Shown one piece after another: positions 1 through 64,000 of a stretch of 64,000 nt of DNA. The notes under the pieces were generated by a model. It did not search any database. It saw nothing but the letters and a program-made list of their open reading frames with translations, and was not told where the DNA came from. This DNA comes from a virus, in IMG/VR virus record IMGVR_UViG_3300037042_003533, positions 1 through 64,000 of that record; one strand, 5' to 3'. The translations under genes were made by a program, and so were the position numbers. Numbering within the stretch: position 1 is the stretch's first letter; each line of letters opens with the position of its first letter.

Positions 1-159
1 ATCTAGTGATTCACGCTTATCACTGATTCCCCTCCACGATGGGTACCCTCATAGCCCGATTTTGCTATATATGTAATTGGTAAGGTATTTACTGTGCTCC
101 AAGTAGGACTCTTGTGTGGCCTAGTTTTTGCACCTATAAATGAGCGTTATTTTGCAGTG

Positions 160-265
160 ATTATCTGCTCTCTATGATCTTCAAATTTGTAAATTTAAGT
201 TGAAATTAACTATGTGTTATTCCCAAAGATGACTTGCAAATTTGAGTATCCAAAGAGCAGATAAT
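160..265. repeat. Long interrupted inverted repeat (about 30-bp arms)
   Basis: ATTATCTGCTCT at 160-171 is the exact reverse complement of 254-265. Immediately inside, 176-189 matches the reverse complement of 237-250 at 12 of 14 positions. The two segments are collinear, so 160-189 can pair with 237-265 over a 47-nt loop. Transcribed on either strand it would give a large hairpin; as DNA it could be a protein-binding or cruciform site. Function unknown. Confidence 0.7.
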
Positions 266-293
266 TTTTAAGGTACTTTGTGCTTATTCACTG

Positions 294-350
294 CCACTAG
301 TTTACTAGTTTTTGACTAGTAGCCTAGTGGTAGGGGATAAACTCCCCTAC
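294..350. other. Double hairpin downstream of the small leftward gene
   Basis: CCACTAG at 294-300 pairs with CTAGTGG at 324-330, and inside it ACTAGT at 304-309 pairs with ACTAGT at 315-320. The next hairpin is 330-337 against 343-350 with loop TAAAC. In the leftward direction these lie directly after the stop of the gene at 358-615. They could end or stabilise its transcript, but no U-run follows, so a standard intrinsic terminator is not shown. Confidence 0.45.
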
Positions 351-357
351 ATATTTG

Positions 358-615
358 TCAGTCTGACCACAGGCTGTTGTCCTTGCTGGCTGCGAACATC
401 AGGTTCTGTCGCTCGATTGCCAGTGTATTGAGCTTGGCATCACGGGCGGCTGTTTGTGGCTGGCTGCGAATGCTTGTTATTTCACGAGCGATTGCATCGA
501 TTTTATTGATAAGTTCTAATCCTGTAGCTGTTGCATTCTCGTTTGTATTGTTGCTGTTGTTGACCATCTTGCTTGTGTTGTGCTTGGCTGCAATTTGTCC
601 TATTAGAGTAGTCAT
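358..615 (-). CDS. Small soluble protein, unknown function
   Basis: An 85-residue protein with an Asn/Thr-rich N-terminal segment (about residues 13-30) and a charged helical C-terminal half that could form a coiled coil. The start is supported by AAGGAAA 8 nt upstream on the minus strand. It is the only leftward gene in the left region, isolated from the rightward operon by about 1 kb, and a weak promoter lies at 661-689. An overlapping forward reading frame gives a Leu/Ile-rich protein without a ribosome-binding site and was not accepted. No family recognised. Confidence 0.6.
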   Translation of the reverse strand: MTTLIGQIAAKHNTSKMVNNSNNTNENATATGLELINKIDAIAREITSIRSQPQTAARDAKLNTLAIERQNLMFAASKDNSLWSD

Positions 616-660
616 TTTTAGTTTTCCTTGTTAGTTAGTGCTGCTTTCGGTTTGTTATGG

Positions 661-689
661 ATACTATATCACAGTTAATTAGATTTCAA
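661..689 (-). promoter_or_regulatory. Possible promoter for the leftward gene 358-615
   Basis: On the minus strand TTGAAA (684-689) and TAGTAT (661-666) are 17 bp apart. Both boxes are imperfect, so this is weaker than the other promoters in the window. Confidence 0.35.
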
Positions 690-1323
690 ACATGACTAGA
701 ACGGTCAGATTATATTTTGAGCATAGTTCGTAGGGTAAACGTAGGTTTGCGTTCTACGTTCTATATTTTTAGAACATCGCAGCCAGGGTTATTTTGGGCA
801 GTGTAGCAAGGCATAGATCAGACCATCATTATATAGGACTCTATTGGAGCATGTTACTGGCTGCGATCTATAGCCTTCTATATAGGTACATTCTAGGTTG
901 TTAGAATGTGCAATATAATAACCTAGTATAATTAGACAATAAAGATAGACAATAAAATCAGGGGATAATATAAACAAAGATTATTATAATAATAATTAAG
1001 ACATTATTTGTGTACTTTAATCGTAGACTATTTTAATCTAATTATATTAGTTCGTGTAGTCAAACATTGTGCCGGTATGGGCCCGCGCCTTATTTTATGA
1101 AAAATTTTGAAAAATTAGTAGGAATACCTTTTTCACCTGTCCCCCTCTCCAACCTCAAACTCCTATCCAAGTACACAAATTTAACACACTTTCCACCTCA
1201 TCCCTTTCCCTCCAACCCCCTCATAAAACTCCCTAAATCTCCCCAAATCTCCTCAATTCCACCGCCTTTCTCCTCAAAACACCCCCATTCTCATACTTGT
1301 ATAGGAGTTTCCCACCAAAACTT

Positions 1324-1362
1324 CCCGACCCAAATTACCCCCTAAAACCCCCACAATCCCCC
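1324..1362 (-). other. G-quadruplex motif on the minus strand
   Basis: Plus-strand C runs at 1324-1326, 1329-1331, 1338-1342, 1348-1352 and 1358-1362 give five minus-strand G runs of 3, 3, 5, 5 and 5 with loops of 2, 6, 5 and 5 nt. This meets the usual G3+ N1-7 pattern. It lies about 45 bp upstream of the promoter at 1406. Confidence 0.65.
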
Positions 1363-1405
1363 TTCTATACAGCCTACTTGATCAGGAGTTTGCTCTTGTT
1401 CCCCA

Positions 1406-1434
1406 TTGACATATCTCCTATTCCATGTCATACT
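1406..1434 (+). promoter_or_regulatory. Sigma70-type promoter of the left operon
   Basis: TTGACA at 1406-1411 and CATACT at 1429-1434 are separated by exactly 17 bp. The expected start site, about 1441, coincides with the first bases of the structured leader. Confidence 0.7.
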
Positions 1435-1440
1435 ATAACT

Positions 1441-1563
1441 AAGGAGAACTAACCAACACAGTAAGGCTGAGTACAGTTGAGAACTCAGTAAGCGGAGGTA
1501 GGGGAGTGTTAAGTGAGTTCTGGTCGCAACTCCCACTGTAAAGGTTTTGTTGGTTAGTTCTCT
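1441..1563 (+). ncRNA. Structured 5' leader RNA, three-way junction
   Basis: A perfect 15-bp closing helix forms between 1444-1458 and 1548-1562. Inside are a 6-bp hairpin (1467-1472/1483-1488, CTGAGT with ACTCAG) and a second 6-bp helix (1502-1507/1529-1534). ACAGT at 1473-1477, in the loop of the first hairpin, can pair with ACTGT at 1535-1539 as a pseudoknot. The RNA begins at the predicted start site of the 1406 promoter and ends about 10 nt before the ribosome-binding site AAAGGAG of the gene at 1591. The layout resembles a riboswitch, protein-binding leader or processed small RNA, but I do not recognise a known class. Confidence 0.6.
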
Positions 1564-1590
1564 CGTTTCTATTAAAGGAGAGGATAAATA

Positions 1591-1794
1591 ATGTCAAACG
1601 AAATGATCGAGATAACCTGTGGGACATGTGCAAATTGTAAATACATGAAGTTATCCACCTACATCGATGCAGGGAAAATAACATTGAAGTGTGTTGTGCA
1701 GCAACCATATCGTATCATCTACGATGGAAGCCGCACCCGGACGGCTATTATGATAGCTAGTGGAACGATTTGTGCTCTGCATGATTTTGGATAA
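1591..1794 (+). CDS. Small Cys-rich protein, probable zinc binder
   Basis: A 67-residue protein with CGTCANCK near residues 11-18 and further Cys at about 35 and 61, suggesting a metal-binding fold. The ribosome-binding site AAAGGAG lies 9 nt before the ATG. It is the first gene behind the structured leader. Its last eight codons (TICALHDFG) are written by the first copy of a 32-bp repeat that recurs 626 bp downstream, so the next gene appears inserted between this gene and its former neighbour. Function unknown. Confidence 0.7.
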   Translation: MSNEMIEITCGTCANCKYMKLSTYIDAGKITLKCVVQQPYRIIYDGSRTRTAIMIASGTICALHDFG

Positions 1795-1798
1795 AGGA
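1767..1798 (+). repeat. 32-bp direct repeat, copy 1
   Basis: Identical to 2393-2424. It spans the end of the upstream reading frame and the ribosome-binding site AAAGGA that serves the gene at 1805. Confidence 0.9.
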
Positions 1799-1804
1799 TT
1801 ATAA

Positions 1805-2410
1805 ATGAAAGTCTTAATCGCGTGTGAATTTTCGGGAATCGTTCGGGAGGCATTTCGAGCCAAGGGCCACGATGCCTATTCGTGTGACTTGCTTCCCACA
1901 GAAATCCCATCCCCCTACCATATTCAGGGAGATGTTCTCAGCATTCTTAATGACGGCTGGGATATGATGATTGCTTTCCCTCCCTGTACTCACTTAGCTG
2001 TGGGTGGGGCAGTTTGGTTCGAACAAAAACGTAAAGATGGCAGGCAGCAGGAAGGCATAGGCTTCTTCATGGAGTTTACGAAAACCTCTATACCATTGGT
2101 AGCTATTGAGAACCCTGTTGGGATCATGTCAACAAAATACCGGAAGCCTGACCAAATTATCCAACCCTATTGGTTTGGACACGAAGCTCAAAAGAGAACT
2201 TGTTTGTGGTTAACAGGTTTACCTAAGTTAGTCCCAACAAACATGGTAGATAGGGGAGAAATCTGGGTGACTAAAGGTGGTAAGAAGCGAGGAGGGGCTT
2301 GGACAATGTGTCTTACGCCGTCTCCAGATAGATGGAAGATTCGCTCCCGCACCTTCCCCGGAATCGCAGCAGCCATGGCGGATCAGTGGGGAGATTTGTG
2401 CTCTGCATGA
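1805..2410 (+). CDS. Cytosine-methyltransferase-like protein
   Basis: A 201-residue protein of a type often found in phages and annotated as DNA cytosine methyltransferase. An N-terminal ACEFSG segment is in the position of SAM-binding motif I, a Pro-Pro-Cys segment (P59, P60, C61) resembles the catalytic Cys motif IV, and ENP at 102-104 resembles motif VI of C5 enzymes. It is shorter than classical C5 methyltransferases and has no obvious target-recognition domain, so activity on DNA is inferred. The gene lies between two perfect 32-bp direct repeats; its last codons and stop are inside copy 2, so its C-terminus was probably shaped by the insertion event. Confidence 0.75.
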   Translation: MKVLIACEFSGIVREAFRAKGHDAYSCDLLPTEIPSPYHIQGDVLSILNDGWDMMIAFPPCTHLAVGGAVWFEQKRKDGRQQEGIGFFMEFTKTSIPLVAIENPVGIMSTKYRKPDQIIQPYWFGHEAQKRTCLWLTGLPKLVPTNMVDRGEIWVTKGGKKRGGAWTMCLTPSPDRWKIRSRTFPGIAAAMADQWGDLCSA

Positions 2411-2424
2411 TTTTGGATAAAGGA
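2393..2424 (+). repeat. 32-bp direct repeat, copy 2
   Basis: Identical to 1767-1798. Here the repeat is read in a different frame: it supplies the final codons of the methyltransferase-like gene and the AAAGGA ribosome-binding site of the gene at 2432. Confidence 0.9.
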
Positions 2425-2431
2425 ATGAGAG

Positions 2432-2680
2432 ATGAAGATTACATGGAAGAAAATGTCCGACCCATACATATCCGGTGAATCGGCCTACGTTGGCAAGTGG
2501 CGTGTTGGGGATGTGTACTTTGATGGTATGAGACGCGCAGAGACGGCACCTTATACGTTTACATGCTTGTTGCCTGGTCTCAAGCAGAAGAATGTTGGAT
2601 ATGCTACGTTAGAAGATGCAAAAGGGCGGCTGAAAGATTATGTTGCTCATTGGTTTAAGCAGGCAGAGGAGAGTAAGTGA
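2432..2680 (+). CDS. Hypothetical protein, 82 residues
   Basis: A small mixed-charge protein with many aromatic residues (W5, Y12, W23, Y28, Y41), probably one compact alpha/beta domain; no family recognised. The ribosome-binding site AAAGGA is supplied by the second copy of the 32-bp repeat. Its stop overlaps the next start (TGATG), indicating translational coupling. Confidence 0.65.
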   Translation: MKITWKKMSDPYISGESAYVGKWRVGDVYFDGMRRAETAPYTFTCLLPGLKQKNVGYATLEDAKGRLKDYVAHWFKQAEESK

Positions 2681-2859
2681 TGGAAGAAAAAGGTTTCAAC
2701 TACTACCGTGACACATCCCCGGAGGAGTTTCTTGCTGACCTGCGTGCTATCCTGGTGGACGGTGATAACATGTGTCCAGTCAGGCTGATCGAAGAAGTTA
2801 ATTACATGACAAGCCAATTCATTGAGGCGCAGATAGCAGAGGAGGGGGAGGAAAAATAA
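2680..2859 (+). CDS. Hypothetical protein, 59 residues
   Basis: A small acidic protein. I chose the ATG at 2680, overlapping the previous stop as TGATG, over a GTG one codon upstream. No motif recognised. It sits two bases before the RNA ligase gene in the same rightward operon. Confidence 0.55.
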   Translation: MEEKGFNYYRDTSPEEFLADLRAILVDGDNMCPVRLIEEVNYMTSQFIEAQIAEEGEEK

Positions 2860-2861
2860 GC

Positions 2862-3926
2862 ATGGAAAGCATTACATCATTCAAAGACCTGTCCACAATC
2901 ATCATCAGCTCTAGGGGTAATGCAACCTCAGTTGACTGGAATCAGTTTGGGCTGGTCAATGTTCAGCAACAGAAAGACCTGATACTCTTTAGCTATAAGA
3001 AAGAATGTCAATTCAAGAAACCAGAAGAGTGGAACTGGTTCGAGAAGGTCAGCCGGGGTCTAGTGATGAATACTCAGGGAGAGATTGTTGCCAGACCCTT
3101 TGACAAGTTCTGGAATTATGGAGAAGTCTTCCCTGAAGGTCAGCCTGTAGAAATTACTGAGAAGGTAGATGGCAGTCTGATTCTCATCTATCCCTACGAA
3201 GAGGGAATCAGAACATCTACACGAGGCAGCTTTACCTCTGACCAGGCTTTGTGGGCCGCTGAGTACATTAAGAAGCATCTAAATCTTGAGGGACTGATTG
3301 GAAAAGGGATTACCCTGCTGTGCGAAGCCATTTACCCAGAAAATCAAATTGTGGTGGATTACAAAGGAAAAGAGGATTTAGTTCTTCTAGGGGTAAGAGA
3401 TCGAGAAGGTGGGGGAGATTGGTGGTACAGTGCTGTTAAACAGTTGGCAGATAGTTATGGGATGAGCACACCAAAATCCTATGACATTGCAGACATCGAC
3501 TCCTGGTTGGAGCGAGCTAAGACACTGGGTAGTGATTATGAGGGGTGGGTGGTTCGTTACGATAACGGAACTAGGGTTAAGGTTAAGGGGGCTCTTTATT
3601 TAGAGTTACATAAGTGGATTAACCGTCTGACCCTTAAAGTGGTTGCAAAAGCCATGGTTGACGGCACTTATGCTGAACTGGAGGAAGGCTGTCCAGCATA
3701 TCTGCTTGAAACTTTACGATCCTTGAGGTGCACAATAGAAAGACAGTATGCTGAGATTTACACAGAAATTCTAGTGACTTATATAAAAGCTCCTACCAGA
3801 GGTAGCCGGAAAGATTTTGCGATTTGGGTTAATAGTAACTATCCCCAGATGGCTAAATACCTTTTTGCGTGTCATGACAAGAAGGAACTTTTTGGGATGA
3901 TTCTGAAACAAGAGTATGGTGTTTAA
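2862..3926 (+). CDS. RNA ligase (T4 Rnl1-like)
   Basis: A 354-residue ATP-dependent RNA ligase of the covalent nucleotidyltransferase superfamily. Visible motifs are the adenylation motif I K101-V-D-G104 with the usual upstream RPFDKFWNYGE segment, an E-G pair at 227-228 (motif IV), and the Lys-rich motif V at K240-V-K242. Enzymes of this type seal 3'-OH and 5'-phosphate RNA ends, classically to repair tRNAs cut in the anticodon loop by host defence nucleases. No phage polynucleotide kinase partner is visible in the window. Two tRNA-like genes lie 1.2 kb downstream, which makes tRNA repair a plausible role. The start ATG follows a GGAGGGGGAGG ribosome-binding site. Confidence 0.9.
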   Translation: MESITSFKDLSTIIISSRGNATSVDWNQFGLVNVQQQKDLILFSYKKECQFKKPEEWNWFEKVSRGLVMNTQGEIVARPFDKFWNYGEVFPEGQPVEITEKVDGSLILIYPYEEGIRTSTRGSFTSDQALWAAEYIKKHLNLEGLIGKGITLLCEAIYPENQIVVDYKGKEDLVLLGVRDREGGGDWWYSAVKQLADSYGMSTPKSYDIADIDSWLERAKTLGSDYEGWVVRYDNGTRVKVKGALYLELHKWINRLTLKVVAKAMVDGTYAELEEGCPAYLLETLRSLRCTIERQYAEIYTEILVTYIKAPTRGSRKDFAIWVNSNYPQMAKYLFACHDKKELFGMILKQEYGV

Positions 3927-3928
3927 CT

Positions 3929-4357
3929 ATGTCCCAACACTCAAAAGACCTATCTGGCCGCACCTTCAACCGGCTAACTGTGCTCTACCGTGACTACAAT
4001 CAATCACCCTCCCACACTTACTGGCTATGCCAATGTTCCTGTGGGGAAACCAAATCAGTCAGGGCCAGTCACCTGCTGTCTGGAAACACCCAATCCTGTG
4101 GCTGTCTGGCTCAGGAGCAGTTTCAGAAGAACTCCAAGCACCTTCTGGTGGATATGAAGGGGGAGGTGATGAAGGGGTGGGAGGTGGTCAGGAAGGCAAC
4201 CGGGTACGAGAGAAGGAATGTGCTGGGGTTGAAGGCTTCTGTCAGGCAGGCAGTTTGGGTGTGTAAGTGTGGGATGTGTGGGAAGGAAAGGTTTTTTGGT
4301 GGGCAGGAGCTGAGAGAGGGTAGGGTGGGGACGTGTAAGCATAAGGAGGAGATGTGA
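3929..4357 (+). CDS. Zinc-ribbon repeat protein, HNH-associated type, no nuclease domain
   Basis: A 142-residue protein. Residues 7-60 form one copy of a repeat with the pattern L-x-G-x-x-F-x-R-L-T-V, then W-x-C-x-C-x-C-G, then S-C-G-C. A degenerate second copy (about 73-140) keeps W-V-C-K-C and a late Cys. The same repeat occurs three times in the HNH endonuclease at 26769, so this is either a stand-alone DNA-binding version or the remnant of a homing endonuclease whose HNH domain was lost. The 3' half of the gene is strongly G-rich and C-poor on the plus strand, unlike its neighbours. Confidence 0.7.
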   Translation: MSQHSKDLSGRTFNRLTVLYRDYNQSPSHTYWLCQCSCGETKSVRASHLLSGNTQSCGCLAQEQFQKNSKHLLVDMKGEVMKGWEVVRKATGYERRNVLGLKASVRQAVWVCKCGMCGKERFFGGQELREGRVGTCKHKEEM

Positions 4358-4461
4358 TGATGACTGCGATATTGGGTATAGGGTTGTTTGTGGTAGTTGT
4401 TGTTACTTGGTTTGTGATAGGAGTTTGGATTATAAAAGGGGCTATTGAGGCTCATAGATAA
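4357..4461 (+). CDS. One-helix membrane micro-protein, 34 residues
   Basis: A short gene starting at ATG 4357, overlapping the previous stop, with AAGGAGGAG 6 nt upstream. The product is almost entirely one hydrophobic helix (about residues 4-27, rich in Val, Ile, Phe and Trp) ending in a short polar tail. It could be a small membrane modulator or a lysis or exclusion peptide; function unknown. Confidence 0.55.
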   Translation: MMTAILGIGLFVVVVVTWFVIGVWIIKGAIEAHR

Positions 4462-4472
4462 GGAGAAACAAT

Positions 4473-4799
4473 ATGTGCCAGGGTTGTGTAGACGATGGAT
4501 GTCTATCTCAAGAAACATATGACAAGATTGAAGCGTTTTTAGAGAAATATCCCCAAGCTTCTTGGGGGCCAGCTCATGTGGTATTGGAAGATGATAATAC
4601 CGATGATTATAATATCAAATGGAGTTTGGGATTAGCCAAGGCAGCACTATCCCATGATTCTAATGATCTGTTTCATCCGGAAGAAGATATTATCACTATG
4701 AACAAGATGGAATGGTATGAAGATGAAGACCCGAAAGAGTTGCAAGCTACAGTGGCGTTTTTAGAGGAGTTGTTGGAAATACCAGAGAATGTGAGGTAA
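4473..4799 (+). CDS. Hypothetical acidic protein, 108 residues
   Basis: A strongly acidic protein (many Asp/Glu, helical C-terminal third) with a short N-terminal CxxC (C2, C5) and C10. AAGGAG precedes the ATG by 7 nt. Acidic phage micro-proteins sometimes mimic DNA, but nothing here proves that. No family recognised. Confidence 0.65.
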   Translation: MCQGCVDDGCLSQETYDKIEAFLEKYPQASWGPAHVVLEDDNTDDYNIKWSLGLAKAALSHDSNDLFHPEEDIITMNKMEWYEDEDPKELQATVAFLEELLEIPENVR

Positions 4800-4800
4800 T

Positions 4801-5106
4801 GTGAACAACTACCCAGGACAAACAGAGGCAGAGAGACTAGGTTATACTTTATACGGAAGTGCAGGTGATCATTCATCTGCCACCTATTTCAAAGATCACC
4901 TTTTCTTAACAGTTACAAAGAATGCTGATAATAAATTCAAAGGGGCTCTTTGGACTAACATTGGATTGGTAGAACTTCGTATTGCAGAGGTCAGCTTCCC
5001 TAACAGCAATTTTCACATATTCGAGCGGGATATGAAGGCTATTTCAGAGGCGGGGGAAAGGGCTTACAACAATATCCGAACAGCTAAGTTGATGAATCAG
5101 TTCTAG
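4801..5106 (+). CDS. Hypothetical protein, 101 residues, GTG start
   Basis: Begins with GTG one base after the previous stop, so it is probably translationally coupled. It is a mixed alpha/beta protein without recognised motifs. It is the last gene before the promoter and tRNA-like cluster. Confidence 0.6.
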   Translation: MNNYPGQTEAERLGYTLYGSAGDHSSATYFKDHLFLTVTKNADNKFKGALWTNIGLVELRIAEVSFPNSNFHIFERDMKAISEAGERAYNNIRTAKLMNQF

Positions 5107-5108
5107 GG

Positions 5109-5137
5109 TTGACACATTCCTAACGCTGTGGTATACT
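5109..5137 (+). promoter_or_regulatory. Consensus sigma70 promoter for the tRNA-like genes
   Basis: TTGACA (5109-5114), a 17-bp spacer and TATACT (5132-5137). The expected start is about 5144, three bases before the first tRNA-like gene. The spacer contains CTAACGCT (5120-5127), an octamer repeated near micro-gene junctions elsewhere in the window. Confidence 0.8.
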
Positions 5138-5146
5138 ATAAGTAGA

Positions 5147-5222
5147 AGAGAGTTAGTGTAACGGTAACATCCCATGAGTCGCGCGCGATAGTGGAAAGCA
5201 GGTTCAATTCCTGCACTCTCTT
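5147..5222 (+). tRNA. tRNA-like gene with an enlarged anticodon loop
   Basis: A perfect 7-bp acceptor stem (AGAGAGT 5147-5153 with ACTCTCT 5215-5221), a D-arm GTGT/ACAT with loop AACGGTA, and a perfect T-arm GCAGG-TTCAATT-CCTGC (5198-5214) show tRNA ancestry. The anticodon arm is abnormal: only CCAT (5172-5175) pairs with GTGG (5191-5194), leaving a 15-nt loop that contains the palindrome TCGCGCGCGA. I cannot assign an anticodon. It may be a degenerate tRNA, one with an inserted or spliced segment, or a decoy. No CCA is encoded. Confidence 0.6.
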
Positions 5223-5224
5223 TT

Positions 5225-5343
5225 AGAGGCAGAGAAACTATAAGTGAGATAGCCAATCAAGACCTTATGGTGTGTATAGTTCAATGGATAGAATGGCCCT
5301 GGCTGGGCTCAATACAAGTTCGAATCTTGTTGCACCTGCCTCT
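5225..5343 (+). other. Outer 8-bp stem around the second tRNA-like gene
   Basis: AGAGGCAG (5225-5232) is the exact reverse complement of CTGCCTCT (5336-5343), which is followed by TTT. The stem would enclose 103 nt including the tRNA-like element. It may act as a terminator or processing stem for the tRNA transcript, or it may be chance. Confidence 0.4.
5270..5338 (+). tRNA. tRNA-like gene, weak acceptor stem
   Basis: The D-arm (GTTC-AATGGATA-GAAT, 5279-5294) and T-arm (ACAAG-TTCGAAT-CTTGT, 5314-5330) are typical. The acceptor stem 5270-5276 with 5331-5337 has one mismatch and two wobbles. The anticodon arm can be drawn with a 7-nt loop reading CTGGCTG, which would put GGC as anticodon, but a 5-nt loop pairs better, and the G3:U70 identity pair of alanine tRNAs is absent. 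Function and charging are uncertain. Confidence 0.5.
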
Positions 5344-5360
5344 TTTGAAAAGGAGTTTAT

Positions 5361-5477
5361 ATGTTCCGTAGACTAATCCCCAAACATTTAGGACAAACTT
5401 TGCTGTTAATCACGATCTTCATGGTACTCTATCTTAGTACCATGGTATGTTTTGTTTGTTTTGTGATAGGAGCTTAA
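5361..5477 (+). CDS. One-helix membrane micro-protein, 38 residues
   Basis: AAGGAG lies 6 nt before the ATG. A basic N-terminal segment (residues 1-9) is followed by a hydrophobic helix from about residue 13 to the end, with two Cys. The positive-inside rule suggests the N-terminus faces the cytoplasm. Function unknown. Confidence 0.55.
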   Translation: MFRRLIPKHLGQTLLLITIFMVLYLSTMVCFVCFVIGA

Positions 5478-5478
5478 C

Positions 5479-5682
5479 ATGCTATCAGAACCAGTTGTCT
5501 TCATAAAGTGTGATTTCTGCTCAGTTACCGAAGAAGTTACTTTAACGGCTCTGGCTCGTGGGGCTTATGACGAGCGAAATGTACGGTCAACACTAGAAGA
5601 GTGGGGCTGGACACTTTCTGACCTGAATGAGGATATGTGCCCGGACTGCTCGTTTGAGTGCTCAATAGGAGAAAGGGTTTGA
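5479..5682 (+). CDS. Zinc-ribbon micro-protein, 67 residues
   Basis: Two CxxC pairs, C11-x2-C14 and C54-x2-C57, flank an alpha-helical middle, the layout of a small treble-clef or zinc-ribbon fold. Several similar micro-proteins occur in both arms of the window. Probably a nucleic-acid or protein-binding adaptor; function unknown. Confidence 0.65.
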   Translation: MLSEPVVFIKCDFCSVTEEVTLTALARGAYDERNVRSTLEEWGWTLSDLNEDMCPDCSFECSIGERV

Positions 5683-5683
5683 T

Positions 5684-6565
5684 ATGATCATAGCCTTTGA
5701 TGTAGATGATGTAATAGCAGACCTTGTTCCTGTTTGGCTTGCTAGGTATAATGTAGATTATGATGATCATCTTATAGCTAATGATATAACTCAGTGGGAT
5801 ATTTTCAGGTTTGTTAAGCCTGAGTGTGGTAAAAAGATTTATGAGTATCTTACTGCTGATTTATATAATGATGTGTTACCACTTCCAGGTTCCTTAGAAG
5901 CAGTACAACATGCCCGAAAGGTTGGTAAGGTTATTTTCGTTACTTCTTGTGTTTGTCTTCATGCCGGTCGTAAGTTTACTTGGCTAAACGATCATGGATT
6001 TGAAGTTACACAAGATTGTTATGTAGAATGTTCAGATAAGAGTCTTATTGCGGCAGACATTTTGATTGATGACCGTCCGGAGAACTTAGAAACGTTCAAA
6101 GGTACGTTCAAGTATTTAATTGATAAGCCTTGGAATCATGTAATCAATGGTGGCTGGAAGCGTATGTTTGGTCTGACCGATAAGTCTTGGGGCACCGAGT
6201 TAGCAGTGTGGCAAGGTTTCTTCAAAACACCAGGGACGACTCCGGAGGACATAGCGACTAAGGCTGTTAAGTATGACACCGGTAAGCCCCGTATGGAATT
6301 ACTCTCCTTTTTGGTTCTGATGGAAGTAGCAAAAGTGATGACCAATGGAGCAGTAAAGTATGCCGATCATAACTGGAGAAAAGGTTTTAATTGGACACGA
6401 CCCATCGGAGCTGCTTTGCGACATATTTCAAAATGGTTGATGGGTGAGGATTTCGACTCGGAGTGGAATCTTCCACATCTAGCTCATGCCATTTGCTGTT
6501 TGATGTTTACACTAGAACATCAGTTGCTTGAAATGGGTATAGATGATCGGTGGAAGAAAGAGTAA
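5684..6565 (+). CDS. 5'-deoxynucleotidase fused to a dATP/dGTP diphosphohydrolase-like domain
   Basis: A 293-residue two-domain protein. Residues 1 to about 165 are HAD-superfamily 5'(3')-deoxyribonucleotidase-like: the nucleophile motif DVDD at 6-9, VTS as motif II, then K and the acidic pair in IDDRPEN. Residues from about 205 to 293 (KYDTGKPRMELL, EVAKVM.NGA.KY.DHNWRKG, ALRH, HLAHA.CC) match the all-alpha MazG-like family I know as the dATP/dGTP diphosphohydrolase N-terminal domain, which includes MazZ of Z-genome phages. In series the domains would convert a dNTP to dNMP and then to a nucleoside, depleting a chosen dNTP. No PurZ or DatZ is visible here, so a Z-genome is not claimed. Confidence 0.8.
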   Translation: MIIAFDVDDVIADLVPVWLARYNVDYDDHLIANDITQWDIFRFVKPECGKKIYEYLTADLYNDVLPLPGSLEAVQHARKVGKVIFVTSCVCLHAGRKFTWLNDHGFEVTQDCYVECSDKSLIAADILIDDRPENLETFKGTFKYLIDKPWNHVINGGWKRMFGLTDKSWGTELAVWQGFFKTPGTTPEDIATKAVKYDTGKPRMELLSFLVLMEVAKVMTNGAVKYADHNWRKGFNWTRPIGAALRHISKWLMGEDFDSEWNLPHLAHAICCLMFTLEHQLLEMGIDDRWKKE

Positions 6566-6796
6566 ATGATGGGATACATAGACACAGGTTGTGCCAAGGT
6601 ACAATGCAGTCAATGTCATGGAGTAAGTTATAAAGATATTACCCGACATACGCCTGGTGGGTTTAAGGAGTCTATCCGATTGTGTCTAACGTGTGGGCAC
6701 GAGAAGGTATTCAGTGTTATGATTACAAGCGACATTCAGCCTCCGCTTGTGTACGTATTTGAAGTACCCAAGCCAGTTGATGCAGAGGAGTTCTGA
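6566..6796 (+). CDS. Zinc-ribbon protein, 76 residues
   Basis: CxxC at about 14-17 and CxxC at about 40-43 form a zinc ribbon; the C-terminal part is a short beta-rich tail. It starts right after the nucleotidase stop, and its own stop overlaps the next start (TGATG). Confidence 0.6.
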   Translation: MMGYIDTGCAKVQCSQCHGVSYKDITRHTPGGFKESIRLCLTCGHEKVFSVMITSDIQPPLVYVFEVPKPVDAEEF

Positions 6797-6978
6797 TGAA
6801 ACAGCACTGGCTAAAAGATTACATACAGCATTGTATAAAAACACAATCAGACACACTTATGTATATGAGTGAGGTTTCTAAAGATTCTTATATTTACCAA
6901 GTAAACGAGGTGAAGTTTAACTTGGTAAATATATACATTCAGATATTATTGCATGTGCAGCTTTGGAGAAATCTATGA
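6796..6978 (+). CDS. Hypothetical protein, 60 residues, carrying an internal inverted repeat
   Basis: Translation is coupled to the upstream gene by TGATG. The N-terminal 30 residues look protein-like; the C-terminal half is encoded over a perfect 14-bp inverted repeat (6889-6933) and may be a by-product of that structure. It overlaps the next gene only slightly. No family recognised, and it could be non-coding in part. Confidence 0.4.
   Translation: MKQHWLKDYIQHCIKTQSDTLMYMSEVSKDSYIYQVNEVKFNLVNIYIQILLHVQLWRNL
6889..6933 (+). repeat. Perfect 14-bp inverted repeat with a 17-nt loop
   Basis: TATATTTACCAAGT (6889-6902) and its exact reverse complement (6920-6933). In RNA it is a strong hairpin about 40 nt before the next start codon; no U-run follows, so it is not a standard terminator. 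It could be an operator, an RNA processing site or a translation attenuator. Confidence 0.8.
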
Positions 6979-7253
6979 AACAATACCTTCCCGTCTTCGA
7001 AAAGAGCCAAGATCAGTTTGTGGTGTTAGATGACAATTTCAAGGGAGCTTCCAAAGAAGAAGCTGAGCACATAGGTCTGGGAGCATCTATTGTAGAATGT
7101 GTTCTGTGGGGAGCCCGATATACCTACAGGATCATGGAGATTGAAGAGAACTTCATCGGCCTCTCAGCAACCATTGATGGCATACCTATTGCTATCGTAG
7201 GGGGAGAGAACTACGAGCGCGAGGTACATGTACCCAAGGAGATGATGAATTGA
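6975..7253 (+). CDS. Hypothetical protein, 92 residues
   Basis: I chose ATG 6975, preceded by GGAG with a 6-nt spacer, over an upstream TTG. A mixed alpha/beta protein with no recognised motif. Its stop overlaps a TTG start of the next small gene. Confidence 0.6.
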   Translation: MKQYLPVFEKSQDQFVVLDDNFKGASKEEAEHIGLGASIVECVLWGARYTYRIMEIEENFIGLSATIDGIPIAIVGGENYEREVHVPKEMMN

Positions 7254-7420
7254 CCCGTAAAAGTAAATCCCGTCTTGCCAAACTCCATCAAGAGATGATG
7301 GATAAACATAGCGAGCAGGTAATAGAAAACCTTCGCAAGAAGTATGGGAAGAAGTGGGCAGCTAAACGGAAAAAGTTAGAGAGAATCGCAACTGCCAGCA
7401 GGAAAAGGAATTTTAGATGA
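7250..7420 (+). CDS. Basic micro-protein, 56 residues, TTG start
   Basis: TTG at 7250 overlaps the previous stop and has AAGGAG 8 nt upstream. The product is very basic (about 20 Lys/Arg) with a helical pattern, so nucleic-acid binding is likely. Its stop overlaps the ATG of the next gene (ATGA). Confidence 0.5.
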   Translation: MTRKSKSRLAKLHQEMMDKHSEQVIENLRKKYGKKWAAKRKKLERIATASRKRNFR

Positions 7421-7560
7421 CAGATCGCGAGACTTTCATCAGCCAAGTTGTCCAGCATAATCCCACTCTTCTTGTTCGTATTGCTCTGCTGGTGGTAGCA
7501 GAAATTGTCTGGTTAGCTTATGTCATTTCTAGTAAGTTGTTAAATTCGAAGCGGTTGTGA
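7417..7560 (+). CDS. One-helix membrane micro-protein, 47 residues
   Basis: ATG overlaps the previous stop (ATGA). A polar N-terminal segment (1-16) is followed by a hydrophobic helix at about 17-38 (LLVRIALLVVAEIVWLAYVI) and a basic C-terminal tail. Function unknown. Confidence 0.5.
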   Translation: MTDRETFISQVVQHNPTLLVRIALLVVAEIVWLAYVISSKLLNSKRL

Positions 7561-7574
7561 TAGAATAGGTTTCC

Positions 7575-7778
7575 ATGGAAGATACACTCTTTCTTACTAC
7601 CCAAGAGGTAGCAGATTTACTGGGGGTCTCAACATCTCGAATTCGCCAGTTGATTTTAGCAGGTAAAATACCAGCGACTAGAATCGGCGACAGATACCGA
7701 GGCTATTGGAAAGTTGACCCAGAACGTGTAGCTATTTTTAAGTTGACCCGCAGAGGGCCAGGAAGACCCAGGCGCTGA
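7575..7778 (+). CDS. Excisionase/MerR-type helix-turn-helix protein
   Basis: A 67-residue DNA-binding protein. Residues 7-50 (LTTQEVADLLGVSTSRIRQL, then a wing ending in W-K-V) match the helix-turn-helix of excisionase-like proteins. The C-terminal tail RRGPGRPRR resembles an AT-hook for the minor groove. It is the only obvious small regulator in the window and could serve as the recombination directionality factor for the integrase at 57181, although the two are far apart. Its stop overlaps the next start. Confidence 0.75.
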   Translation: MEDTLFLTTQEVADLLGVSTSRIRQLILAGKIPATRIGDRYRGYWKVDPERVAIFKLTRRGPGRPRR

Positions 7779-8014
7779 TGATCATCCGTTGCATGGTTTG
7801 TAACAGCCCCATCTTTGGCAACACCTGTTTATGCAAACAGCGGGTGGTACGTTGCCCTGATTGTGGTGGTGACGGCAGGCGGAAGAGCATTGAGCTGCTG
7901 GAAGACAACGAAGGCTTTATGGGTTACATCTTGAAGACCCAAAAAGGTCTGTGTCCCATCTGTCAAGGAGTGGGCCGGGTTTCGGTGATTTATCGGCGGT
8001 ATAACGGCGGTTGA
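7778..8014 (+). CDS. DnaJ-type zinc-finger protein, 78 residues
   Basis: Several CxxC motifs (C5-x2-C8, C16/C18, C25-x2-C28 followed by G-G-D-G, C58-x2-C61 followed by G-V-G) give the Cys/Gly pattern of DnaJ-like zinc fingers. The ATG overlaps the stop of the helix-turn-helix gene. Probably a small adaptor; no enzymatic domain. Confidence 0.65.
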   Translation: MIIRCMVCNSPIFGNTCLCKQRVVRCPDCGGDGRRKSIELLEDNEGFMGYILKTQKGLCPICQGVGRVSVIYRRYNGG

Positions 8015-8022
8015 GGTAAAAC

Positions 8023-8637
8023 ATGACATTATCAGTTACAACCGTAGAGCTTTTAGATGAGCTATTTGGAAGTTTTCTTCTCAAGCCTGGAGATATTGTG
8101 TGGCTCGTTGGTGGGCATCAAGGACTTCAGGTTCAGTTTCTGTTGGATACCTACCCGGATATTCTGATTGAGGTTTACGAGCCCCAACCTGAATGGTCTG
8201 AGTTTTTGAAGAAGCGGTTTCTTGGCTACCCAGTTCGGGTTCACGCCTATGCGTTAGGAGATGTATCAGGAAACTTCTTAGCTGGGTTGCAGGACACAGA
8301 CTGCACCTTCCACTGGAAGCGACTTCAAAAGGAAGGTCTAATCGAAGGCCCGACCAGTATTCTGAAGATGGAAGAGGTTTGTCAAGAGTATTATCTCAAT
8401 TCGTGTAAGCCCACCCTGCTCATGATGAACTGTGAGGGGTCAGAGTTGGAGATTATTAAGCAACTTAACAAATGTAAGTTTATTCGTGAAATTCCTTATA
8501 TCTTGACACAGTTTCATAGTAGGGTGTTGGGGGTTGAGGGATGTCAAGAAGCTTACGATATTTTGGAAGAAACACATAGCATACACTGGCGATACAATGA
8601 GTGGTCTTGGGTGTATGCAGTCAAAAAGGAGAATTAA
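8023..8637 (+). CDS. FkbM-family SAM-dependent methyltransferase
   Basis: A 204-residue Rossmann-type methyltransferase. The glycine-containing SAM loop is seen as WLVGGHQG at about 27-34 followed by EVYEPQPE; a later LKMEEVCQEY and LMMNCEGSELEIIKQL segment is the FkbM hallmark (normally K-x-D-x-E-G, here N-C-E-G). FkbM enzymes O-methylate sugars or natural products, so it may act with the glycan cassette at 23.6-30.6 kb, though it is encoded 15 kb away. GAGG lies 8 nt before the ATG. Confidence 0.8.
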   Translation: MTLSVTTVELLDELFGSFLLKPGDIVWLVGGHQGLQVQFLLDTYPDILIEVYEPQPEWSEFLKKRFLGYPVRVHAYALGDVSGNFLAGLQDTDCTFHWKRLQKEGLIEGPTSILKMEEVCQEYYLNSCKPTLLMMNCEGSELEIIKQLNKCKFIREIPYILTQFHSRVLGVEGCQEAYDILEETHSIHWRYNEWSWVYAVKKEN

Positions 8638-8641
8638 GTAA

Positions 8642-8974
8642 ATGTCAGAGTCATCGATTATGCAGTTAGTGGTAATGGTTGTTGTTCCATTGGTTATTCT
8701 CGTGCTGGCTTATGTCAACGAGAAGGGGTTTGAAAATCTTGTTTCTCAGATGATTGTTGAGAAGTATTTGAAGCCCTTGAAGCCCTATCAACCCCTGCTG
8801 GTGTCCGCTTTGGGTATTTTGCTGGCCTATATCAGCAAAATCGTTGGGGTAGGGATGGTACCTGACCTGGCTCCCTACCTCACAGCTCCTGGGGACATGG
8901 GTACGATTTTGGCGGGTATTTTGGTGGCTGTATTGAGTATGGCATTCCACCAGAAATCAAATGTGGTTGGGTGA
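8642..8974 (+). CDS. Membrane protein, holin candidate
   Basis: A 110-residue protein with an N-terminal hydrophobic segment (about 6-25) and two further segments (about 50-70 and 85-103) separated by a charged amphipathic region, giving two or three transmembrane helices. Size and topology suit a phage holin, but it is far from the lysin gene, so another membrane role is possible. GGAGAA precedes the start. Confidence 0.5.
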   Translation: MSESSIMQLVVMVVVPLVILVLAYVNEKGFENLVSQMIVEKYLKPLKPYQPLLVSALGILLAYISKIVGVGMVPDLAPYLTAPGDMGTILAGILVAVLSMAFHQKSNVVG

Positions 8975-8998
8975 TATAGACGTATCGAATTAAATAAG

Positions 8999-9021
8999 AA
9001 GCTCCACAAGTGTGGGGCTTT
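8999..9021 (+). terminator. Probable hairpin terminator
   Basis: AAGCTCCACA (8999-9008) pairs with TGTGGGGCTT (9011-9020) with one G:U, followed by a short T-run. The terminal base pairs must open to give a workable loop. It follows the membrane-protein gene and precedes a ribosome-binding site. Confidence 0.55.
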
Positions 9022-9044
9022 CTGATTCTTTCAAGGATAACATC

Positions 9045-9230
9045 ATGTACTTTATATCTAGGGATTTTGATTACAAAAGTTTTGTTCTGGGTGGGACTAC
9101 TAATAAACAAGCAGCTTATGACCTGGCAGAGGAACGGGCGGGCAAGAAGCTGGTCTGGGAATTATCTGAAAAGGGAGTGAAGGCTAAGGAAGGTTTGTTT
9201 GTTTACCGGATTGAAGAGGTGACGAGTTAG
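9045..9230 (+). CDS. Hypothetical protein, 61 residues
   Basis: I chose ATG 9045, preceded by AAGGA, because upstream in-frame codons lie in the hairpin at 8999-9021. A small alpha/beta protein with no known motif. It overlaps the GTG of the next gene. Confidence 0.6.
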   Translation: MYFISRDFDYKSFVLGGTTNKQAAYDLAEERAGKKLVWELSEKGVKAKEGLFVYRIEEVTS

Positions 9231-9472
9231 TGGACAAGTTAATCTATTTCTACGAGGAAATGGACAGTCATCTTTTCCAGGTTGTGGGAGAAGAAGGTCG
9301 TGTTATAGATAAAGTCGACACTTTAGCAGCCGAAGGATTGAATTATCGACTGAAGAAGGCGGGAGTTGATGTCAGGTGGGTAGATCGTAGCCCTAGCAAG
9401 GAGAGAAAACATGTTCGTCAGTTGGTATCGGATTATTCCAATCATTGTGTTGGTTGTTCTGCTGGGGTGTAG
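9230..9472 (+). CDS. Hypothetical protein, 80 residues, GTG start
   Basis: The GTG overlaps the previous stop. The first 60 residues look like a small alpha/beta domain; the last 20 overlap the lipoprotein gene in another frame and may be shaped by it. No motif recognised. Confidence 0.5.
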   Translation: MDKLIYFYEEMDSHLFQVVGEEGRVIDKVDTLAAEGLNYRLKKAGVDVRWVDRSPSKERKHVRQLVSDYSNHCVGCSAGV

Positions 9473-9860
9473 TGGGGCAGAGAGTTTTGTGGTTACATTG
9501 ACGCCGGAAGGAACTAAGGGTACAATCCCTACTATGACAAGTATGCCTTCTATTATTTACCCTACTTTAGTGCCAACTAGGGAACTTACTATAACGCCTA
9601 CACTCGAAGCTATGCTTTGTGATGAGACCCCTGTTACCATTGAGTGCAAGGCGACGGTGTGTATTGTGCGGGATAGCCCAAGTAGTGGCACAGGGGCAAT
9701 AGCTTATACAGTGCCTAATAGTACCTTGCTAGACGGCGCTCTAAGTTGCAGGTGTGAAACTTGTGCAAGTATCGAGCAGAACTGGTTTTACCTTGGAGAG
9801 ACCAACGAGGATCAGTTCTGGGCAATCAGCATGTACAAAGTTTGGGAATTAAAGGACTAA
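9411..9860 (+). CDS. Lipoprotein with Thr/Pro linker and SH3-like domain
   Basis: A 149-residue lipoprotein. A signal peptide (residues 1-19) ends in the lipobox LLGC at 17-20, so the mature protein would be lipid-anchored on the host membrane. A Thr/Pro-rich linker (about 30-65) leads to a compact Cys-containing domain with the order C..R-D-S-P...Y-T-V...W-F-Y-L, reminiscent of bacterial SH3-like folds. A second lipoprotein of the same architecture is at 54319-54915. Possible roles are superinfection exclusion or lysogenic conversion. AAGGAG lies 6 nt before the ATG. Confidence 0.7.
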   Translation: MFVSWYRIIPIIVLVVLLGCSGAESFVVTLTPEGTKGTIPTMTSMPSIIYPTLVPTRELTITPTLEAMLCDETPVTIECKATVCIVRDSPSSGTGAIAYTVPNSTLLDGALSCRCETCASIEQNWFYLGETNEDQFWAISMYKVWELKD

Positions 9861-9864
9861 TACT

Positions 9865-11205
9865 ATGCCATATGTACCCATAGAAGCAATTCGTAGATTT
9901 CAAAATAACCCAGACTTAACAACGAAAGAATTGGAAAACATTCCAAACTATCTAGGTGTCCCTGCTTCAGCAAGAACGGCGCGACGCTGGCATTTATACT
10001 TGTTGGAGGGTTTAGCAGACCCACTTCCCCCAGAAGAGCCCCAGCAGGAGCTTGACGAGGGGATTTCTATGATTGAAGAAGATTATACACTTCAAATAAC
10101 AAGTAATTCCGAAACGATCAAGACTTTAGAGCAATTACTAGATTCATGTGAAGCTGATTTAAGTCTTTGGAAGGTAGATCGCTGGGAGATTAAGTCTTAT
10201 CAAGGATACCGTAAGGATGAACACAAGAACCTTCAGTTTAATGAAGGTAAGATGACCGGGATTATCATCGATGATGGTAATGTTAAGCTTGCTACAATGT
10301 ACTCGGTTAAAGTTTGGTTTGTAAAGCGAGAAGAAAAACCTTTCGAAGATGTTCTTGATAACTTAATAGCTAAACTAGAAGCAAGACCTCATCCGGTTAA
10401 TATTGTAAAGAATTATCCTAAAGGGGAGTATCTGCTTCTGCCGGGAATTTCAGACGTTCACTTTGCTAGACTGTCTTTAGACGGTAAATATACACCTGAG
10501 CAAACTCTAAAAGACCTTGATGATGTAGGGGATGCTATAATTGGTCGTTCACTGGCTATGGGGCTTCCGGTGAATCGAATACTGCTTCCTGTTGGGAACG
10601 ATTTACTAAATGTGGATAATCTATCCAACACCACGACCAGAGGAACCTGGCAAGAAAATTCGGCTGGTATCCGGGACGCCATTGATGCTGTTTGTATAGG
10701 TCTTGTTAATATGATTATAAAGTTTAGGGAAGTTGCCCCGGTTGATGTGAAGCTAATACCGGGAAACCATGACCGGTACAGCATGTATTGGCTGGGGAAA
10801 ACTCTGGAGGCTTATTTTCGCTCAGATAAGTATGTGTCAGTTGACAATGCTCAATCCCCCAGAAAGTATTATCAATATGGGGCTAACCTTATTGGTATGG
10901 AGCACGGGGATCGTGTAAAGGGTAAGGAACTAGCTCTTATAATGGCTCAGGAAGCCCCACAGATGTGGGGTAGCACCCGGCATCGTGTGTTTTTCCGAGG
11001 GCATTTTCACAAAGAGTATGAGATGTACGTCCCAATAGCTGACGCAGGTGGCGTACACGTTGTCACCTTCCCTGCCTTTTGTCCCCCCGATAGTTGGGAG
11101 CTTTTGATGGGATATATTGGTAACAATCGGGCAGGGATTGCACACTTCTTTCACTTTAATCAGGGTCGGGCAGGATCATTTCCAGTATTTATGAACGAGC
11201 TTTAG
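9865..11205 (+). CDS. Calcineurin-like metallophosphoesterase with N-terminal helix-turn-helix
   Basis: A 446-residue protein. The N-terminal 50 residues (TTKELENIPNYLGVPASART...W) look like a winged helix. The catalytic part carries the metallophosphoesterase series: S-D-V-H (about 197), G-N-D-L-L, G-N-H-D-R, E-H-G-D and G-H-F-H. Such phage proteins are usually predicted phosphodiesterases, possibly DNA-processing. It precedes the terminase region, so a packaging-linked role is possible but not shown. A second, smaller enzyme of this superfamily is at 21773. Confidence 0.85.
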   Translation: MPYVPIEAIRRFQNNPDLTTKELENIPNYLGVPASARTARRWHLYLLEGLADPLPPEEPQQELDEGISMIEEDYTLQITSNSETIKTLEQLLDSCEADLSLWKVDRWEIKSYQGYRKDEHKNLQFNEGKMTGIIIDDGNVKLATMYSVKVWFVKREEKPFEDVLDNLIAKLEARPHPVNIVKNYPKGEYLLLPGISDVHFARLSLDGKYTPEQTLKDLDDVGDAIIGRSLAMGLPVNRILLPVGNDLLNVDNLSNTTTRGTWQENSAGIRDAIDAVCIGLVNMIIKFREVAPVDVKLIPGNHDRYSMYWLGKTLEAYFRSDKYVSVDNAQSPRKYYQYGANLIGMEHGDRVKGKELALIMAQEAPQMWGSTRHRVFFRGHFHKEYEMYVPIADAGGVHVVTFPAFCPPDSWELLMGYIGNNRAGIAHFFHFNQGRAGSFPVFMNEL

Positions 11206-11214
11206 GAGAGTTAG

Positions 11215-11433
11215 ATGTTGATTGACAAACGTATCATTAAAGACATCGAGTGGCTAGAAGATGAATCCGGTTGGTATTGGATAGCGACTGAAATTGATAA
11301 TAACGGGAAGCAGATTGGTAGAACAGGAAATTACTACGAATTATACTTAGACCCTAAAGATATGGCAACGTATCGCCTTTCAAAAGAAGACCAGGAAGAA
11401 GACATTAAACTACTATTTGAAATTCGTCCTTGA
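11215..11433 (+). CDS. Hypothetical protein, 72 residues
   Basis: AGGAGA precedes the ATG. A charged alpha/beta protein rich in aromatics; no family recognised. The promoter for the next gene begins inside its last codons. Confidence 0.6.
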   Translation: MLIDKRIIKDIEWLEDESGWYWIATEIDNNGKQIGRTGNYYELYLDPKDMATYRLSKEDQEEDIKLLFEIRP

Positions 11434-11458
11434 CAACCTCCAATCTCTATGCTATACT
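11430..11458 (+). promoter_or_regulatory. Consensus sigma70 promoter
   Basis: TTGACA (11430-11435), 17 bp, TATACT (11453-11458). Start expected near 11465, giving a 16-nt leader with AAAGGAA before the ATG at 11481. Confidence 0.8.
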
Positions 11459-11480
11459 ATAATTAGAGAAAGGAAATAAA

Positions 11481-11720
11481 ATGAGAACACTACAAGATTT
11501 TAACAATAAGAACAAACCCATCGATGAGATGGTAGAAGAAAACATGGGATTTGTGACTTCGGACAGCGGCCCCTACCTAGAGATAGATTGGTATGCAGAA
11601 GATCACAACCCAGAAGAGAAATGGTTTGACACGGATTTAGGGCCCAACCCTAAAATCCAAGTAACTGTAGATGGTACGGTATATTTAAGAACAGATATAT
11701 CGCGGTTTTCAAAGAGTTAA
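11481..11720 (+). CDS. Hypothetical acidic protein, 79 residues, own promoter
   Basis: This gene forms a complete monocistronic unit: a consensus promoter at 11430-11458, a ribosome-binding site AAAGGAA, 79 codons and an intrinsic terminator at 11739-11766. The product is acidic with several Trp/Tyr. Independent expression in front of the structural operon suggests an early or constitutive role, perhaps regulatory or lysogeny-linked; no motif recognised. Confidence 0.65.
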   Translation: MRTLQDFNNKNKPIDEMVEENMGFVTSDSGPYLEIDWYAEDHNPEEKWFDTDLGPNPKIQVTVDGTVYLRTDISRFSKS

Positions 11721-11738
11721 TTAAATAGCAGGCCAAAT

Positions 11739-11766
11739 AACAGGCTCCCATGAGGGGCCTGTTTTT
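11739..11766 (+). terminator. Intrinsic terminator
   Basis: AACAGGCTCC (11739-11748) pairs with GGGGCCTGTT (11754-11763) with one wobble and loop CATGA, followed by a T-run to 11766. Confidence 0.85.
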
Positions 11767-11808
11767 GATTCTATATCTTTCCTGTTACTCTTAAATGGGA
11801 GAGTAAAT

Positions 11809-12606
11809 ATGACTGGTGTACCGAAAATATCAACAACCGAAAAACGATACAGGGAAGGGCTAGGTAAGCAGCACCAGCGTGACGGTATAACTATCCGTTG
11901 CCAATGTGTCTCTAAAACTAATCTTCGCCGACTAAGGGTTGAACGGGGAGATATTGGGTTATCTTCCAGTGATGTTTGGCCTGAAGGTCAGTGTGTGCGG
12001 TCTGCTGTGCCGGGAACCTTTGCCTGTGAGCTTCACGGGGGTGATAGTTTAACTCTTAGGGGCAATAACCCTATAACTCAAGTATTACCCTACGATTTAC
12101 GGGAAAAAATTCAAATCCTTCAGCAGAACCCAGATTACATTAACCGGGAATTCCAAATATGGGAAGTTTTGGGAATGAACGCCCAACTCTACGAAAAGAT
12201 GGCAGAGTTGGGTGGTGGGCCGGACAGTTTTGAGAAGATTCTTGACGGTGTAACTATGATTGAGAAGGGTAACATTGTTGGTGGCACTGAGGGTATTCGG
12301 GAGGTTGTGTTGTCTGAGAAGGCTCAACGCGAGTTGCGAGACGAAATCCGTACTAACATGAGCCTTCTGAAGGAATTGACAAAGGTACAGGTGTCCACTG
12401 CTAAGGAACTCAAGACCATGGCAACCACTGACCAGGTTATGTCCATGGCTGAAGGGATTGTGGATGACTTCATTCACGACGTTAAGGAAGTTGTAGAGGA
12501 TAAGACAACGGCAAATCGCCTGATAGACCGATTTGTAAGATCGGTTAAGCTACGAATTAACGCGCGAGTCCCTGTGGGTAAGGAGATGCTTGATGCCAGC
12601 AACTAG
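11809..12606 (+). CDS. Probable terminase small subunit
   Basis: A 265-residue protein directly upstream of, and overlapping, the large terminase gene, the standard position of the small subunit. The N-terminal third has a Cys/His set (CQC, then C-V-R-S..C-E-L-H-G-G) that probably binds zinc; the C-terminal half is helical (about 95-260) and suits oligomerisation. The identity rests on position and helical content; the helix-turn-helix of classical small terminases is not clear. Confidence 0.6.
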   Translation: MTGVPKISTTEKRYREGLGKQHQRDGITIRCQCVSKTNLRRLRVERGDIGLSSSDVWPEGQCVRSAVPGTFACELHGGDSLTLRGNNPITQVLPYDLREKIQILQQNPDYINREFQIWEVLGMNAQLYEKMAELGGGPDSFEKILDGVTMIEKGNIVGGTEGIREVVLSEKAQRELRDEIRTNMSLLKELTKVQVSTAKELKTMATTDQVMSMAEGIVDDFIHDVKEVVEDKTTANRLIDRFVRSVKLRINARVPVGKEMLDASN

Positions 12607-14341
12607 TGGAAATGGTGACCTCATCTCCTCTGCTCTGGAGAGAATGGTCAACAAGTTAGAAAATATTTCTGACCAACGAACCATCCCTCCTTCTGAGTGG
12701 CTTGAGAAGTATTTCTGGATTCCTGAACCCCGTGATCCGGTTACAGATATGTTGTATCCTCCAGGGCCCATTCGTTTGGTTGAACATCAGAGAAGAATTA
12801 TAGATGAAGCTCTGTCTCGTAAGCCTAATGGCCTCTTCAAGTACACAAACATCATTTACTCAGCCCCTAAGAAATCGGGAAAGTCCACTCTGGCTTCAGG
12901 GGTTGCTCTTTACCTAACTTATCACACCCCCTATGGGAAAATCTTCTGCCTGGCAAATGATGGCAAGCAAGCAGATGACAGACTTATGGGCCCTATTCTC
13001 CAATGTATAGACTTCCATAAAGCCAACGGGCTTCTTCTAAAAGATGTAAAAACAATTCCATCCGAAGCGAAGGCAAAACTTAGTAACAAGGCAGTTATCG
13101 AGGCTATCCCCTGTGACGCTGCTGGAGAGGCTGGGTCAGAGCCGACCGGTGTTTTCCTGAGTGAAGTTCACGCCTATACTTCTCTCCCCAAGCGAAAGTT
13201 GTTCACAGAATTAACTATTCCTCCCACCAAATGGGGGAGGGCGATCAGGTGGATTGATAGCTATGCTGGCTACATGGGTGTTTCGGTTCTGTTGTGGGAA
13301 ATTTATCAAGAAGCTGTTCTGAATGCAGTTCCCCATCCCGACTTTCTTGATCTCACCAGTGAGGGCGAGCCGGTTGTGTGGATAAATGAGGGGGCTAGTA
13401 CCTTCTGCTACTGGGATCATGAGCAGAGACTAATGAGGGATGTAGAGGCTTACTACCAGCAAGAAGCCAGGATGCTTACTCCTTCTGAGTTTGAACGTAT
13501 TCATAAGAATCGCTGGGTCAGTGCTCTGGGCTCCTTTGTCCAACCGGAATGGTGGGATGCTTGCCAGGATGAGAGCATAGGGCCTTTGCTGGATAATAAA
13601 ACACCTGTTGTGATAGCAGTTGATGCGGCAGAAACTAATGACTGTGCTGCGATTGTGGCTGTAACAAGGCATCCTAAGTACCCAGAAACTGACATAGCTA
13701 TCAGGGCCTGTAAAATCTTCCGGCCTATTCCCGGCAAAAGTGTAGTGATCTTAGAAGACACTATCGGGAAGACTATTCAGGAATGGGGTAAGAAGTGGAA
13801 TATTGTTTGTATAGCCTATGATGCTTTCCAGATGGCAAAACTGGTACAGGATTATCGTCGTGGTCAGGTGACATTAGACCAGAATGATATTAAGGGCATG
13901 AATGATGAAGAAATCAATGCCTATATCAAAGAGATTCAGAGAGCTATCCAACGATGGTATTTCAGGTTCTCCCAGCAAACTACTCGGTCTATTGCGGATA
14001 AGCAGCTCTATGACATGATTGTCAATCAGCAGATTCACTGGAATCCTAACGACCGAGATAGTGACATCACTCCCCGTGGTAACGACGAAACTTTAACCAA
14101 GCATGTCAAGCAGGCGGGGGTAGATCAGACCAAGGGCCAGTACCGTATCAAGAAGCTATCCAACGATCTAAAGATCGATGCGACGGTTGCTCTTTCAATG
14201 GCAGCCGAGCGTTGTATGACGTTAATTTTAGAAAATAAAGAAAACAGCGATAATACAATAGAATCATTGTATCGAGATCAACTAATTGATTACAGCGAGT
14301 ATATAGCTCGCAAAGCAAGGGCAACTGTAAAGAATGTCTAA
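12593..14341 (+). CDS. terL: Terminase large subunit
   Basis: A 582-residue packaging motor. The ATPase part has Walker A APKKSGKS at 91-98 and a Walker B-like GVFLSEV, with S190-E191 in place of the usual D-E, a variant seen in other terminases. The C-terminal RNase H-like nuclease shows its first acidic strand in VVIAVDAAETND and continues with IAYDAFQ. It cuts concatemeric DNA and drives it into the prohead through the portal encoded next. I chose ATG 12593 (AAGGAG upstream), overlapping the small-subunit gene by 14 nt. Confidence 0.93.
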   Translation: MPATSGNGDLISSALERMVNKLENISDQRTIPPSEWLEKYFWIPEPRDPVTDMLYPPGPIRLVEHQRRIIDEALSRKPNGLFKYTNIIYSAPKKSGKSTLASGVALYLTYHTPYGKIFCLANDGKQADDRLMGPILQCIDFHKANGLLLKDVKTIPSEAKAKLSNKAVIEAIPCDAAGEAGSEPTGVFLSEVHAYTSLPKRKLFTELTIPPTKWGRAIRWIDSYAGYMGVSVLLWEIYQEAVLNAVPHPDFLDLTSEGEPVVWINEGASTFCYWDHEQRLMRDVEAYYQQEARMLTPSEFERIHKNRWVSALGSFVQPEWWDACQDESIGPLLDNKTPVVIAVDAAETNDCAAIVAVTRHPKYPETDIAIRACKIFRPIPGKSVVILEDTIGKTIQEWGKKWNIVCIAYDAFQMAKLVQDYRRGQVTLDQNDIKGMNDEEINAYIKEIQRAIQRWYFRFSQQTTRSIADKQLYDMIVNQQIHWNPNDRDSDITPRGNDETLTKHVKQAGVDQTKGQYRIKKLSNDLKIDATVALSMAAERCMTLILENKENSDNTIESLYRDQLIDYSEYIARKARATVKNV

Positions 14342-15929
14342 AAAGAAAAAGGCAAGCGAGCTGGTGGTAATTGACCCACCTCAAGTAGAAGAGAAGAAAT
14401 TTAGTGCTGAGCTAACTCAGCAATCTGTGATGGCAACTCCAAAAGCAGCAGAAAATGTCAATCCTTCTGCTCCTTTGCTGTTCATGGTGAGTTCTGTTGC
14501 GGATAGCATTACACCATGGGGGACAAGTATCAAAAAGCGAGATAATGAGTTACGGGAGTTTGTAGTCTCGGAACCTGTGTTATCTTCTGCGGTGTATAGT
14601 GCCTCGGTAAGAAATGCCTCCTTTGAGTGGGAGATTATTCCTGCTGACCCAGAGGCTCCCAACCCTAAAAACACTATCAAAGCAGTTACGAAGATGTTGG
14701 TTAATTCCAATCGGGGTTTGGGTTGGAAGAATTTGATGCTGAAGACCTGTAGTGATCTTTACCAAATGGACAATGGGTCTTTTTGGGAAGTTATTCGGGC
14801 AGCCGACGACCCTTCTTCGGCTGTTCTCAATGTAGCTCATCTAGATTCAGCTCGCTGCTATCGAACAGGTGATCCTGAAATTCCAGTGCTCTATATTGAT
14901 CGATTGGGTGTATATCATTTCCTTAAGTGGTATCAGGTTATAACTATTGAGGAGTTTCCTTCCCCTATTGAGAGTTTGTATGGTATTCAAGTATGTGCGG
15001 TCTCACGTGCGCTCAGGATGGCACAAATCCTGAAGGATATTGAGGTCTACAAACTTGAGAAGGTATCAGGTCGCTGGGCCCGCTCGATTGAGTTGGTGGG
15101 TGGCATTTCCCGTGGTGAGATTGAGGATGCCTTCAAGTTAGCTTCTGCCGAGTTTGACAACATGGGTCTGACCCGGTTCAATCCTCACGTTATTATCCCC
15201 GGCATTGACCCAACCTCTGCTGTATCCCACGAAACCATTGATCTAGCCAGCTTGCCAGACAATTTCTCCTTCGATGAAGAGATGAAATGGTATGTGGCAA
15301 TCCTCGCTATGGCTTTTGGTGTGGATTATCAGGAATTTGCTCCTCTGCCCTCTGGTAACTTAGGTTCTGGACAGCAATCAGAAATCCTTCACATGAAAAC
15401 CAGAGGAAAGGGCCCTGCTATGATTATGGGTCTCTTCGAGTATATCTTGAATAACTGTGGTCTTATACCTTCTACTGTAAAGTTCCAGTTTAAGGTTCAT
15501 GACTCACAGGCGGAAGAGAGTCAAGCAAACAGCAGGTTCTTGCGCGGGAAAGATAGGGCGCTTAGAGTTCAAAGTGGTGAGTTGGATATTATCGGGGCTA
15601 GACAGCTTGCAATCAAGGATGGAGATTTGCCTGAATATCTTGCTAATGACATGGATGAGAGGGGGGTTGAGACAGACGGAGAAAATATTCCTGCTGTTGA
15701 GCAGTCGGGGACTCCAGATGGTACAGGGGGCTTTCTTCCTAAAAATGAAGGTGGGGAGAATATGACTTCAAGTCAGATTGAGAGCGGGACTGCTTCTCGA
15801 AATCAGCGCAAGGCAATTGCTGAGGGTGGTATGAGGGGACTACCAACAACCAATCTACCTATGATCCTAGATGAGGATATTGAGAAAGAACGCAGGGACT
15901 TGGGCCAGTATTTGTTAGGAAAAAGCTAA
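14334..15929 (+). CDS. Portal protein
   Basis: A 531-residue protein between the large terminase and the prohead protease, the conserved portal position. The sequence shows the usual portal features: an alpha/beta wing (about 70-200), a long helical stem with KIxxIEVYKLEKVSGRW-like pattern (about 225-245) and a polar disordered C-terminal tail (about 430-531). The portal dodecamer forms the DNA entry vertex. Its start overlaps the terminase stop. Confidence 0.85.
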   Translation: MSKKKKASELVVIDPPQVEEKKFSAELTQQSVMATPKAAENVNPSAPLLFMVSSVADSITPWGTSIKKRDNELREFVVSEPVLSSAVYSASVRNASFEWEIIPADPEAPNPKNTIKAVTKMLVNSNRGLGWKNLMLKTCSDLYQMDNGSFWEVIRAADDPSSAVLNVAHLDSARCYRTGDPEIPVLYIDRLGVYHFLKWYQVITIEEFPSPIESLYGIQVCAVSRALRMAQILKDIEVYKLEKVSGRWARSIELVGGISRGEIEDAFKLASAEFDNMGLTRFNPHVIIPGIDPTSAVSHETIDLASLPDNFSFDEEMKWYVAILAMAFGVDYQEFAPLPSGNLGSGQQSEILHMKTRGKGPAMIMGLFEYILNNCGLIPSTVKFQFKVHDSQAEESQANSRFLRGKDRALRVQSGELDIIGARQLAIKDGDLPEYLANDMDERGVETDGENIPAVEQSGTPDGTGGFLPKNEGGENMTSSQIESGTASRNQRKAIAEGGMRGLPTTNLPMILDEDIEKERRDLGQYLLGKS

Positions 15930-16552
15930 TGCGTGTGTCTGAAGCTCAGATAAGACTCTATCAAGATGAGATGGAGCGAGTTAAAGCAGAGTTTGCTAAC
16001 TATGCTGATGATTATCTTGCGCGGGGAAAGGATTTAGGACTGTTTAAGTACCAGATGCAGCAGGGTCTTAAAAGTTACTACATCCGTATTGCTCTGATAG
16101 CAAAAGGTCAGAAGAAGTTCACGAAACTAGATAAAAAAGACCTTCAAAGGTTTTTAGGTATGATCTATGGCTATCTTGATGGCTTTATAGCTGATTTGGG
16201 CAACTACAAAGCACTTGCTTCAGACCAGGGTGTTGTTTCCAGAGCATCCTCTTATGGATATGGTTGGGGAGTATTCAGCCGTTACACAATTCCAGGAGAA
16301 CTGGCTGATATGCTGCCTGACCTCCCCGGTGTTTCTTGCATGGGTGGGGAAGCTTGTGGGTGTTGGTTGGAATATGACGCGGATGAAGAGGGGTATCATG
16401 TTTACTGGTATGTTACACCTCTCAAGAACCATTGTCCTGTGTGTGCTGACCTGACAATCGAGTGGAGTCCTCTAACTATTTCACGGGAGGAGTTGGTGGA
16501 GGAGTGGGGGGATGAGATACTTGATGAGAACGGGGAAATCATCGAATTTTAA
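15929..16552 (+). CDS. Minor head / head-morphogenesis-like protein
   Basis: A 207-residue protein just after the portal gene (TAATG overlap). A helical N-terminal half is followed by a Cys-rich segment (C-M-G-G-E-A-C-G-C, then N-H-C-P-V-C) and W-S-P-L-T, which resembles the C-terminal signature of head-morphogenesis proteins of the SPP1 gp7/Mu F type. It probably occurs in few copies inside the head. Assigned mainly by position and this Cys pattern. Confidence 0.6.
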   Translation: MRVSEAQIRLYQDEMERVKAEFANYADDYLARGKDLGLFKYQMQQGLKSYYIRIALIAKGQKKFTKLDKKDLQRFLGMIYGYLDGFIADLGNYKALASDQGVVSRASSYGYGWGVFSRYTIPGELADMLPDLPGVSCMGGEACGCWLEYDADEEGYHVYWYVTPLKNHCPVCADLTIEWSPLTISREELVEEWGDEILDENGEIIEF

Positions 16553-16582
16553 TTTAATGTTTTGTAGTTGTATAGTGGTGTC

Positions 16583-17113
16583 ATGAAGGAAAGCATTGTC
16601 ATTCGGCCTATTTTGCCTGCTAACATGAGATTTTTCTCTGATGCAGACGAAATTATAAAAGATTCTCTAAAAGCTGCTATGGTGGGACCGGTGGCAAAAC
16701 TTCTAAAGGGCGCAGAGGAAGAGGTTATTGAGGATTGGGAACACAAACCTGCCATAGCTTCTGTCTTTGAAGAATTAAAAACTTTATACAGATTAACGGT
16801 TCTACCAAAAGGTGTTAATAAACGATACTGGGTATTTGTGTCCTTTGGTATTGAGCCTCATCCGATAAGGTCTAAATCTGGTTCTAACCTTTTTATAAAA
16901 GGTGGATACTCAGCTAAAACAAGGGCAGGCGGGGGTAAAGGGTCAGGGGGTTATGCGGGGCCGATGTACTGGTGGCCCAATCCAGTAGTTGATAACTGGC
17001 CTGGCATTAAACCTAGATACTTTGAGAAGAGAATTAAGAAGGATAGCGAGAGAAAGATTGTGTCTCTTATTATGTCAGCCTGGAACAAGGCTTGTGCTAA
17101 AGCGGGGAAATGA
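16583..17113 (+). CDS. HK97 gp10-like neck / tail-completion protein
   Basis: A 176-residue protein. The C-terminal pattern (Gly-rich loop, then W-P-G-I-K-P-R-Y-F and a terminal amphipathic helix) is typical of HK97 gp10-like head-tail connector proteins. I start it at ATG 16583 because the upstream TTG has no ribosome-binding site, although the ATG site is weak too. Unusually it is encoded before the capsid gene. Confidence 0.5.
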   Translation: MKESIVIRPILPANMRFFSDADEIIKDSLKAAMVGPVAKLLKGAEEEVIEDWEHKPAIASVFEELKTLYRLTVLPKGVNKRYWVFVSFGIEPHPIRSKSGSNLFIKGGYSAKTRAGGGKGSGGYAGPMYWWPNPVVDNWPGIKPRYFEKRIKKDSERKIVSLIMSAWNKACAKAGK

Positions 17114-18963
17114 TGGGGAAATTAGGGGAAGAATTACAAGCGAGGATGCAGCAAAGCCTGGAGGCTGAGATTAACTTCTATGTTGGTCGCGGTTTGATCA
17201 ATAAGGAAGAACAAACTCTAATTGTTAATACCTTTAACAAGGCTAATGAAGTTGCTTCCTATGCCTTACCGTTCGATCTCAACTCCCGTGAAATTCTCCC
17301 TGGCACTATTATAGTAAAGGATCACGAAAATTTAGTTAGAAAACTGGGGAAGGTTGTAGAAGAGGCAATGATAAAACTGGGGGTTAAAGCAACTTACGAT
17401 GATTCTCCTTGGAATGGGGATGCTGGTCAGTGGGACACAGCAGAAGCTTACTGTGCATCTTGTCTAATTGACATGAATGAGGGTAGTGGGCCCAAGACAA
17501 AGGATCGTTGTAAGTTACCTTATAAGAAACCAGGCAGCAATTCCATCAACAAGGGGGCATTGCGGGCAATGGCTTCTGGGGGTAGGGGCCTCCCTGCCCT
17601 GAAGGATGTCCCTAGAGAACAGATTGTAAAAGCTGCCAACTTTATGATCCGTCACTGGCAGGGAGCTTTTGATAAGCCTGCCCCCGCTAATATTTATCGT
17701 ATTGCTGGAAAAACCCCCCCAGAAGGAACAAAAGAGTCTTCTACACACTTTATCAAGGACAAGGAAGGTCAGTGGTGGATGTTGGGGATTTACTCCAACC
17801 GCTGGATGGATAGAGACAGAGAAATCTTGTCGGAAGCTTCTCACAAAGAGTATGCTGACTGGGTTAATAAGTCAGGTTTCAAACCCCAGGTTATTGTTTA
17901 TCACCTTCCTAAAGTTCCTGAAGGTTTTTGGCAAAAGGTGTGGGAAAAGTTTGGTGACCGAGTAGACATTCTGAATGAGATTGTTAAAACTATCTATGCA
18001 AAGACATCTTTGGGGCAGGTTGAGAAGATAGTTTATCTCAATGGATTCTCGATAGCAATCTCTAAAATATACCCAACCCGCTATGAAGCTGCTGAAAAAC
18101 TTTCACAGATGGATGACATGGGAATGTCCCATGGATTTCTAGCTTATGGGCAATCTAGCCCTGATAGTTTTAGTCCATTGAAAAATACTGTTAATATAAT
18201 TGATAAGTATCGTACTTTCGAAGTGAGTATATTAAAACGGGACCGGGCGGCTAACTATGGCACGGCCCCAATAATCTTGGAGGGAAAAGCCGTGCGCGAT
18301 GAAGATAGAAAGATTTTAGCTGACCTGCTTCCTAAAGAAGTGGTGGATGCCTTGGATGACAATACTAAAGGTACAGCCGAAATCCTTGATGCTCTTTTAG
18401 AGCATAAGGAGTTATCTGACCCAGAAGTTCCTGTTCCTCAAGAAGCGGAACCAAAGGCAGAAGAAGTTAAAGCTGTTGATCCTACGATTGACGAGGAAGA
18501 AGAGGAAGAGGATATGGAGGAAGAAGAGAAGAAAGCACCAGAAGCTGAGCAAGAGGAAGCAAAAGAGGTTTCCGAGCCAGCTCCTGCTGTTCCGGTAGAG
18601 GAGGTGGTTAAGGAAGTTTTGAAGGCTATCAACGTTGAACAGCTTCAGACTCTTCTACAGACAATTGTAGATAACCAAAAGAAATTATCTGATGATATGG
18701 CTGCTTTGCAGGCAGAAAGGTCTGTTCTGGTTAAAGAAGTGGCGGAAATCAAGCAGACCGAGGATGAGAAGATTGCGGCTAAGTTGTCACCCATCAACTG
18801 GGCGGCTACTGGTTTTGCACCTTCACAATCTGTGGCTAACACGACAATTCCGCAAGAAAAGGCTGAGCAGTTGGCAAAGGCTATTGAGAGTCAGGGCAAA
18901 GTTTCCCCGACCGGTGATGCTTCAACTGATTTATTTTTTAACTCTATTCTAAAGAATAGCTAA
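17110..18963 (+). CDS. Prohead protease fused to scaffold
   Basis: A 617-residue protein. The N-terminal ~150 residues contain a Cys-bearing segment (CASCLID...CKLPYKKPG), then residues ~200-420 match XkdF-like prohead proteases: WWMLGIYSNRWMDRDREILSEASH is the conserved substrate-site region. The C-terminal ~180 residues are an extreme acidic run (DEEEEEEDMEEEE around 455-470) followed by coiled coil, as in phage scaffolds. A fused protease-scaffold would organise the capsid shell and then digest itself. It ends 14 nt before the major capsid gene. Confidence 0.75.
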   Translation: MMGKLGEELQARMQQSLEAEINFYVGRGLINKEEQTLIVNTFNKANEVASYALPFDLNSREILPGTIIVKDHENLVRKLGKVVEEAMIKLGVKATYDDSPWNGDAGQWDTAEAYCASCLIDMNEGSGPKTKDRCKLPYKKPGSNSINKGALRAMASGGRGLPALKDVPREQIVKAANFMIRHWQGAFDKPAPANIYRIAGKTPPEGTKESSTHFIKDKEGQWWMLGIYSNRWMDRDREILSEASHKEYADWVNKSGFKPQVIVYHLPKVPEGFWQKVWEKFGDRVDILNEIVKTIYAKTSLGQVEKIVYLNGFSIAISKIYPTRYEAAEKLSQMDDMGMSHGFLAYGQSSPDSFSPLKNTVNIIDKYRTFEVSILKRDRAANYGTAPIILEGKAVRDEDRKILADLLPKEVVDALDDNTKGTAEILDALLEHKELSDPEVPVPQEAEPKAEEVKAVDPTIDEEEEEEDMEEEEKKAPEAEQEEAKEVSEPAPAVPVEEVVKEVLKAINVEQLQTLLQTIVDNQKKLSDDMAALQAERSVLVKEVAEIKQTEDEKIAAKLSPINWAATGFAPSQSVANTTIPQEKAEQLAKAIESQGKVSPTGDASTDLFFNSILKNS

Positions 18964-18976
18964 CGGGGGATATAAG

Positions 18977-20440
18977 ATGGCTGATGAATTAGTTAAAGAG
19001 CAAGTGCAGCGAGCACTGCTTGAACTTCTGGGTGGTACTGCGGGTCAACCTAGACAAAAACATGATCTAACCGCAGGTTTTACGGTTACGACTAACTTGA
19101 TGCACGGGGTTAATGGTATTTTTGGGGCGGCTGGTGTTGATCCTCAAGTTTTCTCGACTCGTGTTAAACCAACTGGCTTGAGTGCTGTTCTTCCGTCTCG
19201 CCCTTCTAATGACACTCACCCGATTGTCGGTTATTTAACTGGCTTTACGGATGATGAAGCAGCGGCTGAGAAAAACGGTGTTTGTGATGATCCTTTGGCG
19301 GCTGGAAACCTAAAGTCGTGTTTCCAGGGTTCTGCCTTTGGTCGTGTTGAGCGCAAGACTGCTACCATCGAACTGAACAAGCTGGGTGAGCGCGTTAATC
19401 GTGGTGAGTTTGATGATCTGATGCTGGTGAATGAGCCTGTGGTCACAAGTGACTTTGGCACGCCTTCTCTGGCAGGCACATTTGGTTCGGCCTTCCGTAG
19501 TGAGCTAAATGCGCGTCTTATGACGCTGGGTGTGGCTTTCCAGAACAAGATCGGCGGGATGAACTGGACTGGTAACCCGGTTAATAACTCGGTTGGTGGT
19601 GGTTATTCTGAGTATAACGGCCTTGAGTTGCTAGTTACGACAACCCACACAGATGTTTTGACTGGGGTAAGCTGCCCTTCATTGGCTTCTGATGTTAAGA
19701 ATGCTAATTATCGGACAGTTGAAAGCCAGGCGGCTGACATTTTCAGTTATCTGACGATGATCTACCGTTATGTCAAGCATAACGCGCGTACCATGGGTTT
19801 TGACCCGGTGAACTGGTTCTTGACCATGCGCGGGGACTTGTTCCAGCAACTGACTGACTACTGGCCCTGTGTGTTTGCAACCTATCGTTGTGCTGGGTCA
19901 GCAGGAAATCCCAATGGGACTGATGCTCTGACCATGCGCCAGATGGCTATGGACATGCAGAACGGGTATTATCTGATGATTGATAATGTTCGTCTGCCAG
20001 TTGTTATTGATGACTTCATTCCTGAAGCCACTAATACAAATAATGCTCGTGTTCCTAGTGGCTCGTTTGCTTCTGACATCTACCTTCTGCCACAGTCTGT
20101 TCGTGGTGGGATTAGCACCCTGTTCTATGAGTATTTTGACTTCACCGGGGCTAATGCTGCACTTCAGGCTGTTCAGGAAGGTCGTCTGAGCAATACCTGG
20201 ACAACTGACGGCGGCAAGTTCTTGTGGACAAATCAACAGACTCTCTGGTGTGTTGAGTGGATGGCTAAGATTGAGCCTCGTCTGCGTTTGCTGACGCCTC
20301 ATCTAGCTGGTCGCCTCCAGAATGTTATGTATTCGCCGCTTCAGCACTTCCGTGATCCTGATCCTGCTTCTGCATACTTTGTGGACGGTGGTAACCAGAC
20401 TGTGGCTAACAGTCCGTATTACTCGGATCGTTATCAATAG
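18977..20440 (+). CDS. Major capsid protein
   Basis: A 487-residue protein immediately after the protease/scaffold gene, with a strong ribosome-binding site (GGGGGATAT) and an intrinsic terminator directly after it, suiting the most abundant virion protein. Its length and the mix of long helices and beta strands fit an HK97-fold capsid. Codon usage is smoother and more GC-rich than the micro-genes, consistent with high expression. Assignment rests on synteny and size. Confidence 0.8.
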   Translation: MADELVKEQVQRALLELLGGTAGQPRQKHDLTAGFTVTTNLMHGVNGIFGAAGVDPQVFSTRVKPTGLSAVLPSRPSNDTHPIVGYLTGFTDDEAAAEKNGVCDDPLAAGNLKSCFQGSAFGRVERKTATIELNKLGERVNRGEFDDLMLVNEPVVTSDFGTPSLAGTFGSAFRSELNARLMTLGVAFQNKIGGMNWTGNPVNNSVGGGYSEYNGLELLVTTTHTDVLTGVSCPSLASDVKNANYRTVESQAADIFSYLTMIYRYVKHNARTMGFDPVNWFLTMRGDLFQQLTDYWPCVFATYRCAGSAGNPNGTDALTMRQMAMDMQNGYYLMIDNVRLPVVIDDFIPEATNTNNARVPSGSFASDIYLLPQSVRGGISTLFYEYFDFTGANAALQAVQEGRLSNTWTTDGGKFLWTNQQTLWCVEWMAKIEPRLRLLTPHLAGRLQNVMYSPLQHFRDPDPASAYFVDGGNQTVANSPYYSDRYQ

Positions 20441-20458
20441 GTTTGGATGGATAATTGA

Positions 20459-20484
20459 GGGGAGGGGGAAACCTCTCCCCTTTT
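20459..20484 (+). terminator. Intrinsic terminator after the capsid gene
   Basis: GGGGAGGGG (20459-20467) pairs with CCTCTCCCC (20472-20480) with one wobble and loop GAAA, followed by TTTT. Confidence 0.85.
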
Positions 20485-20502
20485 AATTAGGAGTTAAATA
20501 GA

Positions 20503-20808
20503 ATGGGTCATTTTGCAAAAGGTGGGGTGCAGAATAGTTATAGCTTCCCGTTTCTAGCTACTGGTCAGTTTATTCCCGGAACAACGGCTAAGAGATTGGA
20601 TAATATACCCTGTGAACAGGTATATATAAGAGCTGGAACTTCCAATACAGGGACAATTTATGTTGGGGGAAGTAATGTAAGTTCTGCACAAGGGATGACA
20701 TTAGCTGCTGGAGAGTTTACTCCTTGGCTCCCGATACAGAATCTAAACATGCTTTATGCAATAGGTACAGTAGCTACGGATATAATTAAGTATTTCATTG
20801 TGAGATAA
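20503..20808 (+). CDS. Small beta-rich virion-like protein
   Basis: A 101-residue protein rich in Gly, Thr and Ser with the repeating pattern of beta strands (VYIRAG...TIYVGG...MTLAAGEFTPW), seen in many phages just after the capsid gene. Probably a head decoration or minor structural protein. AGGAG precedes the ATG. Confidence 0.55.
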   Translation: MGHFAKGGVQNSYSFPFLATGQFIPGTTAKRLDNIPCEQVYIRAGTSNTGTIYVGGSNVSSAQGMTLAAGEFTPWLPIQNLNMLYAIGTVATDIIKYFIVR

Positions 20809-20809
20809 T

Positions 20810-21772
20810 ATGCCTGGGTCTTTGTTAAAGCATAATGGTTCTATATATGGTAATAGTCTAGTCGGCGTGGCGGGGGGTAGTGCAGCTTATAATATAGCAC
20901 TTCCAAGTGTTATCACACCTTCCACTGACGAGAAGTTGCTGAATGGAACTTTTGCATCCTGGACTGGTGACAATCCGACGAATTGGATTACCTCCGGTGA
21001 GGTAGGCACAAATCCAGAAGTGTCTGAGGTTGGCGCGGGAGAGGGTCACGGCGGCGCTGGAACTGGTATGTGTAATATTTACACTACTGGTGCTACAGTA
21101 CACATTCGGCAGGCCGTGTTAGTTGTTCACTCCTTTTATCGTGTGACTGGCGTGGTGGATAATACAACTGGCGCGGGTGTTACCAGATACGTGGGGGCTA
21201 CTGATTTTGCTAAGGCTGGAATTACATGGAGCGTTGCTGGATCATATCAGTCAGAGATGAGGTCGCAAGGCACGACGTTCAGTATTTATCGTCAAGGCGC
21301 AACAGACACTACAATTGATAATGTGTCTGCATTATTGCTGACAAATTTGTATTCTGCTATACACTCACACACTGATTCACTGAGTTATAACCAAATTACC
21401 ATGTCGATTGCCGCTAATAGTGCGGCAGGGGTGTGGCATCGACATGTTGCATCAGGTGATGAGGTGCTGGCATATATTGATAGAATTAAGTCAACACTTT
21501 GGTTGCTTAAAAAGGTAGGCGGCACAACAACTGAGGTAGCAAGTGTGGCTATCACATATGTGGATGGTAAGGCGATCAAATTACGTCATTCTGCCGCCGA
21601 CACGTGGGAGGTGTATTACGATACACCTGCGAATCTGAACGGTGGATTTGTTGCAGCACTGATTACCAACAACACACTTACTGATATTAACTTGGATTTA
21701 TGTGATGCGGATGGTTATTTTGCAGCTAACCCTGTTACGTCTTTTGTGGATTACCGTTATGCCCCAGGTTGA
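20810..21772 (+). CDS. Beta-sandwich structural protein, carbohydrate-binding-like
   Basis: A 320-residue protein. Residues about 40-170 (LLNGTFASWTGDNPTNW ... FYRVTG ... TTIDNVSALL) have the N-G-x-F...W ... D-N-V pattern of CBM-like beta sandwiches found in phage tail and head fibres. The rest is also beta-rich. Likely a virion surface protein that binds glycans. The next gene starts right at its stop (TGA-ATG), so the two are probably translated together. Confidence 0.5.
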   Translation: MPGSLLKHNGSIYGNSLVGVAGGSAAYNIALPSVITPSTDEKLLNGTFASWTGDNPTNWITSGEVGTNPEVSEVGAGEGHGGAGTGMCNIYTTGATVHIRQAVLVVHSFYRVTGVVDNTTGAGVTRYVGATDFAKAGITWSVAGSYQSEMRSQGTTFSIYRQGATDTTIDNVSALLLTNLYSAIHSHTDSLSYNQITMSIAANSAAGVWHRHVASGDEVLAYIDRIKSTLWLLKKVGGTTTEVASVAITYVDGKAIKLRHSAADTWEVYYDTPANLNGGFVAALITNNTLTDINLDLCDADGYFAANPVTSFVDYRYAPG

Positions 21773-22516
21773 ATGCACGTCGTACCGGGGGAGGTGCTGG
21801 CTACGCTGACAATCTATGCACAAACAGATTGTCACGTAGAATACTTGGGACAAGTTGGTTATGACCCAGGCAATGCAGCAGGCGAAGCTAACTTTGTGAC
21901 GTGGATCGCACTGGCTAACGCAGCAGGGTGTGATGCGGCTATTAGCATGGGTGACATGGTACAAACGACAGAGAACGTGCCAGAGGCGGGCAATTATCTA
22001 GATACACTAAGCAACTCATATGCTGTCATGGGAAATCACGAGATGGCTGTGCCCTATGCAACTACAAAAGCAACAGCGGTTACTGAGTATAGTATGCCAT
22101 CTAGTTACTATGTTACGACGATTGGGTTCTTGAGACTTATTATCTTGGATGATCAATATGATGAGTTTGATGCTGATTACCCAGGACTTGCAGGATGTCT
22201 ACCTGACACTGAGATAGCTTGGCTTGCTGGAGAGTTGAATGCTTGGCCGGGGCCTGTGCTGGTTTGTAACCATCACCCAATTGTATCAACACACTTCAAC
22301 ACAGATGACATTGTGGCAATTTTGGCGGTGCTTGGTACTCGCAGCAATATATGGTTTCTTAATGGACACATACACCCAACCGCCAACGTGTTACGACCAC
22401 TGGCGAGTACATTCCAATGGACACTGGCGGCTACGGTGGATGGTAAGTATTCGATTATCACGATAACACAGTATTCACACGCTGTTAAGTTTGCGATTGC
22501 ACAACAGACATTTTGA
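21773..22516 (+). CDS. Metallophosphoesterase in the head region
   Basis: A 247-residue calcineurin-like protein with the complete metal-ligand series in order: T-D-C-H (about 18-21), M-G-D-M (about 59), M-G-N-H-E (about 85), C-N-H-H (about 166) and N-G-H-I-H (about 197). The first motif has Cys between D and H. It starts immediately after the stop of the beta-sandwich gene, with no visible ribosome-binding site, suggesting coupling or readthrough into a binding-domain plus enzyme product. A virion-associated hydrolase acting on a surface phosphodiester or glycan-phosphate is a reasonable inference. Confidence 0.8.
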   Translation: MHVVPGEVLATLTIYAQTDCHVEYLGQVGYDPGNAAGEANFVTWIALANAAGCDAAISMGDMVQTTENVPEAGNYLDTLSNSYAVMGNHEMAVPYATTKATAVTEYSMPSSYYVTTIGFLRLIILDDQYDEFDADYPGLAGCLPDTEIAWLAGELNAWPGPVLVCNHHPIVSTHFNTDDIVAILAVLGTRSNIWFLNGHIHPTANVLRPLASTFQWTLAATVDGKYSIITITQYSHAVKFAIAQQTF

Positions 22517-22559
22517 TAAGCGATAAGCGTTATAATCAGTAAGTATTTTAGGAGATAAT

Positions 22560-23171
22560 ATGGCACGGGGAGTTTTAGGGGGGAATGCCACACCAGTTTA
22601 TATCACGGGGAGTGATGTAACTGAAACTGAGGCTATAAATGTTCAGATTACCTCCCCCTCCGGAGGGGAGATTTATGATGAACTGACAGGGGCTATGCTG
22701 TCTATAGATATTGCTCATCATGAAGTTCATGAAGGGCATAGTTTTGTAGCATCCACATATAACTCCGCTGTCGTGAACAGTGCTTCCTTAATCTTACTTA
22801 TTACAACGACCTCTAAGTCCCCACATCTGGTGTTCAGGTGTGCTGCTGGAGGAGATGCCACGGTCACCTTTTACGAGGGAGTAACAACAATAACAGATGG
22901 CACAGTTGTAGCAGTAGTTAATTTGAGCCGAATATCTACTGAGGTATCTTCGGTTACCGCACATCATACTCCCAACACTTCAGGTTTAGGAACAACCTTA
23001 GAAACACAATTCCTAGCAGGCGGAACGGGACCGAGCCAGTCTAGTGGTTCTGAAGTTAGACGTAATACAGAATGGATTCTAAGGACAAATACTAAATATC
23101 AGATTACTGTCACTAATATATCTGGCAACAATCAACCAGTTTCCATCAACATAGAATTCTATACCCTTTAG
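22560..23171 (+). CDS. Probable capsid decoration protein
   Basis: A 203-residue, almost entirely beta protein with the segment H-H-E-V-H-E-G-H-S-F common in phage proteins encoded after the capsid gene and called decoration or head-fibre proteins. AGGAGA precedes the ATG and a strong terminator follows, closing the head block. Confidence 0.55.
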   Translation: MARGVLGGNATPVYITGSDVTETEAINVQITSPSGGEIYDELTGAMLSIDIAHHEVHEGHSFVASTYNSAVVNSASLILLITTTSKSPHLVFRCAAGGDATVTFYEGVTTITDGTVVAVVNLSRISTEVSSVTAHHTPNTSGLGTTLETQFLAGGTGPSQSSGSEVRRNTEWILRTNTKYQITVTNISGNNQPVSINIEFYTL

Positions 23172-23200
23172 GGTTTATTTTCCTACGGGAAATTAACTAG

Positions 23201-23233
23201 AGCAGGCATAAGTCTCTCCCTATGCCTGCTTTT
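23201..23233 (+). terminator. Intrinsic terminator
   Basis: A perfect 10-bp stem (AGCAGGCATA 23201-23210 with 23221-23230), a 10-nt loop, then a T-run. It separates the head genes from the glycan cassette. Confidence 0.9.
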
Positions 23234-23244
23234 AATTTTGGGGG

Positions 23245-23273
23245 TTGCAAAGGAGAGAAAAATGGTATACAAT
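23245..23273 (+). promoter_or_regulatory. Promoter of the glycan cassette
   Basis: TTGCAA (23245-23250), 17 bp, TACAAT (23268-23273). It lies between the terminator and the gene at 23298, with the start expected near 23280. Confidence 0.6.
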
Positions 23274-23297
23274 TATAGGTATGGGAGAGAAATAAAC

Positions 23298-23645
23298 ATG
23301 ACTTCAAACGACGGCTCAGAAAATAAAGCCCCAACAGAAAAAATTGAAGATTATTTGGGTTGGCTATTAGCAGGCAAACTTGCTGAATGGCTTGGTATGA
23401 AGGTTGGTGTAGAGCAGAGTGGGGACGGTGAAGTATTTATTCTAGTTATAGAATTGCCCTCTGGTCAGGTACACAAAGTTATCCCCGGCTATGCTGTGGA
23501 AGGTAAGTGGAAGAAGTTTAATTCAGAAGATTATCAAAACCGCAGACATTTTGATGAGGTTAGGTCTATTGAAGATTGCCTGAACGGGTTTTTAGTATTA
23601 CAACACAAGTTGGTTATTCCTGAGCAGAAAGAGGAAATTGAATAG
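23298..23645 (+). CDS. Hypothetical protein, first gene of the glycan cassette
   Basis: A 115-residue protein. I chose ATG 23298 (GGGAGAG upstream) because upstream in-frame codons lie in the promoter. A helical N-terminal region is followed by a short beta sheet; no motif recognised. Its stop overlaps the GTG of the dehydratase gene. Confidence 0.6.
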   Translation: MTSNDGSENKAPTEKIEDYLGWLLAGKLAEWLGMKVGVEQSGDGEVFILVIELPSGQVHKVIPGYAVEGKWKKFNSEDYQNRRHFDEVRSIEDCLNGFLVLQHKLVIPEQKEEIE

Positions 23646-24592
23646 TGTCTGAATATAGAGGACTAAAAGGGAAAGTTTGTATTTCTGGGGGCACAGGTTC
23701 TCTCGGAACTGCTATCTTATCCAGAGCAGAAAGAGAGAATTGGGATTGTTCGTTTAGTATTTTTGCAAGAAATGAATTAAAGATAAACCAAACAAAAGCT
23801 CGGTTTCCTGATGTAGAGTGCAGGGTTGGGGATGTCCAGGACATAGATTTTCTGCGTACTGCTTTCATAGATTGTGATTTGATAATTCATGCGGCTGCTG
23901 CCAAAGTTGTCCCTCTGTGTGAAAGCAATGTGCGTAATTCTATCTTGTCTAATGTGATGGGAACAATGACAGTTTGTCAAGCGGCTGTGGAGTGTGGAGT
24001 AGGGCGGGTTGTTACTATTCTAACTGACAAACTCGTAAAATCGACTACGGTATATGGTGCAGGGAAATTCTTAGCTGGAGCCATCACTAGAGAAGCAAAC
24101 GCTTGGGGAAACACTCAATTTAATTCGACGCGCTATGGAAACGTGGTTGGATCAGCGAACTCCATCCGGCCCAGACTACTAGAGTTGAGGGAGCAGGGCA
24201 AGCCATTTGTGATTACTGACTCACGTTGTACACGGTTCTGGCTAACCTACCAAGATGCTATTAACCTTATTTTAGTGGCTTCTGATTTAGAAGAGCCTGG
24301 AACTACAGTAGTTCCTAAAGCTCCGGCAAGTTTGGTATTGGACTTATTCAAGGCCGTTGACCCAGATTGGCCTGTTGTTGAAGAATCTATCCGGCCTGGC
24401 GAGAAGATTCATGAGCAACTTATAGATGAGGTTGAATCCAGGCAAACGTATGATAATGGGGAGTATTTTATAGTTTACCCACCGGATAGTAATAAGGGTA
24501 CAAACCTACCGGATGGTTACGGGTACTACAGCAACAATCCTGCCCATCAACTGACTGTAAAAGAGTTGAAGCACATGATGGAGAGTAACTAA
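23645..24592 (+). CDS. NAD-dependent nucleotide-sugar dehydratase/epimerase
   Basis: A 315-residue short-chain dehydrogenase/reductase of the UDP-GlcNAc 4,6-dehydratase (CapD/PseB-like) group. Seen: Rossmann motif GGTGSLG at about 13-19, D-V-Q-D, the HAAAAKVVP.CE.N segment typical of this family, T-D-K, and the catalytic Y-G-A-G-K. It would make a modified nucleotide sugar used by the glycosyltransferases downstream. It starts with GTG coupled to the previous stop. Confidence 0.85.
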   Translation: MSEYRGLKGKVCISGGTGSLGTAILSRAERENWDCSFSIFARNELKINQTKARFPDVECRVGDVQDIDFLRTAFIDCDLIIHAAAAKVVPLCESNVRNSILSNVMGTMTVCQAAVECGVGRVVTILTDKLVKSTTVYGAGKFLAGAITREANAWGNTQFNSTRYGNVVGSANSIRPRLLELREQGKPFVITDSRCTRFWLTYQDAINLILVASDLEEPGTTVVPKAPASLVLDLFKAVDPDWPVVEESIRPGEKIHEQLIDEVESRQTYDNGEYFIVYPPDSNKGTNLPDGYGYYSNNPAHQLTVKELKHMMESN

Positions 24593-25143
24593 TGTACCGT
24601 TATCAGGAACTGAACGGGAATTGCCCCTATGCTATGCCCGAAGAGTTGGAGTTTATCCGTCAAGAAGCTCTCAAACTCTCTCAGGATCAGCGACTAGTGA
24701 TGTTGGGTTGCGGGCCCGGCGTGATGGCAGTGAGTGCCCTAGAAGCCCACCCTCATCCACCCCTCACATCTATTGTAGATTTAGACACATTCTACTACTG
24801 TGAGGCCCACCTGCGCGGGGCTGGAGTAGATTTGACTAGAGTTGCCTTCCTGACTGGAGATTCATCTAAGATCGGCGAGTTGTGGGATATTCCAATTGAC
24901 TTTTTGATTGTTGACGGCGATCACACCTACAGTGGTGTCAAAAAGGACATCCGCGCCTGGTGGGGCACTGTCAAGGTAGGGGGAACAATATTTTTCCACG
25001 ACTCCCTTGAACGCGACGGCGGATTTAATGGCTCAGGAGATTGGGAGTTTGGCGGGGTTCATTGGGCAATCGAGGATAGCAAGGATAGTAGCTGGGAGTT
25101 TGTTTGTAGTGTAGGAATAAGTGAGGTTTACCGAAAGGTTTGA
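24592..25143 (+). CDS. SAM-dependent methyltransferase, class I
   Basis: A 183-residue Rossmann methyltransferase: VMLGCGPGVMAVSAL is the SAM-binding loop, S-I-V-D-L-D follows as motif II, and FLIVDGDHTYSGVKKDI is the D-G-D-H signature of the Methyltransf_24 group often found with sugar-modification genes. It may methylate a glycan or sugar intermediate. Starts overlap on both sides. Confidence 0.8.
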   Translation: MYRYQELNGNCPYAMPEELEFIRQEALKLSQDQRLVMLGCGPGVMAVSALEAHPHPPLTSIVDLDTFYYCEAHLRGAGVDLTRVAFLTGDSSKIGELWDIPIDFLIVDGDHTYSGVKKDIRAWWGTVKVGGTIFFHDSLERDGGFNGSGDWEFGGVHWAIEDSKDSSWEFVCSVGISEVYRKV

Positions 25144-25838
25144 GCGTGGGAGAGATACCTGCTGTTTATTGTTTGATAACAACCTATAACCGGCTAGAGA
25201 TGTGTCTACGAACGGTTCGGGGGATTAAAGAAAATCTCCGATGGCCGAATCTTGGATTTATTCTTGTAGATGATGGGTCTGGGCAGGAATATGTGGATAG
25301 GGTTGTTGAGGAAATTGGTGTAACTAACCACCTTTGGGTTTATCAGAGTAATCATAAGGGTGTTGGGCACAACATGAATGTGGGGTTGCAGCACATATTT
25401 GATCTAGGAGGTGAACTATTAATGCTCCTTGAAGATGATTGGGAGCTAACTACCCCCCTTGATTTAACTCCTTATGTCAATGTGGTGCTAAACAATGATG
25501 TAGGACTTATTCGTATGGGCTACCTGAACGTAGGACTAAGGGCTGAATTGGTAAGTCACGAGAATATGCTGTGGTGGCAACTGGAAAGGAAACCAGAAGT
25601 TCAGCAGTACACATACACAGGCCACGCAGGACTCCGTCACAAGCGACTGTTTGATAGAGTTGGGATGTTCTCGGAGGGGCTTTCTCCAGGACAGAATGAG
25701 TTGGATTATTGCTCGAAGTATAACTATGCACAAAATCCCCCAGCAATTCTTTGGCCCGCAGAGTGGGGCGTGTGGGGAAAGTTTGAGCACATCGGCGGCG
25801 ATAGTCTCTCCTCGATAGTCCCTGGGGGAGGTGGGTAA
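25140..25838 (+). CDS. Family 2 glycosyltransferase
   Basis: A 232-residue GT-A fold enzyme. The N-terminal CLITTYNRLEMCLRTV and FILVDDGS are the nucleotide-sugar binding segments, and LLEDDWE carries the acidic D-x-D-like metal motif. It transfers a sugar from an NDP donor, probably inverting. The start may be TTG 25140 or GTG 25146; it is tightly coupled to its neighbours. Confidence 0.85.
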   Translation: MSVGEIPAVYCLITTYNRLEMCLRTVRGIKENLRWPNLGFILVDDGSGQEYVDRVVEEIGVTNHLWVYQSNHKGVGHNMNVGLQHIFDLGGELLMLLEDDWELTTPLDLTPYVNVVLNNDVGLIRMGYLNVGLRAELVSHENMLWWQLERKPEVQQYTYTGHAGLRHKRLFDRVGMFSEGLSPGQNELDYCSKYNYAQNPPAILWPAEWGVWGKFEHIGGDSLSSIVPGGGG

Positions 25839-26506
25839 TGGTGCTTCCGATTTCGGTAGTTATTCCAGTCGGCCCACAAGAAGCCTACAAGGATTACTTG
25901 GAGGAGTGCATACAAAGTGTATACGAGAACGATCCTGCCGAAGTAATCGTGATTGACGATTTAGCCAACCTGGGGCCGCGCTGGAAGCAGAAGCATTCTG
26001 AAATACAATACTATAGAAATGACTGGCTTACGGGCTGTTCAGATTCGTGGAACAGGGGGGTTGCCCGTGCTGAGAACGAGTTAGTGTTCCTAATGGGCAG
26101 CGATGATAAATTCACCTCCCCCCATTGCTTGGAAGCCTGTGTCAATGCCTATGAGACCAACAACTATCTGGATGCCTGGTACAATGTTACCTGCATTACT
26201 CAGTCTGGGGAGATAGTTTCGGCGTTTAACAACGCAGCAGCAGTCACACGCGGTCTTTGGCAGCTTCTAGGGGGCTTTGGCCCTAGCGCCTTTGCCGCCC
26301 CCGATGCCTGGGCAGTATCGATCATGATGGTGCATATGTCAGAAAGACTGATACAGGTGGAAAAAGATGTGCCACACTACTGGGTAAGAGAACATTCCGA
26401 ACAGGATACACCCAGACAGTTTGGTAGGTTCTTCGAGGCTGCTCACAGTATCCGCAATATCGCGACACGGGATTGGGTTCCGCCAACATGGAAAGGTTGG
26501 GAATGA
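25838..26506 (+). CDS. Family 2 glycosyltransferase
   Basis: A 222-residue GT-A enzyme: ISVVIPVGP at the N-terminus, EVIVIDDLAN, SWNRGVARAENELVFLMGSDDK with S-D-D as the D-x-D equivalent. It resembles the third GT domain of the protein at 27704 (VVIPVGP...), so it may be its paralogue. The ATG overlaps the previous stop. Confidence 0.85.
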   Translation: MVLPISVVIPVGPQEAYKDYLEECIQSVYENDPAEVIVIDDLANLGPRWKQKHSEIQYYRNDWLTGCSDSWNRGVARAENELVFLMGSDDKFTSPHCLEACVNAYETNNYLDAWYNVTCITQSGEIVSAFNNAAAVTRGLWQLLGGFGPSAFAAPDAWAVSIMMVHMSERLIQVEKDVPHYWVREHSEQDTPRQFGRFFEAAHSIRNIATRDWVPPTWKGWE

Positions 26507-26769
26507 TGGTAAACCGACGTAAAGAAATCACAGAAGAAGAAGCAAAACGGGTTATCCCTAATGGAGTTTATTGCTATGACTACGAAGGCGGAGAGTATAG
26601 GAGATGTCCCTTCTTGGAGATTATGACTAAGGAAGATGATGGTCAAACTTATGAAGAGGGCTGGTGCCATTATTTACACGAAACCGATCTCCTGCTGTGG
26701 GATGCTGTGAAACTGTGTGCTGTCAATGATGAAATTACGTGGGATGAAGAAGGAAACGAGGTAAAATAA
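26503..26769 (+). CDS. Hypothetical protein, 88 residues
   Basis: ATG 26503 overlaps the stop of the glycosyltransferase. Three Cys and several aromatics in an acidic sequence; no family recognised. Confidence 0.55.
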   Translation: MMVNRRKEITEEEAKRVIPNGVYCYDYEGGEYRRCPFLEIMTKEDDGQTYEEGWCHYLHETDLLLWDAVKLCAVNDEITWDEEGNEVK

Positions 26770-27704
26770 TGGCGTGGAAGGAGGGCCGAAAGGATTTAAC
26801 TGGACAAGTGTTTGGCAGGTTGACTGTGATTGGGTTTAGTCATACAAATAATAAGCGTCTTTCATACTGGAAAGTCACCTGTTCTTGTGGGGCTCAGAAA
26901 GTTGTTCGTGGAGCAAGCTTAATTGCCGGTGAAATTAGAAGTTGTGGGTGTCTGCAAAAAGAATCTACTATAAAACAGCGCCTAGATTTAACAGGGGAAG
27001 TTTTTGGAAGACTGACCGTCTTAGAGTTTAGTCATATAAATAAAAATAGACAAACAATGTGGCGGGTACAATGCTCGTGTGGGAACCAAAAAATTATGGG
27101 TGGGAGTACAATTAAAAATGGGTATATCTTGAGTTGTGGTTGTCTAAACCATGAGTTAGAAAGTAAAGGGTGCTACAAAAATTTAGTGGGACAACGATTT
27201 GGTAGGTTGTTGGTGATGGAGCGAACAGAAAGAAGGCAAGGGAGGCAGATAATTTGGCGCTGTTTATGCTCCTGTGGCAAGGAAACCTTTGTTAGAACAG
27301 GAAGTTTAACAAGTTTATGGACACAAAGTTGTGGGTGTCTTAATAGAGATGTAATAACTACCCACGGTAAGAGTAAAACAAAGGAATATAATACAGCCAG
27401 AAATAGAATAAGATATGAACGAAAACGCAACCAAGACGGGGAGTGGACAATTTTAATGGAAATTTGTCTTAGGGATTACCAACCTGCTTGTGTGGTTTGT
27501 GGCTCAACTGATAGTTTATCTGTGGATCATGTTGTTCCTGTTGCTAAAGGAGGGGGGCTCAAACCTGGAACGGCTTGTATTCTCTGTAAACGACACAACA
27601 GTATGAAGGGGGCCAAATCCTTGGATCAACTTCCCTTAGATATGGCAAACAAGATCAGGGATGCTGCTGAATCCTTTCGGGTTGCGTGGTCAGGGGGTTT
27701 TTAA
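26769..27704 (+). CDS. HNH endonuclease with three tandem zinc-ribbon repeats
   Basis: A 311-residue probable homing endonuclease. Residues 9-62, 72-126 and 137-192 are three copies of one module: L-T/V-G-x-x-F-G-R-L, a W, C-x-C-x-C-G or C-S-C-G, and S-C-G-C. The C-terminal domain (about 205-290) is HNH: C241-x2-C244, D253-H254, C270-x2-C273 and H276-N277. The repeats probably read DNA and the HNH domain nicks or cuts it. It sits inside the glycan operon with both ends overlapping neighbours, consistent with a mobile gene. A one-and-a-half-repeat relative without nuclease is at 3929. Confidence 0.85.
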   Translation: MAWKEGRKDLTGQVFGRLTVIGFSHTNNKRLSYWKVTCSCGAQKVVRGASLIAGEIRSCGCLQKESTIKQRLDLTGEVFGRLTVLEFSHINKNRQTMWRVQCSCGNQKIMGGSTIKNGYILSCGCLNHELESKGCYKNLVGQRFGRLLVMERTERRQGRQIIWRCLCSCGKETFVRTGSLTSLWTQSCGCLNRDVITTHGKSKTKEYNTARNRIRYERKRNQDGEWTILMEICLRDYQPACVVCGSTDSLSVDHVVPVAKGGGLKPGTACILCKRHNSMKGAKSLDQLPLDMANKIRDAAESFRVAWSGGF

Positions 27705-30592
27705 TGCGAGTCTACCTTAATCCCAGTTTTGACCACGAAGAAAATGCAGATGGGGGAATCCGCCGTGTAGTGGAAGCTCAGAAGGCCCACTTCCCTAGTC
27801 TGGACATTGAAATAGTTAAAGACCCTAAACAGGCTGACATTGCTGCTTGCCATGGTACAGAACTTCTTCTTGATCATCCTTGCCTTGTTCATCACTTGCA
27901 TGGCCTCTACTGGAGTTCTTCAACCTGGAATGCTTGGGCGCACAAAGCCAACGAGCTTCTGGTTCAGGGCATAAAACGAGCCAAAATTATAACAAGCCCC
28001 AGCGATTGGGTAAGTAATAGTGTTATGCGTGGTACCCTTCGAACGTCACACACTTTATACCACGGTGTTGAAGTAGATGAGTGGGTTCCTGTAGACAAGA
28101 AGCCCTTTGCGCTGTGGGCAAAAAACAGAGTAGACTCTATATGTTCCCCCAAGGATATGAACAAATTAGCAGAACTTATTCCGGGGTATCAGTTTATTTC
28201 TACCTTTGGAAATGAGGCAGACAATGTGCTAATCATAGGCCCCCAAAAGTTAGCAGCTATGAAGCCTATTATTCAGGCGGCTTCACTCTACGTCTGCAAC
28301 GTCCTCGAAACTGGGTCAGTAACTCTGATGGAATGTATGTCATCGGGGGTTGTGCCGGTCGGTTGGGATTTTGGGGCTAATGCAGAAATCATCACTCACG
28401 GCGTTGATGGTTGGTTGGCTAAGCCGGGGGACTTCACGGGGCTTTTAGAGGGGTTTAACTACTGCCTTAGCAATTTAACAGAGATGAGTTCTGCTGCAAG
28501 ACATAAAATAGTTGAACGGTTCCAATGGAAAGATACAATCAAAAAGTACCGTGAGGTTTATGACCTTGCTCTCCAAGAACCTGCCACCGGCCCTGCTGTG
28601 AGTATAATTGTAACAGCCTACAATCTGGCAAGCTATCTACCAGACTGTCTAGAATCAGTTCTCAGTCAAGACTTCTCTGACTGGGAGTGCATCGTAATTG
28701 ATGACGCAAGCCCTGATGAATGCGGGGCAATAGGAGAACATTATGCAGAAAAAGACAGACGAATTAAAGTCATTCACAATCAATCCAACGCTTACCTTTC
28801 CGAGGCACGAAACATCGGAATCCGTGCCTCTTCCGGTCGTTATATCTTGCCCTTGGATGCCGATGACCAGTTGGGCGCTGGTGCCCTCAAAACTCTGGCA
28901 GGAGCTTTGGACAGAAGCCTGGAACTCGACGTTGTCACCGGAAGCATGGAGTTGGTGGAAACAGACGGCAGAAGATGGGTCTCAACTTGGCCTCCAAGTA
29001 ACCCTAACTATAACGAGCAGATAGCCGAGCATAACCAAGTACCATATTCCTCCATGTACCGCCGGTGGGTCTGGGAAAAAACAGGCGGATACCGACGACG
29101 ATACAAAACAGCAGAGGACGCAGAATTTTGGGCACGGGGTTTCAGCTACGGTGCTGTTCCCGCCAAAGTAACCAATAATCCAACTCTAATTTACTCTAAC
29201 CGCTCATCCTCTATGTCACACAAAGAGCCACCTATTTCGTGGACATCCTGGCTAACTTGGTCGAAATTCCCGGAACTCACGCCCTATGCAGCTTCAGGCG
29301 AGCCCCCGCGTGATCAACTGTTTTGGGACGTAAATAGCTATGGACCCGTTGAAGTCTCAGTGGTTATCCCTGTGGGGCCAGGACATGACTGGTATTTGCA
29401 AGATGCTTTAGACAGTTTGGTAGCCCAAACCTTCCTAAACTGGGAAGTTATACTGGTGAATGACACGGGCACTCCATGGATGGACGGCGACCAACTCATT
29501 AACCCTTATCTTGCTGGCTTCCCTTGGGTCAAACTAATAGACTCGGACGGTACGAACCATGGTGTAGCTTGGGCTCGCACGCAAGGCACAATGATGGCAA
29601 AGGCTCCCCTTGTGTTCTACCTGGATGCAGATGATTATCTCCAGCCGCTGGCTCTGGATGCTTTTGTGAAGACCCAGAAGCAGTATGGTGGTTGGGTTTA
29701 TTCTGACTGGTTTGACCAAGACGGTCAGCTAAAGGAAGCCAAAGACTGGTCGGCAGACGGCTTAGTTGAAAAGATGCTTGGGCCTATGACGGGCCTGTAC
29801 CCACGCGATCACATGTTGGCAGTGATGTTTGAAGATTTCGGCGGCTGGGAAGATTGGGATGCTCAGTTGTCTTTGTTGGAACGAGGGGTTTGTGGCACAC
29901 ACTTAGCTTATCCTCTGTTTACGTACCGCTATCACACAGGCACGCGCAGGGAAGATAATTTTGAAAATGCTGCAAATCTGTTAAAGTATGTTAGAACTAA
30001 ACATAAAAATCTCTTGAGGGAGGAAGTCATGGCTGGATGTAGAAGTTGTGGAGGCGGGGGTGGAAAGCCCAAAGCGAGTTTAAGTGTAGCTGCTGGAAGA
30101 AAAGCAGTAGCACCCGCAGAGATGGCTCTTATTGAGTATATTGGGCCGATGACCCAGTTCCAACAGTTCAAAAGCAGGGTTAAAGCAGGAACTACCTATC
30201 GCTTTGGGGGTGATCCTGGGGAGGACAGCAGGAAGTTTTATATCTACCAAGGGGATGCAGAATGGATAACATCCAATCCGGTCTACAGGATTGTGCCTGA
30301 AGTAGTTGAAAACACCACAGTACCTGATGTTCCTGTGCTGACAGCTTACACCCGCCCGGCTCCTGTGGATTTCAACGACTTTATGAGGCAAGCTGAGTTT
30401 ATAAAGGCAGTTGAACCTGCTGCTATCGAAGCCCTCCCGCTTTCTCCTGAGACTGTTTCTATCCTGAATAGTGCCGGGTTTGATACTATCGAGCAAATTA
30501 AATCTCTGTCGGTGGCTCAACTCGTAACAATCAAGGGAATCGGGGCTACTAGAGCTAACAAGATTATGCAGGCAGTTAAGGAGTATAAATAA
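27704..30592 (+). CDS. GT4-GT2-GT2 multidomain glycosyltransferase with C-terminal virion-type/HhH extension
   Basis: A 962-residue protein. Residues 1 to about 290 form a GT-B (family 4) enzyme with the E-T-G-S-V-T-L-M-E-C donor site. From about 300 to 540 is a GT2 domain (VSIIVTAYN, VIDDAS, PLDADD) and from about 555 to 760 a second GT2 (VSVVIPVGP, VNDTG, YLDADD). At residue 776 an ATG (30029) preceded by GGGAGGAAG starts MAGCRSCGGGGG, a Cys/Gly segment, then a beta-rich part and a terminal helix-hairpin-helix (KGIGATRANKIMQAV). The tail looks like a formerly separate gene now fused in frame. I start at ATG 27704, overlapping the HNH stop. Confidence 0.85.
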   Translation: MRVYLNPSFDHEENADGGIRRVVEAQKAHFPSLDIEIVKDPKQADIAACHGTELLLDHPCLVHHLHGLYWSSSTWNAWAHKANELLVQGIKRAKIITSPSDWVSNSVMRGTLRTSHTLYHGVEVDEWVPVDKKPFALWAKNRVDSICSPKDMNKLAELIPGYQFISTFGNEADNVLIIGPQKLAAMKPIIQAASLYVCNVLETGSVTLMECMSSGVVPVGWDFGANAEIITHGVDGWLAKPGDFTGLLEGFNYCLSNLTEMSSAARHKIVERFQWKDTIKKYREVYDLALQEPATGPAVSIIVTAYNLASYLPDCLESVLSQDFSDWECIVIDDASPDECGAIGEHYAEKDRRIKVIHNQSNAYLSEARNIGIRASSGRYILPLDADDQLGAGALKTLAGALDRSLELDVVTGSMELVETDGRRWVSTWPPSNPNYNEQIAEHNQVPYSSMYRRWVWEKTGGYRRRYKTAEDAEFWARGFSYGAVPAKVTNNPTLIYSNRSSSMSHKEPPISWTSWLTWSKFPELTPYAASGEPPRDQLFWDVNSYGPVEVSVVIPVGPGHDWYLQDALDSLVAQTFLNWEVILVNDTGTPWMDGDQLINPYLAGFPWVKLIDSDGTNHGVAWARTQGTMMAKAPLVFYLDADDYLQPLALDAFVKTQKQYGGWVYSDWFDQDGQLKEAKDWSADGLVEKMLGPMTGLYPRDHMLAVMFEDFGGWEDWDAQLSLLERGVCGTHLAYPLFTYRYHTGTRREDNFENAANLLKYVRTKHKNLLREEVMAGCRSCGGGGGKPKASLSVAAGRKAVAPAEMALIEYIGPMTQFQQFKSRVKAGTTYRFGGDPGEDSRKFYIYQGDAEWITSNPVYRIVPEVVENTTVPDVPVLTAYTRPAPVDFNDFMRQAEFIKAVEPAAIEALPLSPETVSILNSAGFDTIEQIKSLSVAQLVTIKGIGATRANKIMQAVKEYK
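30029..30592 (+). CDS. Possible internally initiated 187-residue protein
   Basis: In frame with the giant glycosyltransferase, ATG 30029 has an excellent ribosome-binding site (GGGAGGAAG, 3-nt spacer to the ATG). The product would begin MAGCRSCGGGGG and end in the helix-hairpin-helix. It may be made both alone and as the tail of the large protein. Similar stand-alone Cys/Gly-led proteins occur in phage genomes; function unknown. Confidence 0.45.
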   Translation: MAGCRSCGGGGGKPKASLSVAAGRKAVAPAEMALIEYIGPMTQFQQFKSRVKAGTTYRFGGDPGEDSRKFYIYQGDAEWITSNPVYRIVPEVVENTTVPDVPVLTAYTRPAPVDFNDFMRQAEFIKAVEPAAIEALPLSPETVSILNSAGFDTIEQIKSLSVAQLVTIKGIGATRANKIMQAVKEYK

Positions 30593-30921
30593 TGACAGAG
30601 TGTTGTTGTCCACAATGCAGACTCGGAAGGGGTGAAATAACTTTTGAGGAAGCCTTAGAAATAAATTCTAGCACCAGACGAGGTACTAAAGAACAACCCA
30701 GTGTTGGTAGAGTTGTACATTATGTAGCCTATGGAACTCCTGGAGGAGAGTTTCCTGCTGGGGCTCATCGGGCAGCAGTAATAACCGAAGTAGAGGATGA
30801 AGGAAAACACATCGTGTCTCTTTGTGTTATGAATCCAACAGGACTGTTCTTTAACCAACATATTAAATATGATAGTACAGTCCAGATGCCTGGTACATGG
30901 CACTGGCCGGAGATAGTTTAA
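30592..30921 (+). CDS. Conserved phage hypothetical protein, 109 residues
   Basis: Begins with a Cys cluster (C4, C5, C6, C9); the core VGRVVHYVAYGTPGGEF, HRAAVITEV and the end G-T-W-H-W-P-E are features I recognise from conserved small phage proteins near tail or lysis genes. Role unknown. Its stop overlaps the next ATG. Confidence 0.65.
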   Translation: MTECCCPQCRLGRGEITFEEALEINSSTRRGTKEQPSVGRVVHYVAYGTPGGEFPAGAHRAAVITEVEDEGKHIVSLCVMNPTGLFFNQHIKYDSTVQMPGTWHWPEIV

Positions 30922-32663
30922 TGTCACAAATATCACTAAGTGGGATCGGTTTTCTGCTGGGCGATAATCAGCAAGCCGTAGATCGGATCAACGGAAATAC
31001 TGCTACAACGGGCATTGAACCACGGTGGGTCAAAGTTCACAACTCTATGATTCACCTTCAACAGTTGCGAATTGGCAACCCTCACACTAACTTGATGTGT
31101 CGTCTAACAGCAATCGAGCCTTATTTCGAGAACTACATTCGTAGGATGCAAAACGGCGAGACTGTTGACCCGGCTGCTTCGGCTCGTGAATACTACTCTT
31201 ATATGAAGGCAGTAATGGGTGGTGCAGCTCCTCCAGGAACGTACATGGAAGTTTGCCCTCCAGGGTTTGCCACCTGGCAATACTCTACATGGCTGAACAG
31301 CTATTTCCTAACCATTATGCCCCTGCTGGAAGCTGACGGCCTGTTTGCTGTTATTTGCAACTGGTACACAGGTAATCCTCATACAATATCAGATGGTACC
31401 GACGGCTGGTCACCTTTCCTGCCTGCTATCCAATACGCGGCGGCTCATGGACATATTGTGGGGGCACAAGCTTACTGGGAGAACCCTGACAAAGCTATGG
31501 AAGACTTGGGGCACTGGACAGCCTACCGCCCACTGCGAGTAAACAGCGACTATGTTCTGCCTGCTAATCTAAAGTGGGTGCCCTCGGAGTTCGGGTTTGA
31601 CGGCCCTGGAGGATACAAAGCTAACAGCATCGATGATGGTCAGTATCGAGCAGCTATTAACAGAGCGGATTTGGCTTTCCGAGGGACGCTGGTAGATGGG
31701 TTCACAATCTTTATCTTGCAGGAATATGGCACTGAGTGGGACGATTTCCTCTTCTGGGGTATCTTTGATGGCTTGCTGGCTGATATAGCTGCTGCTGGCC
31801 CTGATACTGGCTCGCCTCCTCCTCCACCCCCACCGCCGCCTCCTCCCCCGCCTCCACCACCTTCTGGGGAAAACCTTATTCTCAACGGGTCTTTCGAGAA
31901 TGGCTCTACCAAAATCACGGCGGATTTAGATGTACCCACTGATTGGCATGTTTGGTTGGGAAGTGGAAGTAATATAATTCATAGTGAGATCGAACATCAC
32001 CCCCCACACGTAGTAGAGGGTGTGTCTGCTGGTAGACTGTGGCAGGGAGATCACGGAACTAGAGCATCAGCTTACTATCAACAGGTAGATGTTGAAGAGG
32101 GTGCTGAATATCAACTTTCTGCTCAGGCTTTTGGGATGAGCACAAACACACCGATTGTGGGGACTCCCTCCGAATCTGGGATGGTTGTTATGGTTGGTAT
32201 TGATCCTGATGGGGGAACTAACGCGACCCTCCCTTCTGTAATATGGTCTACTATCTGCAATCCACAAGATATGTATACCTCTCTATCTGTGAAGTCTGCG
32301 GCCTTTAATGACTTTATTACTGTGTTTCTGTATGCTTACCCGATGGAAGCTCGTTTGAGGAGTGACATCTTCTGGGATGTTGTTAGTTTGGTAAAGACCC
32401 AAGATGCTCCTGAGCCAGAAATCATGGTGACTACTGGTAACCTAAACTTACGTACAGGCCCTGGCGCTACATTTAGCAAGATGACTATCATCCCTAAAGA
32501 CACTGAAGTCTTTGTGTATGAGATCGAAAACGGTTGGGCTTTTGTAGAAGTGACGTTGGATATTTGGCCGTTGGCAATGGAAGTAGCTGCGTCAAACTAC
32601 AAGACATGGGTAAAGGGTGAAGCAACCCTGATTGGTTACTGTTCAGCAGACTACTTGGAATAG
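30921..32663 (+). CDS. Multidomain lysin: glycosidase-like domain, polyPro linker, binding domain, SH3b
   Basis: A 580-residue protein. Residues 1 to about 290 look like a TIM-barrel glycoside-hydrolase-like domain (W-V-K-V-H, YMEVCP, NWY, VPSEFGFDG). Then comes a linker of 16 consecutive prolines, a CBM-like beta sandwich (NLILNGSFENG...W) at about 315-480, and a C-terminal SH3b domain (NLNLRTGPGATFSKM...V-Y-E-I-E-N-G-W). No signal peptide is seen, so it is either a holin-dependent endolysin or a virion-associated wall hydrolase. I chose ATG 30921, overlapping the previous stop. Confidence 0.75.
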   Translation: MSQISLSGIGFLLGDNQQAVDRINGNTATTGIEPRWVKVHNSMIHLQQLRIGNPHTNLMCRLTAIEPYFENYIRRMQNGETVDPAASAREYYSYMKAVMGGAAPPGTYMEVCPPGFATWQYSTWLNSYFLTIMPLLEADGLFAVICNWYTGNPHTISDGTDGWSPFLPAIQYAAAHGHIVGAQAYWENPDKAMEDLGHWTAYRPLRVNSDYVLPANLKWVPSEFGFDGPGGYKANSIDDGQYRAAINRADLAFRGTLVDGFTIFILQEYGTEWDDFLFWGIFDGLLADIAAAGPDTGSPPPPPPPPPPPPPPPPSGENLILNGSFENGSTKITADLDVPTDWHVWLGSGSNIIHSEIEHHPPHVVEGVSAGRLWQGDHGTRASAYYQQVDVEEGAEYQLSAQAFGMSTNTPIVGTPSESGMVVMVGIDPDGGTNATLPSVIWSTICNPQDMYTSLSVKSAAFNDFITVFLYAYPMEARLRSDIFWDVVSLVKTQDAPEPEIMVTTGNLNLRTGPGATFSKMTIIPKDTEVFVYEIENGWAFVEVTLDIWPLAMEVAASNYKTWVKGEATLIGYCSADYLE

Positions 32664-32721
32664 TTGACAGTTTGAGGTAAAATATACCCAGATGTCTCTA
32701 GGAATGGGGTGTCTGGGTATA
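32655..32721 (+). promoter_or_regulatory. Possible promoter with a 10-bp inverted repeat
   Basis: TTGGAA (32655-32660), 17 bp, TAAAAT (32678-32683) is a weak promoter. TATACCCAGA (32683-32692) and its exact reverse complement (32712-32721) follow at the expected start, suggesting an operator or leader hairpin before the micro-gene array. Confidence 0.4.
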
Positions 32722-32743
32722 GGAAATGTTGAGGGAGAGAGAG

Positions 32744-32953
32744 ATGGCAGAAATAGTTTACGAACAATGGCAATGTGATTTCTGCAAGACAGTCAGTCTA
32801 CCTATAAAAGACAAAGCCAACCCACCAGACTCATGGATGATGGTTAGTCTAGCTCCGGTATTTAGTGGTATCTATTATTTTTGTAGTAAAACCTGTTTTC
32901 GTTGCTATGGGGATTCCAAGTTAATAAGTTTAGCAGAAAGTAGGGAGAGATGA
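32744..32953 (+). CDS. Zinc-ribbon micro-protein, 69 residues
   Basis: CxxC at about 11-14 and C-S-K-T-C near 47-51 flank a Trp-rich middle. ATG 32744 follows GAGGGAGAGAGAG. It is the first gene of the micro-gene array, and its stop overlaps the next ATG. Confidence 0.6.
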   Translation: MAEIVYEQWQCDFCKTVSLPIKDKANPPDSWMMVSLAPVFSGIYYFCSKTCFRCYGDSKLISLAESRER

Positions 32954-33153
32954 TTAAAATTATTTGCAATCTTTGTGGGGAAACACAAGAAATGGAGTAT
33001 GATGCTTCTGAAGGTTTTGAGTGTCTATCCCCCGTCGTTCCAGAGGGATGGTCTTGTTTTAAGGGTAATGGAAAAATTTTGCATTTCCACGACAAAGAAG
33101 AGGGAAGTTGTTTAGAACTGTGGATGCAACAGGAGAGAGATCAAAATGTATAG
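32950..33153 (+). CDS. MIKI-type zinc-ribbon micro-protein, 67 residues
   Basis: Starts MIKIICNLCGE and continues to L-H-F-H-D-K-E-E-G-S-C-L-E-L-W. The leftward gene 53718-53903 has the same frame, MIKI-x-C-x-x-C ... H-F-H-D-x-E-x-G-D-C-L-D-L-W, so the two are paralogues in opposite arms. Likely one zinc site (two Cys at the start, His/Cys near the end). Introduced by cassette A. Confidence 0.65.
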   Translation: MIKIICNLCGETQEMEYDASEGFECLSPVVPEGWSCFKGNGKILHFHDKEEGSCLELWMQQERDQNV

Positions 33154-33412
33154 TCCAGAACCCTTCCGTATCTATGTACATGATTTTTATTGTGGGAACG
33201 GAGAATATCCTTGGGAGGGTAAACAAGTAATAACTGTAGGAACCTTTGGTTGCGCGTGGGCACAAACCTACGAGTTGAATAAAATGCACCCCCCTTGTGG
33301 GGTTACTTGCTACCAATTAGATTTATGGGTATTAGGTAGATTTATTAAGTGTTTATTTTCAGGCAACTTAGTTTTGTGTTTTAATGAGTGGTGGTTAAAC
33401 CCTAACGCTTAG
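33146..33412 (+). CDS. Hypothetical protein, 88 residues
   Basis: An aromatic-rich protein with six Cys; the C-terminal end ...LNPNA is written over the shared octamer CTAACGCT (33402-33409). GGAGAGA lies upstream within the previous gene. No family recognised. Confidence 0.5.
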   Translation: MYSPEPFRIYVHDFYCGNGEYPWEGKQVITVGTFGCAWAQTYELNKMHPPCGVTCYQLDLWVLGRFIKCLFSGNLVLCFNEWWLNPNA

Positions 33413-33431
33413 TGTAGAAAGTAGGGAGAGA

Positions 33432-33641
33432 GATGTAAATTTTGAAGTTGGTGGAACAATCTTCGATTTGGCGTTCTTTATAGATCAGGGAGTAAATATA
33501 AACAGAGAACCACAAGAAAAAGCTGTAGACGATGCGATTAATCTATTCCTGCAACTATACCCTCGATGGAAATCTATTCCGAGAGAAGAGTTGGTTGCAA
33601 GAAGTGTGACTACATTTAACTCATGGCACGATGAAAGGTAG
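33432..33641 (+). pseudogene. Start-less reading frame after cassette A
   Basis: The cassette A at 33416-33435 places its ATG directly in front of TAA. One frame over, an open frame of 69 codons with protein-like content (DLAFFIDQG, INLFLQLYPRW) runs to TAG 33641. A two-base deletion after the ATG would restore a normal gene, so this looks like a recently broken micro-gene, unless a TTG at 33468 is used. Confidence 0.45.
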
Positions 33642-33651
33642 GGAGAGAGAT

Positions 33652-33852
33652 ATGATCTTATGGATAGTAGGGAGGATTCACGGAGATGATTGGGAGTTGC
33701 AAGGAGTGTGTGAGTCTGAGCAACTAGCAAAAACTTTTTGCCACCACGATGAATACTGGTCTTATTTTATTGGGCCGGTTGAATCCAATAAAGAATTACC
33801 TATCAAAACGGAATCATGGCCTGGAGCATATTTTCCGTTGGATAATAATTAA
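33652..33852 (+). CDS. Small conserved phage-type protein, 66 residues
   Basis: The order ILWIVGRIHGDDWELQGV-C-x-S-E-x-x-A, then F-C and Y-F-I-G-P-V resembles small phage proteins with the pattern of a reporter-like alpha/beta fold (V..s.e.A...). ATG 33652 is the cassette A start. Function unknown. Confidence 0.6.
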   Translation: MILWIVGRIHGDDWELQGVCESEQLAKTFCHHDEYWSYFIGPVESNKELPIKTESWPGAYFPLDNN

Positions 33853-33869
33853 AGAAAGTAGGGAGCCTA

Positions 33870-34079
33870 ATGTTAGCTTGGAGAGAAGAGTTAGACAAAG
33901 CAATATGTAAGGAAATTGCCTCACATACACCATTCTCGATAGAGGATGTTCGTACTGCTTATAAGAAAAGTAAGTCTTTTGATAAGGTTCTTGAGGCTGT
34001 TGATGTTTGTGGTCAGTGGGGACTGCATAGCATTGAATTTGCACTGGATTTCAAAACAGATGAGCTAAACGTTGAATAG
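33870..34079 (+). CDS. Hypothetical protein, 69 residues
   Basis: A helical, charged protein (RTAYKKSKSFDKVLEAVDVC) that could be a small helix-turn-helix, though no clear match. Cassette A variant with GGGAG before the ATG. Confidence 0.6.
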   Translation: MLAWREELDKAICKEIASHTPFSIEDVRTAYKKSKSFDKVLEAVDVCGQWGLHSIEFALDFKTDELNVE

Positions 34080-34096
34080 AGAGTAGGGAGAGAGAG

Positions 34097-34483
34097 ATGA
34101 TAGAAAATAGAATAACAGATATAAAGAATTTTATTCCCAAAAATCTTGGGGGGCATTGCTGGCACTTAACCAACCCTCATATGACATTATCAGACGGTAT
34201 ATCTAAATTTCCAGATTACACCTGTTGCTATTGTGGTGTTAGATCAGTTGCGGCAATTCCTTTTGAAAAGAGACCAACGGATCACGGGGAATTTTATCCT
34301 GGTGCTTTATTGAAACAGGAAGACTACTGGGAGTTTACTGGTAATCACTATAAATGCCAAAAGGGTATAACAGGGGCTTGTAAAGGACTTGTATTTTATG
34401 TACCTACTCCCAGACCAGAACCCCCCAAACCGGAGTTCTATGATTCGGGCGGGCGAAATAATCCTAATCTATATCCAAGGTAG
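34097..34483 (+). CDS. Hypothetical zinc-binding protein, 128 residues
   Basis: Cys/His content (G-H-C-W-H, C-C-Y-C, then Y-K-C-Q and C-K) suggests one or two zinc sites; the C-terminal tail is Pro-rich. ATG comes from cassette A. No family recognised. Confidence 0.6.
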   Translation: MIENRITDIKNFIPKNLGGHCWHLTNPHMTLSDGISKFPDYTCCYCGVRSVAAIPFEKRPTDHGEFYPGALLKQEDYWEFTGNHYKCQKGITGACKGLVFYVPTPRPEPPKPEFYDSGGRNNPNLYPR

Positions 34484-34506
34484 GATTTAACAGAAAGTAG
34501 GGAGAG

Positions 34507-34719
34507 ATGATTTTTGAAGGCAGACATTCAATGACTGTGGGTGAGCTTTTGGATGAACTAAATTTGTTACCCTCTGATGCTATTGTCATAACGGCGGGAT
34601 GTGACTGTATGGGCGATGTGGCAGAGGTTAGTTATGATAGCAGTAACAACACAGTTTATTTAGATAGAACTGATAACCATTATGGTCATTGTTTCAGTTT
34701 TAGTGAAATCATAGAATAA
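34507..34719 (+). CDS. Hypothetical protein, 70 residues
   Basis: The frame MTVGELLDELNLLPSDAIVIT...GDVAEVSYD resembles small phage proteins that begin with an M-T-V-x-E-L-L-x-x-L helix followed by a beta sheet (DUF-type). Translation probably begins at 34507 using cassette A, or at ATG 34531. It is the positional cousin of 55900-56073. Confidence 0.6.
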   Translation: MIFEGRHSMTVGELLDELNLLPSDAIVITAGCDCMGDVAEVSYDSSNNTVYLDRTDNHYGHCFSFSEIIE

Positions 34720-34777
34720 CCCTAACGCTTAGTCTTAGAATACCGAAGGTAATATGCTAGAAATCAAAGGAGATCAT

Positions 34778-34966
34778 ATGACCACACCAGACCCAAGACA
34801 CCCAGTCAAAACTTCTCAGGATACTTGTCAAGGGTGTAAACACTCTATGACCGTTGACTACATGTTACTAACCTGCATGTGTGAGTTATGTGACCACTAT
34901 AATCACCTCTTGATTAAGACTCATCCAAAATGCTCTTGGTCGGAGGATAAACAAATTGGGGAGTAG
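34778..34966 (+). CDS. Hypothetical Cys-rich protein, 62 residues
   Basis: Four or more Cys in CxxC-like spacing (C-Q-G-C-K-H, C-M-C-E-L-C-D-H, C-S-W) indicate a zinc fold. ATG 34778 has AAAGGAG upstream; an in-frame ATG at 34754 has none. Confidence 0.55.
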   Translation: MTTPDPRHPVKTSQDTCQGCKHSMTVDYMLLTCMCELCDHYNHLLIKTHPKCSWSEDKQIGE

Positions 34967-35180
34967 CCTTAGAGATTTAGTTGCCTTTGCCTTGTTTGAG
35001 GGTGATCGAGGAAGTGGGCATAAACATATTAAAACTGATATGTCTATGTGGGAAACCTTTTATGTTAATACTGAACACAACAAAGGGCAAGGCCGTAAGT
35101 GCTTTGATAATTGTGGTCGATGTGAGATGGATAGATTTTATAAGTTAGCAGACGAAATATTGTTTACTTGGAAAGGTTAG
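34956..35180 (+). CDS. Hypothetical protein, 74 residues, TTG start
   Basis: Overlaps the previous gene by 11 nt. Charged with a C-F-D-N-C-G-R-C cluster near residue 50. The start codon is uncertain. Confidence 0.45.
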   Translation: MGSSLRDLVAFALFEGDRGSGHKHIKTDMSMWETFYVNTEHNKGQGRKCFDNCGRCEMDRFYKLADEILFTWKG

Positions 35181-35184
35181 GGTT

Positions 35185-35343
35185 ATGAAGAAAGTATCTC
35201 ATACAACAGAATATATAGCCTTCGGTTGTGGAGTAGCAACCTTGTGCTTTGTGATGAATCTACCCCTTGAATCAATTGCACTCTTTTCTATTTTATCTGT
35301 GTTTGGTGTTTGGTTTATAATAAAACTAAGTGGGGGTATTTGA
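35185..35343 (+). CDS. Membrane micro-protein, 52 residues
   Basis: Two hydrophobic stretches (about 11-24 and 29-47) after a basic N-terminus suggest a hairpin in the membrane. The stop overlaps the next ATG (TGATG). Function unknown. Confidence 0.5.
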   Translation: MKKVSHTTEYIAFGCGVATLCFVMNLPLESIALFSILSVFGVWFIIKLSGGI

Positions 35344-35567
35344 TGTGGAATATAACGTTTCCTCAACCAATTCAAGGATGGGAGTGCCCTAGATGTCATT
35401 TGATCAATTCACCACAACGGATGTCGTGTCCATGCTCAGCGAAAAATATGCCCAGCATCTCCACGACAAGCAGCGCCGCGCCCTACGGTACCGAAGGAAC
35501 AACTTGCGACGGCGGGATGGGGTGCAAGTGTTCGAGCTACAAAGAAGACGGCGATACCAAAGAGTAG
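35343..35567 (+). CDS. Zinc-ribbon protein with low-complexity tail, 74 residues
   Basis: W-E-C-P-R-C-H followed by S-C-P-C gives a RanBP2/ribbon-like zinc site in residues 14-32; the tail is Ser/Thr/Gly-rich with three further Cys. Start coupled to the previous gene. An overlapping Arg-rich frame (35393-35641) was judged a shadow. Confidence 0.5.
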   Translation: MWNITFPQPIQGWECPRCHLINSPQRMSCPCSAKNMPSISTTSSAAPYGTEGTTCDGGMGCKCSSYKEDGDTKE

Positions 35568-35600
35568 TACAAAAGCAAGAAGCTAGAAGGGAAATTGACC

Positions 35601-35954
35601 ATGCTGGACTGGATTTTATCGAATCTCTCAGAGAATATTAACTGGTTCTGGTTGGTAGCAGGCTGTATTGCAACCTGGCGAATAACTTCTATCATTCATG
35701 TAGAAGGGATAGCCGCCCCAATTCGAAAGTTCTTTGGTGGTGTTCATGATGCAGAAGGAAACATTAAATACCATCCTCTTAAGATACTAGGAAAACAAAC
35801 TACATTCTTCGCTGAACTCATGTCCTGTTTTTGGTGTCTATCTGTTTGGGTGGGGGGAGCAGTCACTGTAATTGTTTTGATTTGCCCCTATATTCTGTTA
35901 CCATTTGTTATGAGCGCTGTTGCAATCATACTAGAGAAGATTTGGGATAATTAA
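35601..35954 (+). CDS. DUF1360-like membrane protein
   Basis: A 117-residue protein with hydrophobic helices at about 13-30 and 75-110 and the C-F-W-C-L-S-V-W-V-G motif I associate with DUF1360 phage membrane proteins. ATG 35601 follows AAGGGAAA. It sits next to a coiled-coil/TM protein, and together they may form a holin-like pair. Confidence 0.6.
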   Translation: MLDWILSNLSENINWFWLVAGCIATWRITSIIHVEGIAAPIRKFFGGVHDAEGNIKYHPLKILGKQTTFFAELMSCFWCLSVWVGGAVTVIVLICPYILLPFVMSAVAIILEKIWDN

Positions 35955-35956
35955 TC

Positions 35957-36406
35957 ATGAGTGATAATGAACTAACAATGGATGAAAAATATTTTGACTT
36001 GCAGAATAGGCTGATTGAAACCAAATTATCCGCGATTGCAAGCGCGGTGGAGAATTTTGGCAAGGATATTAAGAAAGTTTTGGATGACCACGAGTTACGA
36101 CTGAGAGAACAGGCTAAATCATCTACTATCAATGCTCAGGAGATTATTGCCCTGAGTGCTGTTAATGCCCAAAAGCTTGTAGTCATGGAGAATGGGCAGA
36201 AAGAACTTAAATGTTCTATTATTGCTCTGGAAGCAGAAGCAATGAAACGGTTGGATGCTCTTGCTAAAGAGCGTGAGGAAAACTCCCGCAAAGAACTTAC
36301 TCTCTGGCAAACAATAGCAATTGAAGCAATCAAGTTCACCTTCTTGGGAGCTGGTGGTGGTGGTGTCATCATAGCAATAGTTAAACTATTTGGGATCACA
36401 CTCTAA
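35957..36406 (+). CDS. Coiled-coil protein with C-terminal transmembrane helix
   Basis: A 149-residue protein: a long helical region (about 5-115, heptad-like, no Cys-rich motif) followed by one hydrophobic helix with a Gly4 run (FTFLGAGGGGVIIAIVKLFG). This layout resembles XhlA-type holin accessory proteins. The start codon is 2 nt after the DUF1360-like gene, supporting a joint membrane function. Confidence 0.55.
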   Translation: MSDNELTMDEKYFDLQNRLIETKLSAIASAVENFGKDIKKVLDDHELRLREQAKSSTINAQEIIALSAVNAQKLVVMENGQKELKCSIIALEAEAMKRLDALAKEREENSRKELTLWQTIAIEAIKFTFLGAGGGGVIIAIVKLFGITL

Positions 36407-37654
36407 ATGGCCTACGCAAGTGTTCGTACTCTTATCCCCCTCGATAATTGGGCTAGGGTTATTCAACTAGACCCAATTCATTTCAATTCTATCCTGACTG
36501 ACCTCAGACCAGAGACCAGCGCCTGTGATAGTGTTTATGCACAGCACGACTGGCAGGACACGGGCAGAGTCTCGCGAGAGGCTGTGGCGATGGCACTGAA
36601 GCAGGCAGAGGATACAGTAACTATCTATCTGGGGTATTTTCCTGTTCCTACTTGGGTTGAAGAGGAAGAGCACGAGCTGACCCGGCCCTTTAAGCCGGAA
36701 CTTTCTTATGCTGTTAATTTGGACATAAGAGGTAAAAAACAGTCTATTGCTACGAGAAGGGGCTACTTCATCGAGGGAGGCAGAAAAGCCAAAGTCCTCA
36801 TTGAAGCAGGAAGTGTAGTAACCTACTCGGATTCAAACGGGGACGGGTATAATGATCTGGCTACAGTCACTGTAGTCACACCTATCACAGAACCATCTGA
36901 AATTTGTGTCTTCTACCCAGGGAAATCTGGCGCTGATATATGGGAGATAAGACCAACAACGGTAACATTCGCAGCAGGTGTGGCTACAATAACTTTCCAG
37001 AAGTACCAGGTTCCCCTTGAAGTGCTAATTGAGAAACTAGCAAACTCCCCCGGTGATCCCAACTTCAGAGCAATTGATGGAGATGTGGATACTAACTTTA
37101 TCCGAACCGCTGACGTGTACAGGGTGTACAACGACCCATCACAGCAACTGAACTTCCTATCAGAAGATAGTTGTGTGTCCTGTGGGGGAACAGGTTGTAT
37201 AGCATGTAATGAGTATTCTGAATCGGGTTGCATGTATCCTAGAAACAGCCGTCTAGGAGTTGTGGCTGTATCTCGGTCAACTTGGGATGCTGTCACAGAA
37301 ACATTTGTGTCCACCAGTTTTACTAACTGCTTGCTGCCGGATAAAGTAAAAATCTGGTATCGTTCCGGTTATCAGAATAGAGACATGGATGTGCCTTTAA
37401 TAAACATGGACCCGACGTGGGAACGTTTGATTGTATATTACAGCTTAACTCTGATTGATACAGAAATCTGTGGCTGTGATAACACCAAGCGTATCATCTC
37501 CTCTATGCGGCAAGACTTAGCTAGACCAACTACCCAAGGGGCTTTTGCAATGACTTCCAGAGACCTGGACTGCCCTCTTGGTACAAGCCGCGCGGGGCTC
37601 ATGCTGTGGAAGAAAATAATCTCGCCGGGCACCCGGCTGGTACAAGCCAGGTGA
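36407..37654 (+). CDS. Structural protein of the neck/connector region
   Basis: A 415-residue mixed protein with a calcium-loop-like D-S-N-G-D-G-Y-N-D at about 143-151 and a Cys cluster (C-V-S-C-G-G-T-G-C-I-A-C) near 255. Its place just before the major tail gene suggests a connector or neck role. The family is not certain. Confidence 0.5.
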   Translation: MAYASVRTLIPLDNWARVIQLDPIHFNSILTDLRPETSACDSVYAQHDWQDTGRVSREAVAMALKQAEDTVTIYLGYFPVPTWVEEEEHELTRPFKPELSYAVNLDIRGKKQSIATRRGYFIEGGRKAKVLIEAGSVVTYSDSNGDGYNDLATVTVVTPITEPSEICVFYPGKSGADIWEIRPTTVTFAAGVATITFQKYQVPLEVLIEKLANSPGDPNFRAIDGDVDTNFIRTADVYRVYNDPSQQLNFLSEDSCVSCGGTGCIACNEYSESGCMYPRNSRLGVVAVSRSTWDAVTETFVSTSFTNCLLPDKVKIWYRSGYQNRDMDVPLINMDPTWERLIVYYSLTLIDTEICGCDNTKRIISSMRQDLARPTTQGAFAMTSRDLDCPLGTSRAGLMLWKKIISPGTRLVQAR

Positions 37655-37671
37655 TTTTAAGGAGAGTTTGA

Positions 37672-37980
37672 ATGCGTGTAAACTATAGTGAAGAAAATGG
37701 AGATATTCAGATCAGGGAAGTTCCCGACAAAGCCGATCCTAAAAGCTATAAATATGGGGTAGTGATCGGCCCACCTGATCTGAGTGATCTTAGTCTTTCC
37801 AGCAAACTTATAAAACAATTATCCAGAGAACTAGCTTTAGCTGGTTTTGGTAATTATAAAGATACGATGAGCAGGAGAGGGGAGCTTCTTGATGTTGTTA
37901 GGAAGGTAACGGGGAATAAAGACAAAACCCTTCTTAAACAAATTTTGTATATCTATCAAAAGAATTACTTTGAGGACTAG
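37672..37980 (+). CDS. Hypothetical protein, 102 residues
   Basis: A small basic helical protein between the neck and major tail genes, AAGGAGAG before the ATG. Position suggests a tail-terminator or tail-accessory role, not shown by sequence. Confidence 0.5.
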   Translation: MRVNYSEENGDIQIREVPDKADPKSYKYGVVIGPPDLSDLSLSSKLIKQLSRELALAGFGNYKDTMSRRGELLDVVRKVTGNKDKTLLKQILYIYQKNYFED

Positions 37981-37991
37981 GGAGTAAAATT

Positions 37992-39506
37992 ATGCCAAAC
38001 GAAGGTGTTATTATAACGGGCGGAAAAAGCCGCGTTTTCTCGATTGAAGGTCAGGCTGGCCCTGACAATGTGCCGTTTTACCACAGTTGGGCGGCTGCTG
38101 GCTCTGTAGAACAGCCCGTAGGGGATATTACCAGGGTTGAAGCCCCCTCTGTGACAGAGTATGGTGGGTTTGATGTTGTGGGTGAAGTGCTGGGAGCAGA
38201 AGAGAATGCTACCATTACCCTGACCCTGCAAGATCGTATGTCGGTCTCGGAAGTGTTGGGTTATGCTCGCCGTCGTTGTCCTTTTGACCTGCAAATCCAT
38301 CAGGGTTCTTGTCAAGACCCTCGTGACTTTGATGCAGGCTGGGATAAGATTCGTGTGTTCGAGCGTGCCCGCGCAACTGGGTATAGCACGGATGATCTCG
38401 GTTCGCTGGAATCAGGGGACGTGGGCAAGGTAACTGAGAGTCTGGATGTTTCTGCTCTTCGGTACTACGAAATCCTGCCAATGACTTATGCTGAGAAAGC
38501 CACAACCGAAGTAACCAATGAAATCATTGCCATCTCGGTCTGTGACAAGCCGTCCTGCGGTGATTGCAACAACGCTTCTAATGGTTGTAGCAAGGTTTTT
38601 GCTATCTCCGCTCCTGCTGGGAGTTCTCCTGGGCTTGGCTCGGAAGTTATCTTTACGGATGATGGCTTTGCTACTGCTGGAGATTCTCCTATCACTACGC
38701 TGGCTGCTGGGCAAGACCCTGACGACGCCACCTGTGTTGGGCCTAACCTGGTAGTTGTGTCTAATTCTGCTACTGGCTTCGGTATTCACTGGGCTCCTAG
38801 CGCGGACATCCTGGATGGAACAGAAGTTTGGACAAAGGTAACTACTGGACTGGTTGCAGCCCACTATCCTACCTGCATTACTTCTGCTTCTCCAAGAGAT
38901 ACCTGGATGGGTGGTGACGGTGGCTATATTTACTTTGCCACTGACCCAACCAACGGGGTTACGGTGCAGGAAGCTGGTGCTTTGTCGGTTCAGAACATCA
39001 ATGACATCTATGCCTTCTCAACCAAGCTCGTGGTAGCGGTGGGGGCTTTGAACACTATCCTGTACACCACCAATGGTTCGGATTGGTCTCTAATCGCAGG
39101 CCCTGCTGCTCTTGCGGCAGTTAACCTTAATTGTGTAACTATCCGGGGTGAAACTGAGTGGTGGATTGGTGCTGCTAACGGCAGTGTCTACTATACCACA
39201 GACTCAGGTGCTCACTGGAGTTTGAAAGCCTTCCCTGGCTCTGGCGCTGGTTCTATCGAAGCTATCGCGTTTGCTAGTGACACGGTTGGTTATATTTCTC
39301 ACAAGACAGCCGCTCCCAAGGGAGTTATCCTACGCACGATTTCTGGTGGAAACACCTGGTACATCGTTCCCGAAGGAACTTCTACGGTACCGGCTGCTGA
39401 CGCCTTTAATAGTATTGCAGTTTGCATCGACGAAGCCAATATCCTGTACGCAGGTGGGCTGGCCGACAACGCTGCTGATGGCATTATTATCAAGGGCTCT
39501 TACTAA
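37992..39506 (+). CDS. Major tail protein with C-terminal beta-propeller-like repeats
   Basis: A 504-residue protein. Residues 1 to about 190 are the tail-tube-like domain; a Cys-containing linker (C-D-K-P-S-C-G-D-C) leads to about 300 residues with repeated BNR/YCF48-like units (W-x-x-x-x-x-G, ILYTTNGSDWS, VYYTTDSGAHWS, ILRTISGGNTW). The propeller would project from the tube and may bind surface glycans. AGGGAG precedes the ATG. Assignment from synteny with the chaperone and tape measure genes. Confidence 0.75.
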   Translation: MPNEGVIITGGKSRVFSIEGQAGPDNVPFYHSWAAAGSVEQPVGDITRVEAPSVTEYGGFDVVGEVLGAEENATITLTLQDRMSVSEVLGYARRRCPFDLQIHQGSCQDPRDFDAGWDKIRVFERARATGYSTDDLGSLESGDVGKVTESLDVSALRYYEILPMTYAEKATTEVTNEIIAISVCDKPSCGDCNNASNGCSKVFAISAPAGSSPGLGSEVIFTDDGFATAGDSPITTLAAGQDPDDATCVGPNLVVVSNSATGFGIHWAPSADILDGTEVWTKVTTGLVAAHYPTCITSASPRDTWMGGDGGYIYFATDPTNGVTVQEAGALSVQNINDIYAFSTKLVVAVGALNTILYTTNGSDWSLIAGPAALAAVNLNCVTIRGETEWWIGAANGSVYYTTDSGAHWSLKAFPGSGAGSIEAIAFASDTVGYISHKTAAPKGVILRTISGGNTWYIVPEGTSTVPAADAFNSIAVCIDEANILYAGGLADNAADGIIIKGSY

Positions 39507-39620
39507 ATAGAATAGGCTCAGGCCCTATCTATCCTCTGGTGAGAGGATGTAACAATCTGAGCATACGGGCTACCGAACAAGGGACTAAGGTAGCCCACCT
39601 TTAGTTTATGGGAGAGAGAA
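39507..39620 (+). other. Intergenic region before the chaperone gene
   Basis: An 8-bp inverted repeat (GGGCTACC 39567-39574 with 39589-39596) lies between the major tail gene and the chaperone. No strong T-run follows, so it is at most a weak attenuator that would lower expression after the abundant tail protein. Confidence 0.4.
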
Positions 39621-40181
39621 ATGTCAGATAATTATAATGAAACACTTGGTATTGCCCTAGATAGTGTAAAAGAGACAGAAACTGTTCAGGATGATGGGTA
39701 TATTCATCTTAGTTCTGGGGTTGTGCTGGCCCCCCGCAAAATTAACCCCCTTGTTTTCCAGCAAGTAGCTTCCCAGTTCAAAGACCCTGTTGTACCTTAC
39801 GTATGGGATGAGAAAAAACAACGTAAAGAATACAACCCAATGAATCCAGAATATCTTGAGGAAAAGAAACGGGTTGAAGCTGAGCGTAGCATGGCAACCA
39901 TCGATGCGGTGATTGCTCTGGGGACAAAACTTAGTTCAGAGCACCCTATGCCCCCGGATATTAGTTCACTGGAAGATGATGATTGGATATATGATTTAGA
40001 AGCTGCTGGTCTTGTCTTCGATACAGACAACAAACGTATGCGCTATCGCACATGGGTTAAATTTATTGCTTGCCCGGAAGTTAAGGACATTGAAATTCTT
40101 ACCAATAAGGTGCTTAAATACATCGGGGTGCTAGAGGAGAATGTCGGCGCTGCCGTGGACTCCTTTCAATATAAAACGTAA
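39621..40181 (+). CDS. Tail assembly chaperone, first frame
   Basis: A 186-residue protein between the major tail and tape measure genes, the fixed place of the first tail chaperone (lambda G equivalent). The first ~120 residues are alpha/beta, followed by an acidic helical end. The second frame starts 41 nt before its stop in the +1 frame. Confidence 0.7.
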   Translation: MSDNYNETLGIALDSVKETETVQDDGYIHLSSGVVLAPRKINPLVFQQVASQFKDPVVPYVWDEKKQRKEYNPMNPEYLEEKKRVEAERSMATIDAVIALGTKLSSEHPMPPDISSLEDDDWIYDLEAAGLVFDTDNKRMRYRTWVKFIACPEVKDIEILTNKVLKYIGVLEENVGAAVDSFQYKT

Positions 40182-40452
40182 TGGGGTTCTGCTTACCCAA
40201 GCGGAAATAAAGACAACGATTGATACCGGGATTACTATGTCTGGTTTTCCTGGCATAGTTAATCCCTTCTATGAGATAGCTGCTTGCAACGCAGCTAATT
40301 ATAAATACTATCACGACTGGCAAGACCTGTCTTCAGAACAAAAGGAAGTTTTAGTTGGGCACTACTTTGCTGGTACACTGTTAGAGAATCATAAATCAGA
40401 CGCTCAAAATCGTGCATCGGAAAAGGCTAGTAAGGGACGAGGCAAGAAGTAG
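40141..40452 (+). CDS. Tail assembly chaperone, second frame
   Basis: A 103-residue frame overlapping the first chaperone by 41 nt. The end (DWQDLSSEQKEVLVGHYFAG...HKSDAQNR) resembles the second chaperone part of other siphoviruses. Its ATG has AGGAG only 1 nt upstream, too close for efficient initiation, so it may be made as an extension of the first frame by a +1 (or -2) shift within 40141-40178. Confidence 0.65.
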   Translation: MSALPWTPFNIKRNGVLLTQAEIKTTIDTGITMSGFPGIVNPFYEIAACNAANYKYYHDWQDLSSEQKEVLVGHYFAGTLLENHKSDAQNRASEKASKGRGKK

Positions 40453-40455
40453 AGA

Positions 40456-43400
40456 ATGCCCGAACAGATTGGTGTTGAGGTTGTTGCAGTGGGAGTTGCG
40501 GCTTTTAGCCGCGCTTTGCGTACTGCCCAAGATGATCTTGAACGGTTTCAAGGGTCTATACTTACATCTGCCAATTCTGCTACCACGTTAGGAAACAACC
40601 TTATTTCCATTGGTGGAAATATGGAGCGTCTTGGGAGGGCAATGACTATTGGAATCACAGCCCCCTTGGGTATTTTAGCAGGCACTCTCATTAGTGCTGG
40701 TATTGCCTTCGAAGACTCTTTCGCAGGTATCACCAAAACAGTTGATGGACTTGGTGTTGGTTTTGACGAGATTAGAAATGCAGCTCAAAGTCAACTTGGA
40801 ATTGTTGTTACCAATATGGATGAGGCTAGAGATGCCGCCGCTAAAATGGGAATATCTTTTGGTGACCTAACCCCATTAGGGGAGGAGGTTAGAAAACAGT
40901 TCCGGGAGATGGCTCTTGAAATCCCTCTAACTGCCTCGGAGTTAAATAAGTTTGGAGAAACGGCTGGGCAATTTGGTGTGGCAGCTTCTGAGATCGAGGG
41001 AGTTACACGATCTATGGCCGCTCTTGAGGTAGCCACTAACTTAGCAGGTGACGCCGCCGGTTCTCAGATAATCCAACTTAGAAACATTACTAAATCTAGC
41101 ATGGATATGTCAGAATTTGTTAATAGAGCTGGCTCTGCCTTGGTTTACTTGGGGAACAGTTCTGTTTCGACAGAAAGTCAGATATTAGATGCCACCATGA
41201 GAATTGCGGCTGCTGGTGACGCTGCAAACTTCACTGAACAGGAGATGTTTGCTTGGGGAACCACTATTTCTGACTTAGGGGTCAGAGCAGAAAAAGGTGG
41301 TACTGCTGTTAGTCGTATGATCAATGAAATGTTGATTGCAGTAGAAACTGGTAGTGATAATCTTGGCACCTTTGCTGGCGTGATGGGAATTAGTGTTGAA
41401 GACTTACAAAAGATGTTTGAAGAAGATGCTTCAAATGCTATCTTTACCTTTACACAAGCTTTAACTACTAATATTAAAGCCGGTAATGTTTCTAAGAAGA
41501 TGCTGACTGAGTTGGGTCTTGGTGGTGTGAGAGCTATTGATGTTGTTCAAAGGCTTTCTGGGGCCCAAGATATGTTTACTACTAACTTGGATAATGCTAA
41601 TAAATCTTGGGCCGAAGGAGTTGCTCTTCAAGAAGAGGCGGAGAAACGTTATAACACAGTTAAAAGTCAGATTCAATTAACCAAGAACGCTTTCAATGAT
41701 TTAGGGATTACTATCTTTGATTTAGTGAAGGGAGATATTAGCAACCTTCTCGAAAAAATACGAGAAGGCATAACTTGGTTTAAGAACTTAGATGCTGGTC
41801 TTATAAAAACAATCCTAAAGTTTGCCGGAATTGCAGCAGCAATCGGGCCAGTGCTAGTTGTACTGGGAGCACTTATATCGGCAGTCGGAACTGTATTTAC
41901 AGCTATAGGGGGTATTCCTACTGCGCTGAAGTTAATAAGCCGGACTCTACTTAGCACACTTGGCCCCGTGGGGCTTCTGATCTCTGGACTTATGCTGTTA
42001 ATCCCCCTCCTTTCAGGTACTGGGTTCAAGCTTAATATAGATTTCTCAGAAATTATAGATAAATTTAATGGTCTCGTAGAAACAGTTAAAACAAGTTTAG
42101 GGGAAATTGTCTCAGCTTTCGCAAATCTTAAAATTGGGGATACGGGTCTGCTTGAGTCTTTACAAGGTTTACTAGACACCCTCATCAACAGTATTATAAA
42201 TAAAATTACTAGTGTAATGGAATTCTTCCAAGACATGGCTAAAGGATTCTCTGACACTTTTACACCCTTTATAGTTGACAAAGGCCCCCAAATAGAGCGT
42301 ATTCTAATCAACGTGAAAACTATTGTAGACGAAGTTAGAACAGCTTTTGAAAAAGCAGGAGCTGCTATCGCTGCTGCTTTAGGGTTAAATACTAATGGAA
42401 CGGGAGTAGGGGAATTTCTTGGGGCCTTAGCTGGTCTAGCTTTCGAGGAGCTACTAAATGGTCTTGAGGCAGTTACTGGTTTTATTGCTAAGTTAGATGA
42501 GGGTATTACCAAAATCGCAGAGAACCAGGCAGTAAAGGATGTTATAAGTGGGATTGCTGATTCTTTTATTAGAATAAGGGACGCCGCTGCGGGAATATCT
42601 GTTTCTTGGATTAACGGAGTTGCTAGTGGATTCCAAAATATCACTAATTCTATAGCAAATTCAGAAACATTACAGAGTTTTGTGTCTTTAATAAAAACAT
42701 TGTTTGATATAATTTCTAAGTTTGCTTGGCAAGCAATAAACGATAACGTGAATAATCTAAAAGATGCTGTTAGAGGATTCATTGAGGGTATTACACCTTT
42801 TATTCAATCACAGGGCCCCAGGCTGCAACAAATCTGGGAAAATCTAGCAACAGTTTGGGAAAGATTAGGGCCCCTGTTTGAGGCGATAGAAAAACTAGCC
42901 CAAGCCTTTGAGAAACTAGGCGCGGCGGCTGGTATTAATGTTGATTGGGAAACTATCGGAAAATTCTTTGGGTTTTTGGCTGGTCTAGTTCTCGATGGAA
43001 TTATTCGTGGGATTGAGTGGTTCACAAAATCCTTAATTGATGCTGTCAGTATAATGACAATTTTAGTAAACGCGGGTACACGGTTTGTTTTATTTCTTCA
43101 AAATTCTTCTGGAACTATAAGCGGTGTAGCTGCAAATATAGGTAGTGCTATAAGCAGAGCTTTTAGTCCGATAGTAAATTTATTTGATGCTGCCCGAAAT
43201 AGTATAGACCGGATGAAAGAAACTTTTTATGGAGTCCAGAACACAATTAATAATGTTATGTGGTCATTTGATATGTTACAATGGAAGATTGGAAACGTTG
43301 TAAATACTGCCAAATGGTATCTCGACCAACTAGGATCAAAAGTACAAGAAGTTCTCAGAATGATCACAGGATCACCGGAACTAATCATTCAGCACCCCTT

Positions 43401-43641
43401 CGAGAAATTTGAAGGTTATTTGAAAGCAGTTGATTTTAGCAAGCTTATAGAAGGCTCCATGGCTCTAAACAGTATGAATCAAATATCAATGGTAGCCCCC
43501 TCTGCTTCTAGTAATCAACAAACTATTACCAACGACCGCCGTGTACAGGCCAATATTACCGGTGTTCCCATGGACACTGCTAGTGGTATAGTAGACATCT
43601 TGCAGCGTCAAACTAGGATGGCAGAGGTATTCCAGTCATGA
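40456..43641 (+). CDS. Tail tape measure protein
   Basis: A 1061-residue protein, the longest in the window. The N-terminal ~330 residues match TP901-type tape measure proteins (G-I-A-F-E-D-S-F-A-G-I-T-K-T-V-D...). A hydrophobic cluster (about 455-515, GPVLVVLGALISAVGTVFTAIGG) supplies transmembrane segments, and helical repeats follow. By the usual ~1.5 angstrom per residue the tail would be about 160 nm. The large antisense frame opposite it is a shadow. Confidence 0.92.
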   Translation: MPEQIGVEVVAVGVAAFSRALRTAQDDLERFQGSILTSANSATTLGNNLISIGGNMERLGRAMTIGITAPLGILAGTLISAGIAFEDSFAGITKTVDGLGVGFDEIRNAAQSQLGIVVTNMDEARDAAAKMGISFGDLTPLGEEVRKQFREMALEIPLTASELNKFGETAGQFGVAASEIEGVTRSMAALEVATNLAGDAAGSQIIQLRNITKSSMDMSEFVNRAGSALVYLGNSSVSTESQILDATMRIAAAGDAANFTEQEMFAWGTTISDLGVRAEKGGTAVSRMINEMLIAVETGSDNLGTFAGVMGISVEDLQKMFEEDASNAIFTFTQALTTNIKAGNVSKKMLTELGLGGVRAIDVVQRLSGAQDMFTTNLDNANKSWAEGVALQEEAEKRYNTVKSQIQLTKNAFNDLGITIFDLVKGDISNLLEKIREGITWFKNLDAGLIKTILKFAGIAAAIGPVLVVLGALISAVGTVFTAIGGIPTALKLISRTLLSTLGPVGLLISGLMLLIPLLSGTGFKLNIDFSEIIDKFNGLVETVKTSLGEIVSAFANLKIGDTGLLESLQGLLDTLINSIINKITSVMEFFQDMAKGFSDTFTPFIVDKGPQIERILINVKTIVDEVRTAFEKAGAAIAAALGLNTNGTGVGEFLGALAGLAFEELLNGLEAVTGFIAKLDEGITKIAENQAVKDVISGIADSFIRIRDAAAGISVSWINGVASGFQNITNSIANSETLQSFVSLIKTLFDIISKFAWQAINDNVNNLKDAVRGFIEGITPFIQSQGPRLQQIWENLATVWERLGPLFEAIEKLAQAFEKLGAAAGINVDWETIGKFFGFLAGLVLDGIIRGIEWFTKSLIDAVSIMTILVNAGTRFVLFLQNSSGTISGVAANIGSAISRAFSPIVNLFDAARNSIDRMKETFYGVQNTINNVMWSFDMLQWKIGNVVNTAKWYLDQLGSKVQEVLRMITGSPELIIQHPFEKFEGYLKAVDFSKLIEGSMALNSMNQISMVAPSASSNQQTITNDRRVQANITGVPMDTASGIVDILQRQTRMAEVFQS

Positions 43642-44591
43642 CAGTAAGAAACTTCCGCCGTGCTGTTACTGAGTTAATCCAGTACATCACGCCAGACGGC
43701 ATTGTAGTTAATCTACACGATCCTCCTGGTGGGAGGTCTATCTTGCTCTACGAGGGCGACGGCTTACCCTCGCTTTCCTATGATACTACTAGAGGCCCCT
43801 TCCAACACGGTTCAAGTGTTCTGGGGGCTAAAGAACCAGAACGGGAAATAAATCTAGCGGTTCGCTGGAATGCCTGTGACCGTGATGAATATTGGGATAT
43901 GCGTCATGAGTTTGGAAACTACATGCGCCCTAATCGTACAGATATGAACAACCCAGAGCCTGGGATTATCCGAAGAGTTCTCAGTAATGGCGAAATCTAT
44001 GATCTAGACGTTTATCTTGTAGAAGGGCCAAAATATGTTTTTCCAGCAGAGTGGGATCATTTCTCTTTCCAAGAAGCTTTATCTTTTATTGCTTACAACC
44101 CTATTCTCTACAAGCCAGAGGATATAACTTGTACTTTAACTGACTTTGATCCCGGCGTTTTGCCAGATATTGTTTTTCCTTTCGAGTTTCCTTTTGAGTT
44201 TGCAGAAGAAGACCCGACGGTAGCCAAGTCCTGTGTTATTAACTATGATGGTAACTGGGAATCGTTCCCCATCATCACTGTGGAAGGCCCATGGACAAAT
44301 CTACTAATAACTCACACCAACACTGGGGATGTGATCGAGATAGTAGGCTACACATCGCCAGCAGCCGAGATAACAACATTTGACCTGACCTACAACGTGA
44401 AAACTATTCAAACGGGAGCTGGTATATCATTGATGGGCTATCTGGTCAACCCCAACGATCTGGGAACTTTCAGTATAGAGCCGGAACCAACTGTTGCGGG
44501 GGGTATCAATACCATCAGTATAACTGTAGAGGGTGGCACGGCTGCCACAGAAGCTATCATAACGTATAAAGAGAGGTTTATCACAATCTAA
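43638..44591 (+). CDS. Distal tail protein (Dit-like)
   Basis: A 317-residue protein directly after the tape measure gene (ATGA overlap), the standard distal-tail position. The N-terminal half shows the siphovirus tail component pattern (R-x-I-x-L, R-D-E-Y-W-D-M-R, then YFP-like W-D-x-x-x-x-Q-E-A-L-S-F-I-A-Y-N-P). It forms the ring joining the tail tube to the baseplate. Confidence 0.75.
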   Translation: MTVRNFRRAVTELIQYITPDGIVVNLHDPPGGRSILLYEGDGLPSLSYDTTRGPFQHGSSVLGAKEPEREINLAVRWNACDRDEYWDMRHEFGNYMRPNRTDMNNPEPGIIRRVLSNGEIYDLDVYLVEGPKYVFPAEWDHFSFQEALSFIAYNPILYKPEDITCTLTDFDPGVLPDIVFPFEFPFEFAEEDPTVAKSCVINYDGNWESFPIITVEGPWTNLLITHTNTGDVIEIVGYTSPAAEITTFDLTYNVKTIQTGAGISLMGYLVNPNDLGTFSIEPEPTVAGGINTISITVEGGTAATEAIITYKERFITI

Positions 44592-46969
44592 TGGCTGAAG
44601 ACTCTGCATATTGGGGAGGACATTTAATAGGGGACGCCGCTTCCGCAACTTTGTGGCAAGCTCCCTACTCGTCTGCCGAGTGGTCAGATGTACTGTCAAA
44701 ACTCCTTACCTCTAATAATACGCTTGGTGGTTATATTGTTCCTGACTGTGATAGTGAGTTAGTTGTTACAGAAGCTAACCCTGCTGCTATGTCAGTGCGA
44801 GTCTTTGCTGGGGTCATGAACATCCACGGGCGAGTGTATGAGAATACCACTACTGAGACACTAGTCATTGGAGCTAACGCCACAGGCAACCCTCGAATTG
44901 ATAGGGTTGTAGTTAGAATAAGTGTTGCTGCCCAAACTATTCGTCTGGCGGTTTTGCCGGGAGCTGCTGCTGCCTCTCCTTCTCTGCCTGCTTTAACCCA
45001 GACTGCCGCAACCTATGAAATATCCCTGGCCTACATTTGGGTAGCAAACGGGGCAGCTACTATTGTAGATGAAGACATCCATGACGAGAGATTGTTTCTT
45101 GCCAGTTCCGGCAACAGTGAAGATGTTACTCCTGTCGATAACCTGATCCGGAACAGTGAGTTTTATGGTTACAGCAAGATGAGTGGATTTGCTGTTGCTA
45201 CTGATCCCCCGGATGGTTGGAGTTTGGTGTCTACTCCTGCATCTATTGGGTTCTATGCTAAACCTGCTCAAATGGTTCGAGGGAGAGCTTTAGAAATAAT
45301 TGCTAATGGTGCTTCAGAAGGAATTTCTTACACCTTCTCTGTGCTGGCTTCTACTTCCTATGTTATTAAATTATTGACGCAGGTCACTGCTGGGGATATT
45401 GGGTCAATTGTGGTAACAACAAATGCTGCTGCTCCCACCACGATAACTCGCTACACTAGAAGAACTGCCGCCTGGATAGAAGAGTTAATTTATTACACGA
45501 CAGAAGCCGACGCTACTACCATGACAGTTCAGTTACTAGCTTTAGCAAACACCGATGTGATTCAATATGGGCAGGTACTTGCCGTCAAAGGCCATATTCC
45601 AGGGCCCTTTAGAATGTGTAAGGAAGTTATCTACCACATTAAGGGTGTAACTGATACCAACTGGGCGGCGGATACTAAGTCGGATGGAACTACTACCATC
45701 GATCTAGATGCGGACTTCCAAGCAATTATTCCCGGTGGGGCAAAGAAAGTTTTAGTTGGGTTAAAGGCCCAAGATTCTACTGTTGCAGGAGATAATATTC
45801 TAACTGAATATGCTGTTGCTAATCAAGATGTAGGAGTTCCTCTGCGGGGCCCTTCTGGAGCGGGGGGAACAGCCGCTATAACTGGAACCGGGACTCCTAT
45901 TCGTATAGGCGATAGTGCTAATTTAGACTATTGGGAGGCCCAATCCTTTACAACAATTACATCTGGTAGATTATCTCAACTGACATTTACTTTACTAGCC
46001 AACACCGGAACACCAGTTGGGGACATTACTTGGGAAATCTGTACCAACAATGTATCAGTGCCATCTGCAACAATTTTGCAGACTGGCACAATTACTCCCA
46101 CTGCAAGTGCAGTTAACACAGTAACTATTACTAATGGAGTATTTCTTAGCACAGGTACTACATATTGGCTTGTATTGCATCTTCCGGATCAAACCACAAA
46201 TAATGGTTGTAATTTGGATTGTCAAGATTCTTCCGACCCTGATGGTAACATGGCCTACAGTACAAATGGGGGAGGTTCTTGGACAGCCACTACGTATGAT
46301 TGTGCCTGTACTATTACTACCAACCCCGTTAGTGTCGGGGATAAATTAGCTCAATCCTTCCAAATAGCTGCTGACTCTTCCGTAACAGGAGTTAAACTAT
46401 ACTTACTCAAGGTTGGTTCGCCTGTCGGAACAATGACCTTACGCATCGAAACTAACAATGCAGGGTCGCCTTCGGGGAACTTAGCTCATGCCAATGCTAC
46501 AATAACTTTGGCTGAGAGTGGGCTGGGGGCTGCTTATGCTCTAACAACATTTGCTTTTGCCACGGCTGCTTCCTTATCAGCAGCTACAACATACTGGATA
46601 GTTCTATCGACAGACCGTGTTGCTAGTACAAGTAACTATGTCCTGTGGGGAAGTGATGCTTCGGCTCCCGGATATGCTTCTGGAGAACTGAAGTCTCAAG
46701 TTGGAGCAGCTTGGAGTGCTGAGTCTAAGGATGGGTGCTTCCAAGTTTACTTAACTATTGTAGCTTTAACTTCCAGTTTATCAGCGAGGGCAAAATCTGG
46801 TACAATTGATTTTGCAAAAGTAAGTCTAGCTGGGTTGGTGGGTAGTACAAATTATTATGGGCAGGGATGGGTTCCGGTAGACTCACTTAACAGATTTGAT
46901 CTTTATGTTGTTGATACCATAGCTAGTTCACTTATTTGTACTGTGTTGCTGTTAGGATTGGAGATATAG
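44591..46969 (+). CDS. Baseplate/receptor-binding protein 1 of 3, with two extra beta-sandwich repeats
   Basis: A 792-residue protein. Residues 1 to about 175 (S-A-Y-W-x-G-x-x-x-G-D-A, A-P-Y-S, G-R-V-Y-E-N-T-T, R-I-D-R-V-V-V-R, Y-I-W-V, I-H-D-E-R) are shared with the two following genes. A CBM-like domain (ILNSEF-like, here NLIRNSEF, to about 350) follows. Residues about 440-560 and 575-735 are two related beta-sandwich repeats (L-x-x-L-T-F-x-L, S-P-V-G, T-T-Y-W-L-V-L). Probably binds host surface sugar. Confidence 0.75.
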   Translation: MAEDSAYWGGHLIGDAASATLWQAPYSSAEWSDVLSKLLTSNNTLGGYIVPDCDSELVVTEANPAAMSVRVFAGVMNIHGRVYENTTTETLVIGANATGNPRIDRVVVRISVAAQTIRLAVLPGAAAASPSLPALTQTAATYEISLAYIWVANGAATIVDEDIHDERLFLASSGNSEDVTPVDNLIRNSEFYGYSKMSGFAVATDPPDGWSLVSTPASIGFYAKPAQMVRGRALEIIANGASEGISYTFSVLASTSYVIKLLTQVTAGDIGSIVVTTNAAAPTTITRYTRRTAAWIEELIYYTTEADATTMTVQLLALANTDVIQYGQVLAVKGHIPGPFRMCKEVIYHIKGVTDTNWAADTKSDGTTTIDLDADFQAIIPGGAKKVLVGLKAQDSTVAGDNILTEYAVANQDVGVPLRGPSGAGGTAAITGTGTPIRIGDSANLDYWEAQSFTTITSGRLSQLTFTLLANTGTPVGDITWEICTNNVSVPSATILQTGTITPTASAVNTVTITNGVFLSTGTTYWLVLHLPDQTTNNGCNLDCQDSSDPDGNMAYSTNGGGSWTATTYDCACTITTNPVSVGDKLAQSFQIAADSSVTGVKLYLLKVGSPVGTMTLRIETNNAGSPSGNLAHANATITLAESGLGAAYALTTFAFATAASLSAATTYWIVLSTDRVASTSNYVLWGSDASAPGYASGELKSQVGAAWSAESKDGCFQVYLTIVALTSSLSARAKSGTIDFAKVSLAGLVGSTNYYGQGWVPVDSLNRFDLYVVDTIASSLICTVLLLGLEI

Positions 46970-46970
46970 A

Positions 46971-48362
46971 ATGGCTGAAGGTTCTGCTTATTGGGAAGGT
47001 GTAACCACAGGGGATGCAGGAACTTCGGCTGTTTGGGATGCTCCTTATACACATTCGGAATGGTCAAGCATTAAAAATTATCTTCTCGCTAATAGTGGAG
47101 AAGGTGGGTTTGTCCTTCCGGGGTACAACAATAACTTAGTAGTATTAGCATCAGCTCCTGGTGCTATGACAGTTGAAGTTGGGTCGGGAGCGATGTTTTC
47201 CCAAGGCAGAATTTACGAAAACACCACTACCCTAGTATTAAATATAGCTGCAAATACTTCGGGTTACAATCGAATAGACCGGATTGTTGTACGAACTACA
47301 TTTGCTTCTCAAACAATCCGAACGGTAGTAATAGAAGGAACTCCTGCTGTAGTTCCGGCCTTGCCCGCTTTGGTTGATTCAATCACTTACTATGATGTAC
47401 CCTTGGCCTATGTTTGGGTAGATAACGCGGCAGTTGCAATAGCAGACACAGCAATTCATGACGAGCGATTGTTTGCAAGTAATCATCTATCTTTGAATAG
47501 CTACTATGATAAATCAAACCTTCTTAAAAACTCTGAGTTCATGGCATTTAGCCAACTAAATGGGGGGGCTACCACCAATCCACCAGAGTGCTGGGATTTG
47601 GTTGGTACACCATCCGATATTGCTTCTTACTCACGACCTTACCAAATGAGTCGGGGGCGAGCAGTACAAGTAACAGCCGATGGAGCCTCAGAAGGTATAT
47701 CCCAGACAGTTACAGTGAAGCCCTCGACTCCTTACGCGATAAGACTGCTTACCAGAGGAACTTCAGGAGATGTTGGACTTATTTCAGTTACAACTAACTC
47801 AGGGGCCCCAGGCACAATTTCCAGATATACTAGGAGATCAGATTCTTGGGTGGAAGAAACCCTTGTCTACATAACTGAAGCTGATGCTTCAACACTAACA
47901 GTAAGTTTGCTTGCTCTTAATAGTGGGGATATTATTCGCTACGGTCAGGTAATTCTTGTGGAAGGTTATATCTCAGGGCCGTACAGAAAATGTCACGAGA
48001 AAATAGAATTCACTGAAGCTGTTACAGACTTCTTTTGGACTGTTTCCACTCGCGCAAATTATATATATACCGTGGATTTAACTACAGAATTTCAGGGGAT
48101 AATACTAGAAAACACCAAAGGGATTCTTGTGCAGCTATCTGGCTATGATGCAGTTGCCGCCGACAGCACTATATATGTAGGTCTAGGGCAAGCTACTGTC
48201 TCAACTGCTAACGTAGCAGAAAATATAACATTATACTCTACAGCTTGGGTGGGACTACAGACAAATGATGTTTCTGATTATCACACGTTCTATGTTTTTA
48301 GTTACTCTAACCCTGTATCCTCTTTTCGTATTACTATCAAAATATTAGGGATTGTGATCTAA
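46971..48362 (+). CDS. Baseplate/receptor-binding protein 2 of 3
   Basis: A 463-residue paralogue of the preceding protein over its first ~350 residues, including the anchor region and CBM-like domain (KNSEF...W), but with a different, shorter C-terminal end. The three genes are separated by 1 nt or overlap, so they are co-translated. Confidence 0.75.
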   Translation: MAEGSAYWEGVTTGDAGTSAVWDAPYTHSEWSSIKNYLLANSGEGGFVLPGYNNNLVVLASAPGAMTVEVGSGAMFSQGRIYENTTTLVLNIAANTSGYNRIDRIVVRTTFASQTIRTVVIEGTPAVVPALPALVDSITYYDVPLAYVWVDNAAVAIADTAIHDERLFASNHLSLNSYYDKSNLLKNSEFMAFSQLNGGATTNPPECWDLVGTPSDIASYSRPYQMSRGRAVQVTADGASEGISQTVTVKPSTPYAIRLLTRGTSGDVGLISVTTNSGAPGTISRYTRRSDSWVEETLVYITEADASTLTVSLLALNSGDIIRYGQVILVEGYISGPYRKCHEKIEFTEAVTDFFWTVSTRANYIYTVDLTTEFQGIILENTKGILVQLSGYDAVAADSTIYVGLGQATVSTANVAENITLYSTAWVGLQTNDVSDYHTFYVFSYSNPVSSFRITIKILGIVI

Positions 48363-49723
48363 TGTCTGAAAATTCTGCCTTCTGGGATGGTATTGCTGTA
48401 GGAGATGCTGCTTCAGGAACAGGCTGGAAAGCAAAATACTCTAGTTCTAATATGAGTGATATTCTGTCTAAGGTTTTATCTAATGATAGTATATCGGGAT
48501 ATGTTGTTCCTGAGTACGAAGACGAGCTAATGGTGCAGAGTAGCACACCTTATAGCATGAATGTTGTTGTTGGGGTAGGAAAAGCTCTTGTTAGCGGCAG
48601 GATTTATGCCAATACAGCTAATAAAACACTAGCTTTAGCCCCTAACGTTTCAGGTCAGGCTCGTTTAGATAGGGTTGTTTTACAAGTTGCCATAGCTCCT
48701 CAAACTTGCCGTCTTATTATACTAGAAGGAACACCGGGGGCTCCTCCTGTCCTCCCAACATTAACCCAAGATGCTAATATATTTGAGGTTCCCCTAGCCT
48801 ATGTTTGGGTTCCTGCGGCGGCTGCTAATGTAGTAGATGCTGATATACACGATGAGAGATACTTCTTACAAACATTCTCAACCCTAAATAAGTATGCGGG
48901 AGCAGACACAGAAATTTGCAACTCTGAGTACATGATCACAGATAGGCTTGCCGCAGCAGGCCCTAAATATTACTACTACCCTACAAATTGGATTGGTGAT
49001 ACCAAAACAGAAGCTATTTATAGTGCTGCTCCATCTCAAATGACGAGAGGGAGGGCCATAACTTTAACAGCCATAACAACTTCTACTACAGGTATCTACC
49101 AAGACTTCCCAATAAAAGCTAGTACCCACTATGCAATCAAAGTTTTAGTCAAAGTAGCCATAGGTTCAGTCGGTTATATTACTGTAACTACAAACTCCTC
49201 TTCCCCAGTTACTATAACCAAGACTATCCGAAGAACAAATCTGTGGATAGAAGAAACAATCTACTATACTTCCGAATATGATTCTTCTAATATGACTATA
49301 GCATTTTATCTCCCGGCTGTTAATGGACAGGTAATGTATGCTGGGCAAGTTTTAGCTGTAGAAGGGTATCATCCTGGGCCTTTTCGACCGATACACGAAA
49401 CTATCTTGTGTAGTTCAGAAATGGCATTCCATATAGACTTGCCTGGTTCTCATAGCTCCTCAACCGACACAGAAGATTGGAGTACAGTGTTTCCGGGGGC
49501 CAAAAGTCTTTTCCTACGGTCAAGTGCTGATGATACCTTAGACACAACAGGAGCCTTTTACAAACAATATGGTGGAACAGATGTATGGGTTGGTTGTGTG
49601 GGGGGTAGATCGCACAACAACGGCGAGATAGCCTTGATTGACAACAAATATGATGTAGAATATGTTGCTTCAGGGGTAAACACTATTTCAGCCTACTTGT
49701 ACATAGACGGGATTCAAACATGA
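48362..49723 (+). CDS. Baseplate/receptor-binding protein 3 of 3
   Basis: A 453-residue third paralogue with the same anchor region (SAFWDGIAVGDAASG, R-L-D-R-V-V, I-H-D-E-R) and CBM-like middle; its last ~100 residues are again distinct. The alternative tips suggest several receptors or a heteromeric baseplate. Confidence 0.75.
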   Translation: MSENSAFWDGIAVGDAASGTGWKAKYSSSNMSDILSKVLSNDSISGYVVPEYEDELMVQSSTPYSMNVVVGVGKALVSGRIYANTANKTLALAPNVSGQARLDRVVLQVAIAPQTCRLIILEGTPGAPPVLPTLTQDANIFEVPLAYVWVPAAAANVVDADIHDERYFLQTFSTLNKYAGADTEICNSEYMITDRLAAAGPKYYYYPTNWIGDTKTEAIYSAAPSQMTRGRAITLTAITTSTTGIYQDFPIKASTHYAIKVLVKVAIGSVGYITVTTNSSSPVTITKTIRRTNLWIEETIYYTSEYDSSNMTIAFYLPAVNGQVMYAGQVLAVEGYHPGPFRPIHETILCSSEMAFHIDLPGSHSSSTDTEDWSTVFPGAKSLFLRSSADDTLDTTGAFYKQYGGTDVWVGCVGGRSHNNGEIALIDNKYDVEYVASGVNTISAYLYIDGIQT

Positions 49724-50856
49724 GTGCTCTCTACGAGATTACTTTCTATGATGAAAACCTGGTTCCTCAAGGTATTCTGCAAGGCTGGGAATATTTGGAA
49801 CTTACCCAACGAGTTAACTCTCCTTGGAATATAAATATACGCTTAAAAACTAGCAACAGTAGTACCATGACCAGTTTTTTACGTAACACCGACGGCATGG
49901 TGGACTGGATATTCCTTGTTCGAAGAATAGACCCAGTTGCAAATATTAGTCATCTTGTTTATGAGGGGTTCAATCGTACTGTAGTAGATCAGTTTGATAG
50001 CCATGGTAACATTATCTTCAATTTATATGGGGTGGGATTCACAGAATTACTGCAAAGACGGATAGTTGTTCCTCCCACAGGATCAGAGACACTGGTGTAT
50101 TCTGGGTATGCGGAAACTGCTATGAAAGATTTTGTAAACTCACAGTGTATTAACCCGGCTGATCTTGCTAGAAGGGTGCCGGGGCTTACAAATGAAGTTA
50201 ATAGCTCAACAGGGAATCCTGTGACTTACTCTGCCCGTTATACAGTTTTAGGAACTGTAATAAACAAATGTGCAGTAGACGGCGAGGTAGATTATGGGAT
50301 TGTCGGGGGTGATCCTGCTGTTGGAGGAACAGTAGGTGACCTTGAGTTTCAGGTTAGACCCACATGGGGGACAGATAAGCGAGTCGGAAACACCTTTGGC
50401 AACATCCCCACCATATTTGATGCTAGTTATAACAACATGGCTATCCCCATATACTCTGTAAACTCATCGGGGGAGAAAAACTACGTATATGTAGGGGGGC
50501 AGGGCCAAGGTGTTGATAGAATTATCAGACAAAATAGCAATGTAGATGGATTAGCAAAATCCCCTTGGAACAGACGAGAGGACTTTGCTGACGCTAGACT
50601 CGAAAATACAACTTCTGCCCTCGATCTGTATGCTTCTGATTTGCTGAATACTTACAAAATAAAACGATCCCTGACATTTAATGTCATTCAAACTATAGGC
50701 ACTCGTTGGGGGGTTAATTGGAACTTGGGAGATATTATCACCTCCCGATATTATGAAGTTCAGACAGACCAAAAAATTGTGGAAATAACTGCTAGAATAA
50801 GTCCTAACCAGAACACCGAAACAATTTCTGCCGAGTTCGAGCAACTAGAGGTATAA
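49720..50856 (+). CDS. Tail hub protein (ReqiPepy6 Gp37-like / Tal-like)
   Basis: A 378-residue protein of the type I know as siphovirus ReqiPepy6 Gp37-like: an N-terminal beta barrel, G-F-T-E-L-L-Q-R-R, and the C-terminal W-N-L-G-D-I-I-T followed by V-x-x-I. It probably forms the trimeric hub closing the tail tip. The start overlaps the previous gene (ATGA). Confidence 0.8.
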   Translation: MSALYEITFYDENLVPQGILQGWEYLELTQRVNSPWNINIRLKTSNSSTMTSFLRNTDGMVDWIFLVRRIDPVANISHLVYEGFNRTVVDQFDSHGNIIFNLYGVGFTELLQRRIVVPPTGSETLVYSGYAETAMKDFVNSQCINPADLARRVPGLTNEVNSSTGNPVTYSARYTVLGTVINKCAVDGEVDYGIVGGDPAVGGTVGDLEFQVRPTWGTDKRVGNTFGNIPTIFDASYNNMAIPIYSVNSSGEKNYVYVGGQGQGVDRIIRQNSNVDGLAKSPWNRREDFADARLENTTSALDLYASDLLNTYKIKRSLTFNVIQTIGTRWGVNWNLGDIITSRYYEVQTDQKIVEITARISPNQNTETISAEFEQLEV

Positions 50857-50857
50857 T

Positions 50858-51367
50858 ATGTCTCAGGAAAGAGAAGTTAAAGGGATACTTCAATCCCTAA
50901 ACAAAACCCCGGCTGAGCTTGAAAAACGTCTTGCCTACTTAGAGAAGGCTGAGTATTCAAAACTTAACTACTATGCAGCTATTTACTTAGCAGTAGGACA
51001 AATATTAGATACCACTGCTGGACTAACTATAATTCCAAGTATGACCTCCACTTATCTGAAGGGGTTTACACTAGCTTCTTCGGCTCTAACCTGCACAGAA
51101 GCTGGGGTGTATGTGCTAAATTACAGCATAAGTGTTTCTACAGCAGTCAGCACTACTTTGGCTAGTCTTGTGTACAAAACTGGAGTTTTTGCCCCTGGAA
51201 GCTATATGCAGCTTAATGCTGCTGCGTCGGCCATTAGTGTTTTATCAGCTCCCTTAATTGTATCTTTGGAAGTTGGTGACACAATCAGCTTAATGATGGA
51301 TTCTACCCCTAACAATATTGTAGTGGGGCAAGCTTCCTTGGTTCTAAACCGTGTTGGTGATAACTAG
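50858..51367 (+). CDS. Tail-tip protein with C1q/TNF-like end
   Basis: A 169-residue protein: a short N-terminal coiled coil (about 1-35) and a jelly-roll-like domain (TCTEAGVYVLNYSISV ... GDTISLMM ... ASLVLNRVG) of the kind that forms trimers at fibre tips. It is the last rightward gene. The stop is about 35 bp before the hairpin terminator. Confidence 0.6.
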   Translation: MSQEREVKGILQSLNKTPAELEKRLAYLEKAEYSKLNYYAAIYLAVGQILDTTAGLTIIPSMTSTYLKGFTLASSALTCTEAGVYVLNYSISVSTAVSTTLASLVYKTGVFAPGSYMQLNAAASAISVLSAPLIVSLEVGDTISLMMDSTPNNIVVGQASLVLNRVGDN

Positions 51368-51583
51368 CTTATAATACAGGAAAAGAATAATTTTCAAATA
51401 ATAAGAGGAGGGCTGAACTAACAGCGCCTCCTCTTTACCATATAAACACCAGTCTGTGCCAGTAGATGGCTCTACTACTGTGAGATCATCCTGCAAGGCA
51501 TTGTAGATGATCAATGCGTGCTGAGGCTCTTCCAAGACATCAATTTTCGAGCATGAGGGAAAGTCCCAAAAAGATTCTTTCAT
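51344..51583 (-). CDS. Hypothetical protein, 79 residues, probably leaderless
   Basis: A leftward frame starting MKESFWDF and containing a plausible core (ALIIYNALQDDLTVVEP). It has no ribosome-binding site; the consensus promoter at 51590-51618 would start transcription at or very near the A of its ATG (51583). Its last 8 codons overlap the end of the tail-tip gene, and the terminator hairpin is inside it, so the C-terminal end is doubtful. Function unknown. Confidence 0.5.
   Translation of the reverse strand: MKESFWDFPSCSKIDVLEEPQHALIIYNALQDDLTVVEPSTGTDWCLYGKEEALLVQPSSYYLKIILFLYYKLVITNTV
51403..51435. terminator. Bidirectional hairpin between convergent blocks
   Basis: AAGAGGAGG (51403-51411) and GCTG (51412-51415) pair with CAGC (51422-51425) and CCTCCTCTT (51427-51435), with one bulged base and loop AACTAA. 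It would serve rightward transcripts from the tail operon. It lies inside the 3' part of the leftward frame 51344-51583. Confidence 0.75.
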
Positions 51584-51589
51584 GACCAA

Positions 51590-51618
51590 AGTATACTAAA
51601 CTTTACCTGGTTTGTCAA
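51590..51618 (-). promoter_or_regulatory. Consensus sigma70 promoter, leaderless configuration
   Basis: On the minus strand TTGACA (51613-51618), 17 bp, TATACT (51590-51595). It overlaps the last codons and stop of the resolvase gene. The expected start falls on the ATG at 51583. Confidence 0.8.
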
Positions 51619-52072
51619 GATTGCCCCAGTCCAGTGTTTTTGCTACACCAAACCCCCATATACCAACAGCTATCGCGTCACATTCATCCTCTGACAGCTT
51701 CTCATCAGGCAGAATCATAGTTGCTAAGTTTCTGATGTGTAGTTTACGACCTTTGTGGGTGATCCCACAAGCAGAATCTATGGCAGTTGTCATCCCAGCA
51801 AATGTCCTGGGGCCTATTACTGAGCACCAACCTTCAACCCAGCCAACAAGCCACTTTGTTTGGCCGAAGTTTCGAATGTTTTTGCCATAGTAGCAATCTT
51901 CAATAGCAACCCAATCGGGAGCAATCTCCCGAAGCCATTCCGTGGTCTTGTGAGCCATCTCTAAGGGGGTTTTTGCTGTGTACACACAATGATACACAGG
52001 CTCTTCATCATGCCAGACCACTAGCCCCGTATGAGTTGGGGCTAGGTCTAGGCTTACTCCGATTGTGGTCAT
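51596..52072 (-). CDS. RuvC-like Holliday-junction resolvase
   Basis: A 158-residue RNase H-fold nuclease. Four acidic positions are in the expected order: D in GVSLDLAPT, E in AIEDCYYG, and the E/D pair in SEDECDAIAVG. Phage RuvC-like enzymes resolve branched DNA before packaging. I chose ATG 52072 with GGGAGAGCAG upstream. It is the most distal well-supported enzyme of the leftward operon. Confidence 0.85.
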   Translation of the reverse strand: MTTIGVSLDLAPTHTGLVVWHDEEPVYHCVYTAKTPLEMAHKTTEWLREIAPDWVAIEDCYYGKNIRNFGQTKWLVGWVEGWCSVIGPRTFAGMTTAIDSACGITHKGRKLHIRNLATMILPDEKLSEDECDAIAVGIWGFGVAKTLDWGNLDKPGKV

Positions 52073-52317
52073 CTGCTCTCCCACTGACCCGGTAGCGGTA
52101 TAGCCTCACTAACGGGGGGATAGATAAGACCATCTTTTGTCTCAATTTTTATAAGGCTACAATCTTTTGACAAAGTTCTCTCTTTGATAAATGTTATTGG
52201 GTCAGTAATGTTTGTTCTCACCTCTTTAACTAAGTACCCAAGTACACAATATGGATCACCATATTCCTCTTCGAACGCTAATAGACAACAATCATCGCAA
52301 GCTTTATAAGTGATCAT
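52069..52317 (-). CDS. Hypothetical Cys-rich protein, 82 residues
   Basis: Starts MITYKACDDCCLL with C-x2-C-C and a fourth Cys near 24, suggesting a metal site; the rest is alpha/beta. ATG 52317 overlaps the stop of the membrane-protein gene (ATGA) and has AAGGAAA upstream. Confidence 0.6.
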   Translation of the reverse strand: MITYKACDDCCLLAFEEEYGDPYCVLGYLVKEVRTNITDPITFIKERTLSKDCSLIKIETKDGLIYPPVSEAIPLPGQWESR

Positions 52318-52517
52318 TTTACTTTCCTTGTACTGTCTACCATCCCATACACCATAGGGTACACAGCAAACAATGTTGTAAACACAGCACAACTAAAACT
52401 TTCCTCCACTGTTATTGGGAGAGAAAATATTCTAACAACAAGAAATATAATTGTTGTAATGACAGCAACTATTCCTAAGTTAAGAACCAGCATTCCGAGG
52501 GCTGTTTTGTAGCTCAT
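52314..52517 (-). CDS. Two-helix membrane protein, 67 residues
   Basis: Hydrophobic segments at about 6-30 and 41-58 separated by a short acidic loop. Small size and topology would suit a holin or membrane adaptor. Coupled at both ends by overlapping start/stop codons. Confidence 0.55.
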   Translation of the reverse strand: MSYKTALGMLVLNLGIVAVITTIIFLVVRIFSLPITVEESFSCAVFTTLFAVYPMVYGMVDSTRKVK

Positions 52518-52840
52518 GTTTTAATAACTCCCACAGTTTTATACTTCCCAAAGTGATCTGGGTCAGAAATCTCAATCTTTGTTGAATCTTCTTCTTGTTT
52601 TTCTGTTACTTCTTGATCGGTCATCCTATTATGAAATTTCTTTATCTGCTTCGCTGTTTTTATCCCCAAGTCCTCTACCAACTCCCAGAAATTACCACAC
52701 AGCTCTTCATGTACACATATAAGATCAGCAGTGCCCTTGAATTTTACTACTAAATTTCTGCCTGTGCTAGTATCTTGAGATAAACGAGCCCATACTATTT
52801 CATCTTTGTTGATTATAACTTCAGTAAGATTATCAACCAT
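52514..52840 (-). CDS. Hypothetical protein, 108 residues
   Basis: A mainly alpha/beta protein with a Lys/Glu-rich helical C-terminal part (about 60-100). GGGAGAGA precedes the ATG. The leader resembles, but is not identical to, cassette A. No family recognised. Confidence 0.6.
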   Translation of the reverse strand: MVDNLTEVIINKDEIVWARLSQDTSTGRNLVVKFKGTADLICVHEELCGNFWELVEDLGIKTAKQIKKFHNRMTDQEVTEKQEEDSTKIEISDPDHFGKYKTVGVIKT

Positions 52841-52876
52841 TTCTCTCCCTTTTCCTAATGTCCTATAACACTTATT

Positions 52877-53089
52877 CTAGTAGCGAGCGTTAGGGTTAAA
52901 AACTTCTAAACAATCTTCCTTAGAAATTTCCAGCCCCTCTAAAAAATCTTTTAGAGAAAAGGATTCTTGACCAAGCATAAACCCGCTATCATGTGTGCCT
53001 TCTACCAAGATTCTCTTAGTCTGTTGATCATAATCTATTAGGATATGATCTTGGTATTTAGTTCCTTTTGGTATATAAAGTCTAGACAT
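52877..53089 (-). CDS. Hypothetical protein, 70 residues
   Basis: Starts MSRLYIPKGTKYQDH and ends ...FNPNARY; the last codons are written over the octamer CTAACGCT (minus strand, 52886-52893), as in the rightward gene 33146-33412. Introduced by a cassette A copy at 53087-53105. Confidence 0.6.
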   Translation of the reverse strand: MSRLYIPKGTKYQDHILIDYDQQTKRILVEGTHDSGFMLGQESFSLKDFLEGLEISKEDCLEVFNPNARY

Positions 53090-53276
53090 CTCTCCCTACT
53101 TTCTCAAGAGCTTTTCTGGCAATTTCTCTCATGTAGTCACGTTCCCCATTGGACCCATACAGAGTACCATAACTAATAGGATCACCGCTGGGCCAAGTTT
53201 CCCCTGTCTCAGGAAACTCTCCAAACCACTTTGTAATACATCGAAGAGCTTCTACCAAGATAGTTTCGTTGGTCAT
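53082..53276 (-). CDS. Conserved phage-type micro-protein, 64 residues
   Basis: The segment CITKWFGEFPETG, W-P-S-G-D-P-I-S-Y, E-R-D-Y-M-R-E-I-A-R-x-A-L resembles small phage proteins with an N-terminal helix and conserved aromatic loop. Start ATG is from cassette B (53274-53290). It overlaps the next gene. Confidence 0.6.
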   Translation of the reverse strand: MTNETILVEALRCITKWFGEFPETGETWPSGDPISYGTLYGSNGERDYMREIARKALEKVGRDV

Positions 53277-53288
53277 TTCAAATCCTTT

Positions 53289-53543
53289 CTAAGACTGAGC
53301 GTTAGAGTTATTTGTTTCAAAATAACTCGCTATAAAATCAGGGTAGGATTCTAACCATCTTCCGTAACAACCATTACCTGAGCAAAAATTGTAGTAATGA
53401 TCCGCCCCGTCTTGGTCAGTATACAAAACACCACACCAACCAATAGGCAAAAGTATGTTTTGAGTCTTACACCCAGATTCAGTTATGAAATACCGGGCAG
53501 GCTCAACCAGTCTACAACCATCACAAATTATTTTAACTGACAT
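53289..53543 (-). CDS. Zinc-ribbon micro-protein, 84 residues
   Basis: Begins MSVKIICDGCRLV, related to the MIKI-type proteins at 32950 and 53718, with further Cys in the middle and C-S-G-N-G-C near 62. ATG 53543 is the cassette A start (53541-53558). The end is written over the octamer CTAACGCT (53298-53305). Confidence 0.6.
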   Translation of the reverse strand: MSVKIICDGCRLVEPARYFITESGCKTQNILLPIGWCGVLYTDQDGADHYYNFCSGNGCYGRWLESYPDFIASYFETNNSNAQS

Positions 53544-53556
53544 CTCTCCCTGCTTT

Positions 53557-53691
53557 CTAATAGTCAAATTTGTTCGGGCTGAAAACCCACAAAAGATACA
53601 AGGCACCTAAACCTATAGTTAGTCCATGAACAAATCTTTCCCAAGTTAATTTTCTGTCTCGAATAACCTCCATAATAATCCAACCCACCAT
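53557..53691 (-). CDS. Possible one-helix membrane micro-protein, 44 residues
   Basis: A short frame from ATG 53691 with a basic middle (E-V-I-R-D-R-K-L-T-W-E-R) and a hydrophobic helix (about 22-37, GLTIGLGALYLLWVF). No good ribosome-binding site; it lies after the cassette B whose own ATG opens only five codons. Could be the remains of a rearranged gene. Confidence 0.35.
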   Translation of the reverse strand: MVGWIIMEVIRDRKLTWERFVHGLTIGLGALYLLWVFSPNKFDY

Positions 53692-53717
53692 AAAAGCTGT
53701 AAGCTAAGTTAGCGCCT

Positions 53718-53903
53718 TCATTTCAAATCCTCTCCATCCTCAACTTCAATCTCGTTCTCTTCATCGGGGGGTCGCAGTAACCACAAGTCCAGACAATCCC
53801 CCAATTCACGATCATGGAAGTGTCCTCTGTCTGAAAAATACATATTCCCGTCTGAGGGATTAACAATTTCTTCCAGACAATAATCACAGAATATTTTAAT
53901 CAT
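53718..53903 (-). CDS. MIKI-type zinc-ribbon micro-protein, 61 residues
   Basis: MIKIFCDYCLEE, then H-F-H-D-R-E-L-G-D-C-L-D-L-W, paralogous to the rightward gene at 32950. The acidic tail (about 46-61) ends in E-D-L-K, whose codons are a cassette B copy. ATG 53903 is from another cassette B. Confidence 0.65.
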   Translation of the reverse strand: MIKIFCDYCLEEIVNPSDGNMYFSDRGHFHDRELGDCLDLWLLRPPDEENEIEVEDGEDLK

Positions 53904-53915
53904 TTCAAATCCTTT

Positions 53916-54137
53916 CTAATGATGCCATCCATTATGTAACTTAGCCTCAATCCATATTTCCAGCCGTCTGAGCCAGGACTTTGGTTGAATTAAAAATCCC
54001 TGAGCTACTTCATAAGTACTCCCATCTACACTAACAATCACATGATAGCGTGTGCCAGCCTCTAGGGTTTCAACCACTTTACCGGAGGGGTAGCCGTTTT
54101 TATCTGTTTCAACATGACCGTGTAGTTTATCCAACAT
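53916..54137 (-). CDS. Hypothetical protein, 73 residues
   Basis: A beta-rich N-terminal part (GHVETDKNGYPSGKVVETL...YHVIVSVDGSTYEV) like a small barrel and a helical basic end with W. ATG 54137 overlaps the previous stop (TGATG). Confidence 0.6.
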   Translation of the reverse strand: MLDKLHGHVETDKNGYPSGKVVETLEAGTRYHVIVSVDGSTYEVAQGFLIQPKSWLRRLEIWIEAKLHNGWHH

Positions 54138-54322
54138 CAAAACCCACCTTTCTTCTCTTTATCATACTCCACTACGATCTGCCAAAACCTATCAATTATT
54201 TTCTCTAGCTCTTTGGCATCCTTAGAACTCATGCAGGGAGCAACCCGCTGGTCATGCAGGTTCAGCAGCGCCCGCAGGTAAGGAATGGTAGCCCGCATCA
54301 GTTCGATGCTGTCTTCGCTCAT
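54137..54322 (-). CDS. Hypothetical helical protein, 61 residues
   Basis: Starts MSEDSIELMRATIPYLRALL, all-helical with a basic tail (KKGGF). ATG 54322 follows GGGGAGA closely and overlaps the stop of the lipoprotein gene. Confidence 0.6.
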   Translation of the reverse strand: MSEDSIELMRATIPYLRALLNLHDQRVAPCMSSKDAKELEKIIDRFWQIVVEYDKEKKGGF

Positions 54323-54915
54323 TCTCCCCACCCTAAATATAGCGTGCCCCAAACATTATCCCCTGTCAAGTAAGCTGCTACCTCTTTGCATTCAGTGCTG
54401 ACGTACAGTGCTGGAGGGGGGTCAAGACAAACCCAAACATCTTTCTGGGGATAGACATATAACAAGCTGTAAACCTTAACCAACTCCCCTTCCTTAATCT
54501 GCCTTATTACAGGACAAACATTCCCAACTGCCGCACACTTACGCACGTTACGTAAGCTGTTCGGAACATAGATACCCTCGTAGTCCTGAGCAAGAAGCCC
54601 GCTGGTTTGTTCTGTTGGGTATCCACCTAAAGGTGTTGCCTCTATAATGGACAAGGTAGTTATCTGGGTCGGCGTAGGCCCTGGGAAAGGTATCTCTGTG
54701 GGAGTCACTGTGGTAGTAGGCATATCAGTTGCTGTCGGTACCACCACAGGCTCAGGAGAAGGTGTGGTAGTAAGTATGGGGGCCTGAGTAGGCTCCTGGG
54801 TCTGGGTAGCAGACGGAGTCTGGGTAGCAACTGGCTCTACAGGGATATAGTTTAGGTTACAAGCCCCCAACACGATTATTATAATCAGGATTAGTATTTT
54901 ATTCTTCAAAATCAC
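54319..54915 (-). CDS. Lipoprotein with long Thr/Pro linker
   Basis: A 198-residue lipoprotein. The signal peptide is Lys- and Ile-rich (about 2-19) and ends in the lipobox VLGAC. A linker of about 75 residues rich in T-P-x-T and P-T repeats follows, then a Cys-containing domain (C-A-A-V-G-N-V-C-P-V, V-W-V-C-L-D-P, S-T-E-C) that probably is SH3-like. The start is GTG 54915, or TTG 54909, where GAGGAAG is better spaced. It is a second copy of the architecture at 9411 and is probably displayed on the host surface. Confidence 0.7.
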   Translation of the reverse strand: MILKNKILILIIIIVLGACNLNYIPVEPVATQTPSATQTQEPTQAPILTTTPSPEPVVVPTATDMPTTTVTPTEIPFPGPTPTQITTLSIIEATPLGGYPTEQTSGLLAQDYEGIYVPNSLRNVRKCAAVGNVCPVIRQIKEGELVKVYSLLYVYPQKDVWVCLDPPPALYVSTECKEVAAYLTGDNVWGTLYLGWGE

Positions 54916-55153
54916 CTTCCTCGGCCCACAAAGGTTTGGTTGTGTCAACTTCACTCTCATCCAGTACCTTGTGATTCCGCGCATCCTGTGCGATATGTTC
55001 AATGTCCACCAGCAATTCCTCCAAGTCTGAGGAGGATAGTACAACTGGACTAAGGGTAAAGGCCACAGGCACACCTTTGTTGTAATAGACCTCGCGAACG
55101 CTATAAGTAATTTTGTTGTCAACGTTCTGACGTAAGACTCTGTAATTCCACAC
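54899..55153 (-). CDS. Conserved phage-type micro-protein, 84 residues
   Basis: I chose GTG 55153, with TTTGGAGG 9-10 nt upstream, because it gives M-W-N-Y-R-V-L-R, the usual beginning of a small protein family (W-N-Y-R-V...I-x-E-V-Y-Y-x...L-E-E-L...D-I-E...A...V-L-D) I recognise from other phage genomes. Acidic C-terminus. Role unknown. It overlaps the preceding gene by 35 nt and the lipoprotein gene by 17 nt. Confidence 0.65.
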   Translation of the reverse strand: MWNYRVLRQNVDNKITYSVREVYYNKGVPVAFTLSPVVLSSSDLEELLVDIEHIAQDARNHKVLDESEVDTTKPLWAEEGDFEE

Positions 55154-55418
55154 TGTTTGGGTCCTCCAAATATTTAAGATACTCTTCATCGGCAAACTGT
55201 TTCAATGCTTCTCTCACATCTTTAAGTGTAGCACATAAAGCACAATTTGTGCCAACCAATTCCCTCTTCTCACCTCGATAGGACACAAGCACCTCAGCAC
55301 ATCTTATGAAAGGCTGGGCTTCAATATACCAGGCAACTATTCTACCCTTCTTGGAGCTGTGAAAGACCTTGCAGCCATCATCCAGGTAAAATAGTGTCAG
55401 ATAGTAGTCTAGTTGCAT
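55119..55418 (-). CDS. Hypothetical protein, 99 residues, tandem paralogue
   Basis: The middle and end share with the next protein the frame V-x-Y-x-x-x-x-R-E-L-x-G-T-N-x-x-x-C-x-x-x-x-D-x-x-x-x-L-x-Q-F-x-x-x-E-x-x-x-Y. So this and 55409-55681 come from a tandem duplication. The fold is likely alpha/beta; function unknown. Confidence 0.6.
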   Translation of the reverse strand: MQLDYYLTLFYLDDGCKVFHSSKKGRIVAWYIEAQPFIRCAEVLVSYRGEKRELVGTNCALCATLKDVREALKQFADEEYLKYLEDPNSVELQSLTSER

Positions 55419-55681
55419 GAGTCAAAGTATCCCATCAGTTCTGTTTCTGTAAATTGATCCAGCGATTGAACTAAGTCATATTTGCTGTGGCAAAAACTAG
55501 AGTTAGTTCCTAATTCCCGGTCATTCTTATTGTAAACTACCTCTAGGTTGACCCACATGAAATTTTCCCCGCATAAACTTAGGACTCTTCTGCGTTTTCG
55601 GGTGTAGAAGGTCATAACGGGCATGGTGGCATCTTTTTGTAAATCTACCCGAAAGATCGCCTTGATATTGTTTAGTATCAT
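55409..55681 (-). CDS. Hypothetical protein, 90 residues, tandem paralogue
   Basis: Paralogue of the preceding protein. ATG 55681 (MILNNIKAIFRV) has GGGGGAAG upstream and overlaps the stop of the zinc-ribbon gene by ATGA; an upstream in-frame ATG has none. Confidence 0.6.
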   Translation of the reverse strand: MILNNIKAIFRVDLQKDATMPVMTFYTRKRRRVLSLCGENFMWVNLEVVYNKNDRELGTNSSFCHSKYDLVQSLDQFTETELMGYFDSCN

Positions 55682-55890
55682 TCTTCCCCCATCTCTAACA
55701 CATGAAAAACACAAGCATCACAATCACAGCCTATTTCCAGCCGTGCCTCATCCTGTGCCTCATCCCAAGTGACCCAAGACCCATTAAGCTTAAAGACCTT
55801 AACAACGTCTGGGCAACATCGGTCTGCTTCTGATCTAGTGGTATAAATATCTCCACAGACATTACACATATATCTACATGCAGGTGTCAT
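55678..55890 (-). CDS. Zinc-ribbon micro-protein, 70 residues
   Basis: C9-x2-C12 and C25-C26 early in the sequence, with a second group C-D-C-D-A-C near 55-60. AGGAGA precedes the ATG. Probably a small metal-binding adaptor. Confidence 0.6.
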   Translation of the reverse strand: MTPACRYMCNVCGDIYTTRSEADRCCPDVVKVFKLNGSWVTWDEAQDEARLEIGCDCDACVFHVLEMGEE

Positions 55891-55899
55891 CTTGTTCTC

Positions 55900-56073
55900 C
55901 TATGCTACTTGAATTACATCCCCCTGGTACCAAGGAGTGTGAATATAAGTAACAGAAACTTTATCAATCCCATTAGGGTAGTGTGGTAGTTCATCATCTG
56001 GATAGACTACTTCTAAGTTTCCGTGAATTACTTCTAGTTCTTGCAGATGTATGATCAGTTCTGATACGTTCAT
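55900..56073 (-). CDS. Small conserved phage-type protein, 57 residues
   Basis: MNVSELIIHLQELE followed by E-V-V-Y-P-D-D-E and V-S-V-T-Y has the helix-plus-sheet pattern of a very common phage micro-protein (as at 34507). GAGGGGAAA lies 5 nt before the ATG, which abuts the previous stop. Function unknown. Confidence 0.65.
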   Translation of the reverse strand: MNVSELIIHLQELEVIHGNLEVVYPDDELPHYPNGIDKVSVTYIHTPWYQGDVIQVA

Positions 56074-56328
56074 TTATTTTCCCCTCCCCTTAACCCATTC
56101 TATAAGTTCCTTGTCTAAGTCGTCACCCCAATCTATTGCATCTTGCAATAGATCATTAAAATCTTGTGGAAATACTTTCCCATATAAGATGGTGTGACCA
56201 ATGAAGGGAGTATTCTCGAAACATCCCCAATGATCTGTTAATTCAATTGACACACTAAAACCGCCTTCAGACTTTATTATAAAGTCCCATTGTCTGTTTA
56301 TTCTCTGAATCTTTCTATCAAAGTTCAT
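56074..56328 (-). CDS. Hypothetical protein, 84 residues
   Basis: An alpha/beta protein with several aromatics and an acidic/basic helical end. GGAGAGA precedes the ATG. No family recognised. Confidence 0.6.
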   Translation of the reverse strand: MNFDRKIQRINRQWDFIIKSEGGFSVSIELTDHWGCFENTPFIGHTILYGKVFPQDFNDLLQDAIDWGDDLDKELIEWVKGRGK

Positions 56329-56547
56329 TTATCTCTCCTCTTCCATGTCCGCTCTAATTGTCCACACTAACTCACATACAAGTTTCCCGGTTTCTTCTGC
56401 ATCCCAAAAATCAAATTTAGGCGTGCAAGGCAAATCCTGAAGTGAGGGGGTTTTGGAAACTTCAGTCAATAATGCTCTCTTAATATCTTCTTGATTAAAA
56501 GTTACAGTAACTTTCTTGAGTCCAACGAACTCTTTTTCTATCTCCAT
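56329..56547 (-). CDS. Hypothetical protein, 72 residues
   Basis: An acidic alpha/beta protein with two Cys. AGAGGA precedes the ATG; it ends exactly where the next gene begins. No family recognised. Confidence 0.6.
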   Translation of the reverse strand: MEIEKEFVGLKKVTVTFNQEDIKRALLTEVSKTPSLQDLPCTPKFDFWDAEETGKLVCELVWTIRADMEEER

Positions 56548-56584
56548 TTAATCCTCTAGCTTTCTATAAGGCAAATTCTAATAC

Positions 56585-56965
56585 CTAGCCTTCGGTCTTG
56601 GGCATTATTCCATAGGCTAGATAACCAAAACGATTATCATCACTCATATCTGATTTCCGTAGCACTGCCCCCCCATTGATGTCTACACACTTTATAGTGT
56701 CAGCCAAAAACGGGAAAAGCCACAAGGGGATCAGAAATATTGGATCATCTGACCATAACCCAAAACCGAGTATCTGCATTTCATCTTTAGTTAACTCTGC
56801 TGGGTTGATGTCCCTGTACCAATCAGACCCCTTTATGCGTGCTGGAAGGTCTCGAATTTGTGAAACAGAAAAAGACTCAGACCATGAAGAGTAATTCATA
56901 ACTTCCGCTGTGGTCGATAGAATAACCAACTTAATGTGCTTGGCAATCTCAAATGTACTTTCCAT
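56585..56965 (-). CDS. Hypothetical protein, 126 residues
   Basis: A mixed protein with a central hydrophobic segment (IFLIPLWLFPFLADTI, about 78-93) that may be buried rather than membrane-spanning. I chose ATG 56965 over a GTG one codon upstream. No family recognised. Confidence 0.6.
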   Translation of the reverse strand: MESTFEIAKHIKLVILSTTAEVMNYSSWSESFSVSQIRDLPARIKGSDWYRDINPAELTKDEMQILGFGLWSDDPIFLIPLWLFPFLADTIKCVDINGGAVLRKSDMSDDNRFGYLAYGIMPKTEG

Positions 56966-56969
56966 CACT

Positions 56970-57188
56970 TTATCTCCTTATGAATTTAATCTTACCTTCG
57001 GCAATAGCTTTTAGCAGACCTATATACAAAATTTGTGTTGCTACAGCGCTTATGGTAGCAGCTAATTCAGAAGACTCTGCTTTGGAAGCAATCTTAATTA
57101 TGTTGTTCATCTCAAGATTAAGAAAGGCTGTTAAAAATTCTGACCTATCTGTTGGGCCGTGTAGAATAAGATCTTCTAAGTCACTCAT
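56970..57188 (-). CDS. Hypothetical helical protein, 72 residues
   Basis: All-helical (FLTAFLNLEMNNIIKIASKAESSELAATISAVATQILYIGLLKAI) with a basic end. ATG 57188 follows GGAGAAG inside the integrase gene and overlaps its stop. It could be a small partner co-expressed with the integrase. Confidence 0.6.
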   Translation of the reverse strand: MSDLEDLILHGPTDRSEFLTAFLNLEMNNIIKIASKAESSELAATISAVATQILYIGLLKAIAEGKIKFIRR

Positions 57189-58131
57189 TATCTTCTCCAA
57201 AATCATCCCACATCTCAGCCATCTCACCCAAATCCCCCCTCTTGCCGATGTATTTCTCGGTGACGACAGAGGAACTGTGACCCAAATCATCTCTCACCGT
57301 CTCAATGCTCGCTCCCCCTAACCTGCTGACCAGAGCATGACTACGCCGCAGGTCGTGAGGAGCAACACCAAATCCACACAGGGTTGAGTATTCTGTTACA
57401 ATACGGTAAATGGTCTGAGTCGTAATCTTGCCTCTCTTATTCCCATGGCGGTCATAAGACTGAATAATCCGTGCATCCTTGTCCCATGGCTCTATACAGT
57501 ATTCCACCAACATTTTATACACCCAAGCAGGCAGATTGACTGTTCTGATCCGCCCGTGTTTGCCTCGGATGTCAGCAATAACGAACAACTCTCCATCTCT
57601 GCGTATCTGGCCCCAAGTCAGGTTGCAAACTTCCGACCGTCGCAAGCCACAGCCCACCAGCAACCCTAGCACTGCTCGATCCCGCAGGCCAAGCGCTGTA
57701 GTAGGGTCTGGAGCAAAACACAGGATTTCTAGTTGACTTTTAGATAGCCGCGTCCCATAAACATCCCCATGCTGGGGGATATTGCGGATGTTTTTGATGG
57801 CTATGCTGACTTCATGGTTGAAGGGCCAGCCGGTCTTGCCAATACCTAACGTAGCAGCAACTTCGAACAGCCGCCGAATGGAGGACAGTTTCTTGTTGAC
57901 AGTTGCCGGTTTGAGCTTCATATCCTCAGAGAGATACTTCCGATAGCCGGTAACAGCCGCGATGGGGTTATTAGTTCCTGATCGTAGCCACCACTGAAGA
58001 AACTCATCCACTGAAGGGCCATAGGAAAGACCAGTCAAGGCACTCACACTGTTAAGTAGAGTTTCCTTGACTGGCTCCCAGAAGGTTAAAAAGTTCTGTT
58101 CTTGTTCTGATTCGTAAACGGTGATGCTCAT
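57181..58131 (-). CDS. int: Tyrosine recombinase / integrase
   Basis: A 316-residue tyrosine recombinase. An N-terminal core-binding domain (about 38-100) is followed by the catalytic domain with R164 (CGLRRSE), K191 (RGKHG), H259-x-x-R262 (HDLRRSH), H285 (LGHSS) and nucleophile Y294 (EKYIG), all present. No long arm-binding extension is visible, so it may be a simple XerC/D-like or short integrase. It would catalyse phage integration or genome dimer resolution. Its promoter and a palindromic operator lie immediately upstream. Confidence 0.9.
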   Translation of the reverse strand: MSITVYESEQEQNFLTFWEPVKETLLNSVSALTGLSYGPSVDEFLQWWLRSGTNNPIAAVTGYRKYLSEDMKLKPATVNKKLSSIRRLFEVAATLGIGKTGWPFNHEVSIAIKNIRNIPQHGDVYGTRLSKSQLEILCFAPDPTTALGLRDRAVLGLLVGCGLRRSEVCNLTWGQIRRDGELFVIADIRGKHGRIRTVNLPAWVYKMLVEYCIEPWDKDARIIQSYDRHGNKRGKITTQTIYRIVTEYSTLCGFGVAPHDLRRSHALVSRLGGASIETVRDDLGHSSSVVTEKYIGKRGDLGEMAEMWDDFGEDNE

Positions 58132-58139
58132 GATAAATT

Positions 58140-58187
58140 CCTTGTATGTTATAGATTTATTATCTATTTACAGTATAACATACAAGG
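58140..58187. promoter_or_regulatory. 14-bp inverted repeat spanning the integrase promoter (operator candidate)
   Basis: CCTTGTATGTTATA (58140-58153) and its exact reverse complement (58174-58187) are 34 bp apart centre to centre. The distal arm overlaps the -10 box and spacer; the proximal arm lies between the start site and the ribosome-binding site. Since transcription starts between the arms, the full palindrome exists only in DNA, which points to a protein-binding site such as an autorepressor, integrase or excisionase site. Confidence 0.75.
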
Positions 58188-58200
58188 GCCAGCTTGTCAA
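58172..58200 (-). promoter_or_regulatory. Consensus sigma70 promoter of the integrase
   Basis: On the minus strand TTGACA (58195-58200), 17 bp, TATACT (58172-58177). Start expected near 58165; AAGGAA precedes the ATG at 58131. The -35 box overlaps the stop of the upstream 55-residue gene. Confidence 0.85.
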
Positions 58201-58364
58201 GAATCTTCTATTTCCTTAGTTTCTTTTTCAAGAGCTTCTTTAATCACAGCAATCAACCAGAAAGCATTTACAGGCTCCGTAAACCTAACTTCATATTCAT
58301 AACAAAGGTTGTCAGAGGTTGCTTGAAATGGGCTTGCGGATACCTCAAACAATATCTTAGCCAT
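58197..58364 (-). CDS. Hypothetical protein, 55 residues, next to RelE-like gene
   Basis: A small acidic protein: an N-terminal beta hairpin (KILFEVSAS, C-Y-E-Y-E-V-R-F) and a helical Lys/Glu-rich end (WLIAVIKEALEKETKEIEDS). GAGGA precedes ATG 58364. Located directly downstream of the RelE-like gene it could be a partner, but it does not look like a known antitoxin. Confidence 0.55.
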   Translation of the reverse strand: MAKILFEVSASPFQATSDNLCYEYEVRFTEPVNAFWLIAVIKEALEKETKEIEDS

Positions 58365-58371
58365 TATTTCC

Positions 58372-58668
58372 TCACTTAGTCTTCAGAAACTTCTCCATAG
58401 CATCATGGTCAAGTAGCCGTTCAATAATCAACACACCAGAGCTGCTGATGTTAAACAGGAACCGCCAGCCCTGATTTCCCTGTGTGACATAGCCCAACCA
58501 AGCTGTTTCCATACTGTGCTTGACCTTATGGGCGCACACTGAGGGAAGTAGGGTCTTAGTCAGTACAATATTCCTAATAGCTTTGTTGAAGCGCTTCTGA
58601 ATATCGTCTGGCACACGATCCCAATCTGTCCAAAATTCATCACTAAAAATAATATCTTTAATCTTCAT
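58372..58668 (-). CDS. RelE/ParE-superfamily-like protein
   Basis: A 98-residue protein with the RelE-like layout: helical start (SDEFWTDWDRVPDDIQKRFNKAI), S-V-C-A-H-K-V-K, then strands (Y-V-T-Q-G-N-Q-G-W-R-F-L-F-N-I) and an end with L-D-H-D. Members are ribosome-dependent RNases or gyrase poisons; catalytic residues vary, so activity here is not certain. It overlaps the N6-methyltransferase gene and has no obvious classical antitoxin beside it. Confidence 0.6.
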   Translation of the reverse strand: MKIKDIIFSDEFWTDWDRVPDDIQKRFNKAIRNIVLTKTLLPSVCAHKVKHSMETAWLGYVTQGNQGWRFLFNISSSGVLIIERLLDHDAMEKFLKTK

Positions 58669-59266
58669 TGTTATAATTCCAATCTAACCAATATAACTGA
58701 GTAGGGTACTTGTTCCGTAAGCCAGAACACCATTTTATTAACATGTATGCGGTAGCGTCTGTTCTACGATCCCCTGTGAAAGAAGGTCGCTTGCTTAGCA
58801 CCCAAACTTCTGAAGGGGGGAACTCTTTCCACAATCCCCCTCCCCTCTTTTGCCCTTCCAAGAAGTTCAGCCGCAGTAGGAAGATAATGTCACCATTTCT
58901 TCGAAGAAGGCTGTGACTCTTCCAGATAAACTCCTCTGCCAACCTGTAGGGAGGATTTCCTACAATCAAATCATAAGGCGCATTAAACTTAGATTTTTCT
59001 TCTAGGAAGTCCTGTTTGAATATTGCGTTGTAAATTTTCCCCATCTCAATTTGAGGAGATATGTCAACGCCGTCTATGTAAACTTGGGAATATATCTCTC
59101 TGGCAGCTTGCCCCCAAACACCTGTCCCACAACCTGGGTCTAGAACGTTACGAGGGGAAGTGAGTGTTGATAAATCCACCCCTGCCCGGCACAACTCAAT
59201 GGGCGTGGGGTAGTGATCGTTTTTTTCTCTAGGTCTCAAAGTTTTGGTCGTCTGAATAATAGACAT
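58658..59266 (-). CDS. N6-adenine DNA methyltransferase
   Basis: A 202-residue class I methyltransferase: SAM motif I D43-P-G-C-G-T-G49 and catalytic motif N104-P-P-Y107. The N-terminal N-D-H-Y-P-T-P segment is shared by many phage Dam-like enzymes. It probably methylates phage DNA against restriction. The start overlaps the upstream gene by 38 nt. Confidence 0.88.
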   Translation of the reverse strand: MSIIQTTKTLRPREKNDHYPTPIELCRAGVDLSTLTSPRNVLDPGCGTGVWGQAAREIYSQVYIDGVDISPQIEMGKIYNAIFKQDFLEEKSKFNAPYDLIVGNPPYRLAEEFIWKSHSLLRRNGDIIFLLRLNFLEGQKRGGGLWKEFPPSEVWVLSKRPSFTGDRRTDATAYMLIKWCSGLRNKYPTQLYWLDWNYNNED

Positions 59267-60101
59267 CGTTTAATTCCTCGCTTTCTCGGATCATAGTTAC
59301 ATGTTCATCTAAAGTTATCCCCAGCATCTCCATCAGTTTATCCAGGGCTCTGTGTTTCAGTCCATAACTATCCTCAAAATACCCTTGCCAGTTCAATTCA
59401 CCTATCTCGGCTTCATTACCATTCTCGTAAGCCACCAGAACTGGCCCCTCCATCCTGAACCGTAAGCTGAGCTGGATAGGCCGATCTGCCTGCTCGTTCA
59501 CCTCGTAAACACTCTTTACCATCTGAGAAGAACTTACATGATCATCTGACATCATGGTCCACAATTGTCGGGTCATTTTACCCTGCTCAGCCAGGGGCAC
59601 TGCTACCTTCAGTTTAGCCAGGGTAGATTTGGTAGGGTCCCACTCTACTTGGGTGGTAAGGGCCCTGCCGTTCTCATCTTTCTGAATCTGCCCGGACACA
59701 TCCCGCATGGGCACATCAATCATCCCAAAGGGTTTGACTGTGTTATTGTTGAGCAGAAAGACCCGCACGGCCCGTAGGTCAGACCGGATAGTAGATGGGC
59801 GGCGCGAATATCTTCGAAAGGCCAGAGTTAAAAAATCACCACCATATTGTGCTTTCCACTCCTCATCCAACTCGGCCCAATGATCCTCCACAATGGCTAA
59901 CAAAACAGCCTCAATAACCGAGAGGCCATTCCCTAGTCCATGTATAGTATCGAGTATCGAGATACATTCATCTCGCCATGCTACTGTAGGCTCAAAGGTG
60001 CTGTTAAATCGCAAAACATCAGATAGAACTCGTTTTGTTATTAACTCCGAACCCTGTGTGTAAAGTGCTCTACCTAAGATTTCTTTTACGTTGCGATCCA
60101 C
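59229..60101 (-). CDS. Hypothetical protein of the replication block
   Basis: A 290-residue protein between the polymerase and methyltransferase genes, starting with GTG. The N-terminal ~130 residues are helical with Arg-rich F-R-R-Y-S-R-R-P-S-T-I-R-S-D; the rest is alpha/beta. Position suggests a role in DNA replication or binding. No family recognised. Confidence 0.6.
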   Translation of the reverse strand: MDRNVKEILGRALYTQGSELITKRVLSDVLRFNSTFEPTVAWRDECISILDTIHGLGNGLSVIEAVLLAIVEDHWAELDEEWKAQYGGDFLTLAFRRYSRRPSTIRSDLRAVRVFLLNNNTVKPFGMIDVPMRDVSGQIQKDENGRALTTQVEWDPTKSTLAKLKVAVPLAEQGKMTRQLWTMMSDDHVSSSQMVKSVYEVNEQADRPIQLSLRFRMEGPVLVAYENGNEAEIGELNWQGYFEDSYGLKHRALDKLMEMLGITLDEHVTMIRESEELNDVYYSDDQNFET

Positions 60102-60106
60102 GATTT

Positions 60107-61858
60107 TTATACCTTATCCCAAGTTTTAGCAACCCCAGCATCTGCCGGAATAGATACATCCGGGCATATTTCGTGAGCTGCGCTTTCCATAGCCCCTACT
60201 AAGTTATACATCACTTCATCTGCAATTTTATCAGGAGCTTCCAATACAATCTCGTCATGAATGACAAGCACGGGTTTTACACCTTCTATACCTTTATAAT
60301 ACTCCCGAATCTTGATAAGCGCAAGCTTCCCGATGTCCGCCGAAGTACCCTGCACAGGGGTATTAACTGCCTGGCTTGCAAATTTCCAGTATTCATCCGG
60401 CCTTGTTCCTGTAACCTCTGGGAAGTACCGCCGCCTACCCCACAGGGTTGTAACGTAACCAGATTTAATCAAATTCTCTAACTGTTTGTCAGCATATATC
60501 CTCATACCTGGGTAAGTAGAAAAAATCATCATACGTAACTTCTCTGCTTCGTCTTCTGTTGTACCCAGCACTGCTGCCAGTTTTGTTTTCCTCGCGCCAT
60601 AAGCACAGGCTAGAACCGCTGTCTTTACCAAGAACCTACGCTCAGAACCTTTTTCCACATCCTCATTGAACACTTGTTTGGCAATCATGGTATATACATC
60701 ACCAGATTCACAGGCTGTTCGAAGATTAGGATCACCACATATTTGAGCAAAGACCCTTGCTTCCTGTTGGCTATAATCTGCTATAATTAGATTACAGCCC
60801 TCGGCACCTTTGAAAAGGTGTCTGAAATTAGGATCACCCTCTTTAGGTCTTGGTGTCTGCTGTAAGTTGGGCCCGGAACAACTAAACCTACCGGTTTCCG
60901 CGTTTAAGGGGTTCCAAGACGGGTGAATTCTCCCAGTAACCGGGTTTACATCTTGATCATAGCCCCAACTTACTTTCTTGCGCCAGTCTTTCCATGCAAT
61001 CACCTGCCCCAGTAAATTAGCCTGCTCAGTGCCCGCGTGCTTCTCTACGTAAGCTTGGAAGGTTGCTTCACGAGTATCCTTGACGTTAATTCCATGCTTA
61101 TCCAGCAACCCCTTAAGTTGCTTCACAGAATTCAGATTGATGTCTAACTCTACCTCGCCGAAGAAAGAGGTTGCGTACCCGCAACCGGTAATCCCCATGA
61201 TACTCTTTTTTATCTCTTCTAGCCTTCGGTTAATCCACTCCATGTGGGAAGCCCACAACTCTTTATCAAACCCCACACCGGCCAGATACATATCCACCAC
61301 AGTCAGCATAGCCTTGTTCTCAAGCCCGGCAATCTTGCCCAAGCCCGCACTACTGATCTCCTTGACCTGCTGCTCTCGCAGGGCAGGGAGGTGAATAACA
61401 TCGTTTGCAGCATAGGCTATCTGCTCCTCAGTCAGTTCCCCTCTGTGGGACATAAACTGAGACCGGGTGGATTTATCCATGTAAATGCCTAGCTGAGCCA
61501 GGCAATCATCCAGACCATGCCTCATGCCTCTTCCCGCATGAATCATACGACTCATCAGCAGGCTATCTGAGATATTGACCGGATCAGCTTCTAGCTGATA
61601 GACAAGAAATGAAGCGTCGAATATGGCATTGTGAATTATTTTCTTCTTGGTTGGGTCATTAACCAGTCCCACTACTGACCTAAAATTACCGTCAGGCGGG
61701 ATAATCCACACATCCGTGCCATCACTGACCGCAATGCTTACGATCCTATCTTGGAATGGGTTCGAGATAGAGTTGCCAGGTGTGCTGGTGGTCTCGATGT
61801 CTAACGCCACCACCCTACTCTCGATATTGGGTAAATCATGAACAACTTGTATAGTCAT
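60107..61858 (-). CDS. Family A DNA polymerase with 3'-5' exonuclease
   Basis: A 583-residue DNA polymerase. Exonuclease motifs: D20-I-E22, N77-A-I-F-D81, Y149..D153. Polymerase motifs: A with D361-Y-S-Q-Q-E, B with R407-R..K412..L416..Y420-G421, C with H534-D535-E536. K412 to Y420 aligns with E. coli Pol I K758-Y766, so L416 occupies the position of Phe762. No 5'-nuclease domain. It should replicate the phage genome with the helicase encoded upstream. Confidence 0.93.
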   Translation of the reverse strand: MTIQVVHDLPNIESRVVALDIETTSTPGNSISNPFQDRIVSIAVSDGTDVWIIPPDGNFRSVVGLVNDPTKKKIIHNAIFDASFLVYQLEADPVNISDSLLMSRMIHAGRGMRHGLDDCLAQLGIYMDKSTRSQFMSHRGELTEEQIAYAANDVIHLPALREQQVKEISSAGLGKIAGLENKAMLTVVDMYLAGVGFDKELWASHMEWINRRLEEIKKSIMGITGCGYATSFFGEVELDINLNSVKQLKGLLDKHGINVKDTREATFQAYVEKHAGTEQANLLGQVIAWKDWRKKVSWGYDQDVNPVTGRIHPSWNPLNAETGRFSCSGPNLQQTPRPKEGDPNFRHLFKGAEGCNLIIADYSQQEARVFAQICGDPNLRTACESGDVYTMIAKQVFNEDVEKGSERRFLVKTAVLACAYGARKTKLAAVLGTTEDEAEKLRMMIFSTYPGMRIYADKQLENLIKSGYVTTLWGRRRYFPEVTGTRPDEYWKFASQAVNTPVQGTSADIGKLALIKIREYYKGIEGVKPVLVIHDEIVLEAPDKIADEVMYNLVGAMESAAHEICPDVSIPADAGVAKTWDKV

Positions 61859-61892
61859 ATTCTCTCCTATAATTACACCTCATGAGTCGTAA

Positions 61893-63404
61893 TTAGAAAT
61901 CTCCAAAACTAGTATCTCTTATCGCCACCACCTTAGCAGACGTGCCATTGATGCTTTCGGTAACTTCCTTCAGGTGGTCAAACACCAAATCACTCCGAAC
62001 CAGTGGGTCTGTGTACTGAGTGCATTCAGGATTCCAGTTTAGCCTCACAGAGCCCAAACTCCCGTAACGACACTTCTGAACAAACAACGTTACATGATGC
62101 TCACTTACACCTTCTATTTGAGCATATTTCATGCCAGCAGCCTTCATATAAAGAGGATTCCAAACTTCCATAATAGAATCTGCTGCATGTTGTATAGCTT
62201 TTGAATATCTTGGGCCTCCTGGACCCGCAGGATAGATGGTTTTAGACTCCCCGCTGTATGTTGTTTGACTAATGATTGTTACATTAGCTCCTGTTACTCT
62301 GGCTAAACGTAAATGCTCGTGAATAATATGATCGAGTTTCTGTTCTTTATTGTCCCCCTTGTCACTATCAAATAACTCAATATAGTCGGCGGAACATTTC
62401 CGAACAGGCCCCCATTCTGATGTATGAAGACCCTCAGTTGCAAACTGCATGGCTGAAGTGGTTAAAAAATTTGTCTGGTCTATATAAACAGGCAAAGTAG
62501 CTACGAACTCCAGCCATTTTGATAATCTATTAAAATCCTCGTCAGATAATCCGTCTAGGTAATTAAGTTTACTAGTATCTACTCCCGCTAGTAGAGCAGC
62601 AAACCTTCCAGTAAGCCGCTCTTGTGGCATTTCTAAAGAGAACTCAGCCACACAGCCAGGAATGTTATTCATCCTAAGCCCAATAGCAATACCTAAATCA
62701 CTTTGATGCACAAGAGCACTTTTTCCCGCCCCACTCAAGCCGTGTACTACAGTTAAATCACCAGCAGCAAAAAATCCTGCTCCGATCAAACTAGGCATCC
62801 CAGAGGGTAAAAATGTCATTTGCTCCCCTCGGCGTTTCCTATTCCATATTTCTTGAACATTGTTAGCAGCTACTGATATATGTTGTAAACCCCCTGTGCT
62901 GACCTTGAGGGTATTGCGAAAGGCGGCCAGCTTTGTGTTAGCCCAACCATCTATATCATCGATGTGAAGAACTTCCTTCTCGAATCTATCCTGATTACTA
63001 AGACCATCCGCTATATCTGAAGCCTTAGCCATCAGAGCATAAGCACTGCCTACTTTGTCAATAATCTCAGCCCAATGCCGGATGGTTGGTTCATCTACAT
63101 CATACACATGGTATCTATCAGTAACCTGCCCCGCCAGTGCCTGTAAATATAGACGAATATCGTCTGATTTATCTTGTATATGTGACAAGACATTGGGTAT
63201 GTTGACGGTTGATCGGTCTACTAGATAGGTAGTCTCGATTGCCCTCCAGATGTCCCTGTGCTGGTAAGAGCCAAACTTACCATCAGTCCCATAGATATAG
63301 CGATCTGGTGTCAGAGCAGGCAGTACAAGGTTAGCTGCCTCATTGCCATAACGCAGGACGGTTCCGATTAGAAGGCTTTCTATGTCAAACGGTGTTAGAT
63401 TCAC
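61893..63404 (-). CDS. DnaB-like replicative helicase
   Basis: A 503-residue hexameric helicase. The N-terminal ~150 residues resemble the DnaB N-domain (D-I-E-x-x-L-I-G-T-V-L). The RecA-like part has Walker A H221-G-L-S-G-A-G-K-S229, the S-L-E-M motif (about 256-259) and a Walker B-like S-A-D-Y-I-E-L-F. It starts with GTG overlapping the previous stop. No separate primase is seen in the window. Confidence 0.88.
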   Translation of the reverse strand: MNLTPFDIESLLIGTVLRYGNEAANLVLPALTPDRYIYGTDGKFGSYQHRDIWRAIETTYLVDRSTVNIPNVLSHIQDKSDDIRLYLQALAGQVTDRYHVYDVDEPTIRHWAEIIDKVGSAYALMAKASDIADGLSNQDRFEKEVLHIDDIDGWANTKLAAFRNTLKVSTGGLQHISVAANNVQEIWNRKRRGEQMTFLPSGMPSLIGAGFFAAGDLTVVHGLSGAGKSALVHQSDLGIAIGLRMNNIPGCVAEFSLEMPQERLTGRFAALLAGVDTSKLNYLDGLSDEDFNRLSKWLEFVATLPVYIDQTNFLTTSAMQFATEGLHTSEWGPVRKCSADYIELFDSDKGDNKEQKLDHIIHEHLRLARVTGANVTIISQTTYSGESKTIYPAGPGGPRYSKAIQHAADSIMEVWNPLYMKAAGMKYAQIEGVSEHHVTLFVQKCRYGSLGSVRLNWNPECTQYTDPLVRSDLVFDHLKEVTESINGTSAKVVAIRDTSFGDF

Positions 63405-63676
63405 TTTAATCCTGTCCCTTCAATCCAAAATTTAACCTCATCTTCAACTATCTCTTTTGCTGCTTCAATAGATGAGTATAGTTGGTATTCTAAATTAACC
63501 CCAGGTAAGTGAACCATAGCCTGATACTTATCATCAGGTGTAACTTTCATATAATACCAACTCCACCCAACTTCTCCCACCTTAACTGTTCCTAGTATAT
63601 ACTCGTATAAACACTCCCCGTTGCCACTAAATTCCGTTGGGGTATTCTGTAGATATTCAACCCATTTTAGCTTCAT
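63401..63676 (-). CDS. Hypothetical protein, 91 residues
   Basis: Starts MKLKWVEYLQ at ATG 63676, overlapping the upstream stop, with AAAGGAAA before it. Aromatic-rich with a helical acidic end (EAAKEIVEDEVKFWIEG), similar in style to small phage proteins placed next to helicase genes. No family recognised. Confidence 0.6.
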   Translation of the reverse strand: MKLKWVEYLQNTPTEFSGNGECLYEYILGTVKVGEVGWSWYYMKVTPDDKYQAMVHLPGVNLEYQLYSSIEAAKEIVEDEVKFWIEGTGLK

Positions 63677-63987
63677 TAAAAATTTCCTTTCGCTAATGAC
63701 CAACTCTCAGCCGTCTGTAACAACACGACAGCCATAGTAGAATAAGAATGTGCTAACTCTAACTGCCTGATTAAATCCTGCCACTCAGAAGCCGTCGTCA
63801 CCTCGAAAGGGTAACTCGAAGCCACACACTGCATCTTGTGACTTACTGACCACCACTTATATCCAGTCTCTTCTAAGATAACCAGCAACTCAATTGCCTT
63901 CTCCCCCTGCCCCAGCGAGACATACTCTAAGATGTCTTTAACCGTTTGGGCATGAGCAGTGTTTTCTATGAATGGGCTTTTACTCAC
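63676..63987 (-). CDS. Hypothetical protein, 103 residues, near window edge
   Basis: A helical protein with several Trp. The start is GTG 63987 (AGAGGT upstream) or GTG 63996; the frame could also extend beyond the window. Function unknown. Confidence 0.5.
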   Translation of the reverse strand: MSKSPFIENTAHAQTVKDILEYVSLGQGEKAIELLVILEETGYKWWSVSHKMQCVASSYPFEVTTASEWQDLIRQLELAHSYSTMAVVLLQTAESWSLAKGNF

Positions 63988-64000
63988 CTGTAACACCTCT

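Follow-up and report, generated by a model that had tools for sequence, protein, structure and literature searches.

The left operon and its leader

The window, namely the whole stretch of DNA analysed, comprises bases 1-64,000 of a virus record of 83,699 bases in total (an 83.7-kb genome). The rest of the same phage record, beyond the window, is called L018 below. The record encodes a large terminase subunit, a DNA polymerase, a DnaB helicase, and a T4-like RNA ligase, together with a tyrosine-type integrase and many genes without a family. The phage is uncultured. The first gene of the left operon encodes a Cys-rich protein of 67 aa, and its neighbours are a methyltransferase and an RNA ligase. 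A 40-nt direct repeat (1759-1798 and 2385-2424; 93% identical) takes in the 3′ end of the 67-aa gene and that of the methyltransferase gene. The features at the head of this operon are as follows.

1157-1173 (minus strand), 1294-1310 (plus strand), and 1375-1391 (plus strand): three copies of TACTTGNNNAGGAGTTT, upstream of the 1406 promoter
1406-1434, plus strand: promoter, TTGACA, 17 nt, CATACT, TG-extended, then ATAACTA
1441-1443, plus strand: predicted transcription start (+1), placed 7-9 nt past the −10 hexamer
1443-1458, plus strand: 5′ arm of helix P1, from an inverted-repeat scan and base-by-base pairing
1467-1488, plus strand: hairpin P2, 6 bp (1467-1472/1483-1488) with a 10-nt loop, not beyond chance
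1494-1541, plus strand: possible leader peptide, speculative; GGAGG 1494-1498, GTG 1506, MLSEFWSQLPL-stop
1502-1534, plus strand: hairpin P3, 6 bp (1502-1507/1529-1534) with a 21-nt loop, not beyond chance
1535-1539, plus strand: possible pseudoknot strand ACUGU, pairing with the P2 loop, not beyond chance
1548-1563, plus strand: 3′ arm of helix P1, from the same scan and pairing
1557-1564, plus strand: anti-SD stretch GUUCUCUC, common to P1 and an alternative SD hairpin with 1578-1585
1575-1583, plus strand: Shine-Dalgarno (SD) sequence AAGGAGAGG of the first gene, from sequence
1591-1794, plus strand: first gene of the left operon, 67 aa, Cys-rich, no family

Promoter and predicted transcription start

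The 1406 promoter is an exact match to the phage consensus TTGACA-N14-TG-N-YATACT. This consensus occurs without mismatch four times in the window, at 1406, 5109, and 11430 on the plus strand and at 58172-58200 on the minus strand, and promoters with one or two mismatches are also present in L018. When the downstream sequences were aligned, it was found that ATAANTA lies directly downstream of three of the four (1406, 5109, and 11430). Transcripts from the 11430 promoter and from a 73.5-kb promoter would start within a few bases of an SD and a gene, while that from the 5109 promoter would start at a tRNA-like gene with an ordinary gene after it, and that from the 1406 promoter at the P1 helix. 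Because of this promoter set and these start contexts, a transcript start of the left operon at about 1441-1443 is credible, as judged from the sequence. This +1 coincides with the start of the helix, in agreement with the original prediction that the RNA begins exactly where the 1406 promoter would start it.

The DNA directly upstream of the 1406 promoter (1084-1345) is the lowest-G stretch of the genome, with 5.7% G and 37% C on the plus strand. TACTTGNNNAGGAGTTT, one of whose three copies is inverted, has exact copies nowhere else in the genome, and these copies are probably sites for a regulator or a replication protein. The minus-strand promoter lies ahead of the integrase gene and has a 14-bp inverted repeat (58140-58187) over its −10 region, which is operator-like. 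The tRNA-like sequence at 5147-5222 begins about 3 nt past the predicted +1 of the 5109 promoter; it scores 39 bits in Rfam and has an odd anticodon arm, and ARAGORN makes no call there. A tRNA-Ala(GGC) comes next, at 5270, and there are two Rfam tRNA matches in the window.

The closing helix

P1 is a perfect 15-bp inverted repeat (1444-1458/1548-1562), extended to 16 pairs by G1443-U1563. The 15-bp helix had been predicted originally, and a base-by-base check confirmed every pair of it; all 16 pairs are standard, and 15 are Watson-Crick. Among the perfect inverted repeats within 250 nt, P1 ranks third longest in the genome, and it lies beyond all 3000 dinucleotide shuffles of the leader, in which the longest repeat was 12 bp. 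The leader (1441-1563) has an MFE of −45.5 kcal/mol (z −4.3), a significant fold for the leader taken whole. Since the minus strand folds equally well (MFE −40.2, z −4.75), strand-specific support comes only from the promoter, the SD, and the gene.

With the predicted +1 at 1441-1443, there are 0-2 unpaired nucleotides ahead of P1, which places the helix within the distance of about 2-4 nt from the 5′ end that defines a 5′-terminal stabilising stem. At the other end, the last paired base is U1563 and the SD AAGGAG (1575-1580) follows shortly after; the structure does end just before the ribosome-binding site of the gene at 1591, as had been claimed. P1 is a genuine, non-random helix at the 5′ end of a bona fide leader of an operon. 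The earlier assignment of a leader RNA to the start of the left operon is well supported by the consensus promoter, by where the helix lies, and by the SD and gene that follow.

Is such a helix common behind this type of promoter? Among 70 other phage contigs with IMG/VR stretches carrying the same strict promoter, only one, L095, has a perfect 5′-terminal helix of at least 13 bp (13 bp). In L095 (13001-13137, minus strand), a 20-bp helix stands at the transcript start, behind the same promoter and ahead of a TnpB-like gene, which I take to be an IS200/IS605 TnpB from the way it reads. On account of this downstream gene, L095 was treated as unrelated to the leader. Another contig, L090, was rejected as a comparable case; it has a plain hairpin with a tRNA cluster behind it.

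The insert between the arms

The 89-nt insert between the P1 arms, taken alone, folds no better than shuffles (z −0.93), and when the arms were kept and the insert was shuffled, 148 of 500 sequences folded at least as well. All pairs of P2 and P3, the two inner 6-bp helices of the original prediction, check out, but they do not stand above these shuffles. Likewise, ACAGU in the P2 loop (1473-1477) can pair with ACUGU (1535-1539) as the proposed pseudoknot, but in a simplified test on MFE loops shuffles routinely gave 4-5 bp, and a 5-bp pseudoknot is not distinctive. A second ACAGU copy occurs at 1458-1462. The inner hairpins and the pseudoknot were set aside as evidence for leader structure, as shuffles do as well, and the insert may be mostly spacer. 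The labels 'riboswitch-like' and 'protein-binding' had rested on the inner fold and the pseudoknot and lose their footing with them.

Two predicted folds around the Shine-Dalgarno sequence

The transcript would start with AAGGAGA (1441-1447), the same 7-mer as in the SD (1575-1581). The anti-SD stretch GUUCUCUC (1557-1564) is complementary to GAGAGGAU (1578-1585), with which it can form a local hairpin of −10.9 kcal/mol, and two mutually exclusive folds are predicted around the SD. In ensemble predictions, P1 has a probability of 0.997 in the intact leader; upon removal of the first 6 nt, the predicted ensemble flips and the SD hairpin reaches 0.97. The simple ON state is not clear-cut, because the SD is still only about 18-28% unpaired in the model when P1 is formed. 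The anti-SD stretch itself is not exceptional: 21% of shuffled P1 3′ arms pair with the SD as well as the real one, and the SD accessibility of the gene at 1591 is the ninth lowest among 95 SD-preceded ORFs.

A free small RNA would have its own intrinsic terminator at the 3′ end. A scan for hairpins with loops of 3-8 nt found no terminator-like site on the plus strand from 1441 to about 5198, and the suggestion of a 'processed small RNA' finds no support in the sequence.

Search for relatives

No close relative of the phage was found in phage records or in IMG/VR, which was queried via the 67-aa protein, the terminase, and the DNA polymerase, in collections that may leave out very near records. 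The terminase gave only short partial matches in GTDB genomes, namely in Salinimicrobium, and these are not relatives of the phage. The leader has no homologue in the phage, plasmid, or IMG/VR searches: against phage and plasmid records, its DNA gave only short matches with marginal E-values, at the SD or in the gene. Exact 16-18-mer patterns from the leader RNA were also searched; the matches to a 16-mer fold without the P1 helix, the inner 18-mer has zero matches, and the other five matches fail the covariance model. Across the phage genome, this model finds only the leader itself, a single-copy element, and its own reverse complement, and it finds nothing in 81 other loci (the 70 promoter-bearing IMG/VR stretches and 11 more). 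The leader matches no Rfam family at the gathering threshold or at E up to 10. The remark that its class is not recognised holds to the extent that nothing known matches it.

Other structured elements of the genome

In a whole-genome screen, about a dozen elements at 77-83 kb proved to be stronger structures than the leader. On the minus strand at 77.2-82.0 kb (L018:13196-17970), a structured element of about 125-130 nt recurs between small genes and includes a 20-bp hairpin (TCTGCCAATTGGGGTATACC...). The covariance model R1 recognises seven main copies and one diverged copy. Compensatory changes between copies occur at five pairs, which 0 of 500 shuffles reach. The element has no blastn match in phage records and no true match in IMG/VR. 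These elements are the strongest structures in the genome, and the covarying element is more striking than the 1441 leader. The leader was rejected as a member of this family, since R1 has no match at 1441. At 77.5 kb (L018:13540-13728), a 17-bp perfect inverted repeat, TCTCATAAGAAGGGCAA, longer than P1 and with copies 155 nt apart, flanks a small gene region.

A second leader is located at 69.9 kb (L018 5910-6109), where a two-mismatch promoter of the set is followed by a 200-nt strongly folded leader (z −4.1; MFE about −71 kcal/mol for L018:5910-6116). The bases at its 5′ end, GUUCAUUUG, can form 9 perfect base pairs with the region around the start codon of a 284-aa gene, whose AUG is 93-99% paired in the prediction. 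When 25-nt and 40-nt stretches were drawn at random from the genome, 9 bp was reached in 0.3% of trials. A long hairpin also occurs in this leader, and CUGCAAGG and CCUUGCAG may form a pseudoknot. In the models, two operons of the phage would thus pair the 5′ end of the transcript with the start region of the first gene, by different sequences and with opposite predicted effects.

Interpretation

At a rough probability of 0.4, the leader in the 5′ UTR of the left operon is a 16-bp 5′-terminal clamp that would make the mRNA long-lived and keep the SD open. The 16-bp helix would join the first nucleotides of the transcript to the stretch just upstream of the SD of the first gene. As no more than two 5′ nucleotides would be left unpaired, the transcript may be a poor substrate for 5′-end-dependent decay by RppH/RNase E or RNase J, and the operon mRNA may therefore be long-lived. 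P1 would also occupy 1557-1563, which otherwise could pair with the SD, and an intact 5′ end would thus keep the first gene translatable, while the loss of the first 6 nt or so, or the capture of the 5′ arm by another factor, would close the SD. Computation gives the helix, its match to the +1 position, and the prediction that it outcompetes the SD hairpin; from these I infer the effects on decay and translation. The 5′-terminal clamp appears to be the best-supported step of the mechanism, while the occupation of the anti-SD stretch is a more conjectural one.

This clamp is supported by a P1 beyond the shuffles, the placement of the +1, the rarity of such helices (1/70), the 0.997 and 0.97 ensembles, the lack of a terminator, and the second leader. 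It is weakened by the lack of a homologue and of covariation, the unexceptional anti-SD stretch, the partly paired SD, and the presence of the helix also at the DNA level, as well as by the 69.9-kb leader, which is built differently and is predicted to act in the opposite sense, closing the start codon. As a long shot, the 5′ end may mimic the SD (AAGGAGA at +1) as a decoy occupying the anti-SD strand, so that translation would report 5′-end integrity, and the 69.9-kb leader would be the inverse device.

It is unlikely that the leader is a switch responsive to a protein or a ligand, in which a factor binds the insert, frees the 5′ arm from P1, and lets 1557-1564 close the SD, resulting in autoregulation or a riboswitch. 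The two mutually exclusive folds that share 1557-1563 and the alternative pairings within the insert would fit such a switch; however, the insert is no more structured than shuffles, Rfam offers no match, neither the first gene nor its neighbours suggest a ligand, and there are no relatives showing a conserved pocket. Still less likely is an RNase III-type processing stalk, which would cut the transcript into a structured 5′ RNA, perhaps a small RNA acting in trans, and a monophosphorylated mRNA of the operon. In its favour are the uninterrupted 16-bp helix around about 90 nt and the 5109 transcript, which would likewise start right at a tRNA-like RNA with an ordinary gene behind it, but for full double cleavage by RNase III the helix is short, the insert has no significant structure, and neither a terminator nor a second family member was found.

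A lack of any RNA function, the inverted repeat being either a remnant of a small inserted element acting at the DNA level or a chance palindrome, is improbable. The equal folding of the minus strand and the single copy in the genome agree with it, while the ends show no target-site duplication, and a random repeat would be unlikely to coincide exactly with the +1 of a consensus promoter and to leave the SD and ATG just outside. I consider it very improbable that the leader is a put-like RNA that binds RNA polymerase and confers termination resistance through the left operon: it occupies the position of HK022 putL, directly downstream of an early promoter (PMC9378689), but consists of one long-range helix around an unremarkable insert and has no second similar copy. 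Least probable is that translation of a short peptide (GTG 1506, 11 codons) opens P3 and P1 for translation-coupled control, for although GGAGG (1494-1498) sits 7 nt before the GTG, an SD-start pair of this kind occurs in 5% of shuffles, the start is a GTG, and no relatives show conservation.

The leader probably acts locally, to protect the mRNA or to control its translation, and it is not a proven new riboswitch. It is a well-placed candidate from a single genome with a putative function, and it does not establish a new RNA class. If the clamp works, translation of this phage operon would depend on an intact 5′ end, and mRNA decay or host attack on the 5′ end would be compactly coupled to phage gene expression.

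Comparison with known systems

Translational riboswitches use sequestor/anti-sequestor pairing around the SD. Pairing of this type is predicted for the leader, but unlike them it has no conserved aptamer, ligand, or covariation, and no known class was found at E up to 10 in Rfam, with an insert not above shuffles and no relatives. By position only, HK022 put is the nearest analogue, as putL is a structured RNA with which an early phage transcript begins, directly downstream of the promoter (PMC9378689). The put RNAs are about 70 nt with two stem-loops, and putL and putR are similar in sequence (PMC9378689), whereas the leader is a single copy with another architecture.

In the T4 leaders of gene e, soc, 49, and I-TevI, burial of the SD or the start codon depends on whether a 5′ arm is present (PMC3014915). 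The gene e leader is the nearest phage analogue, in that a 5′ arm sets SD burial. The predicted sign is opposite, since the 5′ strand closes the SD in T4 e, whereas the 5′ arm of the leader would keep the anti-SD stretch off the SD. Unlike the T4 leaders, the 1441 leader has no known internal late promoter.

The 5′-terminal stem-loops of bacterial mRNAs were reportedly treated by Emory, Bouvet and Belasco in 1992, and papA is said to be another example of a stabilising stem. The stabilisation of mRNA by 5′-terminal pairing is established (reviewed in PMC3997798). RppH and RNase E depend on single-stranded 5′ ends, which accounts for the long-known stabilising effect of 5′ secondary structure, and the minimum for Bacillus RppH is two unpaired nucleotides, with a preference for at least three (PMC3997798). 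Unlike these stems, the leader has a long-range helix with arms 89 nt apart, and its 3′ arm lies near the SD and is complementary to it. Like them, it would leave no more than two nucleotides unpaired ahead of a stable helix, and a block to RppH and 5′-sensing RNases would be expected.
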